The position numbers and the translations under genes are program-made. The notes below the pieces were generated by a model, which saw only the letters and a list, made by a program, of their open reading frames with translations, searched no databases and was not told the origin of the DNA. A DNA stretch of 64,000 nt from a virus: IMG/VR virus record IMGVR_UViG_3300013102_000008, positions 1-64,000 of that record. The stretch is one strand, 5' to 3'. Positions 1 through 64,000 of the stretch are shown one piece after another (within the stretch, counting starts at the first letter, position 1; every line of letters begins with the position of its first letter).

Positions 1-770
1 GCGCCCATTCCTCGCCCGTCTTGCGTAGGATCAATATACGTTTGTACTGCGGTGATAATAGCGCTATCTGGCGCAGTCTTATTGTCATCCAGTAGTACGA
101 CTTTAACGGTGCCGGGCCCGTCCCATATCGGATATACTTTCGCGTCAGATACGCCGGGTATTTCTAGTGCCCATTGGCGGTACTGATTCGCGTTACCACT
201 CGTAGCCGGCTTACGTGCGCGTTCGAGGTATCTCGCGAGTAATGATGCGTCTGTCTCCGCGTCAACTCCACCTTCGAACGCACTCGCGTTAGTCACCGTT
301 ACAATGCCGACTAGATCGCCCATTAACGTAGTTACCGTATTGGCTCCGACATTACCGCTTGCGCCCGCAACCTGCGCTGTAGCCGCGACCGTTACCGCTC
401 CGACCGTTACTGTCGCGTCAGCATCCGTAATAAAATACACCGGAGTATTACCGCCTGTACTCGCGACTGTACCCGCGATTATCAGCGTTCCAACCGGACC
501 CGTAAACGTGAGTGCGTCCGTTGACTTAACCGCTACCTTACGTATTAATCCGTATTCGCGCGCTCGCATATCGAGATACGGACCATACGTTGTTTCCGCA
601 AATCCGTACGCGATTACGTTATCTAACTCCGTGTACGCGCGCATAAATTCGATAGCTGCAGGCGATAGTAAATCGTTAGTTACCGAGCCTTGGCGTCTAT
701 CTATATCCTGCGGAGATGCCGCGAGCATCCGTAGTAATACCGCTGTGCTTGTTTGATCTTCGTATGCCAT
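1..770 (-). CDS. Baseplate J-like protein (XkdT-like), 3' part outside window
   Basis: This is the N-terminal 256 residues of a gene that runs off the left edge. The minus-strand frame is open from an ATG at 770 and begins MAYEDQTSTAVLLRML. It continues with features typical of the gpJ/XkdT baseplate wedge family: an N-terminal helix, an 'LDMRAREYGL' segment, Thr/Val-rich beta repeats around residues 80-150, and 'GGVDAETDASLLARYLERAR' near residues 165-185. The start lies 2 bp after the stop of the DUF2634 gene, which is the PBSX order XkdQ-R-S-T. In contractile tails this protein forms the wedge joining the baseplate hub to the fibres. The C-terminus is not visible. Confidence 0.88.
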   Translation of the reverse strand, partial: MAYEDQTSTAVLLRMLAASPQDIDRRQGSVTNDLLSPAAIEFMRAYTELDNVIAYGFAETTYGPYLDMRAREYGLIRKVAVKSTDALTFTGPVGTLIIAGTVASTGGNTPVYFITDADATVTVGAVTVAATAQVAGASGNVGANTVTTLMGDLVGIVTVTNASAFEGGVDAETDASLLARYLERARKPATSGNANQYRQWALEIPGVSDAKVYPIWDGPGTVKVVLLDDNKTAPDSAIITAVQTYIDPTQDGRGMG

Positions 771-772
771 CG

Positions 773-1189
773 TTAAATTACCACCTCCATCGGAATATTA
801 GATTCCGCAGTCTCAACGTAAAAAGACACGTAAAGGCGGTCGCCCTCGCGTGTTAACGTAAAATCATATACGGATAATATGCGGTCATCGTAGATAATCG
901 CCTCTTCAATAACGCGCGGTATCTCCGTTTCGAGTAACGCGACGGTTACGTCCTGACCGATTAAATCGTCGATCTCGCTACCGTAGTCCGTATCGTAAAT
1001 ACTAAAGCGGAACCGCGCCGTCTTAATCGCTTTTACAACGTACTGCTTAATCGCGTCTAATCCGGTTACCTCTCCGCCAATGTTGCCCGCGGTGAAGTCC
1101 ATAGCGTATGTTTTCGTCGGCATATCTACGGTGATATCCGTTGTTTCGTCCATAACTGGATCAATTGTAGCTAACGGACTTAGCGCCAT
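773..1189 (-). CDS. DUF2634 baseplate wedge protein (XkdS-like)
   Basis: A 138-residue acidic protein between the XkdR-like and baseplate J genes. This is the position of PBSX XkdS, a gp25/lysozyme-like wedge component. The middle of the protein (FRFSIYDTDYGSEIDDLIGQ, about residues 60-80) and the later stretch about eight invariant-looking hydrophobic positions resemble the gp25-like fold. The start overlaps the upstream gene end at base 1189. Family placement rests on order and local motifs, without an alignment. Confidence 0.8.
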   Translation of the reverse strand: MALSPLATIDPVMDETTDITVDMPTKTYAMDFTAGNIGGEVTGLDAIKQYVVKAIKTARFRFSIYDTDYGSEIDDLIGQDVTVALLETEIPRVIEEAIIYDDRILSVYDFTLTREGDRLYVSFYVETAESNIPMEVVI

Positions 1190-1584
1190 TAAATCACCGT
1201 CCCTAATCGGTCTAGTATTACGTACAATTGACCGTCGTTGATTGACGCGATGACTACGCGGTCGCCCGCCTTAAGCGCGTTATCCGTTTCGATACTAGCG
1301 GACGTTCCCGCAGCTATCGTTCCATCGCGTAGGATACCGTCGATATCTACCTCAATCGCTACATCCGCCATAAACGTAATATCGCGTGTAGTCTTCGTTA
1401 ATGATTCACAGATAGCGAGGTCGTCTGCGTCTAACTCGATCTTCATACCGTCAACTACTACGCGGATTGACGGAGGCGGTGCGAGTATCGTAGCAAATTC
1501 GATGTCTGCGGATTTAATATACGTAATCTGTTTCATAACGGATTTAAACTGACTAACTCCGCTACCTTCAATTAGTTCCGCCAC
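1189..1584 (-). CDS. DUF2577 tail protein (XkdR-like)
   Basis: A 131-residue protein starting at GTG 1584 behind GGAGGTGG. It is beta-rich with an OB-like C-terminal half (residues 95-131, LKAGDRVVIASINDGQLYVI). It lies between the XkdQ-like hub and the XkdS-like wedge, the position of PBSX XkdR. XkdR-family proteins belong to the baseplate hub/spike region. The assignment comes from operon order plus the 'GDRVVI...G.QLYVILDRLG' ending typical of DUF2577. Confidence 0.8.
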   Translation of the reverse strand: MAELIEGSGVSQFKSVMKQITYIKSADIEFATILAPPPSIRVVVDGMKIELDADDLAICESLTKTTRDITFMADVAIEVDIDGILRDGTIAAGTSASIETDNALKAGDRVVIASINDGQLYVILDRLGTVI

Positions 1585-2706
1585 TTAACCACCTCCGCTA
1601 ATTTGCGATAATAGTTTATCAACGGATGTCTCCGCCTTTTTCTTCGTAGCCGGTTTCTTCGTTGTCTTTTTCTTCGCTACCTTCTTCGCGGCTTTTGCCT
1701 TCTCGAATTGTTCCGTATCCTCATACGCAAGCTTCGGTAAGTCATCCGTTTTCGATAGCGTTACATTCATACGGTGATTACCGTTTTCGAACGTGTGTGT
1801 ATCGGCGTTAACGTAGAATCCTCCGACTAATCGCGTCATTGATTCGAACGCGTAGACGGCTGATCCTGCGACTACTTCCGTTATACCGAGCGCTTCGACC
1901 GACACATCCTCCGTAATCTTACCGAGTTCCTTTAACCGTTCCTTCGCGAGTTGTTCAATCGCGGATTTCGTTAACCGCGAGTCCGCAGATTCTACGTGTT
2001 GCATAAGTCCGTATTGCTTCGCGAGTGCCACGTTCTTTGCGACGGATATAACAGGCTTGTCTTCGTTGTCTCCGCCGATTGCCTTAACGGACGTGCGCAT
2101 CTCTTCGATAGATTGCGAACGACTCGCGGTAATTATATTAACGCCATCTTCGAGCATCCAACGGACGATATCATCTTTCTTTTCGCGGAGATATAGCGAA
2201 CCACCACGCGAGTATGCGTAGAACTTACGTCCAGTTTGCGCGCGCGTCTCGGTCAATGCGGTGACTATCATATCCCATAGCGTCATATTTTTCAGTATGA
2301 GACGCGGTATAATGTAGCCCGTATTCGCGATAGTTCCCGTAGGTACCTCGTATGCCTTCGCGACTTCCTTTACGATAGCGCCCGCGGTCATCTTCACGAA
2401 TTTCCGCGTATCTACATTCTTTGTCAGATACACGTTTTCGTCATGCGCGACCACCGTTGCGTCTCCGTTCTGCGCGATTGTATACGTAAATATGACTCCG
2501 CGAAATATCCCGACATTATCAACGTAGAACCGGATTTCCTTACCGAGTTCGAACGATACCGCGTCATCTTCGCCATTCAGCGTATTGGAGAGTGATAACG
2601 TTAATGTGCGATGCGGTTGCGCTACGTCACCGGACCACTCCGCAGATTTAACGAAGTCCTCCACCCAATACGCGCCATTGTAAAGTACCGTAAAATTAAC
2701 GGACAT
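1585..2706 (-). CDS. Baseplate hub protein (XkdQ/YqbQ-like)
   Basis: A 373-residue hub-type protein, close to the usual length of XkdQ. The body resembles phage late control gene D/gp27 hub proteins: beta-domain residues 1-100, then 'YLTKNVDTRKFVKMTAGAIVKEVAKAYEV' around residues 130-160. The C-terminal 45 residues are a basic Lys/Thr/Ala tail (KKXTKKP-type repeats), unusual for a hub and perhaps disordered. It abuts the LysM gene on one side (ATG overlap at 2706) and the XkdR-like gene on the other. Confidence 0.83.
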   Translation of the reverse strand: MSVNFTVLYNGAYWVEDFVKSAEWSGDVAQPHRTLTLSLSNTLNGEDDAVSFELGKEIRFYVDNVGIFRGVIFTYTIAQNGDATVVAHDENVYLTKNVDTRKFVKMTAGAIVKEVAKAYEVPTGTIANTGYIIPRLILKNMTLWDMIVTALTETRAQTGRKFYAYSRGGSLYLREKKDDIVRWMLEDGVNIITASRSQSIEEMRTSVKAIGGDNEDKPVISVAKNVALAKQYGLMQHVESADSRLTKSAIEQLAKERLKELGKITEDVSVEALGITEVVAGSAVYAFESMTRLVGGFYVNADTHTFENGNHRMNVTLSKTDDLPKLAYEDTEQFEKAKAAKKVAKKKTTKKPATKKKAETSVDKLLSQISGGG

Positions 2707-3386
2707 TACGGAATCACCAACTTAACGCCGAGTTTCAGCGTATTGGGATTAGCGCCAATTACCGTCTTATTCGCGTTGTATATCTTCCGCCAATCATCGC
2801 CGCGTCCGTATACTTCCGCTTTCGCCGCTATCTTAAATAGCGAGTCACCGGATTTAACCGTGTATGACGCGATCTTATTAACCGTTGACGGACGCTGAGC
2901 CGACGTCTGTAGCTTCGGCATAGTTACCGATGCGCTTCCGGATACTGGCGCTGACTTCTTAGTGGCCGCGATAAACACGTGTTCCTTCATTTGTAACGTA
3001 AAGTAAACATCGCCCGGCTCACCGCCGCGTTCTTCGTATTCAAAACTACGAATAGTCACCGCAAGATTAACGGATGATCCCGTCATAATAAAGCGGATCG
3101 GCTTGCCCGACCGTTGCCAACCTTCGACGAGTGCCGCAGTCTCCCACGGATCTCGTAGATTAGCGTAATTACAATATGACGGATGATAATCGCGTGGGAA
3201 AAAAGAGGATATCGAAATCTCCTTTAACCGGTTATTACCGAGTAACGTATACTCTCCGATATTGGACACCTCGATATCCTCGTAACCGTGCGTAGAGGAG
3301 ACGGATATGGAATCGGGATTAACCGGTAACCACAGCACCTCCGCGCCGTTATTAAACTTGAGCCAAAACTGCGTAGTGTTCGCCAC
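2706..3386 (-). CDS. LysM-domain tail protein (XkdP/YqbP-like)
   Basis: A 226-residue protein starting at GTG 3386, seven bases after AAAGGAGG. Residues 1-140 form the XkdP tail domain. Residues 170-226 are a LysM fold (YTVKSGDSLFKIAAK ... RKIYNANK ... GVKLVIP). In PBSX-type tails this is the LysM protein between the tape measure and the hub. It probably seats the hub and may contact peptidoglycan. Confidence 0.88.
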   Translation of the reverse strand: MANTTQFWLKFNNGAEVLWLPVNPDSISVSSTHGYEDIEVSNIGEYTLLGNNRLKEISISSFFPRDYHPSYCNYANLRDPWETAALVEGWQRSGKPIRFIMTGSSVNLAVTIRSFEYEERGGEPGDVYFTLQMKEHVFIAATKKSAPVSGSASVTMPKLQTSAQRPSTVNKIASYTVKSGDSLFKIAAKAEVYGRGDDWRKIYNANKTVIGANPNTLKLGVKLVIP

Positions 3387-3399
3387 TATTCCGCCTCCT

Positions 3400-6300
3400 T
3401 TACGTTGCCATTAATCGCGCCAATTGTCCGGCTACCTTCTGAATATCCGCTTCCTCGCGTATGTGGAACGTGTTACCGGTGAAAACGACCTGACCGCTGT
3501 TACCTCCGCCATTATTACGGTAATCCTTCGCTTCCTCACGGGGAAGTACCGCTTCACCGGAGTGTAACCGAGCAGGATAGTTATTGTATGGTACGTTGTC
3601 GATACCACCGGATTTACCGAGCGCTCTATACGAGAACGCTGAACTCGGAAGCTTATTTCCGGAGATTATATCGGTGGGAGATTTATATGGTGATCCGCCT
3701 TTAGCGGAAGGACCTGTAGAGGGTGCATTTGCTTCTTTATATTCCTTCGCAAAGGAAAGAGAGGCACCATCTTTACCGAGTACTGTTTGAAGGGTCTTTA
3801 CAGAAAAGATACCTTCCAGTATTCCTTCGCCAATTGCCGCACCCATTTTAATCGCGGCAGCAATTAAAGGTTGTGACGCCTGCATACCGGTCGCGAGCAT
3901 ATCAATAGCGGACTTAGCTATCGCAGATATCTTCGCGCTTCCGCCACCCGAAAGCCACTCGTTAAACGTCTTCATAATATCCTCAAATACGAAGCTAATT
4001 TTACTCTTCATATCCGGAAGTTTCTGAAACGCCGGATTATTCGTAAAGTGCTTATCGAGGTAACCGGAAGCTTTCGTAACCATACGCTCCATCGCCGCGG
4101 TAATCTGCGGACTATAGTCTTGAATTAGTTTACCAATACTCTCAGCGAATCGCGTAATCAATGGCATCGTCGGAAGCAACGCAGATATTTGTAACGTCTC
4201 CAACGCACCTCTAAGTTGTTCCACCGCGCCGCCCGCGCCTTCCATTTTCTTCTTAGCGACAGCTAACGCAGTAGTATTCGCCATTTCCCGATTAAACTTC
4301 GTTATTCCCTCTTCGCCTTCTTCGTAAAGGATATTCGCGGCTCTAATTGCGTCCGTACCGAACATCATCTTCAAGGTTAACTGGCGTTGTGCATTCGTCA
4401 TCTTGCTGAGTTTCGTGCGGAGGACTCCGGCAATACTAGACATGTCCTTAATGTTACCTGCGGAATCGTAGAATGCGTTGTTCATTCCATTAGTAGTAAA
4501 TCCGAGTCCATCGAATAACGCTCTCTGCGTTTTAGTAATCGGCTGCAACGTTAGTAACATCTGCTTAAGTGACGTACCTGCGTCTGACGATTTGAGTCCG
4601 TTGTTAGCGAACACACCGAGCGCTAGGTTCGTATCTTTAAATGATAGCCCACTACCCGCCGCCACCGCAGATACTTGCGCCAAGCTTTCCGCTAATTCGC
4701 TAACTCCAGTTGCGGAGGCGTTCGCTGTTCCCGCGAGTATATCCGCTGCTTGTGATGCGCCCATGCCGTCCTTCTTAAACGCGTTAAGCGCCGTAGACAT
4801 AATAACCGCGGATTCCTCTAAGCCAAGTCCGCCCGCTGTCGCAAGGTCAAGCGCTGCTCCGAGTGCGCCGGCTTCTACTTGCGCCGGTTTAAGTCCCGCC
4901 TTGAGAAGTTCCTCTATCGCTTTTCCAGCTTCTAATGCATTATCAGATTGTTACCGTAAAGGCTCTTTATCCTCTACTTCCGGGGCTTTCGCCGCATAAT
5001 AGTATGTCAGTTCATACTCGGCTCAGACTATATCTTCACCCTCGACATTGCTCGGTCGGGTGCGATGCGCTCGTGGGAATTTTGACTGTTCTAGTCTACT
5101 TTTCCTAGTCGTTACACCTTCCATATATTCCTATATGGCTTGGCTCGGTATTAGCATGTTTTTGGCGTAAAAAAAAATAAGCGTTTGTCACGCGCTTATT
5201 TCTAAAAAGTATTCAGTTAGCTGTTCTTCATTATTTTTAGTATATCCGTATATATCATGAAATTCCTTATGGCATATAGCGCATAATGTAGTTCCATTAT
5301 CTACGCATGTACGTAATTCTTCGTATTCTGAGTAATTATATATGTGGTGAGCAATCAAGTTTCCCCCTTGATTATTTCCACAACATTTACATTCGAAGTT
5401 ATCGCGTGTAAATACTTGTACTCGCCAATCCCTATAAGCAGGATACGACCTCTCAGAAATTCGTTCCTCATCACTTTTATTTGGGTCCCACCTTGCATGA
5501 TTAGAACCAACATATATTTCTGATCTTAACTGAGCCGCACACATTGATGAACAACATGGATTTGTCTTTACCTTCTGTTGGCTAGGCGTAGAGTGAAATA
5601 ACTTTCCACAATATGTGCAGTCTATAAAATTACTCAACTTGACTTGTCCCATATCTGAACGACTCTGAATAAGATAACATGAGTGTGAACAAAAGACTCT
5701 GTCACTTTTTATTTCTGATTGTTTCCTCTTAAATTCGATTCCACAAGTAATGCACTTACATATAATGGGCGGCTTATACTTGCTATTATCTTCCCCAATA
5801 AAAAATTTACCAAAGTTAGCTCGAAAGCACTCTTTAGTACAAAAGTGGTATTTATGCTTACTGAGCCTGTATGGTTGAATTTTTATATCTATGCCGCACC
5901 CACTACATAGTGCATCCACTCGATTGTAGTTTGGGTTTCCATCACCTAACATTAGTATCTTTTTATGTTTTGTTCTACATTCTCGGTTGCAGTACAAATT
6001 GATAAATTTAAGCACTTTAGACGGTATTGTATATACGTCCTTTTCACAATAAGCACAATTTACCTTTACTTTTATGCGTCGAGATTCACTAAAACAGGTA
6101 GCACTACAAAACTTAGTATTTTTCTTCGCGTTGAAAAACTCTTTGTTACAAACTTTACACGTTAAAAGATTCTGCTTAGCCCTATTAGCTAATCTACATT
6201 TACGGCAAGTATTCTCGAATCCATCACGTACGCTCTTACTTGGGGAAAAGCAAGAGATATCCAATTCTAATTTACACGATCTACATTCTTTATTCAAATT

Positions 6301-6936
6301 AAACACCCTCTGCAGTGGTTTCTCTGAGTATAATTGTGGAAAGCGCGATCAGAGTGCCGCGTTTGTCGTTTAGGCTCATGACTTCCTAAACTATTCCACA
6401 ATGACAGTATAGCATATAACTCGCCAAAAATTTAGCCTTCACCGAATTCACATCGTTATTTTTTCCGCAGATTACGCCGCGGTGAAGCATCTTCCATACT
6501 TCGTACGCGCACCTTCGAACAACGCGAGATTCTGCATCCGTTTCATCTCGTTAGCCGTCGCGCCCGTTAGCGCCTCAATCGATAGCATCTGCGCTTCGAA
6601 ATCCATCGCTTTCGTAACGGAGTCGCCGAGAAAGTCCGTAGCCATACGCGCCATATTGCCGATTCCGTTTATTGCCGCGTTACCTATTCCGAAGCCAAGT
6701 CCGCCGGCGAACGCGCCTTTCATACTACCGAATAGTGACTTCGATTGTTTTAACTCGCGGTTCATCTTCTCCGTATCATTTATGAACTTCCCCTGCGCGT
6801 TGCGGAGCCTTCCGGTAGAGTCGCGATAGTTATCCGTTGCCTTGCGTACGGCGTCCGTCTGCCTCGCTATCTTTTCTAGCGTACGAGAGGCTCCGTCATC
6901 CTTTATTCGTATCTTCCCTTGCAAGTCGAAGGACAT
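3400..6936 (-). CDS. Tail tape measure protein, interrupted by a group I intron
   Basis: Exon 1 is 6936-6498 and exon 2 is 4943-3400. Together they give 1983 nt, an intact 660-residue frame. Exon 1 has a short coiled N-terminus (residues 1-65) and a Gly/Ala hydrophobic stretch (residues 75-105), and ends in the TP901-type motif ALFEGARTKY. Exon 2 resumes with NALEAGKAIEELLKAG and then the family core (LDLATAGGLGLEESAVIMST, AADILAGTANASATGV, SFKDTNLALGVFANNGLKSS). Splicing restores the standard tape-measure core without gap or duplication. The protein is short for a myovirus tape measure, implying a short tail. The C-terminus is beta/disordered. Neighbours are the chaperone frameshift ORF and the LysM gene. 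Without splicing, exon 1 would end in a 9-codon tail. Confidence 0.9.
4944..6497 (-). mobile_element. Group I intron with HNH ORF
   Basis: This 1554-bp intron lies inside the tape measure gene. The 5' site follows T6498. The exon end GAAGU pairs with intron GCUUC a few bases inside, with the required U:G wobble at the splice site (P1). The 3' end is G4944, and exon 2 begins ATAATGCA. The 3' domain carries the group I P7 strands: GACTA (5110-5106) and the TAGTC in GAAGATATAGTC (5030-5026). Composition is AT-richer and poorer in CpG than the exons. An extended -10 (TGCTATACT, about 6417-6409) inside the intron may drive the endonuclease separately. The subgroup looks IA-like, which is inference. 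Confidence 0.88.
5188..6297 (-). CDS. Intron-encoded HNH endonuclease with Cys-rich zinc repeats
   Basis: A protein of about 369 residues. It has a ladder of CxxC zinc-knuckle/treble-clef modules from the N-terminus to about residue 260. A C-terminal HNH (His-Me finger) domain follows: FTRDNFECKCCG, then LIAHHIYNYSEYEELR, then TLCAICHKEFH. The family cuts intronless alleles and promotes homing of its intron. I prefer TTG 6297, eight bases after AGAGGG, over GTG 6306, which abuts that site. It lies wholly inside the intron and ends about 75 bp before the P7 core. Confidence 0.88.
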   Translation of the reverse strand: MNKECRSCKLELDISCFSPSKSVRDGFENTCRKCRLANRAKQNLLTCKVCNKEFFNAKKNTKFCSATCFSESRRIKVKVNCAYCEKDVYTIPSKVLKFINLYCNRECRTKHKKILMLGDGNPNYNRVDALCSGCGIDIKIQPYRLSKHKYHFCTKECFRANFGKFFIGEDNSKYKPPIICKCITCGIEFKRKQSEIKSDRVFCSHSCYLIQSRSDMGQVKLSNFIDCTYCGKLFHSTPSQQKVKTNPCCSSMCAAQLRSEIYVGSNHARWDPNKSDEERISERSYPAYRDWRVQVFTRDNFECKCCGNNQGGNLIAHHIYNYSEYEELRTCVDNGTTLCAICHKEFHDIYGYTKNNEEQLTEYFLEISA

Positions 6937-7524
6937 TAGCTTTTCCCCTTTCCCGCGCTAACTCTTCGTCTTTGGCGCGTTTTAACTCCGGTTCTAACTC
7001 GAGTAACATCGACGCATACATAAAACATTGCTGCGATTTGTCTTTCGCGTATACTTCATCCGGTGCGATGTGATGACGTTGGAATATCTCGTGTAGTAGA
7101 TACGGAATCCCACCGGACAGTATTAGTTTTTTGCGTCTTCAATTAACTCCTCTTCGTTACCAAATCCGGACGCGTTAAGTACCGCTTGTACGACTTTTCC
7201 GACTTCACCGGGAAGTAGCGCCTTCGTCACGCAATCCGCCTCGTCCGATGCACCATAATGTTGAATCAACGCCTTATTTGCGAAGTCAGGTTCCACGCAA
7301 CCTTTCGCGATGAACAACGCATTCAATAACGCATCATCAATTTTCTTCTCGCCACGAGCGTTCGGTATCGTTGCCCGTTCGTTAATCCTGCGTAACTCTT
7401 CGCTTGTCAACGCCTTAACCGTAAAATGCGTCTTCAATCGCGGAATATATACCGTGTCCTGTACGTCGAGTGAAGCGCCGAGTAACGCTTCTAAACCCCT
7501 ACCGCCTGTTTTTACCGTTGCCAT
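6896..7524 (-). CDS. Tail assembly chaperone, -1 frameshift (GT-type) product
   Basis: Ribosomes reading the XkdN-like frame reach A-AAA-AAC at 7132-7126, one codon before the TAA. A -1 slip there opens a new frame that reads LILSGGIPYLLHEIF, then a Lys/Glu-rich helix (ELEPELKRAKDEELARE), and stops at 6896. The total is 209 residues. A short chaperone plus frameshifted extension immediately upstream of the tape measure is the conserved arrangement of tailed phages (gpG/gpGT of lambda, XkdN region of PBSX). The extension overlaps the tape measure start by 41 bp. Confidence 0.87.
7123..7524 (-). CDS. Tail assembly chaperone, unshifted product (XkdN-like)
   Basis: A 133-residue, mainly helical protein with an SD of GGAGG before ATG 7524. 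It contains 'LKTHFTVKALTSEELRRINERAT', typical of XkdN/DUF-type chaperones that bind the tape measure during tail assembly. It stops at TAA immediately after a slippery heptamer and is then extended by frameshifting. It lies between the tube gene and the tape measure. Confidence 0.87.
   Translation of the reverse strand: MATVKTGGRGLEALLGASLDVQDTVYIPRLKTHFTVKALTSEELRRINERATIPNARGEKKIDDALLNALFIAKGCVEPDFANKALIQHYGASDEADCVTKALLPGEVGKVVQAVLNASGFGNEEELIEDAKN
7126..7132 (-). promoter_or_regulatory. Programmed -1 ribosomal frameshift site
   Basis: The minus strand reads A AAA AAC in the X_XXY_YYZ register of the chaperone frame, followed at once by TAA. This is a canonical -1 heptamer. The shifted frame is open for 77 codons with phage-like protein sequence. 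Confidence 0.85.
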
Positions 7525-7555
7525 CTATAATCATCCTCCGTTATTTTCATAGTTA

Positions 7556-7590
7556 AATAAGCGGACCACCCGAAGGAAGCCCGCTATTAT
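7556..7590 (-). terminator. Hairpin between tube and chaperone genes
   Basis: The minus-strand RNA forms AAUA-GCGG...CCGC-UUAUU with a UUCG apical loop, directly after the tube gene stop. The following T-run is weak. It may therefore act as a partial terminator or 3' stabiliser that lets the abundant tube mRNA outnumber downstream messages. Confidence 0.55.
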
Positions 7591-7609
7591 TTCGTTTCTA
7601 TTGCGTTGA

Positions 7610-8053
7610 TTATGCGCGGATTGCGTCGAGGATTTCGTAACCGGAGAATACAAACGTAAACTCCTGCTCGACAATCGATCCGACTTCGAAGTTAACAACC
7701 GGAATGTTATCGAACGTTACGTTTTTCAATCGTACGCGATACGTACCGAGTGCTTCCGGATCTTCTAGTTTAACGATGAGTTCCGTTACGAACGGCGAAC
7801 TAATATCGTCCGTTACCTGCGCCATCTTCTCGATCCATTCCGATGTGACCATGTAACCGCCGATTGTACCGGAGCCTTTCAGCGTAGTTGTTTTATTACC
7901 TAACCACCGTGTTCCGGCGAGTTTAATTTCTTCCATTCCGATTTCAATATTTGCTTCAACTTTCGTGGTATTCGTTAACCAGTTTCCGTCGAGGTCGTAC
8001 AGAAATCCGAAGTTACCGGAGATTACGTTTTTTGCGTCCATTGGACCTGCCAT
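7610..8053 (-). CDS. Tail tube protein (XkdM-like)
   Basis: A 147-residue beta-rich protein immediately downstream of the sheath gene, the invariant position of the inner tube subunit (XkdM, DUF2001). 'MDAKNVISGNFGFLYDLDGNW' at the N-terminus and 'GTRWLGNKTTTLKGSGTI' near residue 50 fit the family. It forms the rigid inner tube within the sheath. SD GGGCGGTGAG precedes ATG 8053. Confidence 0.88.
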   Translation of the reverse strand: MAGPMDAKNVISGNFGFLYDLDGNWLTNTTKVEANIEIGMEEIKLAGTRWLGNKTTTLKGSGTIGGYMVTSEWIEKMAQVTDDISSPFVTELIVKLEDPEALGTYRVRLKNVTFDNIPVVNFEVGSIVEQEFTFVFSGYEILDAIRA

Positions 8054-8066
8054 TATCTCACCGCCC

Positions 8067-9113
8067 TTATATGTTAATTGTTAAGAAGATTCGTTCGATA
8101 CTATCGACTTCCACGTAACTGACCGTTAAGTAAACGGAATCACCAGTGGAGATATACGCGGGATCAAGCGCTACGTAAGGACTCGTTAATACTCCGGCAA
8201 CTTCCATCGTTTCGAGATACGCCTTAATCGCGACAATTAACGTTGCTTGTCCGTCAGCGTTGTTGTTTAATTTACCGATGTAGCTATCGTTAGCTGTGCG
8301 TGCGATATCCGTTGCAATCGCTTGACGTGCGCGAATAGAGCGGATTTTCTTACCGCTTGTTACGATACCTTGTTCGACTACGACCTTTTCACCGTCGTTA
8401 AATAACACGAGTGATCCCGCAAGCAACGCTACCTCGACCTGCGAATTAGTCATCCGCTTAGTCACGTCTTCGAGCGTTGTCGTATGTCGCGTAATCGACT
8501 GGTTAATAGCGGTACCTGCAATATCTCCGGCAATGTACGCCGCGTATTCGGACGAGTTGTACGACAATACTCCGATAACTCCGCCACTTACTACGTTTAC
8601 GATATAATCATCGTCGTTGAGTATCGAGCGTGTATCTCCGGTAGCTGGCGTTAAGTCCGTCGTATCGTCACCGCCGATAACTACTACGAAGTGTTTACCT
8701 TCTACGCGATTACGGATAACCCACGTCTTAGTCGCCGCCTGTTCCGTAGTACTGTACTCGCCATCGTAAACAAACACGTTAAACGCGCGCGCCTCGAATG
8801 CCTCACGCATAGCGATATAATCCTCCGCTAACGGCGTAGTCGGCATCGTGTATACGAGTACCTCTTTTGCTCCGCCTTGTAGCACGAGTAGTATCGAGGA
8901 GATATTCGCGAGACCGAATAAATCTACCGCCGCTTTCTCGGAATCGACCGTGTAGAACGTTTCTGCTGTCGCCGTCACCGCGTAATTCAATAACGGAATG
9001 GCTACGATACCGCGTGCGCCACCTTGAATAGCCGCTATTGCGCGTTCCACGAAGTTAGTATAAATGCCGGGACGCTTAGGTAATGCCGTTGGGTCCCATT
9101 GTGGTGCTGCCAT
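8067..9113 (-). CDS. Contractile tail sheath protein (XkdK-like)
   Basis: A 348-residue sheath subunit. It begins with 'GIYTNFVERAIAAIQGGARGIVAIPL', the N-terminal signature of short Gram-positive sheath proteins (gpFI/XkdK family). It ends in a conserved beta strand suitable for inter-subunit sheet exchange. SD AAAGGAGG precedes ATG 9113. Its presence makes the particle a myovirus-type phage. It lies between the tail completion gene and the tube. Confidence 0.92.
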   Translation of the reverse strand: MAAPQWDPTALPKRPGIYTNFVERAIAAIQGGARGIVAIPLLNYAVTATAETFYTVDSEKAAVDLFGLANISSILLVLQGGAKEVLVYTMPTTPLAEDYIAMREAFEARAFNVFVYDGEYSTTEQAATKTWVIRNRVEGKHFVVVIGGDDTTDLTPATGDTRSILNDDDYIVNVVSGGVIGVLSYNSSEYAAYIAGDIAGTAINQSITRHTTTLEDVTKRMTNSQVEVALLAGSLVLFNDGEKVVVEQGIVTSGKKIRSIRARQAIATDIARTANDSYIGKLNNNADGQATLIVAIKAYLETMEVAGVLTSPYVALDPAYISTGDSVYLTVSYVEVDSIERIFLTINI

Positions 9114-9134
9114 ATGTCCGCCTCCTTTTGGATA

Positions 9135-9163
9135 TAAAAAGAGCGCCCCATTTCGGAGGCGCC
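9135..9163 (-). terminator. Rho-independent terminator upstream of sheath gene
   Basis: The minus strand shows GCGCCTC / GGGGCGC (seven pairs, one U:G) closed by CGAAAU and followed by CTTTTTAT. It sits in the 50-bp gap between the completion gene and the sheath SD, so it probably attenuates read-through from the head genes. Confidence 0.75.
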
Positions 9164-9165
9164 CG

Positions 9166-9588
9166 TTAAACTCTGCGTACGTTTACGTTGTCAATCTTCG
9201 GATAAACCGTTTGATCACGTGATTCCCTTACGCTCGTATCGAGTATGGCGATAATTGCGTACAGTCCGTTATCCGTTAGTGCCGGTTGTGATACGCTGTA
9301 CGCATTAACACGGATATGTCCGATTAACTCGTCCTGGTATATCGCGCGTCCTAACGCATCCATATCCGCGAGTATTGTATCTGGTCGAACCGTTACATGA
9401 ACGATTTGATATGCGCGATCTACGCGATAGTGATAACGTGTTTCCGTCGTCCTGTCTTCGTCAATCATGCGCACATAAAACGAGTTAACCGCCGGTTGTA
9501 ACGGTACTACTTGCTTACCGGTAATTGCCGTAGGAAACTGCGCTTTTATGAACGCTTCAATCATACCCATATCGCTTATAACGCTCAT
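9166..9588 (-). CDS. Tail completion/terminator protein
   Basis: A 140-residue protein between the gp10-like gene and the sheath. In PBSX-type clusters this position holds the tail terminator/completion protein (DUF-type, XkdJ position). 'AVNSFYVRMIDEDRTTETRYHYR' and a C-terminal beta strand resemble the gpU/gp17-like fold. Function is inferred from synteny. Confidence 0.65.
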   Translation of the reverse strand: MSVISDMGMIEAFIKAQFPTAITGKQVVPLQPAVNSFYVRMIDEDRTTETRYHYRVDRAYQIVHVTVRPDTILADMDALGRAIYQDELIGHIRVNAYSVSQPALTDNGLYAIIAILDTSVRESRDQTVYPKIDNVNVRRV

Positions 9589-10023
9589 TTACGTCAGCCC
9601 CTTTCGGCTTAACTCCGCTTGTATCGCGTTCTCAATTAGCGCGAACATCTTCGACTCTTTGTTATCCTTCGCTTGCGCTAGAAAGTCGAGTACCGTCCCG
9701 GATTCACGTGCTACCGCGCCTTTACTGCCGGCTACGTTATGCAGGTAATACGCGTAATTAAATCCGCGGTTAAATGCGTTAGCTACGACTGCCCCGTTGA
9801 TCTCTCCACCACTTAACTTAGGTGTAGTATGTTCGATACGTGCGCGTAGGTTACCGCCACGACGTCCCTTATAGCGTCCGATTGGCGCTAGGTTCGTAGC
9901 TTCGAGTTGCCACAGTTCGAGCGCGTCGTCCATTCCGTTAATAGCGCCTTGACTGACTGCATCCGACGCGTCTTCGAGTTTCCTCGCAAACTTACCGATG
10001 TCAAACGTAAACTCTACGGGCAT
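9589..10023 (-). CDS. HK97 gp10-like tail component
   Basis: A 144-residue protein with the gp10 family pattern: an N-terminal helix 'FARKLEDASDAVSQGAINGMDDAL', then 'EATNLAPIGRYKGRRGGNLRARIEH' with the Gly/Arg-rich loop, then a 'FNYAYYLHN' strand. These proteins act at the head-tail joint. SD GGAGGTG precedes ATG 10023. Confidence 0.8.
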   Translation of the reverse strand: MPVEFTFDIGKFARKLEDASDAVSQGAINGMDDALELWQLEATNLAPIGRYKGRRGGNLRARIEHTTPKLSGGEINGAVVANAFNRGFNYAYYLHNVAGSKGAVARESGTVLDFLAQAKDNKESKMFALIENAIQAELSRKGLT

Positions 10024-10664
10024 TATACGTACACCTCCGTTATTAGCGGAGTACCATCGACTCTACGTTTGATTACGATACGTACCGGAACACGTTCGAC
10101 TACTGCGCCGAGTTCATTCTCATAGCGGACTTTATCGCGGTAAGTAACGTCGACTAAACCTTCGAGTACAATCCGTAACTGTACCGATGTTTCTTCACCG
10201 TATTGATTCGCGACCTTCTGCGCATCCTCGGATACAAACGCAGGATATATAACCGGAGGTAATTCCGCAGGTACGCCCCAACCGTCGTCGACTCCGCTTT
10301 TGATAACGCTAATATGCAGACCGTCCGTAACTGCGAGCATCGCGCGGCATTCGTATCGATTTAATCCGCCGAGTCCTCGTTCATCAACGTCCGTTATGAT
10401 ATAGCGTAGTCCTTTGCGTATGACGCGGATAATTCCACCGGCTTCCGTAGAAGCGTCAAATGTAACCGAGTAATCACCGGAGTCCAGCGTATAGTCTCCG
10501 ACGTTGCGCGCTATTCCTCCGTTTGGTGTCGGGGGTTCTTTCCATATCGCATCGACCGTGAGTAGCGTTCCATCTACGTATTCAACCGTAACCGGCTCGG
10601 TGCGATGCTGTTTAATCCCCGTTCGGTTAGCGTGAATCCACGCTGCGTCTGCGTCTGTTAACAT
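10023..10664 (-). CDS. Head-tail connector-region protein
   Basis: A 213-residue protein. The start at ATG 10664 shares a TAATG overlap with the upstream stop and has GGAGGTG seven bases upstream, so the longer frame to 10709 is not used. It is beta-rich ('VEYVDGTLLTVDAIW', 'GLRYIITDVDERGLGGLNRYECRAML'). Its place between the minor head protein and gp10-like gene suggests a stopper or adaptor role. No family is recognised with certainty. Confidence 0.6.
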   Translation of the reverse strand: MLTDADAAWIHANRTGIKQHRTEPVTVEYVDGTLLTVDAIWKEPPTPNGGIARNVGDYTLDSGDYSVTFDASTEAGGIIRVIRKGLRYIITDVDERGLGGLNRYECRAMLAVTDGLHISVIKSGVDDGWGVPAELPPVIYPAFVSEDAQKVANQYGEETSVQLRIVLEGLVDVTYRDKVRYENELGAVVERVPVRIVIKRRVDGTPLITEVYV

Positions 10665-11509
10665 TACCGCACCTCCTCGGATAGTATGAATTGCGTATAC
10701 GCGGTACAATTCGGATGTATCGAGTAGATATCGGTATCGGACGGTAAAAAGATTCCGACGCCTAATCCGTGACGATCCTCAGCCGCTTTCGCAACACACT
10801 TCGGACTATGACGCGCTCCTGGAATTAAGCGGAGAGCGGTAACGAATTTCGATTGTTCGGCTACGTATCCTATCGCGGTCCTGTATGCCGTGTTCGATTC
10901 CGTTAACGCGAGTCTCCGCGCTTTCCAATCCTCCGTAGCGTAAACGCCTTTAATATCGCGTACCATAGATGCCGTAGTGTCTCCGCGAATGACTCCGCGC
11001 CGAAGAACGTTACCCATTTCCGTGCGTTGATCGCCTGCAAACTGCCAGACACGATCGGACAACTTAAGTCCGTCGGGTCCCGTCTTCTCCGCTAGATAAG
11101 TCGCGAGGTTACGTGTAGTAGGTTGCTTACCGGTGAGTCCACGTAATACAACGCTCTCCGCTACTTGAGCGGTTAATATAAACGCAACGGATTCGCTTAG
11201 CGTAAATTGTATCGCTTCCGTGGTTCCGGTTAACGCTGCTTCCGCGCCTTCGTCCATAACCGTTAATAGCGAGGATTCCGCTCTTGTGCGTATCGATTTT
11301 TCTACGTGTTCCAAGTCTCGAAGTAGAGTGTTTAACCGCGCTTTACTAACGATATCGTTTTTATTCGCGTACTCCTCTAATAGATCGATAACTTGTAACC
11401 GTGTCTTACCGACTTCGCTAACAACGTATGCCTGCTGCTTAACCGCTAAGTCTAAATAGTCCGCGTGTAGTTTCGCTAATGCTTCGTTTAATTTACGCTC
11501 ATTTGTCAC
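10664..11509 (-). CDS. Phage head morphogenesis / minor head protein
   Basis: A 281-residue, largely helical protein ending in the Mu gpF/SPP1 gp7-type domain. The C-terminus has 'ALTESNTAYRTAIGYVAEQS' and a Cys/His cluster ('SPKCVAKAAEDRHG ... IHPNCTAY') typical of that family. Such minor capsid proteins bind the portal and help eject DNA. It is unusual in following the capsid gene. It starts at GTG 11509, overlapping the connector gene end. Confidence 0.72.
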   Translation of the reverse strand: MTNERKLNEALAKLHADYLDLAVKQQAYVVSEVGKTRLQVIDLLEEYANKNDIVSKARLNTLLRDLEHVEKSIRTRAESSLLTVMDEGAEAALTGTTEAIQFTLSESVAFILTAQVAESVVLRGLTGKQPTTRNLATYLAEKTGPDGLKLSDRVWQFAGDQRTEMGNVLRRGVIRGDTTASMVRDIKGVYATEDWKARRLALTESNTAYRTAIGYVAEQSKFVTALRLIPGARHSPKCVAKAAEDRHGLGVGIFLPSDTDIYSIHPNCTAYTQFILSEEVR

Positions 11510-11904
11510 GTATAATCACGATCCAACCGCCGCATCACATGAAACGTTGAGTACTGGCGCTTGTTACGGTCAACTACGTCTCTATCGCGTACATAGTCCG
11601 CGGTTAATGACGTGACCATTGCGAGATATTGTTCGGATACTTTTGTCTTATCAACGGATTCTTCCGCGTCGGTGTATTTAAAGTAATGCGCAGTCGAGAA
11701 CGCAATGGCGCGCGCTCCCTGAATCTGCGCAAGTAATAAGACTAGCGGAGTCTCAACGTCAGGAACGGTATCTAGCGTAGTTGGCGAGTAACCGTAAATG
11801 TACGACGCCTCGGTTAACCACGCAGTCAAGTCCGTATCCGTTACGCCTGGGACTCCGCTAAATCGCGCGGCAAGACGTTGTTCCAATTCGTGTAAACTCG
11901 CCAC
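11506..11904 (-). CDS. Head-tail connector protein (gp6-like)
   Basis: A 132-residue helical protein just after the capsid gene block, in the position of HK97 gp6/SPP1 gp15 adaptors. 'DTDLTAWLTEASYIYGYSP' and 'LVLLLAQIQGARAIAFSTA' are amphipathic helices. The start is GTG with SD AAGGAGGCG. Function is assigned by position and helical pattern. Confidence 0.65.
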   Translation of the reverse strand: MASLHELEQRLAARFSGVPGVTDTDLTAWLTEASYIYGYSPTTLDTVPDVETPLVLLLAQIQGARAIAFSTAHYFKYTDAEESVDKTKVSEQYLAMVTSLTADYVRDRDVVDRNKRQYSTFHVMRRLDRDYT

Positions 11905-11916
11905 ACTAACGCCTCC

Positions 11917-12135
11917 TTATTTGGTAGTCCGCTTAACCGGCGTTTTAGTCGGTTTAACTTCCGTTGGCTCCGTGGGTTTTACTTCCGGAACCTTCGTTAC
12001 CTGTTCGTCCAATATACGCACATATCCGATTCCTGCAAGGCGGTTCGCGGCATCCGTCCCTAAAACGATTACCGCGCCCTTTCCGTTGCCATCGACTACA
12101 GCGTCGAGGACTTCAACTTTTATCTTAGAGGACAT
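11917..12135 (-). CDS. Small Pro/Thr/Lys-tailed head-region protein, unknown function
   Basis: A 72-residue protein with a compact N-terminal half (residues 1-45) and a low-complexity Pro-Thr-Lys-Glu tail (residues 48-72). It overlaps the capsid gene end by 11 bp and lacks its own SD, so it is probably translationally coupled to the capsid gene. Position suggests a minor head or connector accessory. No family is recognised. Confidence 0.6.
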   Translation of the reverse strand: MSSKIKVEVLDAVVDGNGKGAVIVLGTDAANRLAGIGYVRILDEQVTKVPEVKPTEPTEVKPTKTPVKRTTK

Positions 12136-13150
12136 CTGCGTGTAAAATTAGGGATGGTACTTCGATGATCGGGAATCCTGCCGCGTAACCTTCGATGATA
12201 GAACGCAATGGGCGCTTCTCATCAACCGCGCGAACAACTAATCCAGGCTCGAAGTTTTCAGCTTCCGGATTTGGTCCGTAGTAGAAGTTACCAACGCCAT
12301 CCGCTAGGAATACAACGCGACCTGCAGGATAGAACACAACATCCTCGTCTTGGCCCGTATACACGTTACGAACGTTTGTCGTACGGTTCTTAACTACCTG
12401 AATCGTAGGTAATGCGAATCCTTCAAGAACGGAGTTAACCTCACCCGTTGCGATACGAGTCACGCCAGCAATTCCCGGACGTGCTTCGGAGATGATCGAC
12501 GCGTTTTTCGTAAGGTGCGCGAATACCTCTTGCGGCATTAGGATTACATCCGCAGATTTACCGTTGTTTGACTTCGAGTACAATTCGTTCCACTCGATAA
12601 GATCGCCGAGGATGTCCGCAGTAGCATCACTCCATGCATTTACTCCGGTACGAGCAATTTTGTGATTCGCAGGAATTTGGTAATCGAAGTTGATTTTTAC
12701 GTCACCCTTCGTATAATTCAGAACGCCGGTAGTCAACGCTTGAGCGCGTAGCACATCCGCGAAGTCTTGAATGCCCTCAACAATATCGACCGCTTTCTTC
12801 TCAAGTTGCGCAACCATTGCCGCTTTCTCACCGTTCGAGCGCGCCTGATTCAACGCCATCAATTCCTCAACTGTTGCGATGTACTGCAGACCGAACGCCG
12901 CAAGTGACCCGAATTTATGTGCTACCGCGTCGCGATCCATAACCGGAGGCTCCGCACCATATCCGATAAATGACGCTAGATGTTTCGTTTTCTTAATGAT
13001 GTCGTACGCGAATGTCGTGCTGTATACGTTAATGCTCGGCAGGAAGCGTTCACCAAATGTCGGAAACTCTTCGCGTAGTGCCGCGCTTTCGTCGATAAGC
13101 CCTCGTAGTGCTGGTTCTTGAAATTCGGATAGATGGACGATTCCACTCAT
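12125..13150 (-). CDS. Major capsid protein (gpE family)
   Basis: A 341-residue protein with the gpE-type capsid pattern. The N-terminus 'FGERFLPSINVYSTTFAYDII' is followed by 'LASFIGYGAEPPVMDRDAV', 'LQYIATVEELMALNQAR' and a C-terminal 'RPLRSIIEGYAAGFPIIEVPS'. It lies after a scaffold and a decoration protein, as in lambda-type E/D clusters. SD GGAGG precedes ATG 13150. It forms the icosahedral shell. Confidence 0.9.
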   Translation of the reverse strand: MSGIVHLSEFQEPALRGLIDESAALREEFPTFGERFLPSINVYSTTFAYDIIKKTKHLASFIGYGAEPPVMDRDAVAHKFGSLAAFGLQYIATVEELMALNQARSNGEKAAMVAQLEKKAVDIVEGIQDFADVLRAQALTTGVLNYTKGDVKINFDYQIPANHKIARTGVNAWSDATADILGDLIEWNELYSKSNNGKSADVILMPQEVFAHLTKNASIISEARPGIAGVTRIATGEVNSVLEGFALPTIQVVKNRTTNVRNVYTGQDEDVVFYPAGRVVFLADGVGNFYYGPNPEAENFEPGLVVRAVDEKRPLRSIIEGYAAGFPIIEVPSLILHADVL

Positions 13151-13195
13151 AATTATTTTCCTCCTAGGAAAGTTCGTATTTTTATTAGTTGGTTA

Positions 13196-13558
13196 TTATT
13201 CAGATACATAACGAATTAGCGGTGTAGCTGTTTTAAACTTCGCGGTCACACCTACGAGTTTTGCTTCGTATACCGATCCGCGTACAATCAGTTCGCCTAC
13301 GATAGTGTCGTTTACTCCGTTGTTTACAAAGTCAACGTTCAAGATTGCGAAGTCATCATATACACCTGCGTCAGTGAAAGGCTCGAACTTACCTGTTACT
13401 GCACTGTGTCCGAGTACTTGTCCTACATCAACGGTACCTACCACGAATTTTGTAGCGTCCATAGTACCGCCGACTTCCTTGAACTGTAGGTGCGTGCTTG
13501 CTAGAATGTTTTTACCGCCTTTAAATACGGTTTGTCCTGTTTGTAGTGAGTATGGCAT
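13196..13558 (-). CDS. Head decoration protein (gpD-like)
   Basis: A 120-residue beta-rich protein between scaffold and gpE-type capsid genes. This is the standard position of the lambda gpD-like trimeric decoration protein, which caps the shell three-fold axes after expansion. 'VDVGQVLGHSAVTGKFEPFTD' resembles the family core. SD AGGAGG precedes ATG 13558. Confidence 0.75.
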   Translation of the reverse strand: MPYSLQTGQTVFKGGKNILASTHLQFKEVGGTMDATKFVVGTVDVGQVLGHSAVTGKFEPFTDAGVYDDFAILNVDFVNNGVNDTIVGELIVRGSVYEAKLVGVTAKFKTATPLIRYVSE

Positions 13559-13570
13559 TTTGTATTCCTC

Positions 13571-14149
13571 CTATTTTCTTTTTAATAGTTTTCTTGCTCT
13601 TTCCCGTGCTGCTTCGTACCCGCCGTCAGCTTTCGGTATTACTTCATTCTTCTTTCCGTTGCCCGGATTCGGATCGACTCCGCTAACCTTCGGCGGTATG
13701 TCCGCTTTGATCTCGTCAATCGACGCCTGCAACGCTTCTTCATCGTCACCACTTACAAATTTACCTACGCGGGTAATTTGATCCGCAGCATATCCGGCTT
13801 TAACGAGTAGTTGCGTTTTCAATGCGTCTACCTGCGCGACTTTTACATCTCCTTGAACGCGGACGAGTTCCGCTTGTGCCTTTTCATACAGCACCTTGTA
13901 TTCCTCTTTTTGTTCGAGTTGGATGCGCTGTGCTTCCGTATCTGTTGCGGCTTTCTCCGCATCAAACTTCGCTTGTTGTCGCGCTAACCTTTCCGCGATG
14001 ACTCGGTTCATTTCCGTTTGTTGTTCCGCAGTAAATTCCGTTTTAACCCCGGTATTTAACTTCGTCTCATTCGGATTTTCTTCGTCACCTTCCGCGAATA
14101 TTTGCAGATTAAGCGGATAGCGAAGCTTGCGTTTTATTACGTTCTTCAT
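13571..14149 (-). CDS. Capsid scaffold protein (DUF4355-like)
   Basis: A 192-residue acidic protein with a long coiled coil (about residues 35-115, rich in Glu/Gln/Ala/Lys). It starts with a basic segment and ends in 'ARERARKLLKRK', a typical capsid-binding tail. The order portal-scaffold-decoration-capsid supports the call. It is probably lost or cleaved during maturation. SD CGGAGG precedes ATG 14149. Confidence 0.82.
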   Translation of the reverse strand: MKNVIKRKLRYPLNLQIFAEGDEENPNETKLNTGVKTEFTAEQQTEMNRVIAERLARQQAKFDAEKAATDTEAQRIQLEQKEEYKVLYEKAQAELVRVQGDVKVAQVDALKTQLLVKAGYAADQITRVGKFVSGDDEEALQASIDEIKADIPPKVSGVDPNPGNGKKNEVIPKADGGYEAARERARKLLKRK

Positions 14150-14234
14150 GCGTGTTACCTCCGTTTTAAAGTCGCGTCGACTATTTGTGTTAGTCCCGCG
14201 CCTTTTAGCGTCGTAAGCGTATTGGACGTGCGGA

Positions 14235-15755
14235 CTATTCCGCGGTTACATATGGATCAGTTTCGGTTCTTCGTTTCGCTACCTCTACGCTGATTTCCGC
14301 CTGTTTAGCGGCTACATTCTCGACGCCTAAACGTTGCATAGCGCCAACGATGGACTCGAAACCCGCGCCGGTTTCTAGCGTTAATAATTCGACTAGCGTT
14401 GCGCGATTATCCGGTAATGGTAAAACGAATTTAATTTCGTTGGTGTAATCGACAATCGCGCGAACAACCGATTTGTCATACGCGAACTTCGTACGGTCGG
14501 TACGCGCTTGTAGATATCGGATTGACTTCTCGTGTAACTCCGTTAACTTATCGTCCCATTCGAGCCAGTGTTCCTCGGTTTCTTGTATGATCGCCTGGAA
14601 TAATACGTGTAACGTATCTCCGTTAAGTCCTCCGAAGTTTAACTCCTGCGGTACTATATTCGGTAGCGACGTTACTTCGTGTAGCGCGCCCTTTAATCGG
14701 CTATATTGCGCATCGAATGCGGTCGACCAGCCGAATCCGCCTTCTATGCGCTTAACATCCGGTTTCGCTTCACCCTGTACATTCGAGTGAACGATTTCAA
14801 GTAGCGCTCCGGGCGCAATCTGTACTTTCTCCGCGGTTCCTGCCGGTACGTTAAGTAACGCGGTCATCGCGAACATTTCGAATTTCAACGCGTCAAGTGC
14901 GTCCTCGTTCGAAGAGTTGATAACGTCCGTAATCGTCCGCATAGCTTCGATCTCGCTTACGTCCATCTCTTCGCCGGATAGTCCGGGAACCGATATAACG
15001 ACTAGCGGAAGGAAGTCGAGTCCCATCGGTGCGCGCGCGGTAATTGTCCGATGTAAGTCGAGCGCCTCCGTGTACTCTGCATCTTCGTAATAACATTCGT
15101 AATCTCCGTTATCAAGCATTTCTAACGTAAATGATTCCTTGCGTATGAGCGTGCGTTGCGCTCCGTCAATACTGCGTTCGACCGTTGATACGAAGTGACC
15201 TCCGATTAACTGCGTCATATCGTCATCCGCGTATACCGGAACGAACTCCGCATCCGAACGCCATATCCAACGTAACTTACCGGTGGTAGCGTCAAAAACG
15301 AGTTTACATACGACGCGACGTGCTATTAAGTAGTCTCGCGCAGATTTAACTAACGCGGTACGCATCCGATTCTCACGCCATAGCTGATACAGTAGCGCTT
15401 CGTAACCGTCCGCTGTTTTGATAACGTCGGATGGCGCATCCTTACCGACCGGTACGTTGATACCGTGTTTACCGGACATTAACCATCGCGCTTTTTTGTC
15501 TACGAAGGACTTAAACATATTAACGTCGAGTCGCGTAGGATCGTAGTCGAGCCCGTTGGGCCTCGGCATATCGCGTCCGCTTACGAGTTGTCCCGTGTCC
15601 GGACTAACGTGCTGTTTACCGGCGTAGTATTCGTAATCGCGTAATTGACGGTTCATACGTTGCCAAGTCTGCGCGCCTAACGCTTGTTGTAACGGTGAGA
15701 ATATTAAGCGGTCGAGTTCGTCCGCGGATATAGTTGTATATGGTATAAGTTGCAT
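14235..15755 (-). CDS. Portal protein (SPP1 gp6-like)
   Basis: A 506-residue portal of the usual length for SPP1 gp6-type proteins. It has 'RDYEYYAGKQHV' near residue 45, 'LDVNMFKSFVDKKARWLMSGK' near residue 75, and 'ITDVINSSNEDALDALKFEMFA' around residue 270, a stem/clip helix pattern. It lies directly downstream of the large terminase. SD AAGGGAGG precedes ATG 15755. It forms the dodecameric DNA channel. Confidence 0.9.
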   Translation of the reverse strand: MQLIPYTTISADELDRLIFSPLQQALGAQTWQRMNRQLRDYEYYAGKQHVSPDTGQLVSGRDMPRPNGLDYDPTRLDVNMFKSFVDKKARWLMSGKHGINVPVGKDAPSDVIKTADGYEALLYQLWRENRMRTALVKSARDYLIARRVVCKLVFDATTGKLRWIWRSDAEFVPVYADDDMTQLIGGHFVSTVERSIDGAQRTLIRKESFTLEMLDNGDYECYYEDAEYTEALDLHRTITARAPMGLDFLPLVVISVPGLSGEEMDVSEIEAMRTITDVINSSNEDALDALKFEMFAMTALLNVPAGTAEKVQIAPGALLEIVHSNVQGEAKPDVKRIEGGFGWSTAFDAQYSRLKGALHEVTSLPNIVPQELNFGGLNGDTLHVLFQAIIQETEEHWLEWDDKLTELHEKSIRYLQARTDRTKFAYDKSVVRAIVDYTNEIKFVLPLPDNRATLVELLTLETGAGFESIVGAMQRLGVENVAAKQAEISVEVAKRRTETDPYVTAE

Positions 15756-15775
15756 AGCGTCCTCCCTTCGTGTGA

Positions 15776-17539
15776 TTAGCGCATCTTACGCGCGATTGTA
15801 CGTACGGATACTTTCGTTCCGGATAGCGCTGATACTGACATTTCGAGACTGTCCGGTAAATCGTCGTGTGTTCCAGTTCCGTATAACTCAAACTGTTCGA
15901 GTAATAACGCGTGTTTCCGGCTAAATTGTAATTCCTTGCGCTCAATCATCGGTAACAACATTTCGATACGCATTTCTTTACGTGACCGTTGATATATCTT
16001 CTTAAGACGCGAATGCGCCGGATATCCTACGCGAGTTAATTCCTTACCGAGTGTATCAACGAAGAACTCCTGAGCCGCCTGCGCTTCGGCTGCGATAACG
16101 TCCGGTTGCCAACGTAATACCTTCTCAACAATCACCGCGATAAACTTATCGGGATGCACGCGCTCACCATACGAATCGATTACGTATATTGTTCCGTTAA
16201 CACGATGCTTCGCCGTCGCTGTGATGGCGCTATAATCTCCGCGTGTCTTACCTAACGCGAAGTCAATTCCGAGTGATATTTCGTAATCATCAGTACTCCG
16301 CGGATAACTACCGAATGTTTCTAATTCGTGATGTCCGTCCCAATACGTAAATAACTCCGGATTGAATACCATATTTTCCTCATCTACCGGATTATTCATA
16401 TACTCCGTGTTAAACGCCTTACTTCCGTTATCCCATTTCCACGTAAACAACTTCCATATCGGCTGAACGTCCGGCCACAATACGACCGCGCCCGCATCCA
16501 TTTCCGTTTGGTTACCTTCGTAGAATGCCAGCGCGTCCTCTGCGCGTAATTCATTCTCGCGATCCACGTATATCAATCGGCATTGTTCCCACATGTCCAT
16601 ACGCGCAGGCCATTCGATAACCGCGCGGAATAGCTTCGTTTTAAAGTCCGACCGGCTTTCCATTACGTAGCGTAAAAGTGAATCGTGATGCACCATCGTT
16701 CCCATGTAGACTAGCGCGGTCTTCTTCCCCGCCGGATCGCCGAGTGGTACAACTACTTGCGTAAACCAGTCGCGCATTTCTGACCGTAGTAAATCCGTAT
16801 TCGTATTCTTTTTACCTTCAAGGTCATCGCAGATAATTAAATCCGGACGTACGCCGTTCCAGTTACGTCCACGTAGCGCTTGTCCCGTTGACGCTGCTTC
16901 TACTCGCGCTAATAACCGTTGTGTTCCGTCGTCGCGCGGTTCCCATGCGATAAACTCCGAACTATTGTCCTTCGGATTCTCCTGTTGCTTGACGGAGAGT
17001 AGCGGACCAAAGTCTGCGCGTAATTTAGCGTTAGATTTCAGTTGTAACGATAACCACTCCATATTGCCCGTTGATACTTGCGGAGTTTCCGATATAATAA
17101 TCGCGTATTTACGTTTACGGAATACAATCTCGCGTATCGGATTTCCCTTCGACAAGAACGATGATTTAGCGTGAGAACGCGGTGCCGCTACGGATACTTT
17201 AGCGTTAGTATGTACCGCAGACACATCGTCCATTATTGCGCATATTTCACGGTGAAACTCCGGTGCGTTTCCGATAGTCACCGGAATCCAGTTACCGTCG
17301 TTATCTGCGTTATAGTGATCTCCGAAGTATTCGTAGCAAAAGTATAGTAAATCGTTCTCCGCGCGATGTATCCGCTCTAAGCGTTCCAACTCCTCCGCCG
17401 TTTCGAATAACTCGCGTTGGATATCGTCGGGATAGGCGGCAACTTCCGCCAGGTCAACCGTGTCTATTACGCTTCTTAGTTGCGCAATTAATACGGCGCG
17501 TTCCGGACGTTTAATCCAGCGATTGTTTACCCATGCGAT
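15776..17539 (-). CDS. Terminase large subunit, apparent ATC start
   Basis: The packaging ATPase/nuclease. Walker A is 'APRSHAKSSF' and Walker B is 'LIICDDLEG'. The C-terminal nuclease has 'GIDFALGKTRGDYSA' and 'IAAEAQAAQEFF'. The coding frame clearly extends upstream of the first canonical start (TTG 17389) to an in-frame stop at 17587. The intervening codons read as a normal terminase N-terminus (WVNNRWIKRPERAVLIAQLR). The only well-placed initiator is ATC at 17539-17537, eight bases after GGGAGG. With that start the protein is 587 residues. It lies between a methyltransferase gene and the portal gene. Confidence 0.9.
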   Translation of the reverse strand: MAWVNNRWIKRPERAVLIAQLRSVIDTVDLAEVAAYPDDIQRELFETAEELERLERIHRAENDLLYFCYEYFGDHYNADNDGNWIPVTIGNAPEFHREICAIMDDVSAVHTNAKVSVAAPRSHAKSSFLSKGNPIREIVFRKRKYAIIISETPQVSTGNMEWLSLQLKSNAKLRADFGPLLSVKQQENPKDNSSEFIAWEPRDDGTQRLLARVEAASTGQALRGRNWNGVRPDLIICDDLEGKKNTNTDLLRSEMRDWFTQVVVPLGDPAGKKTALVYMGTMVHHDSLLRYVMESRSDFKTKLFRAVIEWPARMDMWEQCRLIYVDRENELRAEDALAFYEGNQTEMDAGAVVLWPDVQPIWKLFTWKWDNGSKAFNTEYMNNPVDEENMVFNPELFTYWDGHHELETFGSYPRSTDDYEISLGIDFALGKTRGDYSAITATAKHRVNGTIYVIDSYGERVHPDKFIAVIVEKVLRWQPDVIAAEAQAAQEFFVDTLGKELTRVGYPAHSRLKKIYQRSRKEMRIEMLLPMIERKELQFSRKHALLLEQFELYGTGTHDDLPDSLEMSVSALSGTKVSVRTIARKMR

Positions 17540-17558
17540 AGTTATCGCCTCCCTTCCG

Positions 17559-18290
17559 TTATGATACCGCGCGGATTGCGTCGGTTATGCGTTGATTAGC
17601 GATAGCCACGTATTCAGGCTCGCGTTCAATTCCGATGAATTGGCGACCGGTGTTAATAGCGGCGACTGCGGTGGTTCCGGATCCGATACAGTTGTCTAGT
17701 ACAACTTCGCCGGCGTTCGTGTAGGTGTGAATTAAATATTCGAATAGCGCGACCGGTTTCTGCGTTGGATGTAACCCACGTTCAACACTAAAGTTAATAA
17801 CCGACTTCGGATACCCCGTCTTCAATTGTTCATATTCCTTGCGCACGCAATGCCCCAACTCGCTTGTATCTTTTTTTCGCTTACGGGAGAAATCTTGAAG
17901 TCCTTGTGGGTAGTAATTAAGTTTACCTTTACCAAACACACAGACGTCTTCATGGCTCTTTAATGGTTGTATTTTAGCTAACTGTGGATTGCTAATGGAT
18001 TTTTTATCCCAAACCCAGCAGTATTTAAAGTTTCCCATATTAGACGCAATTAATGCCGTGGTAAACGGCTGACTCGCAGTTAACACTATCGCGCCATTAC
18101 CTTTTATCACACGTTCGTACTCCGCCCACAGCGGTTCAAACGGTATAATCGTATCCCATTTACACGCGGTTGTACCGTAAGGTAAGTCGCAAAGTATCAT
18201 ATCAACGCTCTTGTCCGTTAGTTTCCGCATCTCTTCGAGCGTGTCACCCTGCGTTATTTTATTCAGGTATGTTTCGTTGATTATAGCCAA
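17559..18290 (-). CDS. Beta-class N6/N4 DNA methyltransferase
   Basis: A 243-residue protein with the catalytic motif DLPYGTT near residue 35 and the SAM-binding motif 'LDNCIGSGTTAVAAI' near residue 205. This is the beta-class order, typical of N6-adenine or N4-cytosine methylases. The start is TTG 18290 with GGAGG ten bases upstream. The central third (about 17850-18070) is AT-rich and CpG-poor compared with its flanks, suggesting a recombined segment. It sits between the two terminase genes, which is unusual. It may protect phage DNA or mark packaging/replication sites. Confidence 0.85.
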   Translation of the reverse strand: MAIINETYLNKITQGDTLEEMRKLTDKSVDMILCDLPYGTTACKWDTIIPFEPLWAEYERVIKGNGAIVLTASQPFTTALIASNMGNFKYCWVWDKKSISNPQLAKIQPLKSHEDVCVFGKGKLNYYPQGLQDFSRKRKKDTSELGHCVRKEYEQLKTGYPKSVINFSVERGLHPTQKPVALFEYLIHTYTNAGEVVLDNCIGSGTTAVAAINTGRQFIGIEREPEYVAIANQRITDAIRAVS

Positions 18291-19089
18291 TACCGCGTCG
18301 CCTCCTTCGCGTATTACATATGCTTCCGTAAATCTCCGTAAAATTAGCGTGCTATGACAATCCTACGTATTAATCCGAGTATTAGTTAGGTAACGTAGTA
18401 AAACGCCTATATCGCGGTAAATCTACGGTGATTACGTAGAGTACCGAATATACGCGTAAATGTGATGCGGATTTACCGTGAAATCACCGCGAATTAGGCG
18501 ATTACATGCGATGGGTTACGTTTATGCTCCGTAAGTGCTAGACGCGGTGTAATGCGGTGAGATTACGGAGATTTACGCATGTACGACCGAGTGACTCCGA
18601 TTGTATAACGAGTGACTCCGCGAGTTGACGTAAGGGATACGTTGATTACGCATGGCTCCGTAAAAGTCAAAGTGATTTTTTAATACGCGGATGTTCCGGT
18701 CACCAGATTTAGAGGCGTTACCGGAGGGTACCGCCCCCCCTATCGCACGTTACCGCGTTAAAGCGTTGTACATGTGCACAAAATGCTGATTTTGTACGTA
18801 TGTCTGCGTCGTAACAATGGCGTAACCACGCGGATTCCTACGCTACCACTTCCGCACACTATCCGTTACTCACTATAAACCGTCGATATACACTGTTTAT
18901 GCATCGTATATACACGTAGATTGCGTTAATTTACCGCGTTGAAGCGTGAAAAGTTTCGGAGGGGCGCGCGTCAGAAACCGCGAGCAGGTAATTAGCGGAG
19001 ATACAACCGTAGAATATCGCTCAGTGTACGGTAGTGTGTGCCGCGTTGATATGCGTTCCTTCATTATATAGCGCCATAATCACGGCACC
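18291..19089. other. 800-bp non-coding gap; candidate packaging site
   Basis: No convincing gene is seen. The region has many short near-palindromes of the GTAAATC/CGGTAA type and a C7 run in GGGTACCG-C7 near 18730. Two exact direct repeats, CGAGTGACTCCG, occur at 18588-18599 and 18609-18620. Their 21-bp period is two helical turns. The position next to the small terminase gene suggests cos/pac (terminase-binding) DNA. Confidence 0.45.
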
Positions 19090-19476
19090 CTACACGTCTT
19101 CTCTTTTCGCATGTAATAGTTCTAACTTTGTACGTAGCGCGTCTATGTCGGTAATGCCGGTTCCTTTGTTATCTACCTCAATCTTATCCGTAAGCATGCC
19201 GTTGACTTGTAGAAGCAACTTCGCAGCCGCAGCGTTATGGTCGTTTACTACAGCATCTGTAAGGCTGGCTAACACTTCCGGCAATCTATTCATAGTCTCG
19301 CGTATAATTTCTTTCTTAAGTTCCTTATCAAACAGCGGATCCTTTATCCAATCATAGAGGGTACCACGTGTGACGCTGGCCTCTTCCGCAATCTCATTCA
19401 TAGTCTTGCCACCGCGTTTAGGTAATGCTAACCACTTCAATGCTATTAAATGATGCGCTTCAAGACGTTTGAGCAT
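19090..19476 (-). CDS. Terminase small subunit
   Basis: A 128-residue protein with an N-terminal helix-turn-helix: 'GGKTMNEIAEEASVTRGTLYDW' (residues 20-42) as in phBC6A51-type small terminases. A helical oligomerisation region follows ('AAAAKLLLQVNGMLTDK'). SD GGGAG precedes ATG 19476. It recognises the packaging site and hands DNA to the large subunit, whose gene is 1.5 kb downstream beyond the gap and methylase. Confidence 0.82.
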   Translation of the reverse strand: MLKRLEAHHLIALKWLALPKRGGKTMNEIAEEASVTRGTLYDWIKDPLFDKELKKEIIRETMNRLPEVLASLTDAVVNDHNAAAAKLLLQVNGMLTDKIEVDNKGTGITDIDALRTKLELLHAKREDV

Positions 19477-19545
19477 TTATATCATCTCCCTTCCGTTTAT
19501 ACTCCGGTACTACTACAACGCCTACATCGCGCGTATTCTACGTGT

Positions 19546-19665
19546 TTATCCTGCGCCTAGCTTCGTACGTGTTCCGCTGTTTACTAACGCTACCCTTCGG
19601 ACTATACAACGCAATAGTACACGTGATAATCAGTGTTGTTATCATACGTTTGATTACGCCCATTA
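19546..19665 (-). CDS. Small membrane-like protein, 39 residues
   Basis: A short frame with GGAGGT eight bases before ATG 19665. It encodes one hydrophobic segment (ITTLIITCVLLRCIV) and a basic C-terminus, so probably one membrane span. Function unknown. Confidence 0.5.
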
Positions 19666-19685
19666 ACGTTAACCTCCGTTTCACA

Positions 19686-19916
19686 TTACGCAATTAATCC
19701 TACGTATACTGCGTCCTTATGCGCTACCTTCCGTAATACATCCGCTGTCCATACGTCACCACTCCGCTCACTATAATTACATATGATAACGTTAGGCCGC
19801 GTAGTTATATCGAGTGTGTCTCCGTATGCTACAACGCTTATGTTATCCGCGATTATATACTTGCGTAGATCCTCCGCTATTTCCTTCGATTGGGCTACGT
19901 ATAGGATTACGTACAT
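19686..19916 (-). CDS. Hypothetical protein, 76 residues
   Basis: Starts at ATG 19916 after ACGGAGG. It has a small alternating alpha/beta pattern (VILYVAQSKEIAEDL, then PNVIICNYSERSGD) reminiscent of a Rossmann-like or receiver-type half domain. Function unknown. It is the first of a run of small genes upstream of the small terminase. Confidence 0.6.
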   Translation of the reverse strand: MYVILYVAQSKEIAEDLRKYIIADNISVVAYGDTLDITTRPNVIICNYSERSGDVWTADVLRKVAHKDAVYVGLIA

Positions 19917-19934
19917 TATCGTGTACCTCCGTAT

Positions 19935-20111
19935 CTAATCGATGTTAATAAGTACCGTTGCCGGTCCGTAATGACCAACGTCCTCTCCGTCACTATTCGC
20001 AATAAAAACGTAATCCTCCGGTCCGTACACGTAATACTTGACGCCTTCTCTACGTGATAATTCGGCACTTAATTCATGCGTTGATACTTGCGTTAGATTA
20101 ACGTTACTCAT
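19935..20111 (-). CDS. Hypothetical protein, 58 residues
   Basis: The start at ATG 20111 is preferred because GGAGGT precedes it and it overlaps the upstream small gene's end. It contains 'STHELSAELSRREGVKYYVYGPED', a short helix then strands. Function unknown. Confidence 0.6.
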   Translation of the reverse strand: MSNVNLTQVSTHELSAELSRREGVKYYVYGPEDYVFIANSDGEDVGHYGPATVLINID

Positions 20112-20217
20112 TCGATAACCTCCGTTTATATACTTCAAGTACCTGCGCAAATGTTTCGCCAACAGTAGCGCTGAACATACGTTTAATATCCGTTAATTGA
20201 CCGATGCAGTTAATCAT
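20104..20217 (-). CDS. Small protein, 37 residues
   Basis: ATG 20217 follows GGAGG with good spacing. It encodes an amphipathic helix-rich peptide ending KRRLSNE, and its last codons overlap the start of the next gene. Function unknown. Confidence 0.5.
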   Translation of the reverse strand: MINCIGQLTDIKRMFSATVGETFAQVLEVYKRRLSNE

Positions 20218-20684
20218 ACGTATACCTCCGTTTGTATAACGTTAGTTCCCGTGGATTGTTGACAATCATCGCGAACCTAAGAGCCTGCCGCGTCACTGTC
20301 GTTCCTTGCCCTCTCCGCGTAAAGAAAGGGCGACGCGTCGAGATGTATTATTTAATACTATTTACTCGCGTAGATTTAAAACCACGCAATAGAATTGTAG
20401 TTTTACCATGCGTCGGATACGTCCCGGTCTTGGACGGATTCGAATCTTCGCGGAGTGTTCTTCTCCGTAATCACTAAGTGCTGTTAACAAGCGCAGTCCC
20501 AACGCTAGGCATACGTTAGGAAATACGCTTGTTACGGCACAAACGCGACTCCGCTATTCTATAAGATAAGAGAAGCTCGGAGCTAAAAACGGCTGTAACC
20601 CACGTCGCTCTAAGGCTGAGGTCACTTTTGAACTATGCAGTATTTGCAACAAAACAGGGCTAAGAATGCAGTATTTGCAACAAC
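20218..20684. other. Structured non-coding region beside initiator-like gene
   Basis: No gene is seen. On the plus strand several stems are evident: CGCGTC/GACGCG with inner GCCCT/AGGGC (about 20289-20339), CGTCC/GGACG (20429-20445) and CGGAG/CTCCG (20455-20471). A 15-bp stem (GTGCTGT..AACAAGCG with CGCTTGTT-ACGGCAC, about 20482-20544) contains a U:G pair that is only allowed in plus-strand RNA. A three-way-junction-like unit is closed by GCGAC/GTCGC (about 20550-20614). At the right end are two direct repeats ATGCAGTATTTGCAACAA (about 20635-20653 and 20667-20685). It could be a replication origin or a structured RNA. Confidence 0.5.
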
Positions 20685-21566
20685 CTAATATGGAAGTTCC
20701 TCGTCGCTCCCGTCAAACGCCGATTCCGCCAGTCGTTTATTCTGCGTAAATTCATAACGTACGCTTTCCGTATACTCATCTTCCGTATATGACTTGCGGA
20801 ACATTACGTCAGGGTTCATTTTTATTACAATAACTCCGTATGATTCCGATCTCATAATAAATCCGTTTAGGCTTAGCTCGCGCATACTCCGACTGATTGT
20901 AGATCGTTCCTCGCCGAGTATCCGCGCTAAGTCCGATTGAACCATGTGATTCAACGCGTCAAAATCGTCGCCGTCCGGATTGTGACAAAGATAAAGGCGC
21001 TCATAGTGTATATACGGAATCATGCAGTACAGCAAACCCGCAGCTTGTACCGATAAGTTTTTAACGTCCGATCTCGTTTTAGTTTGGTATACCTTCGTAT
21101 ATCGACCGCCACTAAGCGATTTACCTATCGAATGATATTCCGCGCCAATCTCATATACTTTGCGCCTACCTTCGCGACTCTCCGTAAGTACTCCGCATGA
21201 TGTTAACGTGCTAATTAACGTAGCCGTCCATCGCGTAGCCTTTCCGATTGCTTTCGATATCTCAGCGGAACCCATACGTTTACCTTCGTAATATAACTTT
21301 CCGGATTTATCTAGTCGCATATACGGCAATAGCTTCATAACTGCGCCGAGTTCATTAAGCGCTAATAGTGCGGATAATTTACGTACTGGTTCGTGGTACG
21401 ACGCTACATAATGCCGAGGGTCCTTGTTAATAGCATCCTGGCGCTGTGCATACTCGCGCTTACGTGCGATGTTCTCTTCGGATTCGGTACGGTATCCATC
21501 GACGGGAACCGCCTGCATCCAGCGATCAACGTCGGTATCGAAATACGTATATATATCAGTTGTCAT
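20685..21566 (-). CDS. Two-winged-helix replication-initiator-like (RepL-like) protein
   Basis: A 293-residue protein with two helix-turn-helix regions: residues about 95-135 (MGSAEISKAIGKATRWTATLIS) and about 205-240 (VQSDLARILGEERSTISRSM). The arrangement resembles RepL/RepA-type plasmid initiators. The start at ATG 21566 follows GGAGGTGAGCGA and overlaps the previous stop. Direct repeats and the structured stretch lie right after its stop, as with initiators that bind adjacent iterons. A transcription regulator is the main alternative. Confidence 0.6.
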   Translation of the reverse strand: MTTDIYTYFDTDVDRWMQAVPVDGYRTESEENIARKREYAQRQDAINKDPRHYVASYHEPVRKLSALLALNELGAVMKLLPYMRLDKSGKLYYEGKRMGSAEISKAIGKATRWTATLISTLTSCGVLTESREGRRKVYEIGAEYHSIGKSLSGGRYTKVYQTKTRSDVKNLSVQAAGLLYCMIPYIHYERLYLCHNPDGDDFDALNHMVQSDLARILGEERSTISRSMRELSLNGFIMRSESYGVIVIKMNPDVMFRKSYTEDEYTESVRYEFTQNKRLAESAFDGSDEELPY

Positions 21567-21796
21567 TCGCTCACCTCCGGATTTAATGCGTGTATGAACG
21601 CTCTCGCAATAAGCGGAGCCTCTACGACTTCCCGGTAGTTTGCGAACCACTCTTTTACTTCAGGTATAATACAGATAGCGAAGTCGAAACGCTCGTCTTC
21701 GGTTAGTAAACGTAAATCATCGAAGTTGTACCCGAGTTGTTCCGTTATCATCTTTACGGAATAATTCGTATCGCGTCCGAAACTGTATGTCTTCAT
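21563..21796 (-). CDS. Hypothetical protein, 77 residues
   Basis: Overlaps both neighbours by 4 bp (ATGA type), so it is translationally coupled. It is acidic and helical ('LLTEDERFDFAICIIPEVKEWFANY'). Function unknown. Confidence 0.6.
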   Translation of the reverse strand: MKTYSFGRDTNYSVKMITEQLGYNFDDLRLLTEDERFDFAICIIPEVKEWFANYREVVEAPLIARAFIHALNPEVSE

Positions 21797-21969
21797 TCAC
21801 TCACCGCCAATTGCGTAGCTTCTAACTCACGGAGCGCCTGCGTAGCTTTCTTCGCTTCTCTTTGTAGCGCTTTGAGTCCGGTAATAGTCCCCGTAATGTC
21901 TACGTACAATTCTCCGAATGTTGCTGGCGTCGTCATACTTACGCTTAGTACACGTTTAGATTCCGTCAT
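21793..21969 (-). CDS. Hypothetical protein, 58 residues
   Basis: ATG 21969 follows AAGGGG. The C-terminal 35 residues form a Lys/Glu/Ala coiled-coil-like helix (ALQREAKKATQALRELEATQ). It overlaps the next gene by ATGA. Function unknown. Confidence 0.6.
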   Translation of the reverse strand: MTESKRVLSVSMTTPATFGELYVDITGTITGLKALQREAKKATQALRELEATQLAVSE

Positions 21970-22259
21970 TTATAGCGTCCCCTTTCGAATGTAAAATAAC
22001 GCTGTGGAGCGCAGGACTTACACCTACGCACGCCGGCAAAATGTCCGGCTGTCTTCGTTCCCGGCTGCTCCCGTCAGGCATCGCGTCTATTTTCCGCCAC
22101 CCACAATGTAAAAATAACGTAGGATTGTCCGGAGTTTACCCGGAACATGCGTGATCCTTACGTTTAAAGACGACACAAAAACGCCACCTCCCAATAAGAG
22201 GCAGCGCTTGATTTCTCTTAACACCTATCCAGATACACTTAGTCCACTTATGCAAGTGT
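21970..22259. other. Intergenic leader, about 290 bp
   Basis: Non-coding DNA between the GIY-YIG operon end and the small-gene run. It holds a terminator (listed separately) and a GCCGG/CCGGC hairpin near 22031-22047. A repeated AATGTAAAA(A)TAACG stretch occurs near 21999 and 22105. No promoter is convincing. Confidence 0.4.
22177..22211 (-). terminator. Rho-independent terminator after GIY-YIG gene
   Basis: The minus strand forms CGCTGCCTC / GAGGTGGCG with loop TTATTGG, followed by TTTTTG. It ends the transcript carrying 22260-26127. Confidence 0.8.
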
Positions 22260-22913
22260 TTAGGTGATTAAGCTACTTAAATACTCGCTAATTCTATCAT
22301 TTAACTCCGATACCTCCTCGTCAACTTCCGATAGTCTATGTGTTAATCTACGAAATTCATGCTCTTCTTGCGCAAGTTTCTCGCTGTGAACATCCGGCAT
22401 GTAGAAGTCTACGTAATCATAGTAGGTTGTTGATATATCGTTCGTAATATTCGCGAACATCTTCGGTACTGGCGGATGTAATAATCCCTCAACTTGGCGT
22501 AGATCCTCCGCAATTCCCTCACGCTCCTTCTCTAGCGCCTCCAATTCGTATGTCAGCGTGTCAATTTCATCGGCAATTAACGGATTACTTACTCCGTTTC
22601 CGTAAATCTTCGCCTTATTGTAGATTCCGCCCAATGTATTAATCGCGTACGTCTCGTAAATCTCACGTTCTAGCGGATTATCTATCGCGTATATTGTTAC
22701 CGTGGCTATTTCCGAAGCAAACGGAGAGGACGCGAAGTGCGTCCGTAACCTAGTCGCCAGTATCTTCGATTTCCCTACGTAGATACACGCGCCTTCTTCG
22801 TTATGGAATACGTAAACTCCTCCGGGATGTAACTCGAAGTCATCCTCGTATTTATGGAAATCGCGCCTATTAAACGTTAGAAATACGTCCGGTAACGTTA
22901 TACTAATTGGCAT
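22260..22913 (-). CDS. GIY-YIG nuclease-domain protein
   Basis: A 217-residue protein. An N-terminal GIY-YIG domain (GGVYVFHNEEGACIYVGKS, catalytic Arg in LATRLRTHF, residues about 30-65) is followed by a coiled-coil region (residues 115-215). UvrC-like single-domain nucleases of this kind in phages act as homing or repair endonucleases. It overlaps the upstream gene. SD GAGAGG precedes ATG 22913. Confidence 0.83.
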   Translation of the reverse strand: MPISITLPDVFLTFNRRDFHKYEDDFELHPGGVYVFHNEEGACIYVGKSKILATRLRTHFASSPFASEIATVTIYAIDNPLEREIYETYAINTLGGIYNKAKIYGNGVSNPLIADEIDTLTYELEALEKEREGIAEDLRQVEGLLHPPVPKMFANITNDISTTYYDYVDFYMPDVHSEKLAQEEHEFRRLTHRLSEVDEEVSELNDRISEYLSSLIT

Positions 22914-23551
22914 CCGTACGCCTCTCTTTCTTCCGGCGTCATCATACGCGTGTGTACCGGTTGCTCCCCTGTAAACGCCTCGTACGTAGCTTTACGCTCC
23001 TTATTACGCGTCTTAATTCCGGTGTCCATAAATATATTCTCGTTCTTACTACGTTCACGGCGGAGTGGTACGTTGTATGAGCGTCCATCCGTTCCGTAGT
23101 TTTGTGCAGCGCTTAGCTTTGCCTCTCCGGAATCCCCTTCGTATTTACGTTGATGATTTCCGTCAGTTCTACGCGCCATTTGTAACTCGCTTAGAAACGG
23201 ATATTCCGTATGACGCGATTTCCAACCGGTAGGATCCGTTAACTCCTCGTCCAATACTGCGTTACTCAATCGATCCAGCAGCGCAGTATTCAGCGTCAGC
23301 GACACCGGACGCTCACCGTTACCACCGCGTTCCTCCCATGCGTCAATAGTGCGTTGATTAACGTCAGCATGTGCCTTTACGTACTCGTCCGCTATTAGCT
23401 GGATCAGCGTCATACGTTCGGTGCGGTCGCCTACGTCATATTCCGCGCCATCGTAAGCGAATCGGATACTAGCGTCATTCTTGCGTCGTCTAATCGTAAT
23501 CTCTAAGTCCGCGACCAATACCGCGAATAGTTCCGTATATGTCATCGTCAT
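22898..23551 (-). CDS. Hypothetical protein, 217 residues
   Basis: Unrecognised. The N-terminal third is alpha/beta (residues 1-60). The middle has conserved-looking Glu/Arg segments, and the C-terminus ends with a basic region. It is coupled to the methyltransferase gene by TAATG at 23551 and to the GIY-YIG gene by a 16-bp overlap, so it probably works with one of them. Confidence 0.6.
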   Translation of the reverse strand: MTMTYTELFAVLVADLEITIRRRKNDASIRFAYDGAEYDVGDRTERMTLIQLIADEYVKAHADVNQRTIDAWEERGGNGERPVSLTLNTALLDRLSNAVLDEELTDPTGWKSRHTEYPFLSELQMARRTDGNHQRKYEGDSGEAKLSAAQNYGTDGRSYNVPLRRERSKNENIFMDTGIKTRNKERKATYEAFTGEQPVHTRMMTPEEREAYGCQLV

Positions 23552-24786
23552 TAGGCGAGCACCTCCGTTTTAGTTTCGTAATAGTCCGATACAATCCGGT
23601 CCTGCCAATCGAAGTCTAACGAAGACTCATACGTTCCGCCAGCTACCGTTATATCCTCACCGCGTCCAAGCGTAAGCACGTTCCAATACGCATACATTCC
23701 GGCCTTAGCGCGCCATTCTTCGTACGGTGGTACTTTAACGTTGAGCGCGTTGTACGTTCCGTTAAATGGCGCTACTGGATCGGTATTCTCACGCATCAAC
23801 GTATCCGCGAATGCTTCGGCTAACTCGTCCAATTGCGTTAATCCGTCGCCCCATTTATCCGTAGACTTTCCGTCCTTATCGTAACCAATATCGGTAATCT
23901 GCGCCTGCAATACCGGCATTTGCCCTTCGTACCAAAACGTGTCAGCTTCGGATTCTTCCGATTGTCTAACGATATCTAGCGGAAATCGTCCGTCACCTTT
24001 CTTCGAGTATTTTACGAATACTTTCGCAGCGTTCGGCGTAATCTTGCGTAATATATGAATATCCGTTTTAATCGTCGTACCGGTCAACGCGAACGTTTCG
24101 CCAGGTAACTCGATACTTGCGATATGCCAGCATGTTTCGCGGATTAAGTCGCGTATCTTCTCGGAGTTACCGGAGTAACCAATCCCTTTCGGAAGTACAA
24201 ACGCAATGTATCCGCCGGGTTTCGCCGCCTTAATCGCGAGTTCAATAAACGCGTTCTCCGATTTACCTTTAGCGCGACCCTTCGCCGGTTTCAACGTTAC
24301 ATAATCGTCCGGTAAATCCGCGACCGCTACGTCCATACTCACGCCATACGGAGGATTACCAATAACATAATCGTAGTAATCGCGTCGATCATGCGTCATT
24401 GCATCGCCTTCAATTACGGTAGCTTTCGGATACAATAGCGTTGTCACCTTTGCGCTAGTCTCATCGAGTTCAAGCGCAGTTACTTCGGCATCTAGCGGAA
24501 TGTGTTCGAGGAATACTCCGGAGCCAACGGACGGCTCAAGCCACCGCGAGCCTGGCGCGAATGAACCTCCGGATAATCCGCGTAATGCTTCCGTAATAAA
24601 ACGTGCTACGTGTGTCGGCGTATAGAACGATCCGCCTGCATATGCGTTCGGAAGAAGTCCACCGGTTGACGTGTAGTTTTCGCGTAAGAATACGAGATCA
24701 TCTTCCGTTATATCTGCGTATGGCTTCGCGATAATGGACATACTGCGGACGTTTCCGTCCCAACGTTTGCGATCGGCTTTACCCAA
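23551..24786 (-). CDS. Class I N6-adenine DNA methyltransferase
   Basis: A 411-residue protein. SAM motif I is in 'WLEPSVGSGVFLEHIP' (residues about 75-90) and the catalytic motif is NPPYG ('YVIGNPPYGVS', residues about 140-150). This is the gamma-type N6A order seen in type I/IIG methylases. No specificity or nuclease domain is visible, so it looks like an orphan methylase. TTG 24786 has GGAGG at good spacing. Confidence 0.85.
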   Translation of the reverse strand: MGKADRKRWDGNVRSMSIIAKPYADITEDDLVFLRENYTSTGGLLPNAYAGGSFYTPTHVARFITEALRGLSGGSFAPGSRWLEPSVGSGVFLEHIPLDAEVTALELDETSAKVTTLLYPKATVIEGDAMTHDRRDYYDYVIGNPPYGVSMDVAVADLPDDYVTLKPAKGRAKGKSENAFIELAIKAAKPGGYIAFVLPKGIGYSGNSEKIRDLIRETCWHIASIELPGETFALTGTTIKTDIHILRKITPNAAKVFVKYSKKGDGRFPLDIVRQSEESEADTFWYEGQMPVLQAQITDIGYDKDGKSTDKWGDGLTQLDELAEAFADTLMRENTDPVAPFNGTYNALNVKVPPYEEWRAKAGMYAYWNVLTLGRGEDITVAGGTYESSLDFDWQDRIVSDYYETKTEVLA

Positions 24787-25195
24787 CGGAAATCACCTCC
24801 GCATCGTCTTCTACGTCATCTTCCGCCAACTCCGCCGTTATCTCTCCGTAATCCCATGCGAGATAAACCTTCGCAATCTTCTCCGTAGCGCCTTCAATAA
24901 ACTGTTCGACCGCTTGACGCGATACTCCCATCAACTTAGCGGTATCTGCCGGAGCCAAGTCCGCGCCATATATCCATGCGATAGCCTCCGTTTGGCGATC
25001 CGTGAGACATGCGGTATTCATAGCGCTGTGTAAATCGATGATAATATCGGACGCGTTGTAATCTCCGGTAAACCTCCGTGACGCCAATTTGTGGCGGTCG
25101 CGTAATAGCGCCTTAACTCCGGTACTATCGTTGAGCGTGTATTTAACGCTGTATTGGCGTTCCTTCTTCGCGATATCAATTTTAACTGCGCCCAT
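24779..25195 (-). CDS. Sigma-70 region 4-like DNA-binding protein
   Basis: A 138-residue protein with an HTH in residues 75-115 ('DRQTEAIAWIYGADLAPADTAKLMGVSRQAVEQFI'). This matches the sigma region 4/RinA-type regulators found in Firmicute phages, which switch on late transcription. The N-terminal half is basic. It is coupled by overlaps to the neighbouring genes. Confidence 0.7.
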   Translation of the reverse strand: MGAVKIDIAKKERQYSVKYTLNDSTGVKALLRDRHKLASRRFTGDYNASDIIIDLHSAMNTACLTDRQTEAIAWIYGADLAPADTAKLMGVSRQAVEQFIEGATEKIAKVYLAWDYGEITAELAEDDVEDDAEVISVG

Positions 25196-26127
25196 TAGCG
25201 TTGCACCTCCGTTTTAGTTTCGTCAGTTACGAAACAGCCGCAACCGCCGATATCACCGTAATCTATATCACTCTCGCCAGGACCTTCGATTGACTCGCGG
25301 AGTTGTTTAAGTGACAGTCTATACGTAGTTTTATCGCGTACCTTTTTCAGAATAGTGACGTCTTTACCAAGATAATCGCGCATCTCTCGCTCTTTGCCTT
25401 CGTGATACGCGAATTGTTCCGGAAATTGCGTGAGTAAGTTAGCAAAATGACCTTGGCCAGCACGGACACAGAACCCTCCGCAGTTGTTATGTGCGAATCC
25501 CATCGCGTATAAGCGAGGTCTTGCGATGTTCAACTCGTCGAGCATCCGGAGCATGTCATGTTTATCAACGTAGGGCTCGTCACACATTGGGAACTCTACG
25601 ATATAAGGCGCCCAATTTACTACTGGCGCTACTCTCCGGTGATCCTCCGACCAATCAATACCGAGATATAACTTACAGTCTTCGTTTCTATAATTTTCGC
25701 GTATCCATTTGGATGCCGTCTCTTGTTTAAGTACATGTGAGCATTTAGCTAATCGTGAGTTTCCGAGATATCGCGTATCATGGAACACTTCCCACGGCGT
25801 ACGCCCTTCGATTATCCATACGAGTCCTGGTATTAACCTCATAGCCTCCATAGCTATCTCCGCAATCAGTAACTTACGTGTTACAACGTCATCCTCCGAC
25901 TCAATATCGGGTATGGCTTCGCATCTTTCCATTAGTGCAGTAAGTGGTTCTACTCCGTAAGCTTCCGCAGTAGTTTCAATAAGAAAGCGATATAAGTCAC
26001 CATCCTCAATCAGCGTATCTGTGAATAGGTTGATGACGGTATCTGTCGGACTGGCCACCGCTAATATACGTTTCAATGTTGCCCATGAACCTATTCCACC
26101 GGAGTTAAAGTTGATATGCGTTGTCAA
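25195..26127 (-). CDS. PAPS reductase-like / adenine-nucleotide alpha-hydrolase family protein
   Basis: A 310-residue protein. The N-terminal PP-loop is 'NFNSGGIGSW', a variant of SGGxDS with the usual Asp replaced by Gly. Later Cys motifs are CSH (near residue 130), NNCGGFC (near residue 220) and GGCGCF near the C-terminus. The family includes sulfate reduction, tRNA thiolation and DNA phosphorothioation (DndC-like) enzymes. The three Cys clusters and neighbouring methylase suggest nucleic-acid modification, but the substrate is unknown. TTG 26127 has GGAGG upstream. Confidence 0.7.
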   Translation of the reverse strand: MTTHINFNSGGIGSWATLKRILAVASPTDTVINLFTDTLIEDGDLYRFLIETTAEAYGVEPLTALMERCEAIPDIESEDDVVTRKLLIAEIAMEAMRLIPGLVWIIEGRTPWEVFHDTRYLGNSRLAKCSHVLKQETASKWIRENYRNEDCKLYLGIDWSEDHRRVAPVVNWAPYIVEFPMCDEPYVDKHDMLRMLDELNIARPRLYAMGFAHNNCGGFCVRAGQGHFANLLTQFPEQFAYHEGKEREMRDYLGKDVTILKKVRDKTTYRLSLKQLRESIEGPGESDIDYGDIGGCGCFVTDETKTEVQR

Positions 26128-26149
26128 TTAATCGCCTCCACCTTCGTAT

Positions 26150-26178
26150 TTGTTATTTCGTTACATTTGCGTTATACT
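26150..26178 (+). promoter_or_regulatory. Sigma-A promoter for the solitary plus-strand gene
   Basis: TTGTTA, 17-bp spacer, TATACT. It lies 36 bp upstream of ATG 26214 and is divergent from the PAPS-reductase-like gene. Confidence 0.6.
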
Positions 26179-26213
26179 TGCGTCATCAATTAATCGAACG
26201 GAGGACTCCGCAT

Positions 26214-26618
26214 ATGACCCGTAAATCTGATGAATCAACGATTGAACTAGCACCATCAACAACGTCAGCATCCGTATCTAAACGCTTTAACATCGTAGGT
26301 GTACCGATGCTCAACCTATTTCTCGCTACGGACGTACACAGCCGTATTCGTTTCTCATCCGACTTAATCGCGTTATACAAGCTACGCAAGGAAGAGAACG
26401 GAGTATCTCCGCGCGTATCATTCGGATATGACCGAGGTAAACGATTGATTGCGGTTAGACTAGCGGCATCCTTCGGTGATCCTACGGCAGCTAACGTAGA
26501 CAAGCGCGGTTACGCCTCCGCTGCGAAGTTCTTCAATAAAACGAAGTTACCGCGTGAACCGCGTCGCTACGAGTTTGCTGCGGAACAGGACGGATGGCTT
26601 ATATTTGTTGCGGAATAA
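26214..26618 (+). CDS. Plus-strand hypothetical protein, 134 residues
   Basis: One of very few rightward genes. GGAGG lies nine bases before ATG 26214, with a promoter upstream. The product is basic, with a Ser/Thr-rich N-terminus and an alpha/beta core (RFNIVGVPMLNLFLATD; PRVSFGYDRGKRLIAVRLAA). Function unknown. Its independent transcription suggests a regulator or prophage-stage gene. The overlapping minus-strand frame lacks an SD. Confidence 0.6.
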   Translation: MTRKSDESTIELAPSTTSASVSKRFNIVGVPMLNLFLATDVHSRIRFSSDLIALYKLRKEENGVSPRVSFGYDRGKRLIAVRLAASFGDPTAANVDKRGYASAAKFFNKTKLPREPRRYEFAAEQDGWLIFVAE

Positions 26619-26671
26619 CTCCGTGGAATACGCGATGGTTACACGTTCCGTAATTGCCTATGTTACGGAAC

Positions 26672-26866
26672 CTATTTCGTATATTCCTCTTCGCGCATTT
26701 CCGCATGTGCTGCGTCCATACTCCGCTGTAATGGCGTACGCGCATCGCATTCCTTGCCGAGCGTCGCCTCCGTATATCCGTTGTGATAGCCGATTTCGTA
26801 GCCTTTGCGGTACGATTCTAGCGGAGTTGTTTCGCACATGCTCCGCGTCCATTGGTCAGCGTTCAA
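26672..26866 (-). CDS. Hypothetical protein, 64 residues
   Basis: TTG 26866 lies ten bases after GGAAGGAG. It contains 'YRKGYEIGYHNGYTEATLGKE', a repeated YxxGY pattern seen in small phage proteins of unknown role. It is convergent with the plus-strand gene. Confidence 0.55.
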   Translation of the reverse strand: MNADQWTRSMCETTPLESYRKGYEIGYHNGYTEATLGKECDARTPLQRSMDAAHAEMREEEYTK

Positions 26867-27579
26867 TTGGCGGTCACTCCTTCCGTTGTATTAATCGCGT
26901 CTAAGCGGATATTGGCGGCGGTTACGTATTCTGTTTCGAGTTCAAACGCGATGAAGTTACGTCCCGATTCCGTGGCAGCTACGCACGTTGACCCAGTGCC
27001 GGCGAATCCGTCCAATACAATACCGCCGATATCGCTTGAGTTCCGTATGAATGTACTTAATAATTCCGTAGGTTTCTCCGTTGGGTGCGTCAACCTTACG
27101 CTAGGTATCTTTGCGCAATCAATTACGTCAGGTACGCGCTTTTCCCGGAATAGCGAACGCCCTTTATGTCCGTATAGTATAAATTCATGTTTAGGTGCGT
27201 ACGATCCCTTTAGGTCGCCACTGCCGTGATTGTTCTTGTTCCATATGATGATATTCTTTAGCTTGAAATACCGCTCAAACTCTGCCTTAAAGAAGTCGAT
27301 ATGGTGCCAGCTACAAAACATATACATCGCGGTATCATCCTTAAGGACGCGGTGACATTCGGCTATATACTGCGATATTAACTCGGTCGAATCTACGTCA
27401 TTCGCGATATGTTTGAACTTGTCCGCAACTACGCGACGATTACTTCGATAATTCATAAGATAAGGCGGATCAGTCACGACCAGATCAACGCTCTTATCCG
27501 GAATCATCCGTATACCTTCGATACAGTCACGTTGGTAAATCCGGTTTAATTCGATACTTCCGAGTAGTTTCTTTGTCAT
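26863..27579 (-). CDS. DNA methyltransferase (N4/N6, DPPY motif)
   Basis: A 238-residue protein. Catalytic DPPY is in 'LVVTDPPYLMNYRSN' (residues about 32-46). SAM motif 'VLDGFAGTGSTCVAA' is near residue 210. It is a beta-class orphan methylase with no neighbouring endonuclease. It overlaps the dNMP kinase gene by 4 bp. SD GGAAGGAG precedes ATG. Confidence 0.88.
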   Translation of the reverse strand: MTKKLLGSIELNRIYQRDCIEGIRMIPDKSVDLVVTDPPYLMNYRSNRRVVADKFKHIANDVDSTELISQYIAECHRVLKDDTAMYMFCSWHHIDFFKAEFERYFKLKNIIIWNKNNHGSGDLKGSYAPKHEFILYGHKGRSLFREKRVPDVIDCAKIPSVRLTHPTEKPTELLSTFIRNSSDIGGIVLDGFAGTGSTCVAATESGRNFIAFELETEYVTAANIRLDAINTTEGVTAN

Positions 27580-28304
27580 TCAGCGGTCACTCCTTCCGTT
27601 GTTAGTTGCGTCATAATCACGTCAATCTGCGCATATAACTCCGCGAGTGTTCCGTCGTTAACTACTTCGTAATCGACCTCGAATCCCTCAACGTGTGACT
27701 CCGTGTCATGCGTTAAGTCGCGTAGATTGAACGTATCAGACGATTTGACTGCGCGGTCGATACGGACGGATTCCGGTGCGGTTACGCGGATGATTACGTA
27801 GGATTCCGAGCGGCAACGGTCATACTCGTTCGGATGCCTTAAATCGCTGATTACGGCGCGGAATGGCGGGTGAAATACTCCCCCGGCGTATACTTTTCGC
27901 GCTACCATTTCGTAGGATTCCATGATATCTTCGAAACACTTCCGCGTCCAAATATCGGGATCACGTTCGCGCATCGTTTGCCCAAACCACTGATATAACT
28001 CGCGCGGCTTTCCGTCAGGCTCACCGAATAATTCGTGTGTATAACGTTTGAGTTCGTCGCCGAACGCGAACCGTGTGTATCCGTAGTTTTGCGTGAGATA
28101 GTCAGCGAGCGCATCTTTTCCACTCCGCATAAGTCCAGTTAAGGCGATGTTTGGCGTGGACTTGGCGGTAACCTGCGTGAGTTTCCGAATCATTGGAGCG
28201 CCCATACAACGTTTATGACCGCTGTACCATACGTCCTCGTGACGGAAACTGTACGGAGAGCTTGCGAACTTTCCGCAGTAATCGCAAGTTTCGGATGTCT
28301 TCAT
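27576..28304 (-). CDS. Deoxynucleoside monophosphate kinase
   Basis: A 242-residue protein. An N-terminal Cys pair (CDYCGKFAS) is followed by a P-loop 'NIALTGLMRSGKDALADYL' (residues about 52-70). It then has 'QWFGQTMRERDPDIWTRKCF' and 'AVISDLRHPNEYDRC', typical of the T4 gp1-like/AAA_18 dNMP kinase family. It phosphorylates dNMPs for phage DNA synthesis. It is coupled to the methylase and KOW-repeat genes. Confidence 0.82.
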   Translation of the reverse strand: MKTSETCDYCGKFASSPYSFRHEDVWYSGHKRCMGAPMIRKLTQVTAKSTPNIALTGLMRSGKDALADYLTQNYGYTRFAFGDELKRYTHELFGEPDGKPRELYQWFGQTMRERDPDIWTRKCFEDIMESYEMVARKVYAGGVFHPPFRAVISDLRHPNEYDRCRSESYVIIRVTAPESVRIDRAVKSSDTFNLRDLTHDTESHVEGFEVDYEVVNDGTLAELYAQIDVIMTQLTTEGVTAE

Positions 28305-29722
28305 TACGCGTTCACCCCTTCCGATTCCTCATCGCTCATACGGCTGTCATCAAGTATCGCGTGTTTAAATTGACGCGTTGTACTAAGATACGTGGTATCG
28401 CCATTAGAATAATAGTCGGCACCACCGCTTATTACCGTAACGACGCGATTATCCCCCTCGTATTTAATAACGTCCCCTACGCGAACTTCTGTCGGTGCCG
28501 GCACGTTCATATACTCCGCAGGCACGTCGAGTCCTAACGCACGGTATAACGCTATAATTTTACCGAGATGTACGTTGAACACTTCGCCAGGTGCGGCTTT
28601 TGCGATTCCTTTCGATTGAACTACTCCGTTATATCTCCACCGTAATATAGCGACGACTGTACGCTTCTCTCTATTAACGATGAACTCTGCGTCCACTACG
28701 CGGCTACCGTACGAATAAACTAGCGGTTGCGGATTATCGCTAATATTCCATGGTGTCTTTACGTTTTCTAAGTCAGCCTTCGCACGCGCTACGATTTCGT
28801 CGCGGATTTGTTGATCCGTCTTTACCTGCGCCAATTTACGTTCACTCACCGCTTGCTGAATCTGCGAGGTAATATCTGCGTATACTTCCGTTTTCCTAGC
28901 GGATTCCAACGCAGTCACACGTTGCTCAAGCGCAGTCACCTTCGTAGTTAATACCGCGATATTCTCAGCGTATTGGTCAACGGGATCGAGCGTAGATAGC
29001 TTCGGTTGTGGCTTCGGTTGTGACGTAGTCTGCGTTGGGATTGCGTTGGATAGCGGAATGAGTACGCGGTATCCGATATCATCTCCGACGAACCAAACGC
29101 CATCTCCGTATACATAACCGTTACCGGAAAAATCCGCCGATACCGACTTTCCACCATTTACCACAGTCACAACGCCAATATTTCCGCGTTTATAGTACAC
29201 ATCGCAATCTTTCAGCGAGATAATGCGTTCGCCCACCGCTGCTTTCCGTTCGACCATGCGGAATCGTGTGGAGTCGATGCGGATGATATCGGAGGGTTCG
29301 AGGACAACGTATTCGCCTGCGTCTAAATGTACGGTACCTCCGCTGTACGAGTCGATGCGTATTTCTCCGAAACCGAGCGTTTCTTCCTGCGCTTCATATA
29401 CGTTACCCGCCGTATATTGATCGCAAGTATCGTCCGTAACTTTAACCTGTTCCCCTACGAGCGCCTTACGTTTAACCTCGTTGTATTCGCGTAAGAGACC
29501 ACTAGCCACACCACCGAGTGATTCGTCCGGTAATAGCGTGATGGCTTCGTTGGATTCCGTTTCTAGCGTGAACCACTCGTGATAATTCTCCTTCGTAAAA
29601 GAGTGTATGTGTCCGTCATTGTCTCTAACTTCGTAGGCTCTGTAATCCTCCGAAAGAACCTCGTATCGAGTGCCCTTTGTAACGTACTTACCGCTCGTGT
29701 GACAACGTAAATACTTCGTCAT
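28304..29722 (-). CDS. SH3/KOW-like repeat protein with coiled coil
   Basis: A 472-residue protein made of repeated short beta modules: 'LVGEQVKVTDDTCDQYTAGNVY', 'AVGERIISLKDCDVYYKRGN' and 'RVGDVIKYEGDNRVV'. A coiled coil lies in the middle (residues about 255-310). It is a paralogue of the protein at 40999-42660 and shares modules with 30448-30966. KOW/SH3-like modules bind nucleic acids or proteins. The exact role is unknown. Confidence 0.65.
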   Translation of the reverse strand: MTKYLRCHTSGKYVTKGTRYEVLSEDYRAYEVRDNDGHIHSFTKENYHEWFTLETESNEAITLLPDESLGGVASGLLREYNEVKRKALVGEQVKVTDDTCDQYTAGNVYEAQEETLGFGEIRIDSYSGGTVHLDAGEYVVLEPSDIIRIDSTRFRMVERKAAVGERIISLKDCDVYYKRGNIGVVTVVNGGKSVSADFSGNGYVYGDGVWFVGDDIGYRVLIPLSNAIPTQTTSQPKPQPKLSTLDPVDQYAENIAVLTTKVTALEQRVTALESARKTEVYADITSQIQQAVSERKLAQVKTDQQIRDEIVARAKADLENVKTPWNISDNPQPLVYSYGSRVVDAEFIVNREKRTVVAILRWRYNGVVQSKGIAKAAPGEVFNVHLGKIIALYRALGLDVPAEYMNVPAPTEVRVGDVIKYEGDNRVVTVISGGADYYSNGDTTYLSTTRQFKHAILDDSRMSDEESEGVNA

Positions 29723-29741
29723 ATAATCCGCTCCCTAACGT

Positions 29742-30227
29742 TTATTTTAAAATCCGTACGCTTACGTCCTGCCTTCCGAAATCCCGCGCATCTTTTAATC
29801 GCGGCATCAATACGTCAATCTTGCGTCCCTTTATTGCGCTTCCCGTATCAATCGCAATCGCGAGGAATGTATATCCGCTACTCAATCGGATTTCCAACGG
29901 AGTCCACATCGGGATAACGTTGGCATCCGTTGCCACGACTCGGTATCCTTCGTAGTGATTATCACGCCTAACGTCGATTCCCGTACGAGTGATTCCTGTG
30001 CATCCCGTGTCGCATAGCGCTACGTACGCCGATGCGTTGTATGTGCGCCATTTCTGCGTTGATTTAGCGTGATTAACTGCGGTGGTGGCGGTAGTAACCT
30101 CGGTGGGTTCGGACGGCGCTACTACGCTTATATTCGGTGATTCTACGTGTGTATTCGGTGGGACTCCGTTGATTCCGGAGAGTATCGTAGATACTGCGAT
30201 GATGACTCCGATTAGGCTTCGCGAGAT
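29742..30227 (-). CDS. Secreted 3D-domain protein, apparent ATC start
   Basis: This frame encodes a 3D (Asp-Asp-Asp) domain: 'RTYNASAYVALCDTGCTGIT', 'IAIDTGSAIKGRKIDV', ending 'VSVRILK'. No ATG, GTG or TTG exists between the in-frame stop at 30305 and GTG 29936, and GTG 29936 lies in the middle of the domain. ATC at 30227-30225 lies seven bases after AAGGAGG. Translation from there gives a signal-peptide-like N-terminus (SRSLIGVIIAVSTILSGI), then a Thr/Pro linker. 3D domains occur in cell-wall lytic transglycosylases, so it is possibly a wall-remodelling enzyme. 161 residues. Confidence 0.78.
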   Translation of the reverse strand: MSRSLIGVIIAVSTILSGINGVPPNTHVESPNISVVAPSEPTEVTTATTAVNHAKSTQKWRTYNASAYVALCDTGCTGITRTGIDVRRDNHYEGYRVVATDANVIPMWTPLEIRLSSGYTFLAIAIDTGSAIKGRKIDVLMPRLKDARDFGRQDVSVRILK

Positions 30228-30451
30228 GCGTCCGCCTCCTTCGTCTGTGTCGCCTGCGCTTCGTATAATTCCGCAAGGCGTACCGCCAATTTGATTATCA
30301 AATCATCCGCCTGTGCTATCGTCAATCCGATATGCTCATCGTACTCATCGTCGCCTTCTACGTAAATTACGTGAGCATCGGGATTGATTTCGAGTGCAGA
30401 CAACGTTGCGTCGAGAGTCGTATGGTTCCACGAAACATCCACCATTTTCAT
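30212..30451 (-). CDS. Hypothetical protein, 79 residues
   Basis: ATG 30451 follows GGGAGG. It is acidic and helical at the C-terminus (AQADDLIIKLAVRLAELYEAQ). Its 3' end holds the SD used by the 3D-domain gene. Function unknown. Confidence 0.6.
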   Translation of the reverse strand: MKMVDVSWNHTTLDATLSALEINPDAHVIYVEGDDEYDEHIGLTIAQADDLIIKLAVRLAELYEAQATQTKEADASREA

Positions 30452-30966
30452 TCGTTTGCCTCCCTTACGTTAAACAGCGCTTCGACTTGCGCAAGTAGCG
30501 CAGACTTCGCTTCGGCTGGCGTGAGGCGTTCGAGTTGCGTAGTGCCAAATTCGCTCCCTACACGACGACTAATAACGGATACGACATCTATCGGGAATGA
30601 GAGTCCCTTGCGCGAGTCCACCATCTGGATAATTACGATATCTCCCACTGCAAAGTAATCGTAATTATCCGTAAGTACCCGAGCATAGTCCCCAATTTTC
30701 AATGCCATTTCCTCCGTCAACTCCGCCTCTAACTCCGCGAGTTCTTTACGTTTCTGTGCGATGAGTTCGGCGGTTGTGACTCCGACAATTTCACAATCTA
30801 CGCGTTGAATATATCCAATGCCTCCCTCATCATCTTCAGGATCGTGACAGTCCAATACTTCGTAGCTTTCGTCGTCATCGAGTTCTCCGTCGGTCTCGAA
30901 TACCTCGCCGATTCTTTTCGCATACCAATACGTTGGAACTCCGCAACTTATTACGCGTATCTTCAT
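30448..30966 (-). CDS. Small KOW/SH3-repeat protein
   Basis: A 172-residue protein with one N-terminal beta module, a helical linker (KRKELAELEAELTEEMA) and a C-terminal 'LKIGDYARVLTDNYDYFAVGDIVII' module. The last is nearly the same as the module of the 553-residue protein at 40999-42660 (VGDFAKVISDNYEHRVGHIVKI). It is coupled to the gene at 30451. Confidence 0.65.
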   Translation of the reverse strand: MKIRVISCGVPTYWYAKRIGEVFETDGELDDDESYEVLDCHDPEDDEGGIGYIQRVDCEIVGVTTAELIAQKRKELAELEAELTEEMALKIGDYARVLTDNYDYFAVGDIVIIQMVDSRKGLSFPIDVVSVISRRVGSEFGTTQLERLTPAEAKSALLAQVEALFNVREANE

Positions 30967-31734
30967 CTATTCGTCCTCCTTCGATTTGAAATACGCTGAT
31001 AACCACGGATCAACCTTCGTAATCTCATCGCGGATACTTACGGCTAATTGCGTTATCTCATGCTGTGCGCCGTTACCGGGACGTCTCTTCGCGTAGAAAT
31101 CGAGGAATGTACGTAGGTTGCCGGTCATAACGAGATTACACGTAGTTGCGTTCGGAAGGACCATACGGGCGTCTTCCTGCGGTACTCCGGCTTCGCGCAA
31201 GAGATCATACGCGTGTTGCGCCTGTTTCATCGCATCTTCGTAAAGGTCGATCGCGTATTCGACGCCCCACGGTTGTAATGCGCGTGTTTTTCCGTGTATG
31301 GAATCCGGAGTTACATGGTCGAATCCGCCGCTCTTATTACCGGTTCCAAACGGGACATACCGCTGACTCTGTACGCTAAACGATAGGTGACGGTGACGCG
31401 TTAACTGCGCAAGTAATGCGCGACTTACGCCTTCAACCGCGAATGTATACGTCAGATGTTCGAGCGTACTCGTATGTCCGGATCGCGTAATATGCCGGAA
31501 CAATCGGTCAGCCTCCGTACCGCCTTCGTTATCTGACGCGGTATTACCGAAGTATTTCGCGCCTTCCTTTGCGACGATTTCCGTAGGCTTAAGCGGTGAA
31601 TAGCAACATCTGATAGCGGTTAATGCGATTGCTTTCTCACGCGCATCCCATCCGTATTCTCCTACGAGATCAAACGGTAAGGATGCGAGAAACTCCGGTG
31701 TTAACGTTGAATGTGCAATTAGTTTAACGGTCAC
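30967..31734 (-). CDS. thyX: Flavin-dependent thymidylate synthase
   Basis: A 255-residue ThyX. The signature RHRHLSFSVQSQRY (RHRxxS motif, residues about 108-121) binds dUMP/FAD. 'SGHTSTLEHLTYTF' supplies further active-site residues. It makes dTMP from dUMP with methylene-tetrahydrofolate and FAD. It clusters with dUTPase and ribonucleotide reductase. GTG start with AAGGAGG upstream and a 4-bp overlap with a small gene. Confidence 0.95.
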   Translation of the reverse strand: MTVKLIAHSTLTPEFLASLPFDLVGEYGWDAREKAIALTAIRCCYSPLKPTEIVAKEGAKYFGNTASDNEGGTEADRLFRHITRSGHTSTLEHLTYTFAVEGVSRALLAQLTRHRHLSFSVQSQRYVPFGTGNKSGGFDHVTPDSIHGKTRALQPWGVEYAIDLYEDAMKQAQHAYDLLREAGVPQEDARMVLPNATTCNLVMTGNLRTFLDFYAKRRPGNGAQHEITQLAVSIRDEITKVDPWLSAYFKSKEDE

Positions 31735-31880
31735 TCTTCGCCCTCCTTCGATATATGTGTGTACGTAAGGTTAGCTCCGACTATCTGCACAATAAATACT
31801 TCCGCAGGCGTTGCGCCAAATATGAAAGACGCGCATATTCCCAGAAGGAATCCGCCTAAAATCGATATAAATAAGCGCAT
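31731..31880 (-). CDS. Small membrane protein, 49 residues
   Basis: ATG 31880 follows GGAGG. One hydrophobic span (ISILGGFLLGICASFIFGA) lies near the N-terminus, with a short polar tail. Its last codons overlap the thyX GTG. Function unknown. Confidence 0.55.
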   Translation of the reverse strand: MRLFISILGGFLLGICASFIFGATPAEVFIVQIVGANLTYTHISKEGEE

Positions 31881-31881
31881 A

Positions 31882-32115
31882 CTATTCGACCTCCTTCGTT
31901 ACTGCGAGAATATCCGCTAAGTGTTCGCGGAGTATCGTTTTCATTAGCGCGATTTGTTCGTCGATACTAGTAGCGTCGTCCGCCTCTGCAACTATCGGAA
32001 GGAACGCGTCTACTTCGTCATCCGTAAACAACTCCTTCAGCGGAACATCCGATTCCTCCAACGCGACTATTAACGAGCTGAACATGACAACCTTCCGTAA
32101 CATTTCGTCCGTCAT
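31882..32115 (-). CDS. Hypothetical acidic protein, 77 residues
   Basis: A small helical acidic protein (SLIVALEESDVPLKELFTDD), abutting the membrane-protein gene at 32116. SD AAGGGTGG. Function unknown. Confidence 0.6.
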   Translation of the reverse strand: MTDEMLRKVVMFSSLIVALEESDVPLKELFTDDEVDAFLPIVAEADDATSIDEQIALMKTILREHLADILAVTKEVE

Positions 32116-32325
32116 TTATTCGCCACCCTTCTTCCTAGTTATTTTCAAACGTAATCCAAGAAGTAGCACCGGCCATACTAGCACTATTACCGCGAGAAAC
32201 GCGCGTTGTACTTGCGGACTCTCTAGCGCTGAAAACTTCGGATCTGATACGTCAGGCTTCAAATATTTAGCGATGAGAAACGCGGTTACAACTCCGATTA
32301 GTAGATAAATGCTAACTACGGTCAT
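32116..32325 (-). CDS. Two-span membrane protein, 69 residues
   Basis: The start at ATG 32325 lies after GGGGTGAACG and excludes a longer upstream frame. Two hydrophobic segments (YLLIGVVTAFLIAKYL; AFLAVIVLVWPVLLLGL) are followed by a basic tail. Its SD is made from the 10-G tract at the end of the dUTPase gene. Function unknown. Confidence 0.6.
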   Translation of the reverse strand: MTVVSIYLLIGVVTAFLIAKYLKPDVSDPKFSALESPQVQRAFLAVIVLVWPVLLLGLRLKITRKKGGE

Positions 32326-32332
32326 TCTGCGT

Positions 32333-32887
32333 TCACCCCCCCCCCGACTTAACTCCGCTATGTCCGAATCCACCGTCGCCTCTTTCCGTCTCGCTTAGTG
32401 CGTCAACTTGCGTGAACTCTACGTGTGGGATGCGTTGGATAAGCGCTTGAGCGATTCTGTCTCCTTTGCGGATCAGGTACGTACCAATCGGATAACTCGT
32501 TCCGATATCCCACGCGGTAAATACGCCATCAATTGTGAAGTATCCGCGGGCATATTCGTATTCTTTCTGCGCGATGTTGTCGATAATAACGCTGACTTCT
32601 CCGCGATAATCCGAGTCAATCGTAGCAGGCGCATTCCCTACGCGTAGCTTCGTATTCTTCGTAATTCCGGAGCGCGGACGTATCTGCATTTCGTAGCCAA
32701 TTGGTATCTCGAACGCGAGTCCAATCGGTACTAGCGCGGTATCTCCCGGCGCGATGATGACGTCGGCTACCGATACGAGATCGAATGCTGCGGCGCCCTC
32801 CGTTGCGTAACGTGGAATAACGGCGTCTGCGTGGAGTTTACGGATGTTAACGTTAATTGTTGTGTTGTTCGTGTTTATAGCGCTCAC
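32333..32887 (-). CDS. dut: dUTPase
   Basis: A trimeric dUTPase of about 184 residues with the five motifs: 'AAAFDLVS', 'RPRSGITKN', 'IDSDYRGEVSVII', 'GDRIAQALIQ' and 'ERGDGGFGHSG'. It removes dUTP and feeds ThyX with dUMP. The start is uncertain. GTG 32887 abuts the AAAGGG, whereas ATA 32878 lies eight bases after it. The gene ends in a 10-G tract giving Gly-Gly-Gly before the stop. Confidence 0.93.
   Translation of the reverse strand: MSAINTNNTTINVNIRKLHADAVIPRYATEGAAAFDLVSVADVIIAPGDTALVPIGLAFEIPIGYEMQIRPRSGITKNTKLRVGNAPATIDSDYRGEVSVIIDNIAQKEYEYARGYFTIDGVFTAWDIGTSYPIGTYLIRKGDRIAQALIQRIPHVEFTQVDALSETERGDGGFGHSGVKSGGG
32336..32345 (-). repeat. G10 homopolymer at dUTPase 3' end
   Basis: Ten consecutive C on the plus strand. 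It encodes the last Gly codons of dUTPase and doubles as the SD of the next gene. It is prone to slippage. Confidence 0.7.
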
Positions 32888-32906
32888 CCTTTCGTAGTAA
32901 TTTTGT

Positions 32907-32951
32907 CTTACACATACATGTTGCCGGCCGAAGCTACTTTCGCACACTTTT
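32907..32951 (-). promoter_or_regulatory. 45-bp regulatory element, copy 1 (dUTPase)
   Basis: AAAAGTGTGCG, a 15-bp variable segment beginning with the A of GTGTGCGA, then GGCAACATGTATGTGTAAG. The same layout and spacing occur at 46246-46290 and 56994-57038, each just upstream of a gene start. It is likely a phage-specific promoter/operator. Confidence 0.65.
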
Positions 32952-32968
32952 ACGAAAATAAACGTAAA

Positions 32969-33001
32969 GAATCCGCCGACCTATACGCAGGTGGCGGATT
33001 C
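32969..33001 (-). terminator. Rho-independent terminator
   Basis: The minus strand pairs GAATCCGCC with GGCGGATTC (nine pairs), followed by TTTACGTTTATTTT. It overlaps the last codons of the gene at 32981-33265 and ends the RNR-side operon ahead of regulatory element copy 1. Confidence 0.8.
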
Positions 33002-33265
33002 TATTAAACGTTGAGCCGTACGTAGCGCCCACGCATTATACGGTAAGTCGTAACCGGTGGTACCGTCCCATTCCGCAAACTCCGCAGCTAACGGAGCAGA
33101 CGCGGACTCGTCCGGGTAATCACGTTGTAAATCGCGTAACTCGTACGCCCATCGGTCGAATGTTGAATCCTCGATAATGGACGTACATAACCGGTAATAC
33201 ATTACGGAGTGTACGAGTAGCTGGCGACGGCGATGCGTTATAGTTGCGATGATGTCTGCGTTCAT
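32981..33265 (-). CDS. Hypothetical protein, 94 residues
   Basis: The start at ATG 33265 overlaps the end region of the RNR gene. It is helical and Arg-rich at the start (ITHRRRQLLVHSVMYYRLC), with 'FDRWAYELRDLQRDYPD' in the middle. Small proteins of this type accompany phage nucleotide genes. Function unknown. Confidence 0.6.
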   Translation of the reverse strand: MNADIIATITHRRRQLLVHSVMYYRLCTSIIEDSTFDRWAYELRDLQRDYPDESASAPLAAEFAEWDGTTGYDLPYNAWALRTAQRLIESATCV

Positions 33266-33266
33266 C

Positions 33267-35936
33267 TTACGAACACTTCGAATGTCCACATCCGCCTAAA
33301 TCCGGTAGGCACGTATAACATCCGTCTTGACGTACAAACGTAGACTTACCGCATTTCGGACATAAATCCGTTGATGTCGCGTTACTATGTGGAGTTGTAT
33401 CGTATTCCTCCGATTGTACCGTAGTATCCTCCGTCAATGACGCGAACACCTTCGCCAACGCATCCGGTAATGAGTCTACGCGATTAGGCCCGAAGCCTAC
33501 CGCTGTTGCTCCACTAATACCGCGAAACTTCTTCGTGAGCCATTCGATTTTACGCTCCTGCGGAAGATTAGCGATACGCGGCGATAACATACCGGTTAAC
33601 GCAATCGCGAGGCCATCCGATATGGCGGCGATGTCTGCGCCCGTCTTACCGAGTTTAACGAATACCTCTTCGACTTCCTCCAACTCATTCCGGTTAATCG
33701 TAACGTACGCTTTACCGAACGGAGTCGGCGTCTTAACCGTTACACCACGTAGAGTCTGCGGACGCTTGTAGAATGTCGGAGGCGCTTCGGTAACCGCAGC
33801 TTCCGGTGTTTCCACCTTGTCCACCGTTAACACTTGTACGTCGCGTGATCCATCGCGGTATATCGTAACTCCTACGAGTCCCTTATCGAATCCGTACATA
33901 TACAACTCAGAAGTCTGTTCGATTGTGTAGTTATTCGGACAGTTCGCCGTCTTCGATATAGCGGAGTCATTCCACTTTTGAATCGTGGCTTGTACGTCAA
34001 CGTGTTCACGCGGTGTTATCTTCGGTGATCCGTCCTCGAATGTACACATCGCAGAAACGAAGTATTCCGGTAATGATTCGCCTGGATTAGCGTCGATCCA
34101 TTCGCGTGCCTTTCCGAGATAATCCTTCGTAGATGCCATACGTGACTCGCGCATCCACTCGATAGCGAAGAACGGTTCCACTCCGGTTCCTACGCTATAT
34201 CCGCGTCGTCCTGTTTTAGTTCCGGTTGTTCCGGTAGGCGCCTGCGTTAATAGATGCGAGTTACGGAGTCCGTTCTTGCGGATTAGGTCGCGGACATTTT
34301 CCCCTAACAAGCGTGGTAATCTAGCGGTTAATAGCGCTTCGTCGTACATCGGAAATGCTCCGCGCTTACTTGCAAGTAATGCCGAAGCTTCGTACGCGTT
34401 TTCTGCGATAAAGGCGTATAGGTTATCGATAAAATCGATAGATTCCGGTGATCCATAACGCAGCCCCATATCGATGAGTAAATCCGCAATACCTAACGTT
34501 CCCATTCCGATACGGCGCTGTCCGAGTTGAGTTTCGCGATTCTCTTCGAAATGATACGGAGTGTAGTCGATGACATTATCCGCGAATCGTACAGTATCGT
34601 GTACCGTCTGTTTCAGTAGCGCCCAATTGACATCTCCCGTTGTGGTATTATAGAACTCCGATAGATTAATATGAACAAGATTACATACACCCCAACCAGG
34701 TAACGGTTGTTCACCGCAGGGATTAGTACATACGTTTTTCTGATAATAGAACGTATTGTTCCACGGAATGATATCGGAATGAGTATCTAACGCACGCGGA
34801 TCGAGCGTATATTGTGGAGTTCCGTCGCTACTCTCCGCCGGAATCAATATTTGTGTCGGCGTCATCAGTCCGTCATTCATACGGTCATATATAACGATAC
34901 CTGGCTCGGCGGACTTCCACGCGGAACTGATAATAGTATCGTATAACTCGCGCGCCTTTATCGTGCTATATATTTCAACCGGAAGTCCGGCCGCTAACCA
35001 CTCGTGAATATCGAGGTATGTTTCGCCCCAATTCTTATATTCCGGATGTTTCATAACTGGATAGATCAGTTTCCACTTTGCGTCATCCTTCACCGCCTGC
35101 ATGAACTCCGCGGTAATCTGAATAGATAAGTTAGCATTCGTAATCTGTCCGGCAGTTTGCTTAACGGTGATAAATTCGAGTAAATCCGGATGTGTATTAT
35201 GCAACTGCAGCATCAACGCACCGCGACGGCTTCCGCCTTGTTCGATAAGTCCCGTAGTATACGAATATGCTCCGCCCCACGATACCGCACCACTCGATGT
35301 TCCATTAACTCCGTAAACTTTCGCATACTTCGGACGTAGTGTAGATAAGTTAATTCCGACTCCGCCGCCGCGCGCCATTATCTCGATCTTATTACCGAGT
35401 GTTTCTACGATACCTTTGCGACTATCCTGCGGCGATGGGATTACGTAGCAATTATACGAAGTTAAATCCGTATCCTTATCGTATGCTTCCTTCGCGCCGA
35501 GCATCGCCTGTATCCGTCCGCCGGGCACCGTGCGCTCGTTGAATAGTGAGTCGCGGATACGTTCGGCATATTCTTCGTCTGCAACTCCGTCCGTATACGT
35601 CATATCCGTAGCCATACTTCCGGCAACCATCCGATCCACGGAGTCCGACCATTCCGCATCTAGCGGATAGTAAACCTTGCGCTTATTAACCGTGTATTCA
35701 ACGCGGTTACATTCGCCGATAAACGTTACGTCTTCGACTGTAACCGCGATAGCTTCGCCCCAGTCTTTCTGCGGATACTGCGGATTCGATTCGTCAACGA
35801 CCGCAATAACGACGTCACCTACGTTAATCTTCGTTGTATCGAGTTCCTTCACGCTGTAACGGTCGAGTTGTAGTAACACTTGGAACGGAGTCTTCTTAAA
35901 GTCTGCACCGTAGAGTTTCGCTATTAAATCGCTAAT
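33267..35936 (-). CDS. nrdJ: Class II (B12-dependent) ribonucleotide reductase, apparent ATT start
   Basis: A large reductase of about 889 residues. It has 'DLTSYNCYVIPSP', 'ARGGGVGINLSTLRP', 'NPCGEQPLPGWGVCNLVHI' and 'QAPTGTTGTKTGRRG'. It ends in a zinc ribbon 'CPKCGKSTFVRQDGCYTC'. This is the adenosylcobalamin-type domain order, needing no NrdB. The frame continues upstream of GTG 35879 to the TGA at 35942. ATT 35936 lies nine bases after CGGAG and gives SDLIAKLYGADFKKTPFQ. It makes deoxyribonucleotides for the phage polymerase. Confidence 0.92.
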   Translation of the reverse strand: MSDLIAKLYGADFKKTPFQVLLQLDRYSVKELDTTKINVGDVVIAVVDESNPQYPQKDWGEAIAVTVEDVTFIGECNRVEYTVNKRKVYYPLDAEWSDSVDRMVAGSMATDMTYTDGVADEEYAERIRDSLFNERTVPGGRIQAMLGAKEAYDKDTDLTSYNCYVIPSPQDSRKGIVETLGNKIEIMARGGGVGINLSTLRPKYAKVYGVNGTSSGAVSWGGAYSYTTGLIEQGGSRRGALMLQLHNTHPDLLEFITVKQTAGQITNANLSIQITAEFMQAVKDDAKWKLIYPVMKHPEYKNWGETYLDIHEWLAAGLPVEIYSTIKARELYDTIISSAWKSAEPGIVIYDRMNDGLMTPTQILIPAESSDGTPQYTLDPRALDTHSDIIPWNNTFYYQKNVCTNPCGEQPLPGWGVCNLVHINLSEFYNTTTGDVNWALLKQTVHDTVRFADNVIDYTPYHFEENRETQLGQRRIGMGTLGIADLLIDMGLRYGSPESIDFIDNLYAFIAENAYEASALLASKRGAFPMYDEALLTARLPRLLGENVRDLIRKNGLRNSHLLTQAPTGTTGTKTGRRGYSVGTGVEPFFAIEWMRESRMASTKDYLGKAREWIDANPGESLPEYFVSAMCTFEDGSPKITPREHVDVQATIQKWNDSAISKTANCPNNYTIEQTSELYMYGFDKGLVGVTIYRDGSRDVQVLTVDKVETPEAAVTEAPPTFYKRPQTLRGVTVKTPTPFGKAYVTINRNELEEVEEVFVKLGKTGADIAAISDGLAIALTGMLSPRIANLPQERKIEWLTKKFRGISGATAVGFGPNRVDSLPDALAKVFASLTEDTTVQSEEYDTTPHSNATSTDLCPKCGKSTFVRQDGCYTCLPDLGGCGHSKCS

Positions 35937-35939
35937 AAG

Positions 35940-36098
35940 TCATCGCTCCGTTTCGTCATCTATTTTTAGTTGCGCGTTAACACTCACTAGTCTTTCGGTC
36001 ATCATCGCGATATCTTCCGTCTTAATGCGTATATTCCACGTCAGTCTTTCGCGTTCGTATCGGAGTGCGCGGAGTAGGCGTTCGTCCGTTGTTAACAC
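35940..36098 (-). CDS. Small helical protein, 52 residues
   Basis: GTG 36098 follows GGAGG with six bases between. The product is an Arg/Glu-rich amphipathic helix (LLRALRYERERLTWNI), probably a coiled coil. Its stop is two codons before the RNR ATT. Function unknown. Confidence 0.55.
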   Translation of the reverse strand: MLTTDERLLRALRYERERLTWNIRIKTEDIAMMTERLVSVNAQLKIDDETER

Positions 36099-36628
36099 GA
36101 TGCGCCTCCGTTAATCATATTTTCACGCAGTAAATACGTTATGATGACCGCAATCGCGTCCGCCTCGTCGCCTTCCTTGTTCAGCGTTAACTCCGGTTCA
36201 TCGAAGAATATCCGTACGGCTTCCGCAATCATCGCTTTATCCGAACGTCTACCTGGAGATCCCGTAATCCGACGCGCCCACGCCTTTACCGTTTGAATAT
36301 TGATATCGTAGATTTCGTAGTCTGCGAGGGCGAACTCGGTAACTCCGTGGCTCTTAAATATCTGCTTAGTCGGAAGGTTAAACCGGACAATTCCGGCTTC
36401 CCTCGGAATCACGCGTTCAATATTCGGATATTTGTCTATGATACCCGTGATGCCTGCGTGAATCTGACGTAAGCGCTCGCCGTCCGATAGTTTAGCGGTG
36501 GACTTGATAAGTCCGTAGTCAACTAACGTCGGCACGCGGTTAGTAACGGACATGACCGCGTAGCCGGATTTCGTGAGTGATGTATCGAGTCCGAGGTGGA
36601 GCGTTGTGATTGCGTTAGTCTTCGGGAT
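36092..36628 (-). CDS. RuvC-like Holliday junction resolvase
   Basis: A RuvC/RNase H-fold protein: 'LHLGLDTSLTKSGYAVM' carries the first catalytic Asp and 'RSDKAMIAEAVRIFF...DEADAIAVIITY' the last Asp pair. The best SD (GGAGG 36642-36638) lies nine bases before an in-frame ATC at 36628. An upstream ATG at 36649 exists but has no SD and lies inside the preceding gene. It probably resolves branched DNA before packaging. Confidence 0.82.
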   Translation of the reverse strand: MPKTNAITTLHLGLDTSLTKSGYAVMSVTNRVPTLVDYGLIKSTAKLSDGERLRQIHAGITGIIDKYPNIERVIPREAGIVRFNLPTKQIFKSHGVTEFALADYEIYDINIQTVKAWARRITGSPGRRSDKAMIAEAVRIFFDEPELTLNKEGDEADAIAVIITYLLRENMINGGASC

Positions 36629-36824
36629 TGTCCGCCACCTCCGAGCCATCGTCGAAGTATCCCGCGAGGAATCCGAGGAACGTGATTACACCGAACACTA
36701 TGCGGAAGGTTAGCGAAGATTCTCCGCCGAATAGCGCGGCACATATAAATGAGAATCCGAGGATTAACGCTCCCATAAGTCCTACGACTGCTATTCCGCG
36801 TATAACGTTATTAACTATTTTCAT
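36615..36824 (-). CDS. Two-span membrane protein, 69 residues
   Basis: ATG 36824 follows AAGGAGGCG. Hydrophobic segments 'GIAVVGLMGALILGFSFICAAL' and 'FRIVFGVITFLGFLAGYF' precede an acidic tail. Its 3' end overlaps the resolvase start. Function unknown. Confidence 0.6.
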   Translation of the reverse strand: MKIVNNVIRGIAVVGLMGALILGFSFICAALFGGESSLTFRIVFGVITFLGFLAGYFDDGSEVADNPED

Positions 36825-37876
36825 ACCGTCGCCTCCTTCGTATTATCCGCTCTAATCCGTTCAATCTCCGCCAATGCCTCCGCAGGTCCACGCTTCTTAT
36901 AGTCAGGTAGCTTCGAACGCTGTAACGCGCTTACTTGGCGTTGAATATCCGCGAGTTCTTCGTCTGATAACGATAGCGAACATGCGCGCTTGAAGTTGTT
37001 AAACGTAAAGTTATCGATATCCAATTTCGGAGGGATTCCGCTATCTACCGCATCCAATACGTCAGCGAAGCCGTCGAACACTTCCGTTTTCATTGCGTCC
37101 GTAACCTCGAAGCCGAATGCGCGGATGTCCGGACTCTTCGCGTATTCTTCCGGTGTCATTACGTAGGATTTCTTCGAACAGTTAACGTAGAGGATAACGT
37201 AATAATCCACGTTGTACATTTCCGAATAACATACGGTTTGCTTAACGTGTTTATCTTCCGCAGCTTTCATCGAATAGTCTCCGGTGCGCGAACACGTAGT
37301 TTGTTTACTTTTAACTTCGAGTCCGACGCGTAACACTTCGCCAGTGTCCGTTGTGTACAACATAATACCGTCAGAATATCCGTAGAGTGCGAATGTCTTA
37401 CCGCGATGCGTCAGCGTTACGAGTCCTGGCGCAAACTGTTCGAACATTGGCTCGTTGTAGGCGTTACGTTCGAAGGCGAACCGCGGAGGCGCTCCGACTT
37501 TAGCTGCGTAATGTTTCTCCGCGAATAACATATTACGTTGGATGAGATCGCCCACCGTTGTTCCGAGTTGATTCCAGCGTCCCTGATACGGAGGTTTATT
37601 CGCGATATCCTTCGGTTGTTTCGTAGCCTTGGCGTATAGTTCCCGTTTACACGATCCGGAACTACTCGGAGAGAAATACGGAATCCCCTTCGGCGGCCAT
37701 ACTTTACGTTGCCTATTCGTAAGTATATCCGCGTACATTCGATGAATCTGCGCATCTAACGCATCGTCGTATACCTCCGGAACGCTGAACCACGCGTCAA
37801 GATGCGCTATCAAATCGGATGCGATACGGTCTGCTAACGGAATTGTTGGCGCGCCTACTCTCGTAAATATACTCAA
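36821..37876 (-). CDS. PD-(D/E)XK nuclease (Cas4/RecB-like)
   Basis: A 351-residue protein. The nuclease core has 'GYSDGIMLYTTDTGEVLRVGLEVKSKQT' (Asp, then ExK, residues about 165-195) followed by 'KHVKQTVCYSEMYNVDYYVILYV'. 'FSPSSSGSCKRELYAKATK' near residue 70 matches the Cys start of RecB-type nucleases. Phages use these for recombination with SSB/annealing proteins. TTG 37876 has AAGGAGG seven bases upstream. Confidence 0.78.
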   Translation of the reverse strand: MSIFTRVGAPTIPLADRIASDLIAHLDAWFSVPEVYDDALDAQIHRMYADILTNRQRKVWPPKGIPYFSPSSSGSCKRELYAKATKQPKDIANKPPYQGRWNQLGTTVGDLIQRNMLFAEKHYAAKVGAPPRFAFERNAYNEPMFEQFAPGLVTLTHRGKTFALYGYSDGIMLYTTDTGEVLRVGLEVKSKQTTCSRTGDYSMKAAEDKHVKQTVCYSEMYNVDYYVILYVNCSKKSYVMTPEEYAKSPDIRAFGFEVTDAMKTEVFDGFADVLDAVDSGIPPKLDIDNFTFNNFKRACSLSLSDEELADIQRQVSALQRSKLPDYKKRGPAEALAEIERIRADNTKEATV

Positions 37877-38358
37877 TTAACCGCCTCCTTTAATATGTTG
37901 AGTCTAGCGTATTCCCCAAAAAACTCTAGCGCTTTACTGTTATATACAGCCGCCGCGTCTTCGGATGTTGAGTAAATACCTAAGTAATATCCTTTACCAT
38001 TGAAGGTAATTGTGGCTCTCCATTTCTTCTGTGCGGGCATCCATTGTACTCCCCTATATCCTGACTTGGATTTTCGTGGTTTTTGGCTCCACAGATTTTG
38101 TTGTTGGGTTACAACTCGTAAGTTTTCTCTTGTGTTATTTAGCTTGTTTCCGTCTATATAGTCAACGATACTTCCTATTTTTGCATTTAAAATAGCACGA
38201 CTCATTGTTAGATGTCTCTGTTTTTTAGTGATTGGATTCCATATGGAAGTTTTAATATATCCTCGTTTGTCTACGTACCAATTGTGAAGGGATAATTTGG
38301 TGTAATCCTCGTCGTCTACTATTGCAACTTTACCTTGCGTTAGCAGTATTTCCCTCAA
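37873..38358 (-). CDS. HNH-AP2 homing endonuclease-like protein
   Basis: A 161-residue freestanding protein. The N-terminal HNH-like segment 'VDYIDGNKLNNTRENLRVV' (residues about 65-83) is followed by an AP2 DNA-binding domain ('YRGVQWMPAQKKWRATI', 'YYLGIYSTSEDAAAVYN'). The position usually holding the first catalytic His (VDH) is Tyr here, so catalysis may be lost or altered. It is AT-richer than its neighbours, consistent with an invading element. TTG start with AAGGAG. Confidence 0.82.
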   Translation of the reverse strand: MREILLTQGKVAIVDDEDYTKLSLHNWYVDKRGYIKTSIWNPITKKQRHLTMSRAILNAKIGSIVDYIDGNKLNNTRENLRVVTQQQNLWSQKPRKSKSGYRGVQWMPAQKKWRATITFNGKGYYLGIYSTSEDAAAVYNSKALEFFGEYARLNILKEAVN

Positions 38359-38613
38359 TTAATCACGCTCCTTATCGGATTCATCTACGTACTCATACAT
38401 ATACTTCTCACCGCGTTGACCGGCTTCATACGCTAATTCCAGTAGTCTACGGATGCCTAATGCACTCTTTAAGTCGCGATGGAACGTGTTATCTTCGGGA
38501 CAAGCGCAAGCTACGGAAAACTCCACGCCACCTTTATCGTCGTTAGTCGCGATAGATAATTCCATCATTCCGTAACCGTCTCCGTCAATATTACGCGTCT
38601 CAACTATTCGCAT
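38359..38613 (-). CDS. Hypothetical protein, 84 residues
   Basis: An alpha/beta protein with 'VEFSVACACPEDNTFHRDL' and a helix (IRRLLELAYEAGQRGEK). ATG 38613 follows GAGGCGG. It overlaps a zinc-ribbon ORF upstream. Function unknown. Confidence 0.6.
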   Translation of the reverse strand: MRIVETRNIDGDGYGMMELSIATNDDKGGVEFSVACACPEDNTFHRDLKSALGIRRLLELAYEAGQRGEKYMYEYVDESDKERD

Positions 38614-38744
38614 ACTTCCGCCTCCTCTTCGTCATCTTCCGGATTCCATCCGCAGGAACAATCGTGATCTCCGTATTCGTCCGCCAGTACGCGGATTGTC
38701 TTGCGGCAGCTTGGACATGTATAACTCGATGTCTCGCGATCCAT
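38604..38744 (-). CDS. Zinc-ribbon small protein, 46 residues
   Basis: AAGGAGGCG precedes ATG 38744. Cys pattern CPSC ... CSCG gives a zinc ribbon, with an acidic C-terminus. It directly follows the polymerase stop. Possibly a nucleic-acid or protein-binding accessory. Confidence 0.6.
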   Translation of the reverse strand: MDRETSSYTCPSCRKTIRVLADEYGDHDCSCGWNPEDDEEEAEVCE

Positions 38745-41002
38745 TATTCCGCCTCCTTATTATTGAACCAATCGACAACCGAAACGCCTTCGCCCCACAC
38801 TCGCATGACCTCGATGTCCGTTCCGTTCTTAACGTCGCCCCATCCGTATGATTCTGTCATGAGTCTGCGGATTTGTTCGATATCATCGCGTGTAAAGTCC
38901 TCCGGAATCTCGAATAACAACTCGTCATGTACCGATCCCCACATCCGCCAATCCTCACGCGTCTTGCAGTAACGGTCCGCCTCAATCATCGTTACCTTCG
39001 TTTGTATCGACGAGGATCCTTGTACGCGGGCATTTGTACCTTGACGCATAGCCCGGTTAATCTTCGCGTTATGCCTGCGATACTCTTCGTATTTAGGGTC
39101 GTTCCACTTACCGTACGGGATTTCTTTACGCTTAAGTTTACCGTCAGGCAGGCGCCGTTTACGTTGTTGCTTATCCGCCCATACGAAACCATCTCGTGCA
39201 ACGTCTGCCTCATTCGCTTTCAGCCACGCGGATAGCTTCGGCATCCCACCGAACAACTCTTCTTTAAATGTGGCCGCCTCCGGTTTCTTAAGCTTAAGCA
39301 TATCCGCAAGTGAGAAATCGCTCATTCCGTATAATGTCGCCAGCCATACGACTTTCATCGCTTTTCGTTCAGGCGTATCATCGCCGTTTGGCAGCTTATT
39401 AACTTCGTGGTACGGGCGTTTATAGTACATACTCGCCATATTTGCGTAGGGATCGATTCCCTTTTCGAAAGCTTCGATTAGGACTGGCTCTCCGGATAAG
39501 TACGCGGTGCATCGTATCTCCTGCGCCTTGAAATCGGCACCTATCAGTACTTTACTAGGCGGAGCTATGAACATCTTACGCGCTTCTTTCGGCTGATTCT
39601 GAACATTAAATTGATTCGTATTTTCCTCTTCTTTACCGGAGCTAAACCGACCCGTAACGGTACCCATCGGATTGAATCGCGAATGCCATCGTCCCGTCGT
39701 CGGATTCCGCTTTAACGGAAGCGCGTCAATATAGGTTCCGCTTAGTTTCGTAATCTTCCGATATTCCAGTAGATTACGGATAACCTCGAACTGCGTAGCT
39801 AACGGTTTTAACGTCTTCTTCGCGTCCATATTCGGAAGTTCCTTACCGATCGCTTTCGATAATACGAGTTTCATCTGCGGAGTAGAGTTTAGGTTTAATT
39901 CTTCCGCGCCTTCGTGATATTCCGTTAATGTTTCGATAAGATACGCGTATAACACTTTTGCTCGGGCGCCTAACGTTTCTCCGTATTGCTTGGCGAAATC
40001 CAAGTCGAGTATATATCCGTTTGCTTCCAAATCGACGATTACATAAAGCAACGGAACTTCGACCGTCCGGTAATATTCGATTAATGTCGGAAGCTTATCG
40101 AAGTGCCTCCGCTGGAACTCGTATAGTTTCCACGTCAATTCCGTATCCTTTGCTGCGTATACTAGCGCGATATCAATCGGAACCTCACGGAACTGCGCGT
40201 TCTTACCGAACAAGCCTTCGAATGTATCCGACGGTACTCGCAGATATTTCGGCGCGAGATCCTTTAACCGGAATGAATCCTCGTTCTCGTTTAGCATGTG
40301 CATCGCGGTCATCGTATCCCATATTACTCCGCGTAAATCCGAGTTGTGGCGACGAAACATTGCGATATCAAATATAGCGTTATGCAGTACCTTTCCGATA
40401 TCTTCGCTATACAACACGTCCTGCAGCTCGCTAAGAACGTACTCCCTCGAAAGCTGCTCGATATCAACGTGATCGACCGGAATGTATACGTGCTTACCCT
40501 TGTCTACGCAAGGAATTACGAGTACTGACGGAAGTGTGAACGATATACCAACGATTACGTCCGTGTAAACGTCAACGCCGGTTGTCTCCGTATCGACCGC
40601 GATCTCTACTTCGTTTTTCAACTCGGAGATTAGCGCGGATAGTTGTGCCTCCTTCGTAATTAAGAAGTAGCTGGCCGGTCTTTCATCGACCATTCTCCGC
40701 AAAGTATCGGCGCGTGTCATCTCCTGTAAATCCGACCACATCCGCATCGCTTCCGCCTTACTAAACCGCTTGCCAACGCTGGACGGATGCCTGCCTAGAG
40801 TACCCGTCACCATAGCGTTCTTAACCGCAAGCAATCGTCCACGGTCGATATCACTGTTCTTCATCGCGATTATACGTAACCATGCGTCCTCAATCGTTTC
40901 TGTAGCGTCTTTCTTTCGCTGTATAGCGTCCTTCACGCGTTCCTTAACATCTTCGTCCTCTACGGGAGGCGTTCGTATATTAAGCGTTAGTTTAACGTCT
41001 AT
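38744..41002 (-). CDS. DNA polymerase I (family A), apparent ATA start
   Basis: Family A polymerase with 3'-5' exonuclease. Exo motifs are 'AVDTETTG', 'LHNAIFDIAMF' and 'YAAKDTEL'. Polymerase motif A is 'DFKAQEIRC', motif B is 'KAMKVVWLATLYG', and motif C is 'GSVHDELLF'. GTG 40936 has only a weak AAGGA. The frame is open upstream to TGA at 41011. There AGGAGG lies nine bases before ATA 41002, and that ATA overlaps the previous TAG (ATAG), mirroring the ATGA overlaps elsewhere. From ATA the length is 752 residues. Confidence 0.92.
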   Translation of the reverse strand: MDVKLTLNIRTPPVEDEDVKERVKDAIQRKKDATETIEDAWLRIIAMKNSDIDRGRLLAVKNAMVTGTLGRHPSSVGKRFSKAEAMRMWSDLQEMTRADTLRRMVDERPASYFLITKEAQLSALISELKNEVEIAVDTETTGVDVYTDVIVGISFTLPSVLVIPCVDKGKHVYIPVDHVDIEQLSREYVLSELQDVLYSEDIGKVLHNAIFDIAMFRRHNSDLRGVIWDTMTAMHMLNENEDSFRLKDLAPKYLRVPSDTFEGLFGKNAQFREVPIDIALVYAAKDTELTWKLYEFQRRHFDKLPTLIEYYRTVEVPLLYVIVDLEANGYILDLDFAKQYGETLGARAKVLYAYLIETLTEYHEGAEELNLNSTPQMKLVLSKAIGKELPNMDAKKTLKPLATQFEVIRNLLEYRKITKLSGTYIDALPLKRNPTTGRWHSRFNPMGTVTGRFSSGKEEENTNQFNVQNQPKEARKMFIAPPSKVLIGADFKAQEIRCTAYLSGEPVLIEAFEKGIDPYANMASMYYKRPYHEVNKLPNGDDTPERKAMKVVWLATLYGMSDFSLADMLKLKKPEAATFKEELFGGMPKLSAWLKANEADVARDGFVWADKQQRKRRLPDGKLKRKEIPYGKWNDPKYEEYRRHNAKINRAMRQGTNARVQGSSSIQTKVTMIEADRYCKTREDWRMWGSVHDELLFEIPEDFTRDDIEQIRRLMTESYGWGDVKNGTDIEVMRVWGEGVSVVDWFNNKEAE

Positions 41003-42660
41003 TTGCGTTCACCTCCTGCGGTTGTTGCGTTGAATAGCGATTCTACTGGCGCGATTAATTTAACGTGTGTCCATAGCGTTAACATCTCTCCGTCACATAG
41101 TGCATTCATCCCGGGCATGTCCGAACCGTCAGCGTCCTCGATTATTCCGATGACTCCCTTTCTATGTCCGCTATCGACTCCGAGAGACTCTACGACATCG
41201 CCCGCCTTATACTCGCCTACCTTCCGTCCGATTGCGCTCCATTTTGCTTCCTCCGCTAACTTGGCGAGTTCCTCTGCGGCTTCGCGTTCTCCGAGTTTTT
41301 CGATGTTCTTCGTGGCAATAAATCCGGTACCTCCGATACTGATGCGGTTTACACCGAAGTCGAACGAGCCACCGCCTACTTCCACTTTCGTAATCTTGAC
41401 GATGTGTCCTACGCGATGTTCGTAGTTGTCCGAGATAACCTTCGCAAAGTCGCCAACTTCGAATTTAAGCGCAGGTTTCGTAAGCTTCGCGATTTCAGCT
41501 TCGTATTCTTCCTGCGTAATCTTACGGAGTGCGTCCGCGTTGCAGAATCCGCGATTTCCCCGTTGGGTTTCGACTTTCAGCGCGCTACGTCCACCGCCAT
41601 CTTTAGTAGTTACGGTAACGTAATCCCCGGTTTTAAATCCGCATAAACTCCCCTTCGTTTCGTCCACAACGACCGCATATCCGCCTTCCGCAAACTCTCC
41701 GATAGCTTTCGTACGTTCAGCGGTCTTTTTAGCGGCGGTGACTTCTGCGTCGGTTGCGCGGATGAAACGTTCGTTATACATTCCGTATTTGCGTCCGTCA
41801 AATGTTGAAACGTCGATTCCCCATCCGCTTCTCCAATACCCGTTAATAACGCCGATGTCTCCGAGTTTCGCGTTTCCGCTTCCGGCTTCACTGATAACCT
41901 TCGCATACTCTCCGACTTTCAACCGTTCAGGCTGCGTCGGTTCCGCTTGCTCAATCGGTTCGAGTACGACGTATTCTTCTTCCGCGATATATCCGTCTTC
42001 ATTTCCGCCCACTTCCGAATGCGTCCTAACAGCGTCAACCTCGGCGCCATACGTGGATTTGCGGTCAACTACGAACTCATCTCCGTTGCCATACTTTCCG
42101 AATGTACCGCTCGCGGCTACGATCTTAATACGTTCGCCTACGTTGGCCTTACGTTTAACCTCGCGATACTTAATAGGTGCTTCCGTGATAATAACGTACT
42201 CAGTCGTAGCAATCGGACGGTTATGCTCCGCTACGAATACTACACCATCGAAGCGTACAGTTTTTACGACAAACTCGTCACCGTCGCGATACTTACCTTC
42301 CGTTCCCCACGCGGCTACGATTTTAATACGCTGTCCTACTTTAGCGTCTATTTTATTGACTCCGAACGGATTCTCTACTAACTCCGCATCGGATGGCTCC
42401 GTTACCTTTTCGTAGACTTCATAAGTGTCTCCGCAGGTATCGTACTCGTCGCCGTCATTATTCGTAATCTGCGGATCATTCACGTAGTCAACGGAGTCAA
42501 CTGCGTAGAATGCGCCACTCGTTATATGACCCGCGGTTTCTCCGAGTGTTTCCTTAATCTTGATAATATCGCCCACCTTCGCGCTACGTTCCACCTTACG
42601 GTATTTAACTCCGCCAACCTCTACGTCAACACTCGGAATTACTACGTTTAATTTCGCCAT
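40999..42660 (-). CDS. Seven-repeat KOW/SH3-like protein
   Basis: A 553-residue protein built from about seven beta modules that start with 'VGDIIKI', 'VGQRIKIV', 'VGERIKIV', 'VGEYAKVIS', 'GGYAVVVDE', 'VGDFAKVIS' and 'AGDVVESLG'. It is acidic overall. It is a paralogue of 28304-29722. KOW modules bind RNA, DNA or polymerases, so it may be a replication or transcription scaffold next to the polymerase. ATG 42660 follows AGGAGG. Confidence 0.65.
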   Translation of the reverse strand: MAKLNVVIPSVDVEVGGVKYRKVERSAKVGDIIKIKETLGETAGHITSGAFYAVDSVDYVNDPQITNNDGDEYDTCGDTYEVYEKVTEPSDAELVENPFGVNKIDAKVGQRIKIVAAWGTEGKYRDGDEFVVKTVRFDGVVFVAEHNRPIATTEYVIITEAPIKYREVKRKANVGERIKIVAASGTFGKYGNGDEFVVDRKSTYGAEVDAVRTHSEVGGNEDGYIAEEEYVVLEPIEQAEPTQPERLKVGEYAKVISEAGSGNAKLGDIGVINGYWRSGWGIDVSTFDGRKYGMYNERFIRATDAEVTAAKKTAERTKAIGEFAEGGYAVVVDETKGSLCGFKTGDYVTVTTKDGGGRSALKVETQRGNRGFCNADALRKITQEEYEAEIAKLTKPALKFEVGDFAKVISDNYEHRVGHIVKITKVEVGGGSFDFGVNRISIGGTGFIATKNIEKLGEREAAEELAKLAEEAKWSAIGRKVGEYKAGDVVESLGVDSGHRKGVIGIIEDADGSDMPGMNALCDGEMLTLWTHVKLIAPVESLFNATTAGGERK

Positions 42661-42879
42661 CTATACGATTCCTCCTCGATTATCTATCGTTCCTTTACCG
42701 TCATATATCCGTCCGTATGCGTATTCCTCTACGCAATCTAAGTTGTCATGTACGAAGACACCCTCGTGTGTACTCCGTACTTCGTCACCTGCGTAGATTT
42801 CTCCGCGACACCATTCGCAGGTTGCTACGGCGCGGTCGTCCTCATCCGGTAGTTTAAAGCGGTCAAATTGCGTATCCAT
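42661..42879 (-). CDS. Cys-pair hypothetical protein, 72 residues
   Basis: Start ATG 42879 follows GAGGCAG. 'CEWCRGEIYAGDEV...HDNLDC' could bind zinc. It is coupled to its neighbours. Function unknown. Confidence 0.6.
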   Translation of the reverse strand: MDTQFDRFKLPDEDDRAVATCEWCRGEIYAGDEVRSTHEGVFVHDNLDCVEEYAYGRIYDGKGTIDNRGGIV

Positions 42880-43349
42880 TACGATACTGCCTCGCCTATT
42901 ACCGCGTCGAGTAAGTGTAGCTGACGGTTGAGTCCGATGCTTAATTCGACCCAACGCTCCGACGCCTTCGCTTCGCTGCACCAGTACTCCGTTATCATCC
43001 GATTCTCAAACATGAATACGCGCGGTGTCTCGCCGTTCTCCGCCCAAACGCCGATTAATAAATCCGCCTCGGATCGGTCATAAACGGTTCCGTTACCTTT
43101 TGTCGCGTATACTACGAGGTCGCCTCCGCGGTCATTACGTTGCCTAATCGTTTTGACCTGAATCTTCGTGTATTCTCCGCTTATCGGATCAGTCGCGAGT
43201 ATATCGTACGTTTCCGCCGTCCGCGCTTCGTGGACCGTCCATCCGTTAGCCAGTAGCGCTAGTTGCGCCACCAACTCCGAATACTTACCGGTAATTTCTG
43301 TGATATGTGCGATGCTATCACGTCTCCTCTTCGTTATATTTGCGTGCAT
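42879..43349 (-). CDS. PD-(D/E)XK endonuclease-like protein
   Basis: A 156-residue protein with the core 'ETYDILATDPISGEYTKIQVKTIR' (Asp, then QxK; residues about 45-70) and 'DLLIGVW', typical of PDDEXK_5/group I intron endonuclease-like nucleases (I-Ssp6803I type). ATG 43349 has poor SD. An in-frame ATC at 43313 lies ten bases after GAGGAG. No intron is seen nearby, so it is probably freestanding. Confidence 0.7.
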   Translation of the reverse strand: MHANITKRRRDSIAHITEITGKYSELVAQLALLANGWTVHEARTAETYDILATDPISGEYTKIQVKTIRQRNDRGGDLVVYATKGNGTVYDRSEADLLIGVWAENGETPRVFMFENRMITEYWCSEAKASERWVELSIGLNRQLHLLDAVIGEAVS

Positions 43350-43376
43350 ATTCCGATACTTAACGCGTCTCCGCGG

Positions 43377-44189
43377 TTAGAAGTTAATTTCCGGAGGCGC
43401 GTTCTCATCGGTGATTGGCGTTGAGTCGTCCGGTTGTTGCGATGATGCTGGCGGAGTTGCTCCGCTATTGGCTCCGATGGATAATCCGAGTCTTCCGATA
43501 TCGAATCCGGCTATTACGAGATTCTTCGTTTGTTCTGCGTCATCTGCTACGTATAAGCACGTTTCGAATGATGCAAGGTCAAACGGAGTCTCTCCGAGTT
43601 TAGCGAAGTTAGCGCGTTCCTCTTCCGTTAAATCGCGTATCATCTTAACAATAACGGATAGCGATACGACCGCATTTTTACCTTCGCCTTTTTTAGCGAG
43701 TTTAAACGCGACTACTTCGAGGTCTTCTATATTCTCTTCAATTACCGCTTTCAACGTAGCTTCCTGTGTTGGCGAAATGTCTACCGCGATATCCTTACCG
43801 GTTGTTAAATCGTAGAATGCTCGTAGATAACGTTTCTTACCGCGGAATAATCCGGCCTCATCCTTAATCGCTTTAATGTCCGCCTCACTAGCACCGCCTT
43901 CTTCCGATTTCTTGGCGTCCGCATACAATAAATCTGATGCGCGATCCCATATAGACGGTGCTGACTCGATATATCCGCGTACATTACGTACGGCGGGATT
44001 CTTTGGTACAAACGTATTTACTTTCTTGTAAATACCGTAACCATAGTATTCCGCGACATCGTTAATGGACTTTACTCCGACCTTAATCGTTGTGCCCGAC
44101 TTGAACGATGTGATAGGACTATCCTTGTCGCCCCCGTTATTCCCCGTTGCTTGCGCGGCTGCTTCACCCATCTTCGTGAATATTGACAA
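43377..44189 (-). CDS. Single-stranded DNA-binding-like protein
   Basis: A 270-residue protein with a folded N-terminal body. The C-terminal tail is Pro/Gln/Asp-rich and ends DENAPPEINF, an acidic tip with terminal Phe, as in phage SSBs. It lies among polymerase, nuclease and primase genes. TTG 44189 has GAGGAG nine bases upstream. The N-terminus MSIFTKMG resembles that of the Cas4-like protein (MSIFTRVG). Confidence 0.72.
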   Translation of the reverse strand: MSIFTKMGEAAAQATGNNGGDKDSPITSFKSGTTIKVGVKSINDVAEYYGYGIYKKVNTFVPKNPAVRNVRGYIESAPSIWDRASDLLYADAKKSEEGGASEADIKAIKDEAGLFRGKKRYLRAFYDLTTGKDIAVDISPTQEATLKAVIEENIEDLEVVAFKLAKKGEGKNAVVSLSVIVKMIRDLTEEERANFAKLGETPFDLASFETCLYVADDAEQTKNLVIAGFDIGRLGLSIGANSGATPPASSQQPDDSTPITDENAPPEINF

Positions 44190-44658
44190 TTCGCAACACT
44201 CCTCGTTTATAATTTGTGACGGCTACTTACTCTGTTCACGGTCTTATTTAACGTCCTCCCGGCGAGGAATCCACCGCCGTCTTAGCGGATAGCTTGCGCT
44301 CTAACTGGCGTAATAGATGCGGACTACATGGCGTCCAACTCCTCGTTTATAATTTCGGTACATAGGATTGCGCTCGTCTACGTGTCGACTCCGTAGATTC
44401 GCGTCTTACTCTTCGACCCGGACTCGGATGGATGCGTCTTTTCGCTTATCTTAAATCTACGCAATCACGTCCGTTGTACGTATACTCGGGACAACCTCGT
44501 GTTAACTCCGGTTTTACGCGTTGACGTGGTTAGGCGTCAATAATGCGCGGCTCCTACGTCCGCGGCGCGGCACTAACGTATAATCTCGCGTGAGTCCGAG
44601 ATGGCATGACCGCCCTTCAACGTTAGCACCGCGCAGCCGACGTAGGATGTACGAAGGC
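44190..44658. ncRNA. Hairpin-rich leader/non-coding region
   Basis: No gene of credible size is seen. A long minus-strand hairpin has arms 44646-44620 and 44579-44553. CCTACGTC/GACGTAGG and CTAACGT/ACGTTAG ends flank a GC-rich middle, with about 25 pairs including U:G and G:U pairs that would be mismatches on the plus strand. The apical part contains ATCTCG/CGAGAT. An 18-bp direct repeat ACTCCTCGTTTATAATTT (plus strand) occurs at 44198-44215 and 44338-44355. It duplicates the SSB gene leader and SD. Confidence 0.5.
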
Positions 44659-45225
44659 TTAAATATACGCGACTATTCCTTTCGCCAGCATCGATTTCTC
44701 ACGCTTAACTTCGAATATCTGCGCTTGATAGCGTGCGATCTCCGTGTCTACTTCGTTAATTTTAGCGGTCAATTCCGTCATCAACTTCTTTGACGTGGTT
44801 TTAGCGCGGCGTAACTCGTATTGTGCGCGTTCAACGGATATTTCCGCGATGCATATGCTGATACGTTTAATATCACGCGTTTCCTTCCGTTTTGCGGCCT
44901 TTAATATGCGGTTTAGCACCTTTTCGATGGGATCACGTAAACTCGCGGATGCCTGATTACGCGGATATACCGTTATTACCGTCGGCGAATCCGGTGCGAC
45001 TACGATTGCCATACGTTGATATGCGTACAATTTACTAGGATTACCGTCGTCTCCGATAATGTCGTCTATATATGAAGCTTTCCGTAGCTGCGACATTACG
45101 TAGCTTGGCGCCTTCGCACGCTCAACTCCGAAATCCTTCGTAGCTTCATCGCAAGCATGCGGAGTTACGAATATTTTTAGCGCGTTAAAATGCGTACCGG
45201 AGTGTGGATCGATTACGAGACTCAT
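44659..45225 (-). CDS. Hypothetical protein with C-terminal coiled coil, 188 residues
   Basis: The N-terminal 100 residues are alpha/beta ('FNALKIFVTPHACDEATKDF', 'YAYQRMAIVVAP'). Residues 105-180 are a long Lys/Glu/Arg helix. Its stop precedes the structured region. Function unknown. Confidence 0.6.
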   Translation of the reverse strand: MSLVIDPHSGTHFNALKIFVTPHACDEATKDFGVERAKAPSYVMSQLRKASYIDDIIGDDGNPSKLYAYQRMAIVVAPDSPTVITVYPRNQASASLRDPIEKVLNRILKAAKRKETRDIKRISICIAEISVERAQYELRRAKTTSKKLMTELTAKINEVDTEIARYQAQIFEVKREKSMLAKGIVAYI

Positions 45226-45395
45226 GCGATGCGCACCGCCCGTATCGGCTCTCTATCTGCGCGGTAACAGTCCGCAGAATCCTCGTATTCTTCGTGAGTT
45301 CCGTTGTATAATGTGTCCATTTCGTTAACAAGCGTTGAATTGCGTTGAGAATGCGGAACCATTGCGTTGGACTTACGTATAGTGATATATGGCAT
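45222..45395 (-). CDS. Small hydrophilic protein, 57 residues
   Basis: The start at ATG 45395 is chosen for GGAGG nine bases upstream. Begins MPYITIRKSNAMVPHSQ. Acidic middle and basic end. Overlaps the next gene by 4 bp. Function unknown. Confidence 0.55.
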   Translation of the reverse strand: MPYITIRKSNAMVPHSQRNSTLVNEMDTLYNGTHEEYEDSADCYRADREPIRAVRIA

Positions 45396-45434
45396 AGCGA
45401 TTATCCTCCGATTATTGGTTATTGTAAAAAATAA

Positions 45435-45464
45435 TTGACAACGGTGGGACGCGTGACATATAAT
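45435..45464 (+). promoter_or_regulatory. Consensus sigma-A promoter reading rightward
   Basis: TTGACA, 18-bp spacer, TATAAT, both hexamers exact. It reads away from the 45395 gene and into the 3' end of the sigma-like gene, antisense to it. No plus-strand gene with an SD follows, so an antisense RNA is possible. Confidence 0.65.
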
Positions 45465-45573
45465 GTAAAAAGTGAAGAATACATTGATCATGCGTCACCA
45501 TTATCGTGTTTCGACGCAATGCCTATTCGCCGAAGCCGGTTTAAAAACGAAACTACGTGTTATACTATAAGCG

Positions 45574-46206
45574 TTAGACTGCGATTATATCGCGGATGTC
45601 TCCGAAGCGATTCATATCAAATTGGCGGCCTAACTTGCGTAACTTACGACTAACGGTTTCATGATGTATGCCTAATGACTTTGCAATTGCATTAGGTGAA
45701 GCGTTTAGCGGCGCAGTTTCATATGCTTCGATGATTGACGTCATCGTGGTGCTGGTCTTGACGGACCTAGTAATGGAGTCGATCAGTTGGCGCTGGTCGG
45801 CTTCTTTTAATCTTTCAAACACAATTTCTTCTGCGGATGGATACCCTTCAGCAAGGTACAGTAACTTTTTTACCTCATTATCTTCTGACTCATCGGAGTC
45901 AATTGCTAAAGCGAATCTCTTTCGCCGTCTTCCGTTTCCTCTACCTATTTCAAGTTGGCACAGGCTTAAGGCTTTAGAAAAGGTAGCGCCGAAGCTTATT
46001 AAGTCATCTCGTTTGCTTAGCTCCATAAACGTATCATTAAAGTGACTATCAGCATCATGCTCGTCCCCACTGCCAGAGGCTCTTGTTACTTCTCGGTTCA
46101 TTCGCTGGAATAAACGTACCGCTTCGTGATACAATTCATTAAATGTAACCTCGCACCGATTAAGGCGGTGTATTTCAGACAAGCTATTAAGTTTTACTAT
46201 GTCCAT
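45574..46206 (-). CDS. Sigma-factor-like regulator
   Basis: A 210-residue protein. An N-terminal helical region (LYHEAVRLFQRMNREV, as in sigma region 2 of small phage sigmas) is followed by 'SAEEIVFERLKEADQRQLIDSI'. A region-4-like HTH follows ('ASPNAIAKSLGIHHETVSRKLRKLG', residues about 165-190). It is AT-richer than its neighbours. A copy of the 45-bp regulatory element lies 40 bp upstream. It probably switches phage transcription. Confidence 0.68.
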   Translation of the reverse strand: MDIVKLNSLSEIHRLNRCEVTFNELYHEAVRLFQRMNREVTRASGSGDEHDADSHFNDTFMELSKRDDLISFGATFSKALSLCQLEIGRGNGRRRKRFALAIDSDESEDNEVKKLLYLAEGYPSAEEIVFERLKEADQRQLIDSITRSVKTSTTMTSIIEAYETAPLNASPNAIAKSLGIHHETVSRKLRKLGRQFDMNRFGDIRDIIAV

Positions 46207-46245
46207 CCGTTTCTCTCCTTGTATGTTTCATAGTTTTGTTTGTCC

Positions 46246-46290
46246 CTTACATATACATGTTGCCGACCGAAGGTAGTTTCGCACACTTTT
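46246..46290 (-). promoter_or_regulatory. 45-bp regulatory element, copy 2 (sigma-like gene)
   Basis: AAAAGTGTGCG and GGCAACATGTATATGTAAG with the same spacing as copies 1 and 3. It lies 40 bp upstream of ATG 46206, so the sigma-like gene may be under the control it exerts. Confidence 0.65.
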
Positions 46291-46375
46291 TATAAAATAT
46301 ATTTTAAAACTTCATACGGATTGATAGAATTGGACAAGTCTTCCATGCGTTACTAATCGAGTATACTCCGCCTTG

Positions 46376-47359
46376 TTAGCGTATACAACGTATATTTACC
46401 GCTATATTTCGACATTTCGTACCGTCCGCATAGGCCCTCCGTATAGCCTCATAATCACGCCAATCATTCACATCTTTAAACAACGGATTAACACTCGCTA
46501 TACGCAAATCAAGCTTGCGACATAATTCGCGATTGAGAACGCCTTCCCACGTTTCGCCTGCCGTATCATTATCACGGAACAGCGTTAACTCTTCGATAGG
46601 CGACCGCAGTATCAAACCACGCTTGGCTTCGTTGAACGCCGTACCTCCGGTTGCTATCGCCGGTATCCCCGCAGACATCAACGTCATCGCGTCCACTTCC
46701 GCCTCTACGATCGCAGCGCGCGTAATCCTCCGCTGATATATAACGTTTATTCCGTAAATCATTTCTCGGATCGGACGCGCTCCCTTTTCGTACCAGAACG
46801 CTTTACCTTCGATTTTGCGATATTTAACGTTGCCGAGCGTACCGTCCGGATTAAACCACGGAATTGTAACTGCGCGTCGCTGGCGGTCGTATCCTACGCC
46901 GAGTAATCGCTGTACGCCTTCGCTGATACCACGCCCTCCGAGATACGGTGAGCGGAACTTATAGCGGTCGAGTATCGCGCTATTTATCGAAGTAATCCGC
47001 GGCTTGTCCACCGTTAACTTCGGAAGTTTCAACGTAAACTCGGCGTTAGGGTCCGCAGCGCTTCCGTACATCTGTGCCAGGTAATCGCATGTTTCCTCGT
47101 ATGTCTCATCGCGCAAGAAGCTAAGTAACTTTACGAAGCCGCCACGCTGATACTCCGGATCATCCGCACCACTATCGCCCCAACATCCGTATGCGTCGTT
47201 ACCTTCATCGAGGATGACGTAGAAGGCGGGATTGCGGTCGTAATAGAACGGTGATGATGCGATTAGGCGCGTTGTTGACCATACCGCGTTAACCCACGGG
47301 AAGTCTTCGAGTTCGGCGCGTACATCGATATCTAGCGGTTCTCCGCGTATATTAATCAA
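46376..47359 (-). CDS. DNA primase (TOPRIM)
   Basis: A 327-residue protein. TOPRIM motifs are 'AAIVEAEVDAMTLMSAG' and 'ELTLFRDNDTAGE' (residues about 215-275). The N-terminal part resembles a degenerate zinc/RPD region ('YGCWGDSGADD'). It is short and lacks a helicase domain, which is encoded by the next gene upstream. It lays RNA primers for replication. TTG 47359 has GGAGG eight bases upstream. Confidence 0.87.
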   Translation of the reverse strand: MINIRGEPLDIDVRAELEDFPWVNAVWSTTRLIASSPFYYDRNPAFYVILDEGNDAYGCWGDSGADDPEYQRGGFVKLLSFLRDETYEETCDYLAQMYGSAADPNAEFTLKLPKLTVDKPRITSINSAILDRYKFRSPYLGGRGISEGVQRLLGVGYDRQRRAVTIPWFNPDGTLGNVKYRKIEGKAFWYEKGARPIREMIYGINVIYQRRITRAAIVEAEVDAMTLMSAGIPAIATGGTAFNEAKRGLILRSPIEELTLFRDNDTAGETWEGVLNRELCRKLDLRIASVNPLFKDVNDWRDYEAIRRAYADGTKCRNIAVNIRCIR

Positions 47360-47409
47360 TCGTGTCCCCTCCTTCGGGATTATTGTGTGGTATCTTCGAA
47401 CTGTGAAGT

Positions 47410-47616
47410 TTAACTTTCACTAATCCAATTTATTCGTTTTCCTTTAAGACCTAATTCTCTCCTAATAATTGTCGAACAATCTTTTAGGCTATAGGCAAAT
47501 GTAAGATTGCGGTAAACTTCTTCATTACCCTTATATATCGATAAATCGAATTTTCCTTCCCATTCCAAACTCTTTGCGGTAAATCCATTTATTTCTGTCC
47601 AATATTTTTTAGTCAT
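47410..47616 (-). CDS. Hypothetical protein, 68 residues
   Basis: ATG 47616 follows AAGGAG. Small alpha/beta protein ('FDLSIYKGNEEVYRNLTFAYSL'). AT-rich codons unlike the helicase and primase genes it separates, so probably a recent insertion. Function unknown. Confidence 0.6.
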   Translation of the reverse strand: MTKKYWTEINGFTAKSLEWEGKFDLSIYKGNEEVYRNLTFAYSLKDCSTIIRRELGLKGKRINWISES

Positions 47617-47669
47617 ATCCCAAACTCCTTCCTTCGCAGTTTTTGTCTCTATACCCGTTCTGTTATGGG

Positions 47670-49040
47670 TTAAAAGTTGCCAGCGAATTGTGCCGATACG
47701 TCTACACTGTTTGGCTCGCGGACAATTCCGTAGTTAGGAAGATATACGATTTCGATACGCGTATCTTCGCCTCCGGAGCGTCCTTTTCCGATTTCGATAA
47801 TGCCGCGTCCTTCGTGTGCTAACGTATCTATTCCGATGAGTGCCGCCGCATCTTCGAGTAGCGCTTTCGTCTTCTTAACTTCGGAACGTTGCGGTGGTTT
47901 CATTTCGCGGACACCTTCGCTATCCTTTTCCGAAGAGTCCTCGTCGGCTTGCGTAATCGCGATAGTTAGTACGCCGAGCGCTCCGGTCATTAACCGTAGT
48001 TTCTTCGACGTTGCCGCCGCGTCTCCGCCCGCCGTCTTAGACGTGTTAGTTTCGTAGTCTAAGTAGTAAAATGGATCAACGATAACTACGTCGGCTTTCG
48101 TTTCTATAATATCCGCGCGTAATCCGGTAAGACTGCGGTCAGTAAATCCGTCGTCATCTGTAGCGCGTAGAATTATGTGTCCCGGTAATGTATCGTTCAA
48201 TTCCGCGATAAACTTGCGGAACTCAACTTCGTACTCTTCCGATAGTGTAGCCGATTGAATCGCGCGGTTATCGAAGCCTGCCGTGTAATCAATACCATCT
48301 ATTGTAGCGTTGGTAACTCCGGCTCGTCCGCTGATTGACGTAAATGCACGCGCCATCCATTCGAACCATCCCATCTCTAGCGACCATACGAGAACGGTTG
48401 CGCCTTGACTCGCGAACTCTATCGCTTCCTCCATTGTAAGAACGGATTTACCGCGACCCGATCTCGCGAATACAACGTACATATTCGATGAAAAGTATCC
48501 TCCGCCGATTGCTACGTTTATTGACGGAAACTTAGATGGCCATATGCGATGAGAGTTACCGGCGGCTCGCGCCTCATATTCGAGTAGAAACTTGTCTCCA
48601 CTCTCTGCGATGTCAATTCCTGTAGATTGTCGAACGCTTGTTCTCATTGTAATATCTTCCATGCGTTTTGTATATAGTAAAATAAACTCATCTATGCTCG
48701 TTCCCTTGCCGATATCCTCGTACATGGCGCTAATTTTACCGGAACTATCGCTTAGAAATTCGCCTAACATCCGTTTACCATAACTTTCCTTTAGCTTCCG
48801 CGTTAGAAATTCGTAGCTATCGGAAATTTCCGGCATATACGTAAAATTAGGACAATTCGTGACCATCGTTACATAACTCGGCGCATTCCCCTTATTTTCC
48901 TCCGCATACTTACGAACGTAATCGTTGAACCCTCGTTCCGCATCCGTCAAAAAGAGTTCACGCGTAACGCCGTGTATGTCTAACGCGCCTACGTTGTTGT
49001 CATCGATCACCTTCGATATTAGCTGTTCGACTACGGACAT
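47670..49040 (-). CDS. Replicative helicase (DnaB-like)
   Basis: A 456-residue protein. Walker A is 'VVFARSGRGKSVLTMEEA' (residues about 185-202) and Walker B is 'ADVVIVDPFYYLD' (near residue 315). The N-terminal helical domain is typical. It forms the hexameric helicase loaded by the product of the adjacent gene. SD AAGGGGG precedes ATG 49040. Confidence 0.9.
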   Translation of the reverse strand: MSVVEQLISKVIDDNNVGALDIHGVTRELFLTDAERGFNDYVRKYAEENKGNAPSYVTMVTNCPNFTYMPEISDSYEFLTRKLKESYGKRMLGEFLSDSSGKISAMYEDIGKGTSIDEFILLYTKRMEDITMRTSVRQSTGIDIAESGDKFLLEYEARAAGNSHRIWPSKFPSINVAIGGGYFSSNMYVVFARSGRGKSVLTMEEAIEFASQGATVLVWSLEMGWFEWMARAFTSISGRAGVTNATIDGIDYTAGFDNRAIQSATLSEEYEVEFRKFIAELNDTLPGHIILRATDDDGFTDRSLTGLRADIIETKADVVIVDPFYYLDYETNTSKTAGGDAAATSKKLRLMTGALGVLTIAITQADEDSSEKDSEGVREMKPPQRSEVKKTKALLEDAAALIGIDTLAHEGRGIIEIGKGRSGGEDTRIEIVYLPNYGIVREPNSVDVSAQFAGNF

Positions 49041-49795
49041 TATCGCATCCCCCTTTTCGATTCTCCGCGGAAATTAAGTTCCGCACACTGTTCGCGTATC
49101 CTATCCGCTAATCTGCGGTCGAATAGCGTTTCTACGGCCTTCAATGCGATATTACTCGTATACACCGTTGGCAACTCCGCACTCACGCGCTTGTTAATTA
49201 TCGTGTGCAGATCATCGCGGAATGGCTGCGTAGCGTCACGCGTTCCAATGTCGTCCATTACGAGGAATGGTACGGTCATCGCGATACGTTGTGCCGTGTA
49301 ATATCGGACACTTGCGGGCGCTGCGATCTCCTCCGGCACTCGGCTACGGTTGAACGCGTTGTAATCGCCTTGCCACGCGTTGACGTCGAGGAAATAACCG
49401 GGACGTTCCTGCGGTTGGATTCCGCGTTTCATTGATCCGATGTAATTCGTAGATATCCATTCCGCCAGTACCGCCGCGGCCGTCGTAGTCTTACCGGTTC
49501 CAGGCTCCGCAGAATACAGGTAGAACGACTTAACCTGCGTAGTGTCTTCGAATTGACGCGTAAAAGTCTTAACGTAAGTCTCCATAGCGCGATATACGTC
49601 GGCTTGTCCTGCGCGTGCTGGCGATGTGGATAACGTGAGTAGCCGATATGCTTCTGGTACATTTGCCGCTGCCATGCGTCCGCCGGTTCCGGTCATTCCG
49701 TGGATTGCGAGATATGCCGGACAAATCTTCGTACATGCGGCGGTTCCTGCGAGCGAACACGGTCCGCGGAGTATACATTTATCTGCGTGAGACAT
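49040..49795 (-). CDS. DnaC/DnaI-like helicase loader (AAA+)
   Basis: A 251-residue protein. It has an N-terminal Cys cluster (CILRGPCSLAGTAACTKIC), Walker A 'AEPGTGKTTTAAAVL', Walker B 'PFLVMDDIGT' and an Arg finger region near the end. The start at ATG 49795 is preferred because GGAGGTG precedes it. The GTG at 49804 overlaps that SD. Loads the DnaB-like helicase. Confidence 0.86.
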   Translation of the reverse strand: MSHADKCILRGPCSLAGTAACTKICPAYLAIHGMTGTGGRMAAANVPEAYRLLTLSTSPARAGQADVYRAMETYVKTFTRQFEDTTQVKSFYLYSAEPGTGKTTTAAAVLAEWISTNYIGSMKRGIQPQERPGYFLDVNAWQGDYNAFNRSRVPEEIAAPASVRYYTAQRIAMTVPFLVMDDIGTRDATQPFRDDLHTIINKRVSAELPTVYTSNIALKAVETLFDRRLADRIREQCAELNFRGESKRGMR

Positions 49796-49844
49796 TCGCG
49801 TCACCTCCGTTCTTTTTATTGCGTATGTTCTTCGTACTGTGACA

Positions 49845-50039
49845 TTATTGTTTACCTACGGTCTTTACCAAAGTAACTTGTTCATCAATATACTTTTTAA
49901 CTTCTTCGAAAGTTGTTTGCTCAGTTAAAACAGGGTGCATCCATTGCTTCCATGCTTCTTCTAATGAACAATTAAACATAGCGGATTGGCTCATTAGTGT
50001 ATCTGCAATCTTTGATATTTCAAGCTTTAAACTACTCAA
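49845..50039 (-). CDS. Small helical protein, 64 residues
   Basis: TTG 50039 follows AAGGAGG. Helical, acidic ('QTTFEEVKKYIDEQVTLVK'). AT-rich relative to flanks. Function unknown. Confidence 0.55.
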   Translation of the reverse strand: MSSLKLEISKIADTLMSQSAMFNCSLEEAWKQWMHPVLTEQTTFEEVKKYIDEQVTLVKTVGKQ

Positions 50040-50072
50040 TTGAATTCCTCCTTATTTCGCTTTTTGTGTCTA

Positions 50073-50204
50073 CTATACACGTTCCGTAATAACTCGGATA
50101 TAATTACTCCGCCATATTCGTGCAAGCTTCGGATTGCCTGCGGACATTTCCGCCAGCTGCAGGAACATACGCGGAGGACACTCGGTATAATCGATAACGT
50201 TCAT
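50073..50204 (-). CDS. Small protein, 43 residues
   Basis: GAAGGAG precedes ATG 50204. Begins MNVIDYTECPPRMF. Function unknown. Confidence 0.5.
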   Translation of the reverse strand: MNVIDYTECPPRMFLQLAEMSAGNPKLARIWRSNYIRVITERV

Positions 50205-50210
50205 TCTGCG

Positions 50211-50363
50211 TCACTCCTTCGTTGATATCGTCACTAATCGTATTACTGCGTGTACATACGCATCTAACCGTTCCTGGCGCTGTGTATTCGGTGACTTCTG
50301 CGTTAGTTGTTGCGCGCGTTTTCGTTCCGCGTAATTAATGCGGTCGATAAGTCCCTTTGTCAT
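50211..50363 (-). CDS. Small basic protein, 50 residues
   Basis: ATG 50363 follows GCGAGG and overlaps the upstream ORF. Arg/Gln-rich helix (INYAERKRAQQLTQK). Function unknown. Confidence 0.5.
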   Translation of the reverse strand: MTKGLIDRINYAERKRAQQLTQKSPNTQRQERLDAYVHAVIRLVTISTKE

Positions 50364-50514
50364 ACGCCAACCTCGCTATTCTATTATTCTCCGCGTACAT
50401 ACGTAGTAGCGCGGTTACGTACTTGTATATGCGTTCCTTGCGTCCATTCCTACGTGACATCGGCGATTGCTTACGTTCGATGTAGCGCATTCGATCCGTA
50501 AATGACTTCTTCAT
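50335..50514 (-). CDS. Small basic protein, 59 residues
   Basis: AAGGAG precedes ATG 50514. Strongly basic and helical ('RKQSPMSRRNGRKERIYKYV'), perhaps DNA- or RNA-binding. It is the first gene of the leftward early block, divergent from the repressor. Confidence 0.55.
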   Translation of the reverse strand: MKKSFTDRMRYIERKQSPMSRRNGRKERIYKYVTALLRMYAENNRIARLAYDKGTYRPH

Positions 50515-50719
50515 ATTGCGCTCCTTAAACGCGAATAGCCTCGCGCTTAGTTACGGATCATGGCGATCCTTATCGTATGCTCGGCGTATGAGGTACGCGA
50601 TACATTCGAAGACTTAGCGGAGGTTTTTGTTACGGTGCGGACGATGAGGTGTCCGTATATGGTGCGAAGTGTTGGCGCTGATGGCCGGTGAATGCGAGGT
50701 ATATATTGTGTAAATTTTG

Positions 50720-50799
50720 TGTTATACTAAGCGGTATGAATTAGTTATACGCGTGTTGCGTATTTGCTATATCCCTATCTTAATACGCGTGGTGCGTAT
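50720..50799 (+). promoter_or_regulatory. Repressor promoter and two operator sites
   Basis: An extended -10 (TGTTATACT, 50720-50728) precedes the repressor gene. Two inverted repeats share half-sites ATACGC and GCGTAT: ATACGC-GTGTT-GCGTAT at 50747-50763 and ATACGC-GTGGT-GCGTAT at 50783-50799. They lie between the likely transcription start and the ATG, as expected of autoregulation by the HTH protein. Confidence 0.7.
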
Positions 50800-50818
50800 T
50801 GTCAAGGAGTGTTTTAAT

Positions 50819-51040
50819 ATGTCGAATAATCAATTTAATATCCGCGTAGCATTGCTGTTATCCGACGCAGGGATAACGCAGAAGGAACTCGCAGCTACAC
50901 TCGGAATAAATCCGCAGACTTTCAACGGTTACATGACCGCATACCGTACGATCCCGTTAGCCACCGTTATTAAAGTAGCGGACCACTTCGGAGTCACTAC
51001 GGATTACCTACTCGGCAGATCCGATACTCCGCGTCCGTAA
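50819..51040 (+). CDS. Cro/CI-type HTH repressor
   Basis: A 73-residue rightward gene. The start at ATG 50819 is set by AAGGAG. An upstream in-frame ATG has none. Classic HTH_3: 'AGITQKELAATLGINPQTFNGYM', then 'VIKVADHFGVTTDYLLGRSD'. It binds the operators in its own leader. Opposite orientation to the early block is the usual lysogeny-switch layout. It lacks a cleavage domain, so it could be Cro-like or a small repressor. Confidence 0.85.
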   Translation: MSNNQFNIRVALLLSDAGITQKELAATLGINPQTFNGYMTAYRTIPLATVIKVADHFGVTTDYLLGRSDTPRP

Positions 51041-51075
51041 CGCCATCAAGCGGTTGCCTATTCCGTTTGAGACGA

Positions 51076-51273
51076 TTACCCTACGCGTCCTCCTACGTAG
51101 TAGAACTCTCCGTCATCACCGCGACATATTAACGGACGTTTACACTCATTACACGTATAAAATCCGAGGCTACTTTTATTCCACGATGTCGCGTATAAAT
51201 CGACGTAGTGTGTACCACAATCACAGTTGATACGTACAAACTTCGCTAGACTCCGCTTAACCGTCACAGCCAC
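51076..51273 (-). CDS. Zinc-ribbon protein, 65 residues
   Basis: Cys pattern 'INCDCGTHYVDL...FYTCNECKRPL'. Basic N-terminus. Starts at GTG 51273 or GTG 51267, both behind TTGGAGG. Convergent with the repressor. Function unknown. Confidence 0.6.
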   Translation of the reverse strand: MAVTVKRSLAKFVRINCDCGTHYVDLYATSWNKSSLGFYTCNECKRPLICRGDDGEFYYVGGRVG

Positions 51274-51707
51274 GCCTCCAACGCGCCATGGTCGATAGTC
51301 ACCGATTCCACACGTTCCTTCTCCGCAGCTAACCGTTCCCTTTCCGCTTGTTCCGCTTTTAACTTCGGAATAATCCGCGACTGTATATAAGATATTACGA
51401 AGCCAGCGGTCAGTATCGGATAATCTCGCGATGGAGTATACGTATCGAATGCTTCGCGGAACACCTCGCTCATTAATGGAGCGCCGTAACGGTCGAGTTC
51501 ACGCTTAATCATTCCGCGTTCAACGTTCCAATTACGGAAGGGTAAGTATTCGTCCACTCCGTAACGCTCGCGATTTAAGTCCGCGAACATAACGAGTACG
51601 GTCGCAGTCGTCCACTTGTCGAGCGGAAGATTACGCCAATCCTTCGTATTAATGCGTGGTTTAGGTTCCGCTTTCTTACGTGGTGCGCGCGGTTTCTTTT
51701 CCACCAT
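51264..51707 (-). CDS. Lys/Arg-rich hypothetical protein, 147 residues
   Basis: The N-terminus is basic and low-complexity (EKKPRAPRKKAEPK) and the C-terminus is helical. 'LPLDKWTTATVLVMFADLNRERYG' forms the core. The frame is real by SD (AAGGAGGCG) and overlaps. Function unknown, possibly DNA-binding. Confidence 0.6.
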   Translation of the reverse strand: MVEKKPRAPRKKAEPKPRINTKDWRNLPLDKWTTATVLVMFADLNRERYGVDEYLPFRNWNVERGMIKRELDRYGAPLMSEVFREAFDTYTPSRDYPILTAGFVISYIQSRIIPKLKAEQAERERLAAEKERVESVTIDHGALEAWL

Positions 51708-52080
51708 AATCTAACGCCTCCTTCGCGATTAAATTACATCGGACTAATTCGGGATATCTTACGTCCCACCTGCTGACGTCTACTACTTCCTCTAACGCAC
51801 TTCTTAACCGCTCGACTTCTGTCTCCGCCGCGATCGCTCTCCGTATAGCGTGCGCCCATCCTTCGCGTGACTCTGCGATAAGTACCGCGTCAGATTCGTC
51901 AGGCCAATACTCCGCGTAATTAGTTCCGTGTTTAGGCGCCTTGATTAGCTGTTGCATGCCGAGATATCCACCGAATAACTGCCAAGTATCCGCGCCTTCC
52001 TCCGTGTACCAAGGCCCTTCCGTAGCTGCGTCGCATATCGCCAGGTCAGCGATTAAGTCACGTTTGATTTCCGTTGTCAT
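51676..52080 (-). CDS. Hypothetical protein, 134 residues
   Basis: The start at ATG 52080 is set by GGGGTGG. 'PWYTEEGADTWQLFGG' and 'SDAVLIAESREGWAHAIRRAI' resemble small phage proteins of unknown function that pair a beta sheet with a helix. Coupled at both ends. Confidence 0.6.
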   Translation of the reverse strand: MTTEIKRDLIADLAICDAATEGPWYTEEGADTWQLFGGYLGMQQLIKAPKHGTNYAEYWPDESDAVLIAESREGWAHAIRRAIAAETEVERLRSALEEVVDVSRWDVRYPELVRCNLIAKEALDYGGKETARTT

Positions 52081-52271
52081 TCTGAATACCACCCCATTCC
52101 GTTGATTATCGCGATACAAAGTATAAATACGATGATTGCCACAATAGCGATAATCATCAACTTCTTTGGTGCGTGATTATCCGGTATTCCCGCTGATGAA
52201 ACAATACCGGTAAAACCAGCCGCAAACGTCAGCAACCACGTTATCGCCGCGAAGAACATCTCCCAATTCAT
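52077..52271 (-). CDS. Two-span membrane protein, 64 residues
   Basis: Hydrophobic segments 'FFAAITWLLTFAAGFTGIV' and 'LMIIAIVAIIVFILCIAII'. ATG 52271 overlaps the upstream TGA (ATGA). Function unknown. Confidence 0.6.
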   Translation of the reverse strand: MNWEMFFAAITWLLTFAAGFTGIVSSAGIPDNHAPKKLMIIAIVAIIVFILCIAIINGMGWYSE

Positions 52272-52351
52272 TCCGCATCCTCCTCCGTTTCTTTAACTTC
52301 GTTCTGCTTACGATAATATTCGATGATTTCGTCTATACTTTTGAAACTCAT
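52268..52351 (-). CDS. Small acidic peptide, 27 residues
   Basis: GGAGGT precedes ATG 52351 and the end overlaps the next gene. Helical and Glu/Lys-rich. Could be a leader or small regulator. Confidence 0.45.
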   Translation of the reverse strand: MSFKSIDEIIEYYRKQNEVKETEEDAE

Positions 52352-52375
52352 TGTGCAATACCTCCGTTAAGTTAA

Positions 52376-53266
52376 TTATTTTTCACGAATTATTTCTGCA
52401 AGTGCCTCATTAATTTTACGTTCGATATTATGGTAATCGTCATATCTAATTCGTAATAATGGGATATTACTAATAGATGAATACTCGTCCTTACGCATGT
52501 CGTGTATTTGTTGACGTTTGAGTGCTCGAATCGCGTGTGCTTTACCTTTACCGGTGAAGTCTACCGGCTTGCTGTGATGTACACCGTCAAACTCAATAAA
52601 TAACGCGTGACTTCCGTCAGGATACGTTACTGCAAAGTCGTAAGATAATAATCCTCCGGAAATTCCTACTAGTTCTTCAATTTTCTCTTCGTGACTAAAC
52701 ATATATCCTAGAAATGTTAAGTAACTACGTATACGCCTTTCGCCTTTAGACATACTGCAGTAAGGACAGCGCGTTCCGCTAGCTACGCGGTATACTGTAG
52801 CACTCCATGAATGCTTACATTCTTCTTCATCACACATCCACCATACCTGATTCCCCGAGCTTGGCATTGTATTTTTCGGAGTGTTTTCTCCGTTTAGGGT
52901 AGGATGCCAAAGTTTAGATACTTCCGGATTTAGATTTGAGAGGTTATGTCCTTGTTCTGCCTTTGTTCTATTTGAGCGTTGTTTGGCGCACGACTTGCAC
53001 AAATCAAGTCCGCTTCTGCGGTTTCTTAATATATTGCTATGGGTTTGCTCCGGTACTTGTTTATGGCATATGTCACATACTTTCGTAAGCGTTATACAAC
53101 TGCACGGAGGAAGGTCTGCAACTTTGACGCGCATGGTGGTACCTCGCTGAACCGTTATTTTACCCCACTTCCCCATTTCCCGCGGGATTGGGTATCCTTT
53201 TGCTTCGAAGTGGACAACATTGTTAGGAGTTAACACGGTGTTGGTATATTCCTCTAGTATTGCCAT
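52376..53266 (-). CDS. Vsr-like endonuclease with zinc modules, copy 1
   Basis: A 296-residue protein. The N-terminal module has 'ITLTKVCDICHKQVPEQTHS'. A treble-clef pair follows ('CEHSW/CxxC' type: CDEEECKHSW ... CPYCSMSKGERRI). The Vsr/PD-(D/E)XK-like core is 'LFIEFDGVHHSKP'. A close paralogue lies at 59769-60674. Probably a freestanding homing-type endonuclease. ATG 53266 has GGTGG upstream. Confidence 0.75.
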   Translation of the reverse strand: MAILEEYTNTVLTPNNVVHFEAKGYPIPREMGKWGKITVQRGTTMRVKVADLPPCSCITLTKVCDICHKQVPEQTHSNILRNRRSGLDLCKSCAKQRSNRTKAEQGHNLSNLNPEVSKLWHPTLNGENTPKNTMPSSGNQVWWMCDEEECKHSWSATVYRVASGTRCPYCSMSKGERRIRSYLTFLGYMFSHEEKIEELVGISGGLLSYDFAVTYPDGSHALFIEFDGVHHSKPVDFTGKGKAHAIRALKRQQIHDMRKDEYSSISNIPLLRIRYDDYHNIERKINEALAEIIREK

Positions 53267-53355
53267 ACAAATCACCACCCTTCGTAATCAATTCGTAAAT
53301 ATCCGCCTACAATAATAATGTGCGCGAGTCCTCCGTAATCACACAAACGCGGAAA

Positions 53356-53691
53356 TTACTCCATTAACTTTGCGATGATGGCCGCGAGACATATCGCTTC
53401 GGGCGCTGTTCCCCACCCGCTAAATCCTCCGCATTCACATACGTAATCACCCGTTGAATTTATACAATCCGCTAAGCGCTCTACACTTACATAATGATCC
53501 GCGTTCATATGTTCCAGCACCGCCCACGCTGCGGAAATGTCCGAAGTGTAATGCGATACATGAACGCGGACTCCGTTTACCTCGCGGAACTGTCCGAACG
53601 TTTCCATTCCGAATACAACCTCCGCCACCCACGTGTCCCTCTCACGCGATCCCATTCCGTCCCACTTTGCGATGATTTCTTTACGTTTCAC
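53356..53691 (-). CDS. Hypothetical protein, 111 residues
   Basis: GTG 53691 follows GGAGGCG. 'KWDGMGSRERDTWVAEVVFGME' and 'DYVCECGGFSGWGTAPEAICLAAI' match the small DUF2591-type phage proteins of unknown function. One Cys pair may bind metal. Confidence 0.6.
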   Translation of the reverse strand: MKRKEIIAKWDGMGSRERDTWVAEVVFGMETFGQFREVNGVRVHVSHYTSDISAAWAVLEHMNADHYVSVERLADCINSTGDYVCECGGFSGWGTAPEAICLAAIIAKLME

Positions 53692-53738
53692 TGCGTCGCC
53701 TCCGTTTACTTATATTATTACCGCATGTGGATAACTCG

Positions 53739-54107
53739 TTAATCCTCCGTTATTTTACCGTCCCATTCCGCGAAACGATCGAGCGCCGATTGCTTACGTA
53801 GGATGGATTCCGCGTGTTTACGGTCGAGTTCCGCCAACCATTCGATATGTGCGTAATATCCACGAAACACTTCCTCCGCCATCTTGATGAAATCCGGATT
53901 ACTCGCGTCGTAGATGCCTTCTCCGTTGCTATAATCCTCCGAAAATACTCGCCTGAATCCGAATCGTTTACGCGGAAGATATAACGCTACCTCCGTATAC
54001 TTTCCGAGATATATGTTGTACATTTCGTCGATCTTAACGCGATACTCCGTGCCGTCCGGTGCTGTTACGGGAAACTTACGGACTGTTACGTTATTTGTGC
54101 TACCCAT
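53739..54107 (-). CDS. Hypothetical protein, 122 residues
   Basis: The N-terminal half is beta ('VRKFPVTAPDGTEYRVKIDEM'), the C-terminal half helical ('AEEVFRGYYAHIEWLAELDRK'). It overlaps the upstream gene by 22 bp. Function unknown. Confidence 0.6.
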   Translation of the reverse strand: MGSTNNVTVRKFPVTAPDGTEYRVKIDEMYNIYLGKYTEVALYLPRKRFGFRRVFSEDYSNGEGIYDASNPDFIKMAEEVFRGYYAHIEWLAELDRKHAESILRKQSALDRFAEWDGKITED

Positions 54108-54322
54108 TCGGACACCTCCGTTATTTTCGTATTGCGCGCTTTCTTAGCCTCTAATTCGGCAATGGCTTCGTTTAATTCTTCGCGCATCTCGTAAGCATCT
54201 CCTATCCACTCTACGAATTGATTTCCGGGAGTTCCTAGCGGTATTTGATTTCGTAAAACTAGGGATACAACGGCTTTCCCCGCTTGAATACGATGTGATT
54301 TAAAATAATATATAACCGCCAT
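54086..54322 (-). CDS. Hypothetical protein, 78 residues
   Basis: ATG 54322 has AGGGAGGGG upstream. The N-terminus is beta and the C-terminus is a coiled helix (MREELNEAIAELEAKKAR). Function unknown. Confidence 0.6.
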   Translation of the reverse strand: MAVIYYFKSHRIQAGKAVVSLVLRNQIPLGTPGNQFVEWIGDAYEMREELNEAIAELEAKKARNTKITEVSEWVAQIT

Positions 54323-54417
54323 CTTTCTTCGTCCCCTCCCTCGTTTAACTTGCGCCTAACTTTCGCCATGTTTCAGCGCCATGTTTCCGCCACCTACCGA
54401 TAACCCTCCGCCAGCCC

Positions 54418-54771
54418 TTACGCGTCTATTTCAACGGTAATCCTCGGCAATTTCGCACCATTACGCAGCGCATCCGTTAATTCCTCCGTTGTATCACGGA
54501 TCATCGCGACCAACTCCGCTAAGTCGGTGACTCCGCTATTGGCAACGGTGCGGATACGGACATAATCGATGGCCGACGCGAGTCCTCCGGAGTTAAGCGT
54601 AAAATACTTCGGGTCCTTCCATTCTTCGCGGAGTTCCGTAGATGCGCCTAATGTAGCGTCATACTTCGGCGCCTTCGTTGGATCAACGAGTTTACGCGTT
54701 AGGACGATGAAGTTATCGGCGTCTGCGGTGAGTGCGTGATTCGGCGTGAGTTTAACGTCTATTTGCGTCAT
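54418..54771 (-). CDS. Hypothetical protein, 117 residues
   Basis: The start at ATG 54771 is set by GGAGGTGAACGC and a TAATG overlap. It begins MTQIDVKLTPN, the same residues (and nearly the same DNA) as the polymerase leader at 41011. The product is alpha/beta with a C-terminal helix (VAMIRDTTEELTDAL). Function unknown. Confidence 0.6.
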   Translation of the reverse strand: MTQIDVKLTPNHALTADADNFIVLTRKLVDPTKAPKYDATLGASTELREEWKDPKYFTLNSGGLASAIDYVRIRTVANSGVTDLAELVAMIRDTTEELTDALRNGAKLPRITVEIDA

Positions 54772-55355
54772 TATGCGTTCACCTCCGTAATAGTGAGTCC
54801 AAGCGTTGTTAACGTATATGCGATTCCCTCCGCGAGTCCTGCGGAATAATCCGAACCGCTTATACACTTCGTAAACTCCGCGCGGATCGCATCGTGTGTC
54901 CGTTGCGTTTCCAGTTCCTCCGCGGACTTCTCGACGAGGTAACCGTTGACTAATGCGGAGAGTAGCGTTTCGAACGGGATTGATCGCAGGATATGTCCAT
55001 ACACCGCAATGCCTCCGCCTTCTTTACTACACTGAATTATCTCCGCGTCTGTATACTGTGCAATACGCATATTATCCAGTAATTGCGCGGTGTCCTGCGG
55101 AATGGTTACTAGCGTGATTGTGCGTTGATTAGGCGTTGCAGATTCGTTTGACATTTCGTAGCCTCCTTCGATTATTATCGTTCCTTTGTTTAATGAAGCG
55201 AACGCTACCGCTGTGGTGCGATCGTACGTGCGTCCTACGTACATTCCGTAGACATTACGCGATTTGATTAGCGTGTACATACCGGCACCTGCGCTCTCAA
55301 ATACGTTACTCGCGGATTCAATATCGGACTTACTTGCGGATTTAACAACGTTCAT
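54771..55355 (-). CDS. Hypothetical protein with probable internal start, 194/127 residues
   Basis: ATG 55355 follows AAGGAGG. A second, equally strong site, GAAGGAGG, lies seven bases before in-frame ATG 55154 with no stop between. Two products are therefore likely: full length and a 127-residue C-terminal form beginning MSNESATPNQ. The C-terminal part has 'SIPFETLLSALVNGYLV' and a helical end. Function unknown. Confidence 0.6.
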   Translation of the reverse strand: MNVVKSASKSDIESASNVFESAGAGMYTLIKSRNVYGMYVGRTYDRTTAVAFASLNKGTIIIEGGYEMSNESATPNQRTITLVTIPQDTAQLLDNMRIAQYTDAEIIQCSKEGGGIAVYGHILRSIPFETLLSALVNGYLVEKSAEELETQRTHDAIRAEFTKCISGSDYSAGLAEGIAYTLTTLGLTITEVNA

Positions 55356-55930
55356 ATTACGTTCCTCCTTCGGAAATATGTAATATAGTGCAAACGATTT
55401 GGCGCGATGATGGTGATTAATACATACGTGATAAAATTAACACTTGACATCTTCGGATTACTGTGTTATTTTATTGATCTTTTAAGTACTATAAAGAACT
55501 TAAGTACTATAAGACCTTAAGAACTAAGACCTTGATGTATTAATCACTAACGTTCTTAATACATCTACGCACCGGATAAAGTGCAATCCGATACGTAACG
55601 TGTATAACATATAAGGATTCGCGTAGATTTAAAGATAAAAGAGAAGATACACAACTACTACCCGCGCCGATTTCGCCTCGTCCGCCGTCCGCATCCTACG
55701 TAATCATCCGCCTATACGTTTTCTTCCGTAAAATTACCGCGTTTTAGCGATCCTACGCGTCAGGTGGAGTATTTGTTAACCCTACGTATTAGAATCGTTC
55801 TAGCACGCTAATTTTACGGTGATTCGTAAGGGAGCCGGAATTGATACGTTGAGGATGCGGATTAGAAAGCGTGATGACTTCGGTGGTACTCCGCTTACTT
55901 TTCGTTAGGTATAATAGTGCAAACGATTCA
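55356..55930. other. Repeat-rich intergenic region, candidate origin
   Basis: No gene. Contents: an inverted repeat GTGATTAATACA (55413-55424) with its complement at 55536-55547. Between them are three direct repeats of about 17 bp based on TTAAGTACTATAAGA (starts 55482, 55500, 55517) and a plus-strand promoter TTGACA-17-TATTTT (55444-55472). The sequence AATCGTTTGCACTAT (minus) flanks both ends of the gap (about 55387-55401 and 55914-55928). AT-rich between 55380 and 55650. Confidence 0.55.
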
Positions 55931-56962
55931 TTACGCAGCTACGGCGAGATCGAGCGACAACTCTCCGAAATCAACGCGTATAGGGAACGGTACTCCGATC
56001 GCTTCGCGCCATATTTCGAGTGATGGGCGCTTGTACCCGTAGCGTTCGTTATCCGCGTGTACTTCGTCTATACTGCGTTGATTAGCGAAGCACCAATACG
56101 TGAAGCTGCGAAACTCTTCCGAGGTGAGTCCGTTCTGTTGCGCCAGTTTGACGACTAGCGCGTCGAATGCGGACTGTTCGAGGTCAAAGCGTTGCCTATT
56201 CGCTTCGAACCATTCGAAAGGGTTAGCGTCGGATTTCGACGAGTTGAGCATCCGGGATAATGGCGACATGTTACCTACGTAAGTACCCCCGTGTCCGATT
56301 GATAACGGAATGAAGTGGTCGTCGCATGGCTTTGGTTTTTTACTAAAAACGCAAACCCCTTCCCAACTTTCTAATAAACTGTTCCTTTCCCCTTTATTCC
56401 ATTTAGACGGTAGTAACATTTGAGATGCTCTCCTGTGACTAATGAGCGCTCTTATATTTTCTTGATCCCGCCCTTTTACATAACACCTTTTACAACCTGC
56501 CTCTACCCCCGATCTACTTAGTTTATGTTTACAGAACTCTCTTATTTGCTTTATTTTTCCACATACTGTACAAGTTTTGTATACATACTTAAGGAGTGGG
56601 ATTAATTCGTAGTAGCGTGCATACCCGTAAATACCCTCATAGTAGCTATTCAAAACTGCACTTAGATGGAGGTAATCCTCACCTACTGGTAAAAGCGCGT
56701 AGCCCTCTGTAAAAGCTTCTCGAAATACAGAATCGCAGATGTCTTCACCATACTGTCCTATATAATTTTCGAAAGGCTCCGGCAATACGATCCTCTCGTA
56801 ATCATCATATGCGGTGTATATCTCTATTCCATTTCTTTCTATCGCCCTCTGCATTTCCGAGTGGTGTATACCTAGGGTTATTGCTACGCGGTTCCTTCGT
56901 ATACCTCCATCTAGCAATTCTTGAATCTCATCTAATAAATCATCAGTTCTGCGATAGCCTAT
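55931..56962 (-). CDS. HNH-type protein with N-terminal HTH, apparent ATA start
   Basis: About 343 residues from ATA 56962, which lies seven bases after GGGAGG. The first canonical start (TTG 56917) lacks an SD and would cut the leading helices. Residues about 10-40 form a DNA-binding helix pair (RRNRVAITLGIHHSEMQRAI). Zinc pairs CTVCGKI and CKRCYVKG follow (residues about 130-160). The HNH-like core is 'CDDHFIPLSIGHGG...NMSPLSRMLNSSKS'. The 5' two thirds (56330-56960) is AT-rich and CpG-poor and the 3' third is phage-like, so the gene looks chimeric. Confidence 0.7.
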   Translation of the reverse strand: MGYRRTDDLLDEIQELLDGGIRRNRVAITLGIHHSEMQRAIERNGIEIYTAYDDYERIVLPEPFENYIGQYGEDICDSVFREAFTEGYALLPVGEDYLHLSAVLNSYYEGIYGYARYYELIPLLKYVYKTCTVCGKIKQIREFCKHKLSRSGVEAGCKRCYVKGRDQENIRALISHRRASQMLLPSKWNKGERNSLLESWEGVCVFSKKPKPCDDHFIPLSIGHGGTYVGNMSPLSRMLNSSKSDANPFEWFEANRQRFDLEQSAFDALVVKLAQQNGLTSEEFRSFTYWCFANQRSIDEVHADNERYGYKRPSLEIWREAIGVPFPIRVDFGELSLDLAVAA

Positions 56963-56993
56963 TTAAATACCTCCCTCCGTTAATTTAATTCTC

Positions 56994-57038
56994 CTTACAT
57001 ATACATGTTGCCGGTCAGCACTCATCTCGCACACTTTT
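56994..57038 (-). promoter_or_regulatory. 45-bp regulatory element, copy 3 (HNH gene)
   Basis: AAAAGTGTGCG and GGCAACATGTATATGTAAG with the same spacing as the copies upstream of the sigma-like and dUTPase genes. It lies just upstream of the SD of the HNH gene. Confidence 0.65.
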
Positions 57039-57063
57039 GCGTAAATATATTTCCGCTGAACGC

Positions 57064-57094
57064 AAAAAAGCGCCCATCTCCGAAGAGTGAGCGC
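57064..57094 (-). terminator. Rho-independent terminator
   Basis: The minus strand GCGCTCACTC / GAGATGGGCGC with a UUCG loop, followed by TTTTTTG. It isolates the early operon from leftward transcription arriving from the par/ncRNA side. Confidence 0.82.
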
Positions 57095-57149
57095 ATTTAA
57101 TAGGAAGCTACGTGGATCGGCGGACGAATACGCTACACCTCCGAATACA

Positions 57150-57432
57150 TACGATTGATACCGCGATTAATATTAATAGTAACGGTAATATGCGTTTGAT
57201 TATGTGATTAATATCGTTGTTAATACTCCGATTAATCACGCAGTTAATCATAATGATAATACTATTATAATCATACGTTTGTTATTAATAACAATCATTT
57301 ACATAATTACAACGTTGATAATGTTATTAATATTATGACCAATACTACCATTAAATAACTATTAATTTTGTTGTAGTAATTAACATTATTTGTTATAATA
57401 TAATTAATACTAATATAGAGGAGATGATTGAT
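57150..57432 (+). promoter_or_regulatory. AT-rich par centromere-like array and parA leader
   Basis: A 280-bp AT-rich block of iterated ATTAAT/GTTAATAC-type words. It includes exact RTTRATAC matches at 57154-57161, 57219-57226 and 57403-57410, and a perfect palindrome TTGTTATTAATAACAA near 57280-57295. It ends in the parA SD (GAGGAG). Short repeats upstream of a ParA/ribbon-helix-helix operon typically form the centromere and promoter-operator. Confidence 0.65.
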
Positions 57433-58218
57433 ATGGCGGTAGTTTTGGCGGTATCCACGAATAAAGGCGGAGTATTAAAAACCTCGTTAACTACGAATCT
57501 CGCGGGCCTACTCGCGAAGGAATCGCGTGTACTCATCGTTGACGCGGATAATCAGGGGAATGTATCGTCGAGTTTCGGAAAGAATGCGGATCGGTATACG
57601 ACTAACTTATACGATGTACTCGTAAATGGAGTGCCGGCAGCGGACGCTATCGTTAACGTATATAAGAACATCGATATGCTACCGTCCAATGACGAAATGG
57701 CTTCGTTTGAGACGGATGTTATAACGGACATCGCGAAGTATAAGGATCTGTTCTTCCTCATGCGGAACACGCTCGCCAGTATACGCGATAGCTACGATTA
57801 CATCCTCGTAGATACTCCGCCTAATCTCGGGTTAGTTACGGGTAACGTGTTAACTTTCGCAGATCGCGTTTTAATACCGTTTCAGCCGGAGACATATTCG
57901 CAGCGGTCGCTAGTTAAGGTATTAAAGGCGATTGCTGGCGTACGGTTATCGCGCAACCCGGAACTGGCGATACTTGGCGTAGTGGGAACGCTAGTGGATT
58001 CCAGGACATCGCTACATGCCGAGTTGTTATCGGGATTACGTAAGAAATGCTTAGCGGAGGATATAAAGTGTTTTGATACGGTGATACCGCGATCCATACG
58101 ATATGCATCTGCGGTCGCATACGATGAGTTACCGGCTACACTTGCGGAAGCTAGGCCCGCGTTAATTAAAGCATATTCCGATTTACTAGCGGAAATAAAG
58201 GAGGAGTTAATGTGGTAA
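57433..58218 (+). CDS. parA: ParA-type partition ATPase
   Basis: A 261-residue ParA without an N-terminal HTH (type Ib). The deviant Walker A is 'STNKGGVLKTSLTTNLA', followed by 'RVLIVDADNQGNVSS' and 'YDYILVDTPPNLG'. ATG 57433 is preferred because GAGGAG lies nine bases upstream. The ATG at 57424 overlaps that SD. The stop overlaps the next gene's GTG. It segregates a low-copy replicon. Confidence 0.92.
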   Translation: MAVVLAVSTNKGGVLKTSLTTNLAGLLAKESRVLIVDADNQGNVSSSFGKNADRYTTNLYDVLVNGVPAADAIVNVYKNIDMLPSNDEMASFETDVITDIAKYKDLFFLMRNTLASIRDSYDYILVDTPPNLGLVTGNVLTFADRVLIPFQPETYSQRSLVKVLKAIAGVRLSRNPELAILGVVGTLVDSRTSLHAELLSGLRKKCLAEDIKCFDTVIPRSIRYASAVAYDELPATLAEARPALIKAYSDLLAEIKEELMW

Positions 58219-58631
58219 GAAAACGTAAGACTGCGATGGATTTCGATGCGGTTGCGGATAGTAATGTAATTAATATTGTACGCGAGGATATCGTTGATAC
58301 TGAGGATAATACGGATACTGACGTTGCTAATAAGATTAATACTACAGATGATACCGTTGTTGATACGGAGATTGTTATCAAAGATGAGAGTAAGGTTGAT
58401 ACTAAGCCTATAATTAATATTGATCACAACGTTAATCATAATAACGCTATCGACCACATACTTAATAATGAGCGCGTGAAATCTACGCGTGTTCAGCGTG
58501 GTTTATACTTGGATCGCGATATCGATGCGGTGCTGAGCCGGTTGTTGAAGAAAGGCGGGAAGGGCGCTAAGTCCGATATTATTAACGATTTGCTACGCGC
58601 TGCTTTTGTGGATAGAGGATTATTAAAGTAA
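58212..58631 (+). CDS. Ribbon-helix-helix partition partner (ParB/ParG-like)
   Basis: A 139-residue protein. The C-terminal 55 residues form a ribbon-helix-helix ('TRVQRGLYLDRDIDAVLSRL', 'KSDIINDLLRAAFVDRGL'). Residues 10-85 are disordered and Asp/Asn/Thr/Val/Ile-rich. The codons for this region contain four RTTRATAC words (58293, 58335, 58359, 58395) like those upstream of parA. GTG 58212 overlaps the parA end, with GGAGGAG upstream. It binds the centromere and stimulates ParA. Confidence 0.8.
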   Translation: MVRKRKTAMDFDAVADSNVINIVREDIVDTEDNTDTDVANKINTTDDTVVDTEIVIKDESKVDTKPIINIDHNVNHNNAIDHILNNERVKSTRVQRGLYLDRDIDAVLSRLLKKGGKGAKSDIINDLLRAAFVDRGLLK

Positions 58632-58645
58632 TACCGCTGTGGATA

Positions 58646-58681
58646 AGTAGCTTAAGGAGTTTCGCGCTTAAGTTACTTTTT
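58646..58681 (+). terminator. Terminator of the par operon
   Basis: AGTA-CTTAAG paired with CTTAAG-TACT, followed by a TTTTTG run, 15 bp after the partner-gene stop. Confidence 0.78.
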
Positions 58682-58689
58682 GAGTTCTA

Positions 58690-59430
58690 ACATATCCGCC
58701 TTCGGCGGTTCCACTCCGTTTGCTTCACGGAATTAATAACGAATAACACGTTATCAATGCCGATCGCTTCACGTAGCGGCTATTCTTTCTACCGCTTACT
58801 ACATCCTCTTTTATTTATCTCTATAGTAAAACTTTTGCTTGACGGTGTAGGTCTAAACCTTTACGCTTTATGGCTCTGATTAGGAAATGGACATAGGTTT
58901 GCCCTTACATGCGACCATAAAGCATTATTGCTTCAAGATCACACATAAGAGCAAACCATACATTCAATACGCCCCGTAGGTCGTCATGAGGTTTCTGTAT
59001 CTATACCCGGTCGCAGTTTTTACACCGCCAATACCTTGATCCCATCAGATCTTCCCAATGGTTGCGTCTCCGCTTGGTATTGTGCCGCGACCTCCTCTCG
59101 GAAGTAGCAAGATCGTCCTCTCCTGACCGCACACCGTCACCGTTAGTCACACTCGGGCGTGGGTATAGTTACGCCTTTAATGAGTGTACGTTAGGATTGT
59201 ATTGTTTGCGGCGGTCCCTAACTTGACCCTTAGCGGTTTTTACCGTGTTCTCGCTGCACTCCACGTTCGGCGCTATCCTATTTTTGCAATAGGAAAGTAG
59301 GCCCTCGGCATCTCGCTTTTTCGCGAAATCCGGAGCATCGCCGGTTATTTAGTTTTAGTATGTAAGTAAACGAAAAGGAGCCTCGATCCTATTCGCGTGA
59401 TAACGAAGGAATCGAGGCTCCACTTTTATA
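58690..59430 (-). ncRNA. Candidate large ornate structured RNA (GOLLD/ROOL-class size)
   Basis: No gene fits this 740-bp stretch, yet the minus-strand RNA is densely structured. Helices visible: UCCUAU/AUAGGA (59294-59289 with 59281-59276); ACACUC/GAGUGU with inner GGCGU/ACGCC (59187-59149), whose loop CUAUACCC pairs with GGGUAUAG at 59008-59001; GGUCGC/GCGACC (59092-59087 with 59014-59009) enclosing CAAUACC/GGUAUUG; CUUCC-GAGA-GGAGG, a GNRA hairpin (59104-59091); a 12-bp GGUUUGCUCUUA/UAAGGGCAAACC helix interleaved with CCAUAAAGC/GCUUUAUGG (a pseudoknot); and three 3' hairpins (58690-58800). Strand is set by U:G pairs that would be A:C on the plus strand. Ends and class are uncertain. Confidence 0.62.
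59376..59420. terminator. Long hairpin at 5' side of the large RNA
   Basis: Near-perfect GGAGCCTCGAT / ATCGAGGCTCC hairpin with short T-runs on both sides. It may be a bidirectional terminator or the 5' stem of the large RNA. Confidence 0.55.
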
Positions 59431-59481
59431 ATAACATTTATCACATATAACGTTGTCCGTAGACAATAATAATGTTATACT
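59430..59481. promoter_or_regulatory. Divergent promoters sharing an inverted repeat
   Basis: Plus strand: TTGTCC (59453-59458), 17-bp spacer, TATACT (59476-59481). Minus strand: TTGTCT (59466-59461), then an extended -10-like TGTGATAAA 18 bp on. The two -35 elements form the inverted repeat TTGTC-TACG-GACAA. They would drive the small RNA rightward and the large RNA leftward. Confidence 0.55.
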
Positions 59482-59487
59482 AGATTT

Positions 59488-59595
59488 AGAAAGTCATTGT
59501 TTTAGTGCGCCCGTTTCTTGTCCGTTTGGCGGATACGATACGGCACAGGGTTGGTAGCCCGAGCCGCACTTGAAACAGTGGCTTAATCTTTTTGT
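59488..59595 (+). ncRNA. Candidate small structured RNA, about 107 nt
   Basis: Starts about 7 bp after the TATACT -10. The ends pair as a 17-bp stem: AAGUCAUUGUUUUAGUG (59491-59507) with CACUUGAAACAGUGGCUU (59567-59584), followed by CTTTTTG. Inner hairpins are UCCG/CGGA and CGGC..GGG/CCC..GCCG. Wobble pairs in the outer stem fit the plus strand only. No known family is recognised. Confidence 0.55.
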
Positions 59596-59702
59596 CTAAC
59601 TTATGAATCTAGCATAACACAGTCTAGTAATTAGTGGAAGATAAAGTTATACACAATGTGCGTAAAAACTCGGAATAAGAAAAATCAACCTGTGGATAAA
59701 CG

Positions 59703-59752
59703 AAAAAAGGTGCAGACTCAACGAAAGTTACCTCCGCGAATCTGCACCTTTT
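59703..59752 (-). terminator. Rho-independent terminator after Vsr-like gene
   Basis: The minus strand AAAGGTGCAGA ... TCTGCACCTTTTTT. Eleven-pair stem and T6 run, just after the stop at 59769. It ends the lysis-side transcript. Confidence 0.85.
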
Positions 59753-59768
59753 ATATTTACTTTACCCT

Positions 59769-60674
59769 CTAACATGGTATCTGATCCCCGCGGAGTACCT
59801 TTGCCAGTGCTTCATTAATTAATCGTTCTGTGTCGTCAATGTCCGTATATGCGATGCGGAGTAATGGGATGTTGTGGAGACGAGCATATTCGTTTTTCCT
59901 GCGGTCGTGTGTTTGTTGGATGCGGAATTGTTCGAGCGCGCTACCCACACCTTCTCCGGCAAAGTCCGTAGGTTCGAAATGGCCGATCCCGTCAAACTCT
60001 ATAAGGAGTGCCACGTATCCGTTATCATATTTGATAGCAGCGTCAAATCTGAGGTCACCTCCACCTTTTCCTGTAAGACCATGCATAGTCTCCTCAAGCG
60101 AGTAATTATAACCGAGGAATTGAAGGTACTCACGAATTTTACGCTCACCTTTCGAAAGTGAACACGATGGACAACGGGTGCCACGTGTTACATGCTGAAC
60201 AAGCGCTCTCCACTCGTAATTGCATCCATCTTCATTACACATCCACCATCGCTTACGGTTTGATCCTGGAACTATTTCGTCCGGCTTGAGCGATCCGTTT
60301 AATGTGGGGTGCCAGAGCGCAACTACTTCGGGGTGCTTAGTTACAAGGTTGTTTCCGGATTTCGCTTTACGAAGTGACATCGCGTGCTGTGCGCAGGGTA
60401 GGCATCTGTCAACTCCATCGACATCGCGGCTGCGGAGAATGATCTTATAGTACTGCTCCCGCGTGTGTCCGCCACAATCGTCGCAAATCTTCGTCAATCG
60501 TACGTCGCCCCCAACGGTCAAATCGATAATATTAACGGTAATAACGGCACCTCGCACTATACTCATTCTCCCCCGCGAGTCTTTTTTCCTAGGGATATGA
60601 TACCCAAGCGACTCATAATGTGAAATATTACGTGCACCCAACGTAATCTCCACTTCCGTCTCCAATATCGCCAC
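59769..60674 (-). CDS. Vsr-like endonuclease with zinc modules, copy 2
   Basis: A 301-residue paralogue of the protein at 52376-53266, with the same domain order. It has an N-terminal module with 'VRLTKICDDCGGHTREQ', a treble-clef pair (CNEDGCNYEW ... CPSCSLSKGERKI), and the nuclease core 'ALLIEFDGIGHFEP'. Where copy 1 has GVHH this copy has GIGH, so one His differs. ATG 60674 follows GGAGG. Likely a mobile freestanding nuclease gene. Confidence 0.75.
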   Translation of the reverse strand: MAILETEVEITLGARNISHYESLGYHIPRKKDSRGRMSIVRGAVITVNIIDLTVGGDVRLTKICDDCGGHTREQYYKIILRSRDVDGVDRCLPCAQHAMSLRKAKSGNNLVTKHPEVVALWHPTLNGSLKPDEIVPGSNRKRWWMCNEDGCNYEWRALVQHVTRGTRCPSCSLSKGERKIREYLQFLGYNYSLEETMHGLTGKGGGDLRFDAAIKYDNGYVALLIEFDGIGHFEPTDFAGEGVGSALEQFRIQQTHDRRKNEYARLHNIPLLRIAYTDIDDTERLINEALAKVLRGDQIPC

Positions 60675-60743
60675 ATGATCTCCTCCGTTTCTCCATCGTT
60701 TAATATATACTAGACCCGTGAATCTGCGCCTTATCTTCGTTAC

Positions 60744-61055
60744 TTACTCCTTAACATCTGCGGTAGTTACGACCGTACCGCCGGCCTCCATGTCGATATC
60801 CGCATCATCCTTCGCACCTTTTAGTGCCACTTCTAACGCAATCCACGCGATTCCGATTATCATAATCTTAGCGCACTCTGCCGCGAGGAATATTAGACGA
60901 TCGAGTTGTAGCGCCATCACACCGAGCGCCTCCGCAGATTCTACCGCCGTACGATAACTCTCGTACCAAGTTGTCGCATCGTAGAAAAACGCGCCAAGCG
61001 CAAGTATCGCAATCACTCTTATCGCAATCCTAAATATAAATACCGCCTTATCCAT
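60744..61055 (-). CDS. Membrane protein in lysis region, 103 residues
   Basis: Two hydrophobic regions (RIAIRVIAILALGAFFY, residues 9-25; FLAAECAKIMIIGIAWIALEVAL, residues 56-78) and an acidic C-terminal tail. Position next to holin and endolysin genes suggests a lysis accessory or antiholin. No family is recognised. GGAGG precedes ATG 61055. Confidence 0.55.
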   Translation of the reverse strand: MDKAVFIFRIAIRVIAILALGAFFYDATTWYESYRTAVESAEALGVMALQLDRLIFLAAECAKIMIIGIAWIALEVALKGAKDDADIDMEAGGTVVTTADVKE

Positions 61056-61074
61056 ATATACACCTCCGCTAATA

Positions 61075-61149
61075 TAAAAAAGAAAATGCGACCCACTAGC
61101 GCCGTCTATACGTTATTATACGATAGATTACGCCAATAGGTCGCATTTA
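61075..61149 (-). terminator. Rho-independent terminator after holin gene
   Basis: AAATGCGACC paired with GGGTCGCATTT across a 45-nt loop, followed by TCTTTTTT. Partial termination would lower expression of the downstream membrane protein. Confidence 0.75.
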
Positions 61150-61157
61150 TTTCGTTG

Positions 61158-61340
61158 CTACTTCGTACCATCCGCCGGGAACGTTTTGTAAATACCTACG
61201 CCGATAATCGCATATGTCACGATATCAACCGTCGCCTGGTATACGCCAGCTTCCGGTGCCACTCCGTACTTAACCAATAGTTGATACGCGAGTCCCGCAA
61301 CCGCTGCGATAAAAATCGGATTCAATAAGCGCTTCTTCAT
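61158..61340 (-). CDS. Holin (phi LC3-like)
   Basis: A 60-residue protein with two spans (PIFIAAVAGLAYQLLVKYG; VDIVTYAIIGVGIYKTF) and a short charged tail, the pattern of phi LC3-type holins. Immediately downstream of the endolysin gene. It makes the membrane lesion that releases the endolysin. Confidence 0.75.
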   Translation of the reverse strand: MKKRLLNPIFIAAVAGLAYQLLVKYGVAPEAGVYQATVDIVTYAIIGVGIYKTFPADGTK

Positions 61341-61341
61341 G

Positions 61342-62046
61342 TTACTTCGCCTCCTTCGTAATTATAGATGCCGTCTTACTTACGTTATCCCATGCGATAG
61401 TCGCGCCGAACCGTTCGGATACCTCGCGTAATGGTACGTATACCGAGCCGTCGATAACTACGCCATCCTTCGTCTTACTTCCGTTGATTACTAAGTTTGC
61501 TTTTGGTAGCGCCACAGTATCGTCTCCCTTCGTTAATTTCGTGATTGCCGCCATTGCTAGATCGAGTAACAACTTCGCCGGACTCCGCCCGTTACGGTAA
61601 TCCGCGGTTAACAATCCGAATGTCATTTCGAAATGTGGCATGTCCGTAAACGAGCGCCAATCTCCGCCCCACGCGAAGCCGATCCGTTTAGCTTCCGTTA
61701 CTACTTCGTCCCAATCCGGTAATAAATCGAGATCACCGTTGCGCTTCGTATCCCAGGAAACCGCGCGACCATTCGGAAGCAACAACGCGAAATCAATCGC
61801 GACTCCGAAGTTATGGAACGAGTGTCCACCGCGTGCCTTCGTTACTTTATCACCGTAGGTTGTCCGTCCCTGTGCGTAGAGTGCGTCTTGCTCCGCGATG
61901 GTGCGGAATCCTTGCGTAATAACAATCGGGACACCGCGCGCGTAACATCGGTCGATTAGCGTTTCCGCTGCGTGTCTAACCACGGGTAATAGTCCGCTTA
62001 GTCGCGCCGCGGACTTGCTACGTACATATTCGAGTGTTAACGTCAC
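61342..62046 (-). CDS. Endolysin: M15 peptidase plus copper-amine-oxidase-like domain
   Basis: A 234-residue protein. The N-terminal M15/VanY-type peptidase (residues about 20-150) has the zinc ligands in 'GGHSFHNFGVAIDF' and 'MPHFEM', with 'VITQGFRTIAEQDALYAQGRT' before them. This is an L-Ala-D-Glu or D-Ala-D-Ala endopeptidase. The C-terminal stalk domain (residues about 178-234, 'INGSKTKDGVVIDGSVYVPLREV') is the copper-amine-oxidase N-like module of Paenibacillaceae cell-surface proteins. GTG start after GGAGGTGGAC. Confidence 0.92.
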   Translation of the reverse strand: MTLTLEYVRSKSAARLSGLLPVVRHAAETLIDRCYARGVPIVITQGFRTIAEQDALYAQGRTTYGDKVTKARGGHSFHNFGVAIDFALLLPNGRAVSWDTKRNGDLDLLPDWDEVVTEAKRIGFAWGGDWRSFTDMPHFEMTFGLLTADYRNGRSPAKLLLDLAMAAITKLTKGDDTVALPKANLVINGSKTKDGVVIDGSVYVPLREVSERFGATIAWDNVSKTASIITKEAK

Positions 62047-62378
62047 ACGTCCACCTCCGTTTTCGTATTCACCGTTATATTGACCGCTTGCTCGATGTAT
62101 TGCATCCGGAACTCGATGCGCTCGAGCGTGTTCGCTATCTTCGCGTGTGCTTCGTCCGTCTTCGCCAAGTGCGACATTAACCGCTCCTCGCGTCCGATTG
62201 ATTCGAGTTTATTAGCGTCAACCATATCAAGTAATAACTGTTCCCTGCGGAGTGCGTCCGCGCGATAATTCTTAATAACGAGCCATACGAGGACTCCTAT
62301 GATTATAATAAATACCGGCATGTATAAACCGTCTTTCATGAGCGTGACTATCGTGTTAAATACTCCGACAATATCCAA
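62043..62378 (-). CDS. BhlA/UviB-like holin-family protein
   Basis: A 111-residue protein. It has one N-terminal span (YMPVFIIIIGVLVWLVIK, residues about 19-36) followed by a basic segment and a long coiled coil. This is the BhlA/UviB layout. TTG 62378 follows GGGTGG. Overlaps the endolysin gene by 4 bp. Probably forms or regulates the lysis pore. Confidence 0.68.
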   Translation of the reverse strand: MDIVGVFNTIVTLMKDGLYMPVFIIIIGVLVWLVIKNYRADALRREQLLLDMVDANKLESIGREERLMSHLAKTDEAHAKIANTLERIEFRMQYIEQAVNITVNTKTEVDV

Positions 62379-62396
62379 AATACCGCCACCCTTCCG

Positions 62397-62480
62397 TTAA
62401 CTTGCGTATCTTAAGCTGAGTACAAACGCCGCAACGATCACCGCGAATAATACCGATTTGTAGAAATCCGCTCTTTTAAT
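62397..62480 (-). CDS. Tiny membrane peptide, 27 residues, ATT start
   Basis: No canonical start. ATT 62480 (or ATT 62483) lies 5-8 bases after GAGGGGG. The peptide has one span (YKSVLFAVIVAAFVLSL) flanked by basic residues. It sits right before the BhlA-like gene. Speculative but consistent with other AUH-start genes here. Confidence 0.4.
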   Translation of the reverse strand: MKRADFYKSVLFAVIVAAFVLSLRYAS

Positions 62481-62485
62481 AATGG

Positions 62486-62576
62486 TTGCCCCCTCGCGCG
62501 GCTTACGTGTATAATGGAAATAACCCCGTTCCTCGCGGACGTGGCTAGGGGAGGTTCGCGCCTTCCCGTTTTATTG
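62486..62576 (+). ncRNA. Candidate short RNA with promoter and terminator in lysis region
   Basis: Plus-strand TTGCCC (62486-62491), 18-bp spacer, TATAAT (62510-62515). About 30 nt downstream is a terminator GGGGAGG-UUCGCG-CCUUCCC (62548-62567) followed by GTTTTATT. A G:U pair in the stem fits the plus strand. The transcript would be about 54 nt, antisense to the lysis operon leader. Confidence 0.45.
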
Positions 62577-62647
62577 CGTGTTATATAGCGCCGCGCCCTC
62601 GTCTAATTGACGGAGGTTTATTGCGCATTAACCTGCGTAGTTTGTTC
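62577..62647. other. Short spacer
   Basis: About 70 bp between the small RNA terminator and the 27-residue peptide gene. No feature seen. Confidence 0.4.
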
Positions 62648-62731
62648 CTAGTGTTCATTAGGATTCAATTCAACCTCTAACAGTTCGACTTCTCCTGTTT
62701 TTGGATTGATAGTAGGAATGTTAACTTTCAT
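62648..62731 (-). CDS. Small acidic peptide, 27 residues
   Basis: AAGGAG precedes ATG 62731. Begins MKVNIPTINPKTGEVELL, similar in style to small proteins that follow phage tail spike genes (XkdX-like position). Function unknown. Confidence 0.55.
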   Translation of the reverse strand: MKVNIPTINPKTGEVELLEVELNPNEH

Positions 62732-62773
62732 AGTTACGCACAGCTCCTTATTAACAGTATTAGCTAAACTGTA

Positions 62774-64000
62774 CTATATAGTTATTGGCCCCACTACATG
62801 ATATTGTACAGCTCCGGAACTTGGTATTAGTGTTGAGACTGTATTGGCGTTACTTACCAACTTCAGACTACTTATCGTATTGGACACAGACAGTATATTA
62901 CCCAAAATATTAAAATTACCGACTCCTGCTGTAGTTTGCTCAACTACCCCAATTGCACCATTGTTATCGGAACGTATTGAGTTTATCAGGAAGTTTGTAC
63001 AGTTATTCATAGCAAACCCATTGCCAGTGTTAGTGGACGTTGTAATTGCGCCTAAATTGCCACCAGTACATGACTCCATGTAAAACCCATCTTGTGCCAA
63101 TACAGAACCAGCATGACCTTTTGTACCTGTAATAAACAATCTACCAACTTCAAGCGTTTGAACACTTTTTGCATATATCCCACCGCGTTGACAAAGAGAA
63201 GACACAACGTCATTAAGGTACATGTACATGCAGTTTGTCATTTTTATTCCTGTGCCGCCCACTGTATCTGCCATGACTCGATTAAACCACACAGCGGCAC
63301 AATTATTAAATACAAAACCATCCCCACCAACACTGTCAGTACCGCCTAACACATCACAATCATTCAGAACCAATCCTGCAATTTTATTTACGATCATTCC
63401 GGGATATGTTACGTCGGTTCCATGTACTGCTTTTGTATTTGTATAACTGACCATAACCTTTTTAAAATTAATAAACCCCATGAAATTATTGAGAATTATA
63501 GCCGTTCCCTTACCTGTGACACACTCGATATCTTCGAAGTAAGCATGTAAAATGTTTTTAAGAGGATCGTTAGCATCTGTTATAACTCTATAAGCGTTTT
63601 CAATGGTTATTCTTGACATGCGGATATCCCCGAAATAATTAGCGTTCGTGTCAAAGTAAAATGTAATTGATCCAACTAACGCTGCATTCATGTTTATTTT
63701 TATATTTTCAACATGGACTCCACTGTACTTAAAATTAAATAACTTAGTGGTAGTCGGAAGAGCGATTAATAGTGGCTTATATTTACCGACTCCAACAAGG
63801 GAAATGTTTCCTAGAATAGTTAAATTTGATATTGCATATCCAAAGCCGACATTGGCAACAATTACTCTTCTTCCTATATCAATCGCTTTTTGGAATGCAC
63901 TAGCGTTATCAGTCACCCCATCAGACACAGCCCCCCACCATTGAGGATAAACAGCTTCAACTTTTAAATCACCTGCAATATTTCCTAATCCCGTAAATAT
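62774..64000 (-). CDS. Beta-helix tail spike / pectate-lyase-superfamily protein, 5' part outside window
   Basis: The C-terminal 408 residues are visible. The segment enters as 'VYPQWWGAVSDGVTDNASAFQKAID', the standard entry to a phage pectate-lyase-3 beta-helix. It continues with repeated short Val/Ile/Asn/Gly rungs (residues like NITILGNISLVGVGK). This is the receptor-binding or depolymerase spike fold. The gene is AT-rich and low in CpG compared with the tail genes, as is common for swapped host-range genes. The start lies beyond the right edge. Confidence 0.85.
   Translation of the reverse strand: MFTGLGNIAGDLKVEAVYPQWWGAVSDGVTDNASAFQKAIDIGRRVIVANVGFGYAISNLTILGNISLVGVGKYKPLLIALPTTTKLFNFKYSGVHVENIKINMNAALVGSITFYFDTNANYFGDIRMSRITIENAYRVITDANDPLKNILHAYFEDIECVTGKGTAIILNNFMGFINFKKVMVSYTNTKAVHGTDVTYPGMIVNKIAGLVLNDCDVLGGTDSVGGDGFVFNNCAAVWFNRVMADTVGGTGIKMTNCMYMYLNDVVSSLCQRGGIYAKSVQTLEVGRLFITGTKGHAGSVLAQDGFYMESCTGGNLGAITTSTNTGNGFAMNNCTNFLINSIRSDNNGAIGVVEQTTAGVGNFNILGNILSVSNTISSLKLVSNANTVSTLIPSSGAVQYHVVGPITI

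Follow-up and report, generated by a model that had tools for sequence, protein, structure and literature searches.

Introduction

ROOL and GOLLD occur in habitats comparable to those of the RNA family described here, and no function has been assigned to them (PMC12286853). In pIP501-type plasmids, a long leader with an antisense promoter midway and an inverted repeat with a T run is found before rep (PMC5703833). The regulation of ColE1 by RNA I and RNA II is comparable in its logic to that proposed below (PMC11012335). EGFOA (RF02955) is a described RNA for which we found no function in the literature searched. The loop of ColE1 RNA I is GUUGGUAG.

Here we analysed 64,000 nucleotides of viral DNA (the window; positions 1 to 64,000 of IMG/VR record IMGVR_UViG_3300013102_000008), part of a 65.5-kb virus record with tailed-phage structural genes, which were named from sequence. 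A preliminary description had proposed a pseudoknotted RNA in gene-free DNA at 58690-59430, a member of GOLLD or ROOL or of a new class. By computation we establish an RNA at this locus, its strand, its pseudoknot, its family and a layout that recurs among its relatives.

Results

The minus strand encodes a large structured RNA

A non-coding pseudoknotted RNA is encoded by the minus strand at about 58,835-59,354. When 58690-59360 was folded and compared with dinucleotide shuffles, the minus strand gave -235 kcal/mol (z -7.0), whereas the plus strand gave -190 kcal/mol (z -2.7). Helices are maintained via G-U pairs on one strand. The proposed minus-strand origin of the RNA was thus borne out, and so was the gene-free character of the locus: the small ORF that follows parA ends at 58631, another gene ends at 59769, and no substantial ORF lies between these positions. 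The ORFs on the RNA strand of the core are all short (at most 49 aa), none of them common to the relatives. The proposed span does contain the RNA and has to be redrawn. The conserved RNA runs from about 59354 to 58835, its control region (promoters, antisense RNA and attenuator) reaches upstream to about 59,620, and 58690-58830 shows no conservation. The elements of the RNA are as follows (loci of relatives carry L numbers).

58835-59354, minus strand: conserved core of the large non-coding RNA, from the 5' motif AACUAAAUA to the 3' motif GUCAAG; based on the folding z of -7.0, homology to L002, the covariance-model match at 58995-59181 and the 5' and 3' motifs in common
59264-59344, minus strand: 5' domain, in which P1 (59335-59344 with 59264-59273) encloses hairpin P2 (59304-59335) and hairpin P3 (59274-59296) with the conserved UUUCCUAUUG; based on topology and covariation
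59243-59266, minus strand: hairpin P4, ACGUGG...CACG; in relatives the sequence differs and the pairing is always kept (registered by hand)
59156-59175, minus strand: hairpin H4, GGCGU-AACUAUACCC-ACGCC, with the loop as one side of the pseudoknot
59085-59110, minus strand: GNRA-capped hairpin, with ACUUCC-GAGA-GGAGGU inside this span, read from the sequence
58997-59008, minus strand: pseudoknot partner GGGUAUAG(AUAC), forming an 8-bp helix with the H4 loop about 160 nt apart
58896-58957, minus strand: long terminal hairpin (inverted repeat I1), constant in position and variable in sequence in the alignments of relatives

The pseudoknot is kept by compensatory changes

A covariance model was built from 14 relatives of two subtypes, with the window left out. 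The main component of their consensus structure is a helix that joins a hairpin loop to a segment about 160 nt further downstream. Six of the eight pairs of this helix are double-substituted and none is broken, so it is kept by compensatory changes. In the window, CUAUACCC pairs with GGGUAUAG; the relatives have CCCUACCC/GGGUAGGG, CCAUGCCC/GGGCAUGG, CCAUGCUC/GAGCAUGG, CCUAUUC/GAAUAGG, CCUUGUUU/AAACAAGG or CCUGUUC/GAACAGG. The preliminary description had read this contact as eight bases paired with a segment about 150 nt away, which our results confirm at a slightly larger distance. They also confirm its GNRA hairpin, where relatives belonging to the same subtype have GAAA or GCAA in place of the GAGA loop. 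The interleaved 12-bp/9-bp pseudoknot that it had proposed survives in part. The 12-bp arm is the covarying loop helix; the 9-bp arm (59131-59139 with 58840-58848) is present in the window by sequence, but it lacks support because the relatives showed no equivalent. The structure is still a pseudoknot, because the H4 hairpin stem and the loop helix cross.

Nine relatives of subtype A1, aligned and folded with RNAalifold, gave 103 pairs, of which 32 retain their pairing despite substitutions at both positions. The P1/P2/P3 topology of the 5' domain was obtained in independent folds of many divergent relatives, and its helices covary as registered by hand. Since the hand-registered helix set is biased, unbiased support comes from the A1 alignment, the 14-relative consensus and the covariance model.

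The RNA belongs to a family of mobile elements

The 14-relative model matched the window on the minus strand at 58995-59181 over the full model length, with 23.1 bits and an E-value of 7e-5. The same model matched a Levilactobacillus plasmid (E 6e-7). A record-wide search with a looser, pre-filtered first look did not report the window match. The match of the window to the family model is clear but modest. The H4 loop pseudoknot and a GGUYYGGNGG motif mark the family, and the window shows the model match and the covarying loop helix. A conserved ornate RNA family of mobile elements is now defined by this model.

Identity with ROOL, GOLLD, OLE, HEARO or raiA was rejected, as Rfam gave no match at the gathering threshold in the whole window and no match to any of these classes at E ≤ 10 in 57000-60700. 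Membership of GOLLD or ROOL therefore falls, while the other half of the original proposal, a new class, could hold. The EGFOA covariance model also found no match in the window.

A Blast search against plasmids returned a single homologue, which aligned in part (about 150 nt, 76% identity) and lies in a gap without annotation on an 8.3-kb Paenibacillus plasmid. From this homologue, a conserved leader element led to Paenibacillus and Brevibacillus plasmids and to the Brevibacillus phage Jenst, and the leader pattern then led to 11 new viral contigs. The RNA bodies of these contigs led in turn to plasmids of Peribacillus, Pseudalkalibacillus, Planococcus, Bacillus and Levilactobacillus. Relatives are found in plasmids or prophages of Paenibacillus, Bacillus, Peribacillus, Planococcus and Levilactobacillus. 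Two scans were discarded: the pattern scan of genome contigs gave 24 chance coding matches, none in Bacillota, and the viral scans for CGAACGTG... (L005, L030-L032) gave chance coding matches only. The Levilactobacillus brevis plasmid NZ_CP019738.1 (L075) has two matches to the RNA model, at 23064-23190 and 9583-9709.

Genomic surroundings of the RNA

The following features flank the RNA in the window.

57424-58218, plus strand: parA (Pfam AAA_31, 8e-43), convergent with the RNA
58212-58631, plus strand: small ORF downstream of parA, with no Pfam match, convergent with the RNA
58607-58615: DnaA box with one mismatch
58638-58646, minus strand: perfect DnaA box TTATCCACA, beyond the 3' end of the RNA
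59691-59699: second perfect DnaA box, on the other side of the RNA

The DnaA boxes near the RNA are suggestive only, with four perfect boxes in the window in total. Since ParA is present and no integrase or resolvase match was found in the window record, the virus is probably a phage-plasmid. Its replication set in the window comprises DNA polymerase A, a DnaB-type helicase, a loader and a Toprim primase, and a winged-helix protein (20685-21650) could be an initiator.

Two related proteins of about 300 aa (52376-53278 and 59769-60674) have a C-terminal nuclease-like part, with a DUF4379 zinc finger in the second, and are probably homing-type endonucleases; the gene of the second lies just upstream of the RNA locus. 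Elsewhere in the window, a tape-measure-like gene seems to be split into minus-strand ORFs (6472-6936 and 3400-4800) with an HNH-type endonuclease ORF (5188-6306) between them. This is possibly an intron or a homing insertion; the region gave no Rfam intron match at the gathering threshold.

The preliminary description had regarded the position beside parA and a small RNA as new. Both do adjoin the RNA. The position is not unique, however, since ParA also adjoins relatives in six plasmids when EGFOA-type bodies are included (P. urinalis, B. borstelensis, P. brasilensis, P. peoriae, B. paramobilis and L. brevis). The neighbours of the RNA in the smallest plasmids are MerR/HTH-type genes (MerR/DUF3967-like). 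Among the viral members, 8 of the 11 records have an integrase and none has ParA. Several viral members sit beside integrase or lysis genes, with little or no room for an antisense leader.

A predicted antisense RNA and an attenuator-like hairpin precede the RNA

The region upstream of the RNA contains the following elements.

59377-59421, minus strand: terminator-like hairpin with a U run (inverted repeat I7), the proposed attenuator, between the control region and the RNA
59453-59481, plus strand: promoter of the antisense small RNA, TTGTCC-17-TATACT with an extended -10, from the promoter scan; an equivalent promoter was read in L002
59487-59598, plus strand: predicted antisense small RNA with loop GUUGGUAG and a hairpin with a U run at its end, from folds; layout conserved in L002, L038, L039 and L042
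59609-59619, minus strand: extended -10 TGTTATGCT of the proposed large-RNA promoter, an inverted copy of the antisense promoter (inverted repeat I3)

The small RNA, which the plus-strand promoter would yield at a length of about 110 nt, would be an antisense RNA that faces the presumed 5' end of the large-RNA transcript, a relation the preliminary description had not seen. The two promoter-like sites upstream of the window RNA are convergent and are inverted copies of each other; the proposed large-RNA promoter is a weak consensus match and is absent from the promoter-scan list. In L002, L038, L039 and L042 the antisense RNA has a closing stem GUUUC/GAAAC with two hairpins, and L070 has a two-hairpin version. 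Terminator-like hairpins with a T run equivalent to that of the window were found in L002, L003, L035-L039, L042, L070 and L073. The order of antisense RNA, attenuator-like hairpin and RNA is the same in the window, L002, L038 and L039. The Planococcus locus L070 keeps the antisense RNA, the terminator and the RNA and lacks the P1-P3 leader. On the 3' side of the RNA, L002 and L039 have a common block, GAACCGAGG..ATTGTGG..TGGTTTT..TTGTCCA, possibly representing two inverted, degenerate DnaA boxes or some other origin element.

The leader is common to rep-like genes and to EGFOA plasmids

In phage Jenst (L040), a leader hairpin with UUUCYUAUUG stands immediately before the annotated replication gene, and in two Brevibacillus plasmids (L003, L041) it stands immediately before rep-like genes. 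The hairpin might act in antitermination; no clear antiterminator emerged from the leader sequence. Upstream of the rep leader in the B. borstelensis plasmid L041, a BsrG (RF01412) type I toxin-antitoxin RNA was found at 2660-2919. The leader hairpin occurs twice in tandem before the RNA in the P. larvae plasmids L035 and L036 (~2880, ~3030), and P. urinalis L074 also has two copies (~3738, ~4008).

The bodies of several relatives match EGFOA, namely those of L035-L038 and L042/L055 among the plasmids found by the leader and of L048 and L049 among the viral loci found by the body pattern. On the 3' side of the plasmid EGFOA RNAs come a conserved G-rich box GGGGUGGGNGUGGGG, a short hairpin and then two DnaA-like boxes in inverted orientation, spaced 27-28 bp apart; L066 and L074 have the same 3' elements. 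These elements may mark an origin that contains a stretch prone to R-loops. The window has no such G-rich box, and the window-family model had no match in the EGFOA plasmids. The window RNA and the EGFOA plasmids thus have the leader and the position in common, and homology of their bodies is not supported by a model match. In the 15.1-kb P. durus plasmid (L042/L046), two ORFs lie between the antisense/terminator/leader module and the EGFOA RNA, so a possible protein gene separates the leader from the RNA.

Small plasmids with the RNA and no recognisable Rep

The P. polymyxa plasmid pPpR531 (L044, NZ_CP097768.1, 9,735 bp) is a head-to-tail dimer of 4,867/4,868 bp. Of its five small protein genes, the two largest gave no match to any replication family. 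RUD330 (8.3 kb), pYT9B (9.7 kb) and a 16-kb Peribacillus plasmid likewise carry the RNA and no recognisable Rep, as does the 16.9-kb P. peoriae plasmid with the related 3' elements. The only Rep candidate of the 7.6-kb Planococcus plasmid is a 152-aa HTH_36 protein. Six-frame searches for Rep_3, Rep_1, Rep_trans and HTH_36 gave nothing convincing in two P. polymyxa plasmids, RUD330, P. peoriae and Peribacillus, which leaves room for a Rep of an unrecognised family. The RepA_N search was uninformative, as its control gave no match anywhere. A rep gene accompanies the RNA in three plasmids: those of P. urinalis and P. brasilensis (both Rep_3-type) and, as annotated, that of Pseudalkalibacillus. 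GC-skew minima lie near the RNA in some plasmids only.

Discussion

The RNA as a possible replication determinant

Our preferred reading, which we hold tentatively, is that the RNA could well be a replication determinant similar to ColE1 RNA II and under antisense control. In the plasmid members it stands in the usual position of the rep gene, beside parA or an HTH gene. Since no replication-protein gene could be recognised in some small carrier plasmids, the RNA may help to start DNA copying. The same reading is favoured by the small RNA plasmids (monomer 4.9-16.9 kb) without recognisable Rep, by an antisense/attenuator layout that resembles pIP501-type rep control, and by the leader that also precedes rep-like genes (L003, L041, L040). 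Further support comes from the adjoining parA in the window and six other plasmids, from the G-rich box and DnaA-like box pair after the RNA in the EGFOA-cored group, and from the antisense loop, which equals that of ColE1 RNA I.

Other observations weaken it: three RNA plasmids also carry rep, and the window phage encodes a polymerase, helicase, loader and primase of its own together with the winged-helix candidate initiator. Moreover, the window lacks the G-rich box, and only some of the plasmids have a GC-skew minimum close to the RNA. Nor is the RNA tied to plasmid life, because integrase records prevail among the viral relatives and none has ParA.

We infer every step of the replication function. 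The large-RNA transcript would start at about 59,600 on the minus strand, and its first ~110 nt would be complementary to the antisense RNA of the opposite strand. Binding of the antisense RNA would favour the terminator hairpin at 59,421-59,377. Read-through past the hairpin would give the pseudoknotted RNA, whose 3' end points to the DnaA boxes and parAB. The full-length RNA would then act as an initiator or a primer, for example in an RNA-DNA hybrid extended by host (or phage) DNA polymerase I. A wider and slightly less secure proposal is that a Bacillota plasmid and phage-plasmid family may replicate without an initiator protein: the large pseudoknotted RNA would initiate or prime, antisense-induced attenuation would set the copy number, and rep and the RNA would be interchangeable behind one leader.

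Alternative explanations

An ornate RNA of the ROOL/GOLLD kind is the leading rival, which we consider rather unlikely. The RNA would then be abundant and have a structural or scaffolding role (homo-oligomer, nanocage or RNP) that serves the mobile element otherwise than in replication, and the antisense module would only set its dose. Its size, complexity and pseudoknotting agree with this, as do the members in integrating prophages beside integrase or lysis genes and the comparable habitats of ROOL and GOLLD, which likewise lack an assigned function (PMC12286853). However, no covariance-model match to ROOL, GOLLD or OLE was found, small plasmids without recognisable Rep keep the RNA, its leader is common to rep mRNAs and the antisense/attenuator layout is typical of replication control.

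It is improbable that the RNA is a regulator of plasmid maintenance, which would control parAB or incompatibility as an antisense decoy or target while an unrecognised winged-helix or MerR-like protein drives replication. The neighbourhood fits, with parA adjoining in seven records and MerR/DUF3967-like genes in the smallest plasmids, but several hundred conserved structured nucleotides far exceed what an antisense target needs, and the prophage members have no parA.

An element acting as DNA (single-strand origin, oriT or replication origin) would suit the plasmid context and the nearby DnaA boxes; this is very improbable given the strongly strand-asymmetric folding, the G-U pairs that keep helices on one strand, and the promoter and antisense layout. 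Least credible is a remnant of a self-splicing or mobile RNA (group I/II intron, HEARO or IStron type), suggested by a large ornate RNA in a phage with homing-type endonuclease genes, as Rfam gave no intron or HEARO match at E 10, the RNA is not within a gene and no linked ORF is conserved among the relatives.

If the RNA is a replication determinant, RNA replicons that need no initiator would also occur in Bacillota, there with an unrelated and far more elaborate RNA; we found no report of such an RNA replicon in the literature searched. This would explain the plasmids of these genera that seem to have no replicon, suggest a role for EGFOA and open the way to compact RNA-controlled vectors for Paenibacillus and related hosts. 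Even if the replication reading is wrong, a model-defined ornate RNA family in small plasmids and prophages is now testable.

Comparison with known systems

ROOL and GOLLD resemble the window RNA in being large, ornate and pseudoknotted and in occurring in phages and prophages. They differ from it in the covariance models, which do not match, and in their gene neighbourhood. In plasmids that share the leader element and the parA neighbourhood, EGFOA forms the core; unlike the window RNA, it is not matched by the window-family model, nor does its own model match the window.

Rep attenuation in pIP501 and pT181 has a similar long leader, midway antisense promoter and terminator-like inverted repeat before the effector (PMC5703833). 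In contrast, the effector here is a structured RNA and not a rep ORF, although three leader relatives do precede rep. In ColE1, as is proposed here, an untranslated transcript of several hundred nucleotides is complementary over its 5' ~110 nt to an antisense RNA with the loop GUUGGUAG, and the plasmids encode no recognisable initiator protein. Unlike in ColE1, a terminator-like attenuator lies between the antisense target and the RNA body, the sequence and fold of the body are unrelated, the hosts are Bacillota and priming is our proposal.
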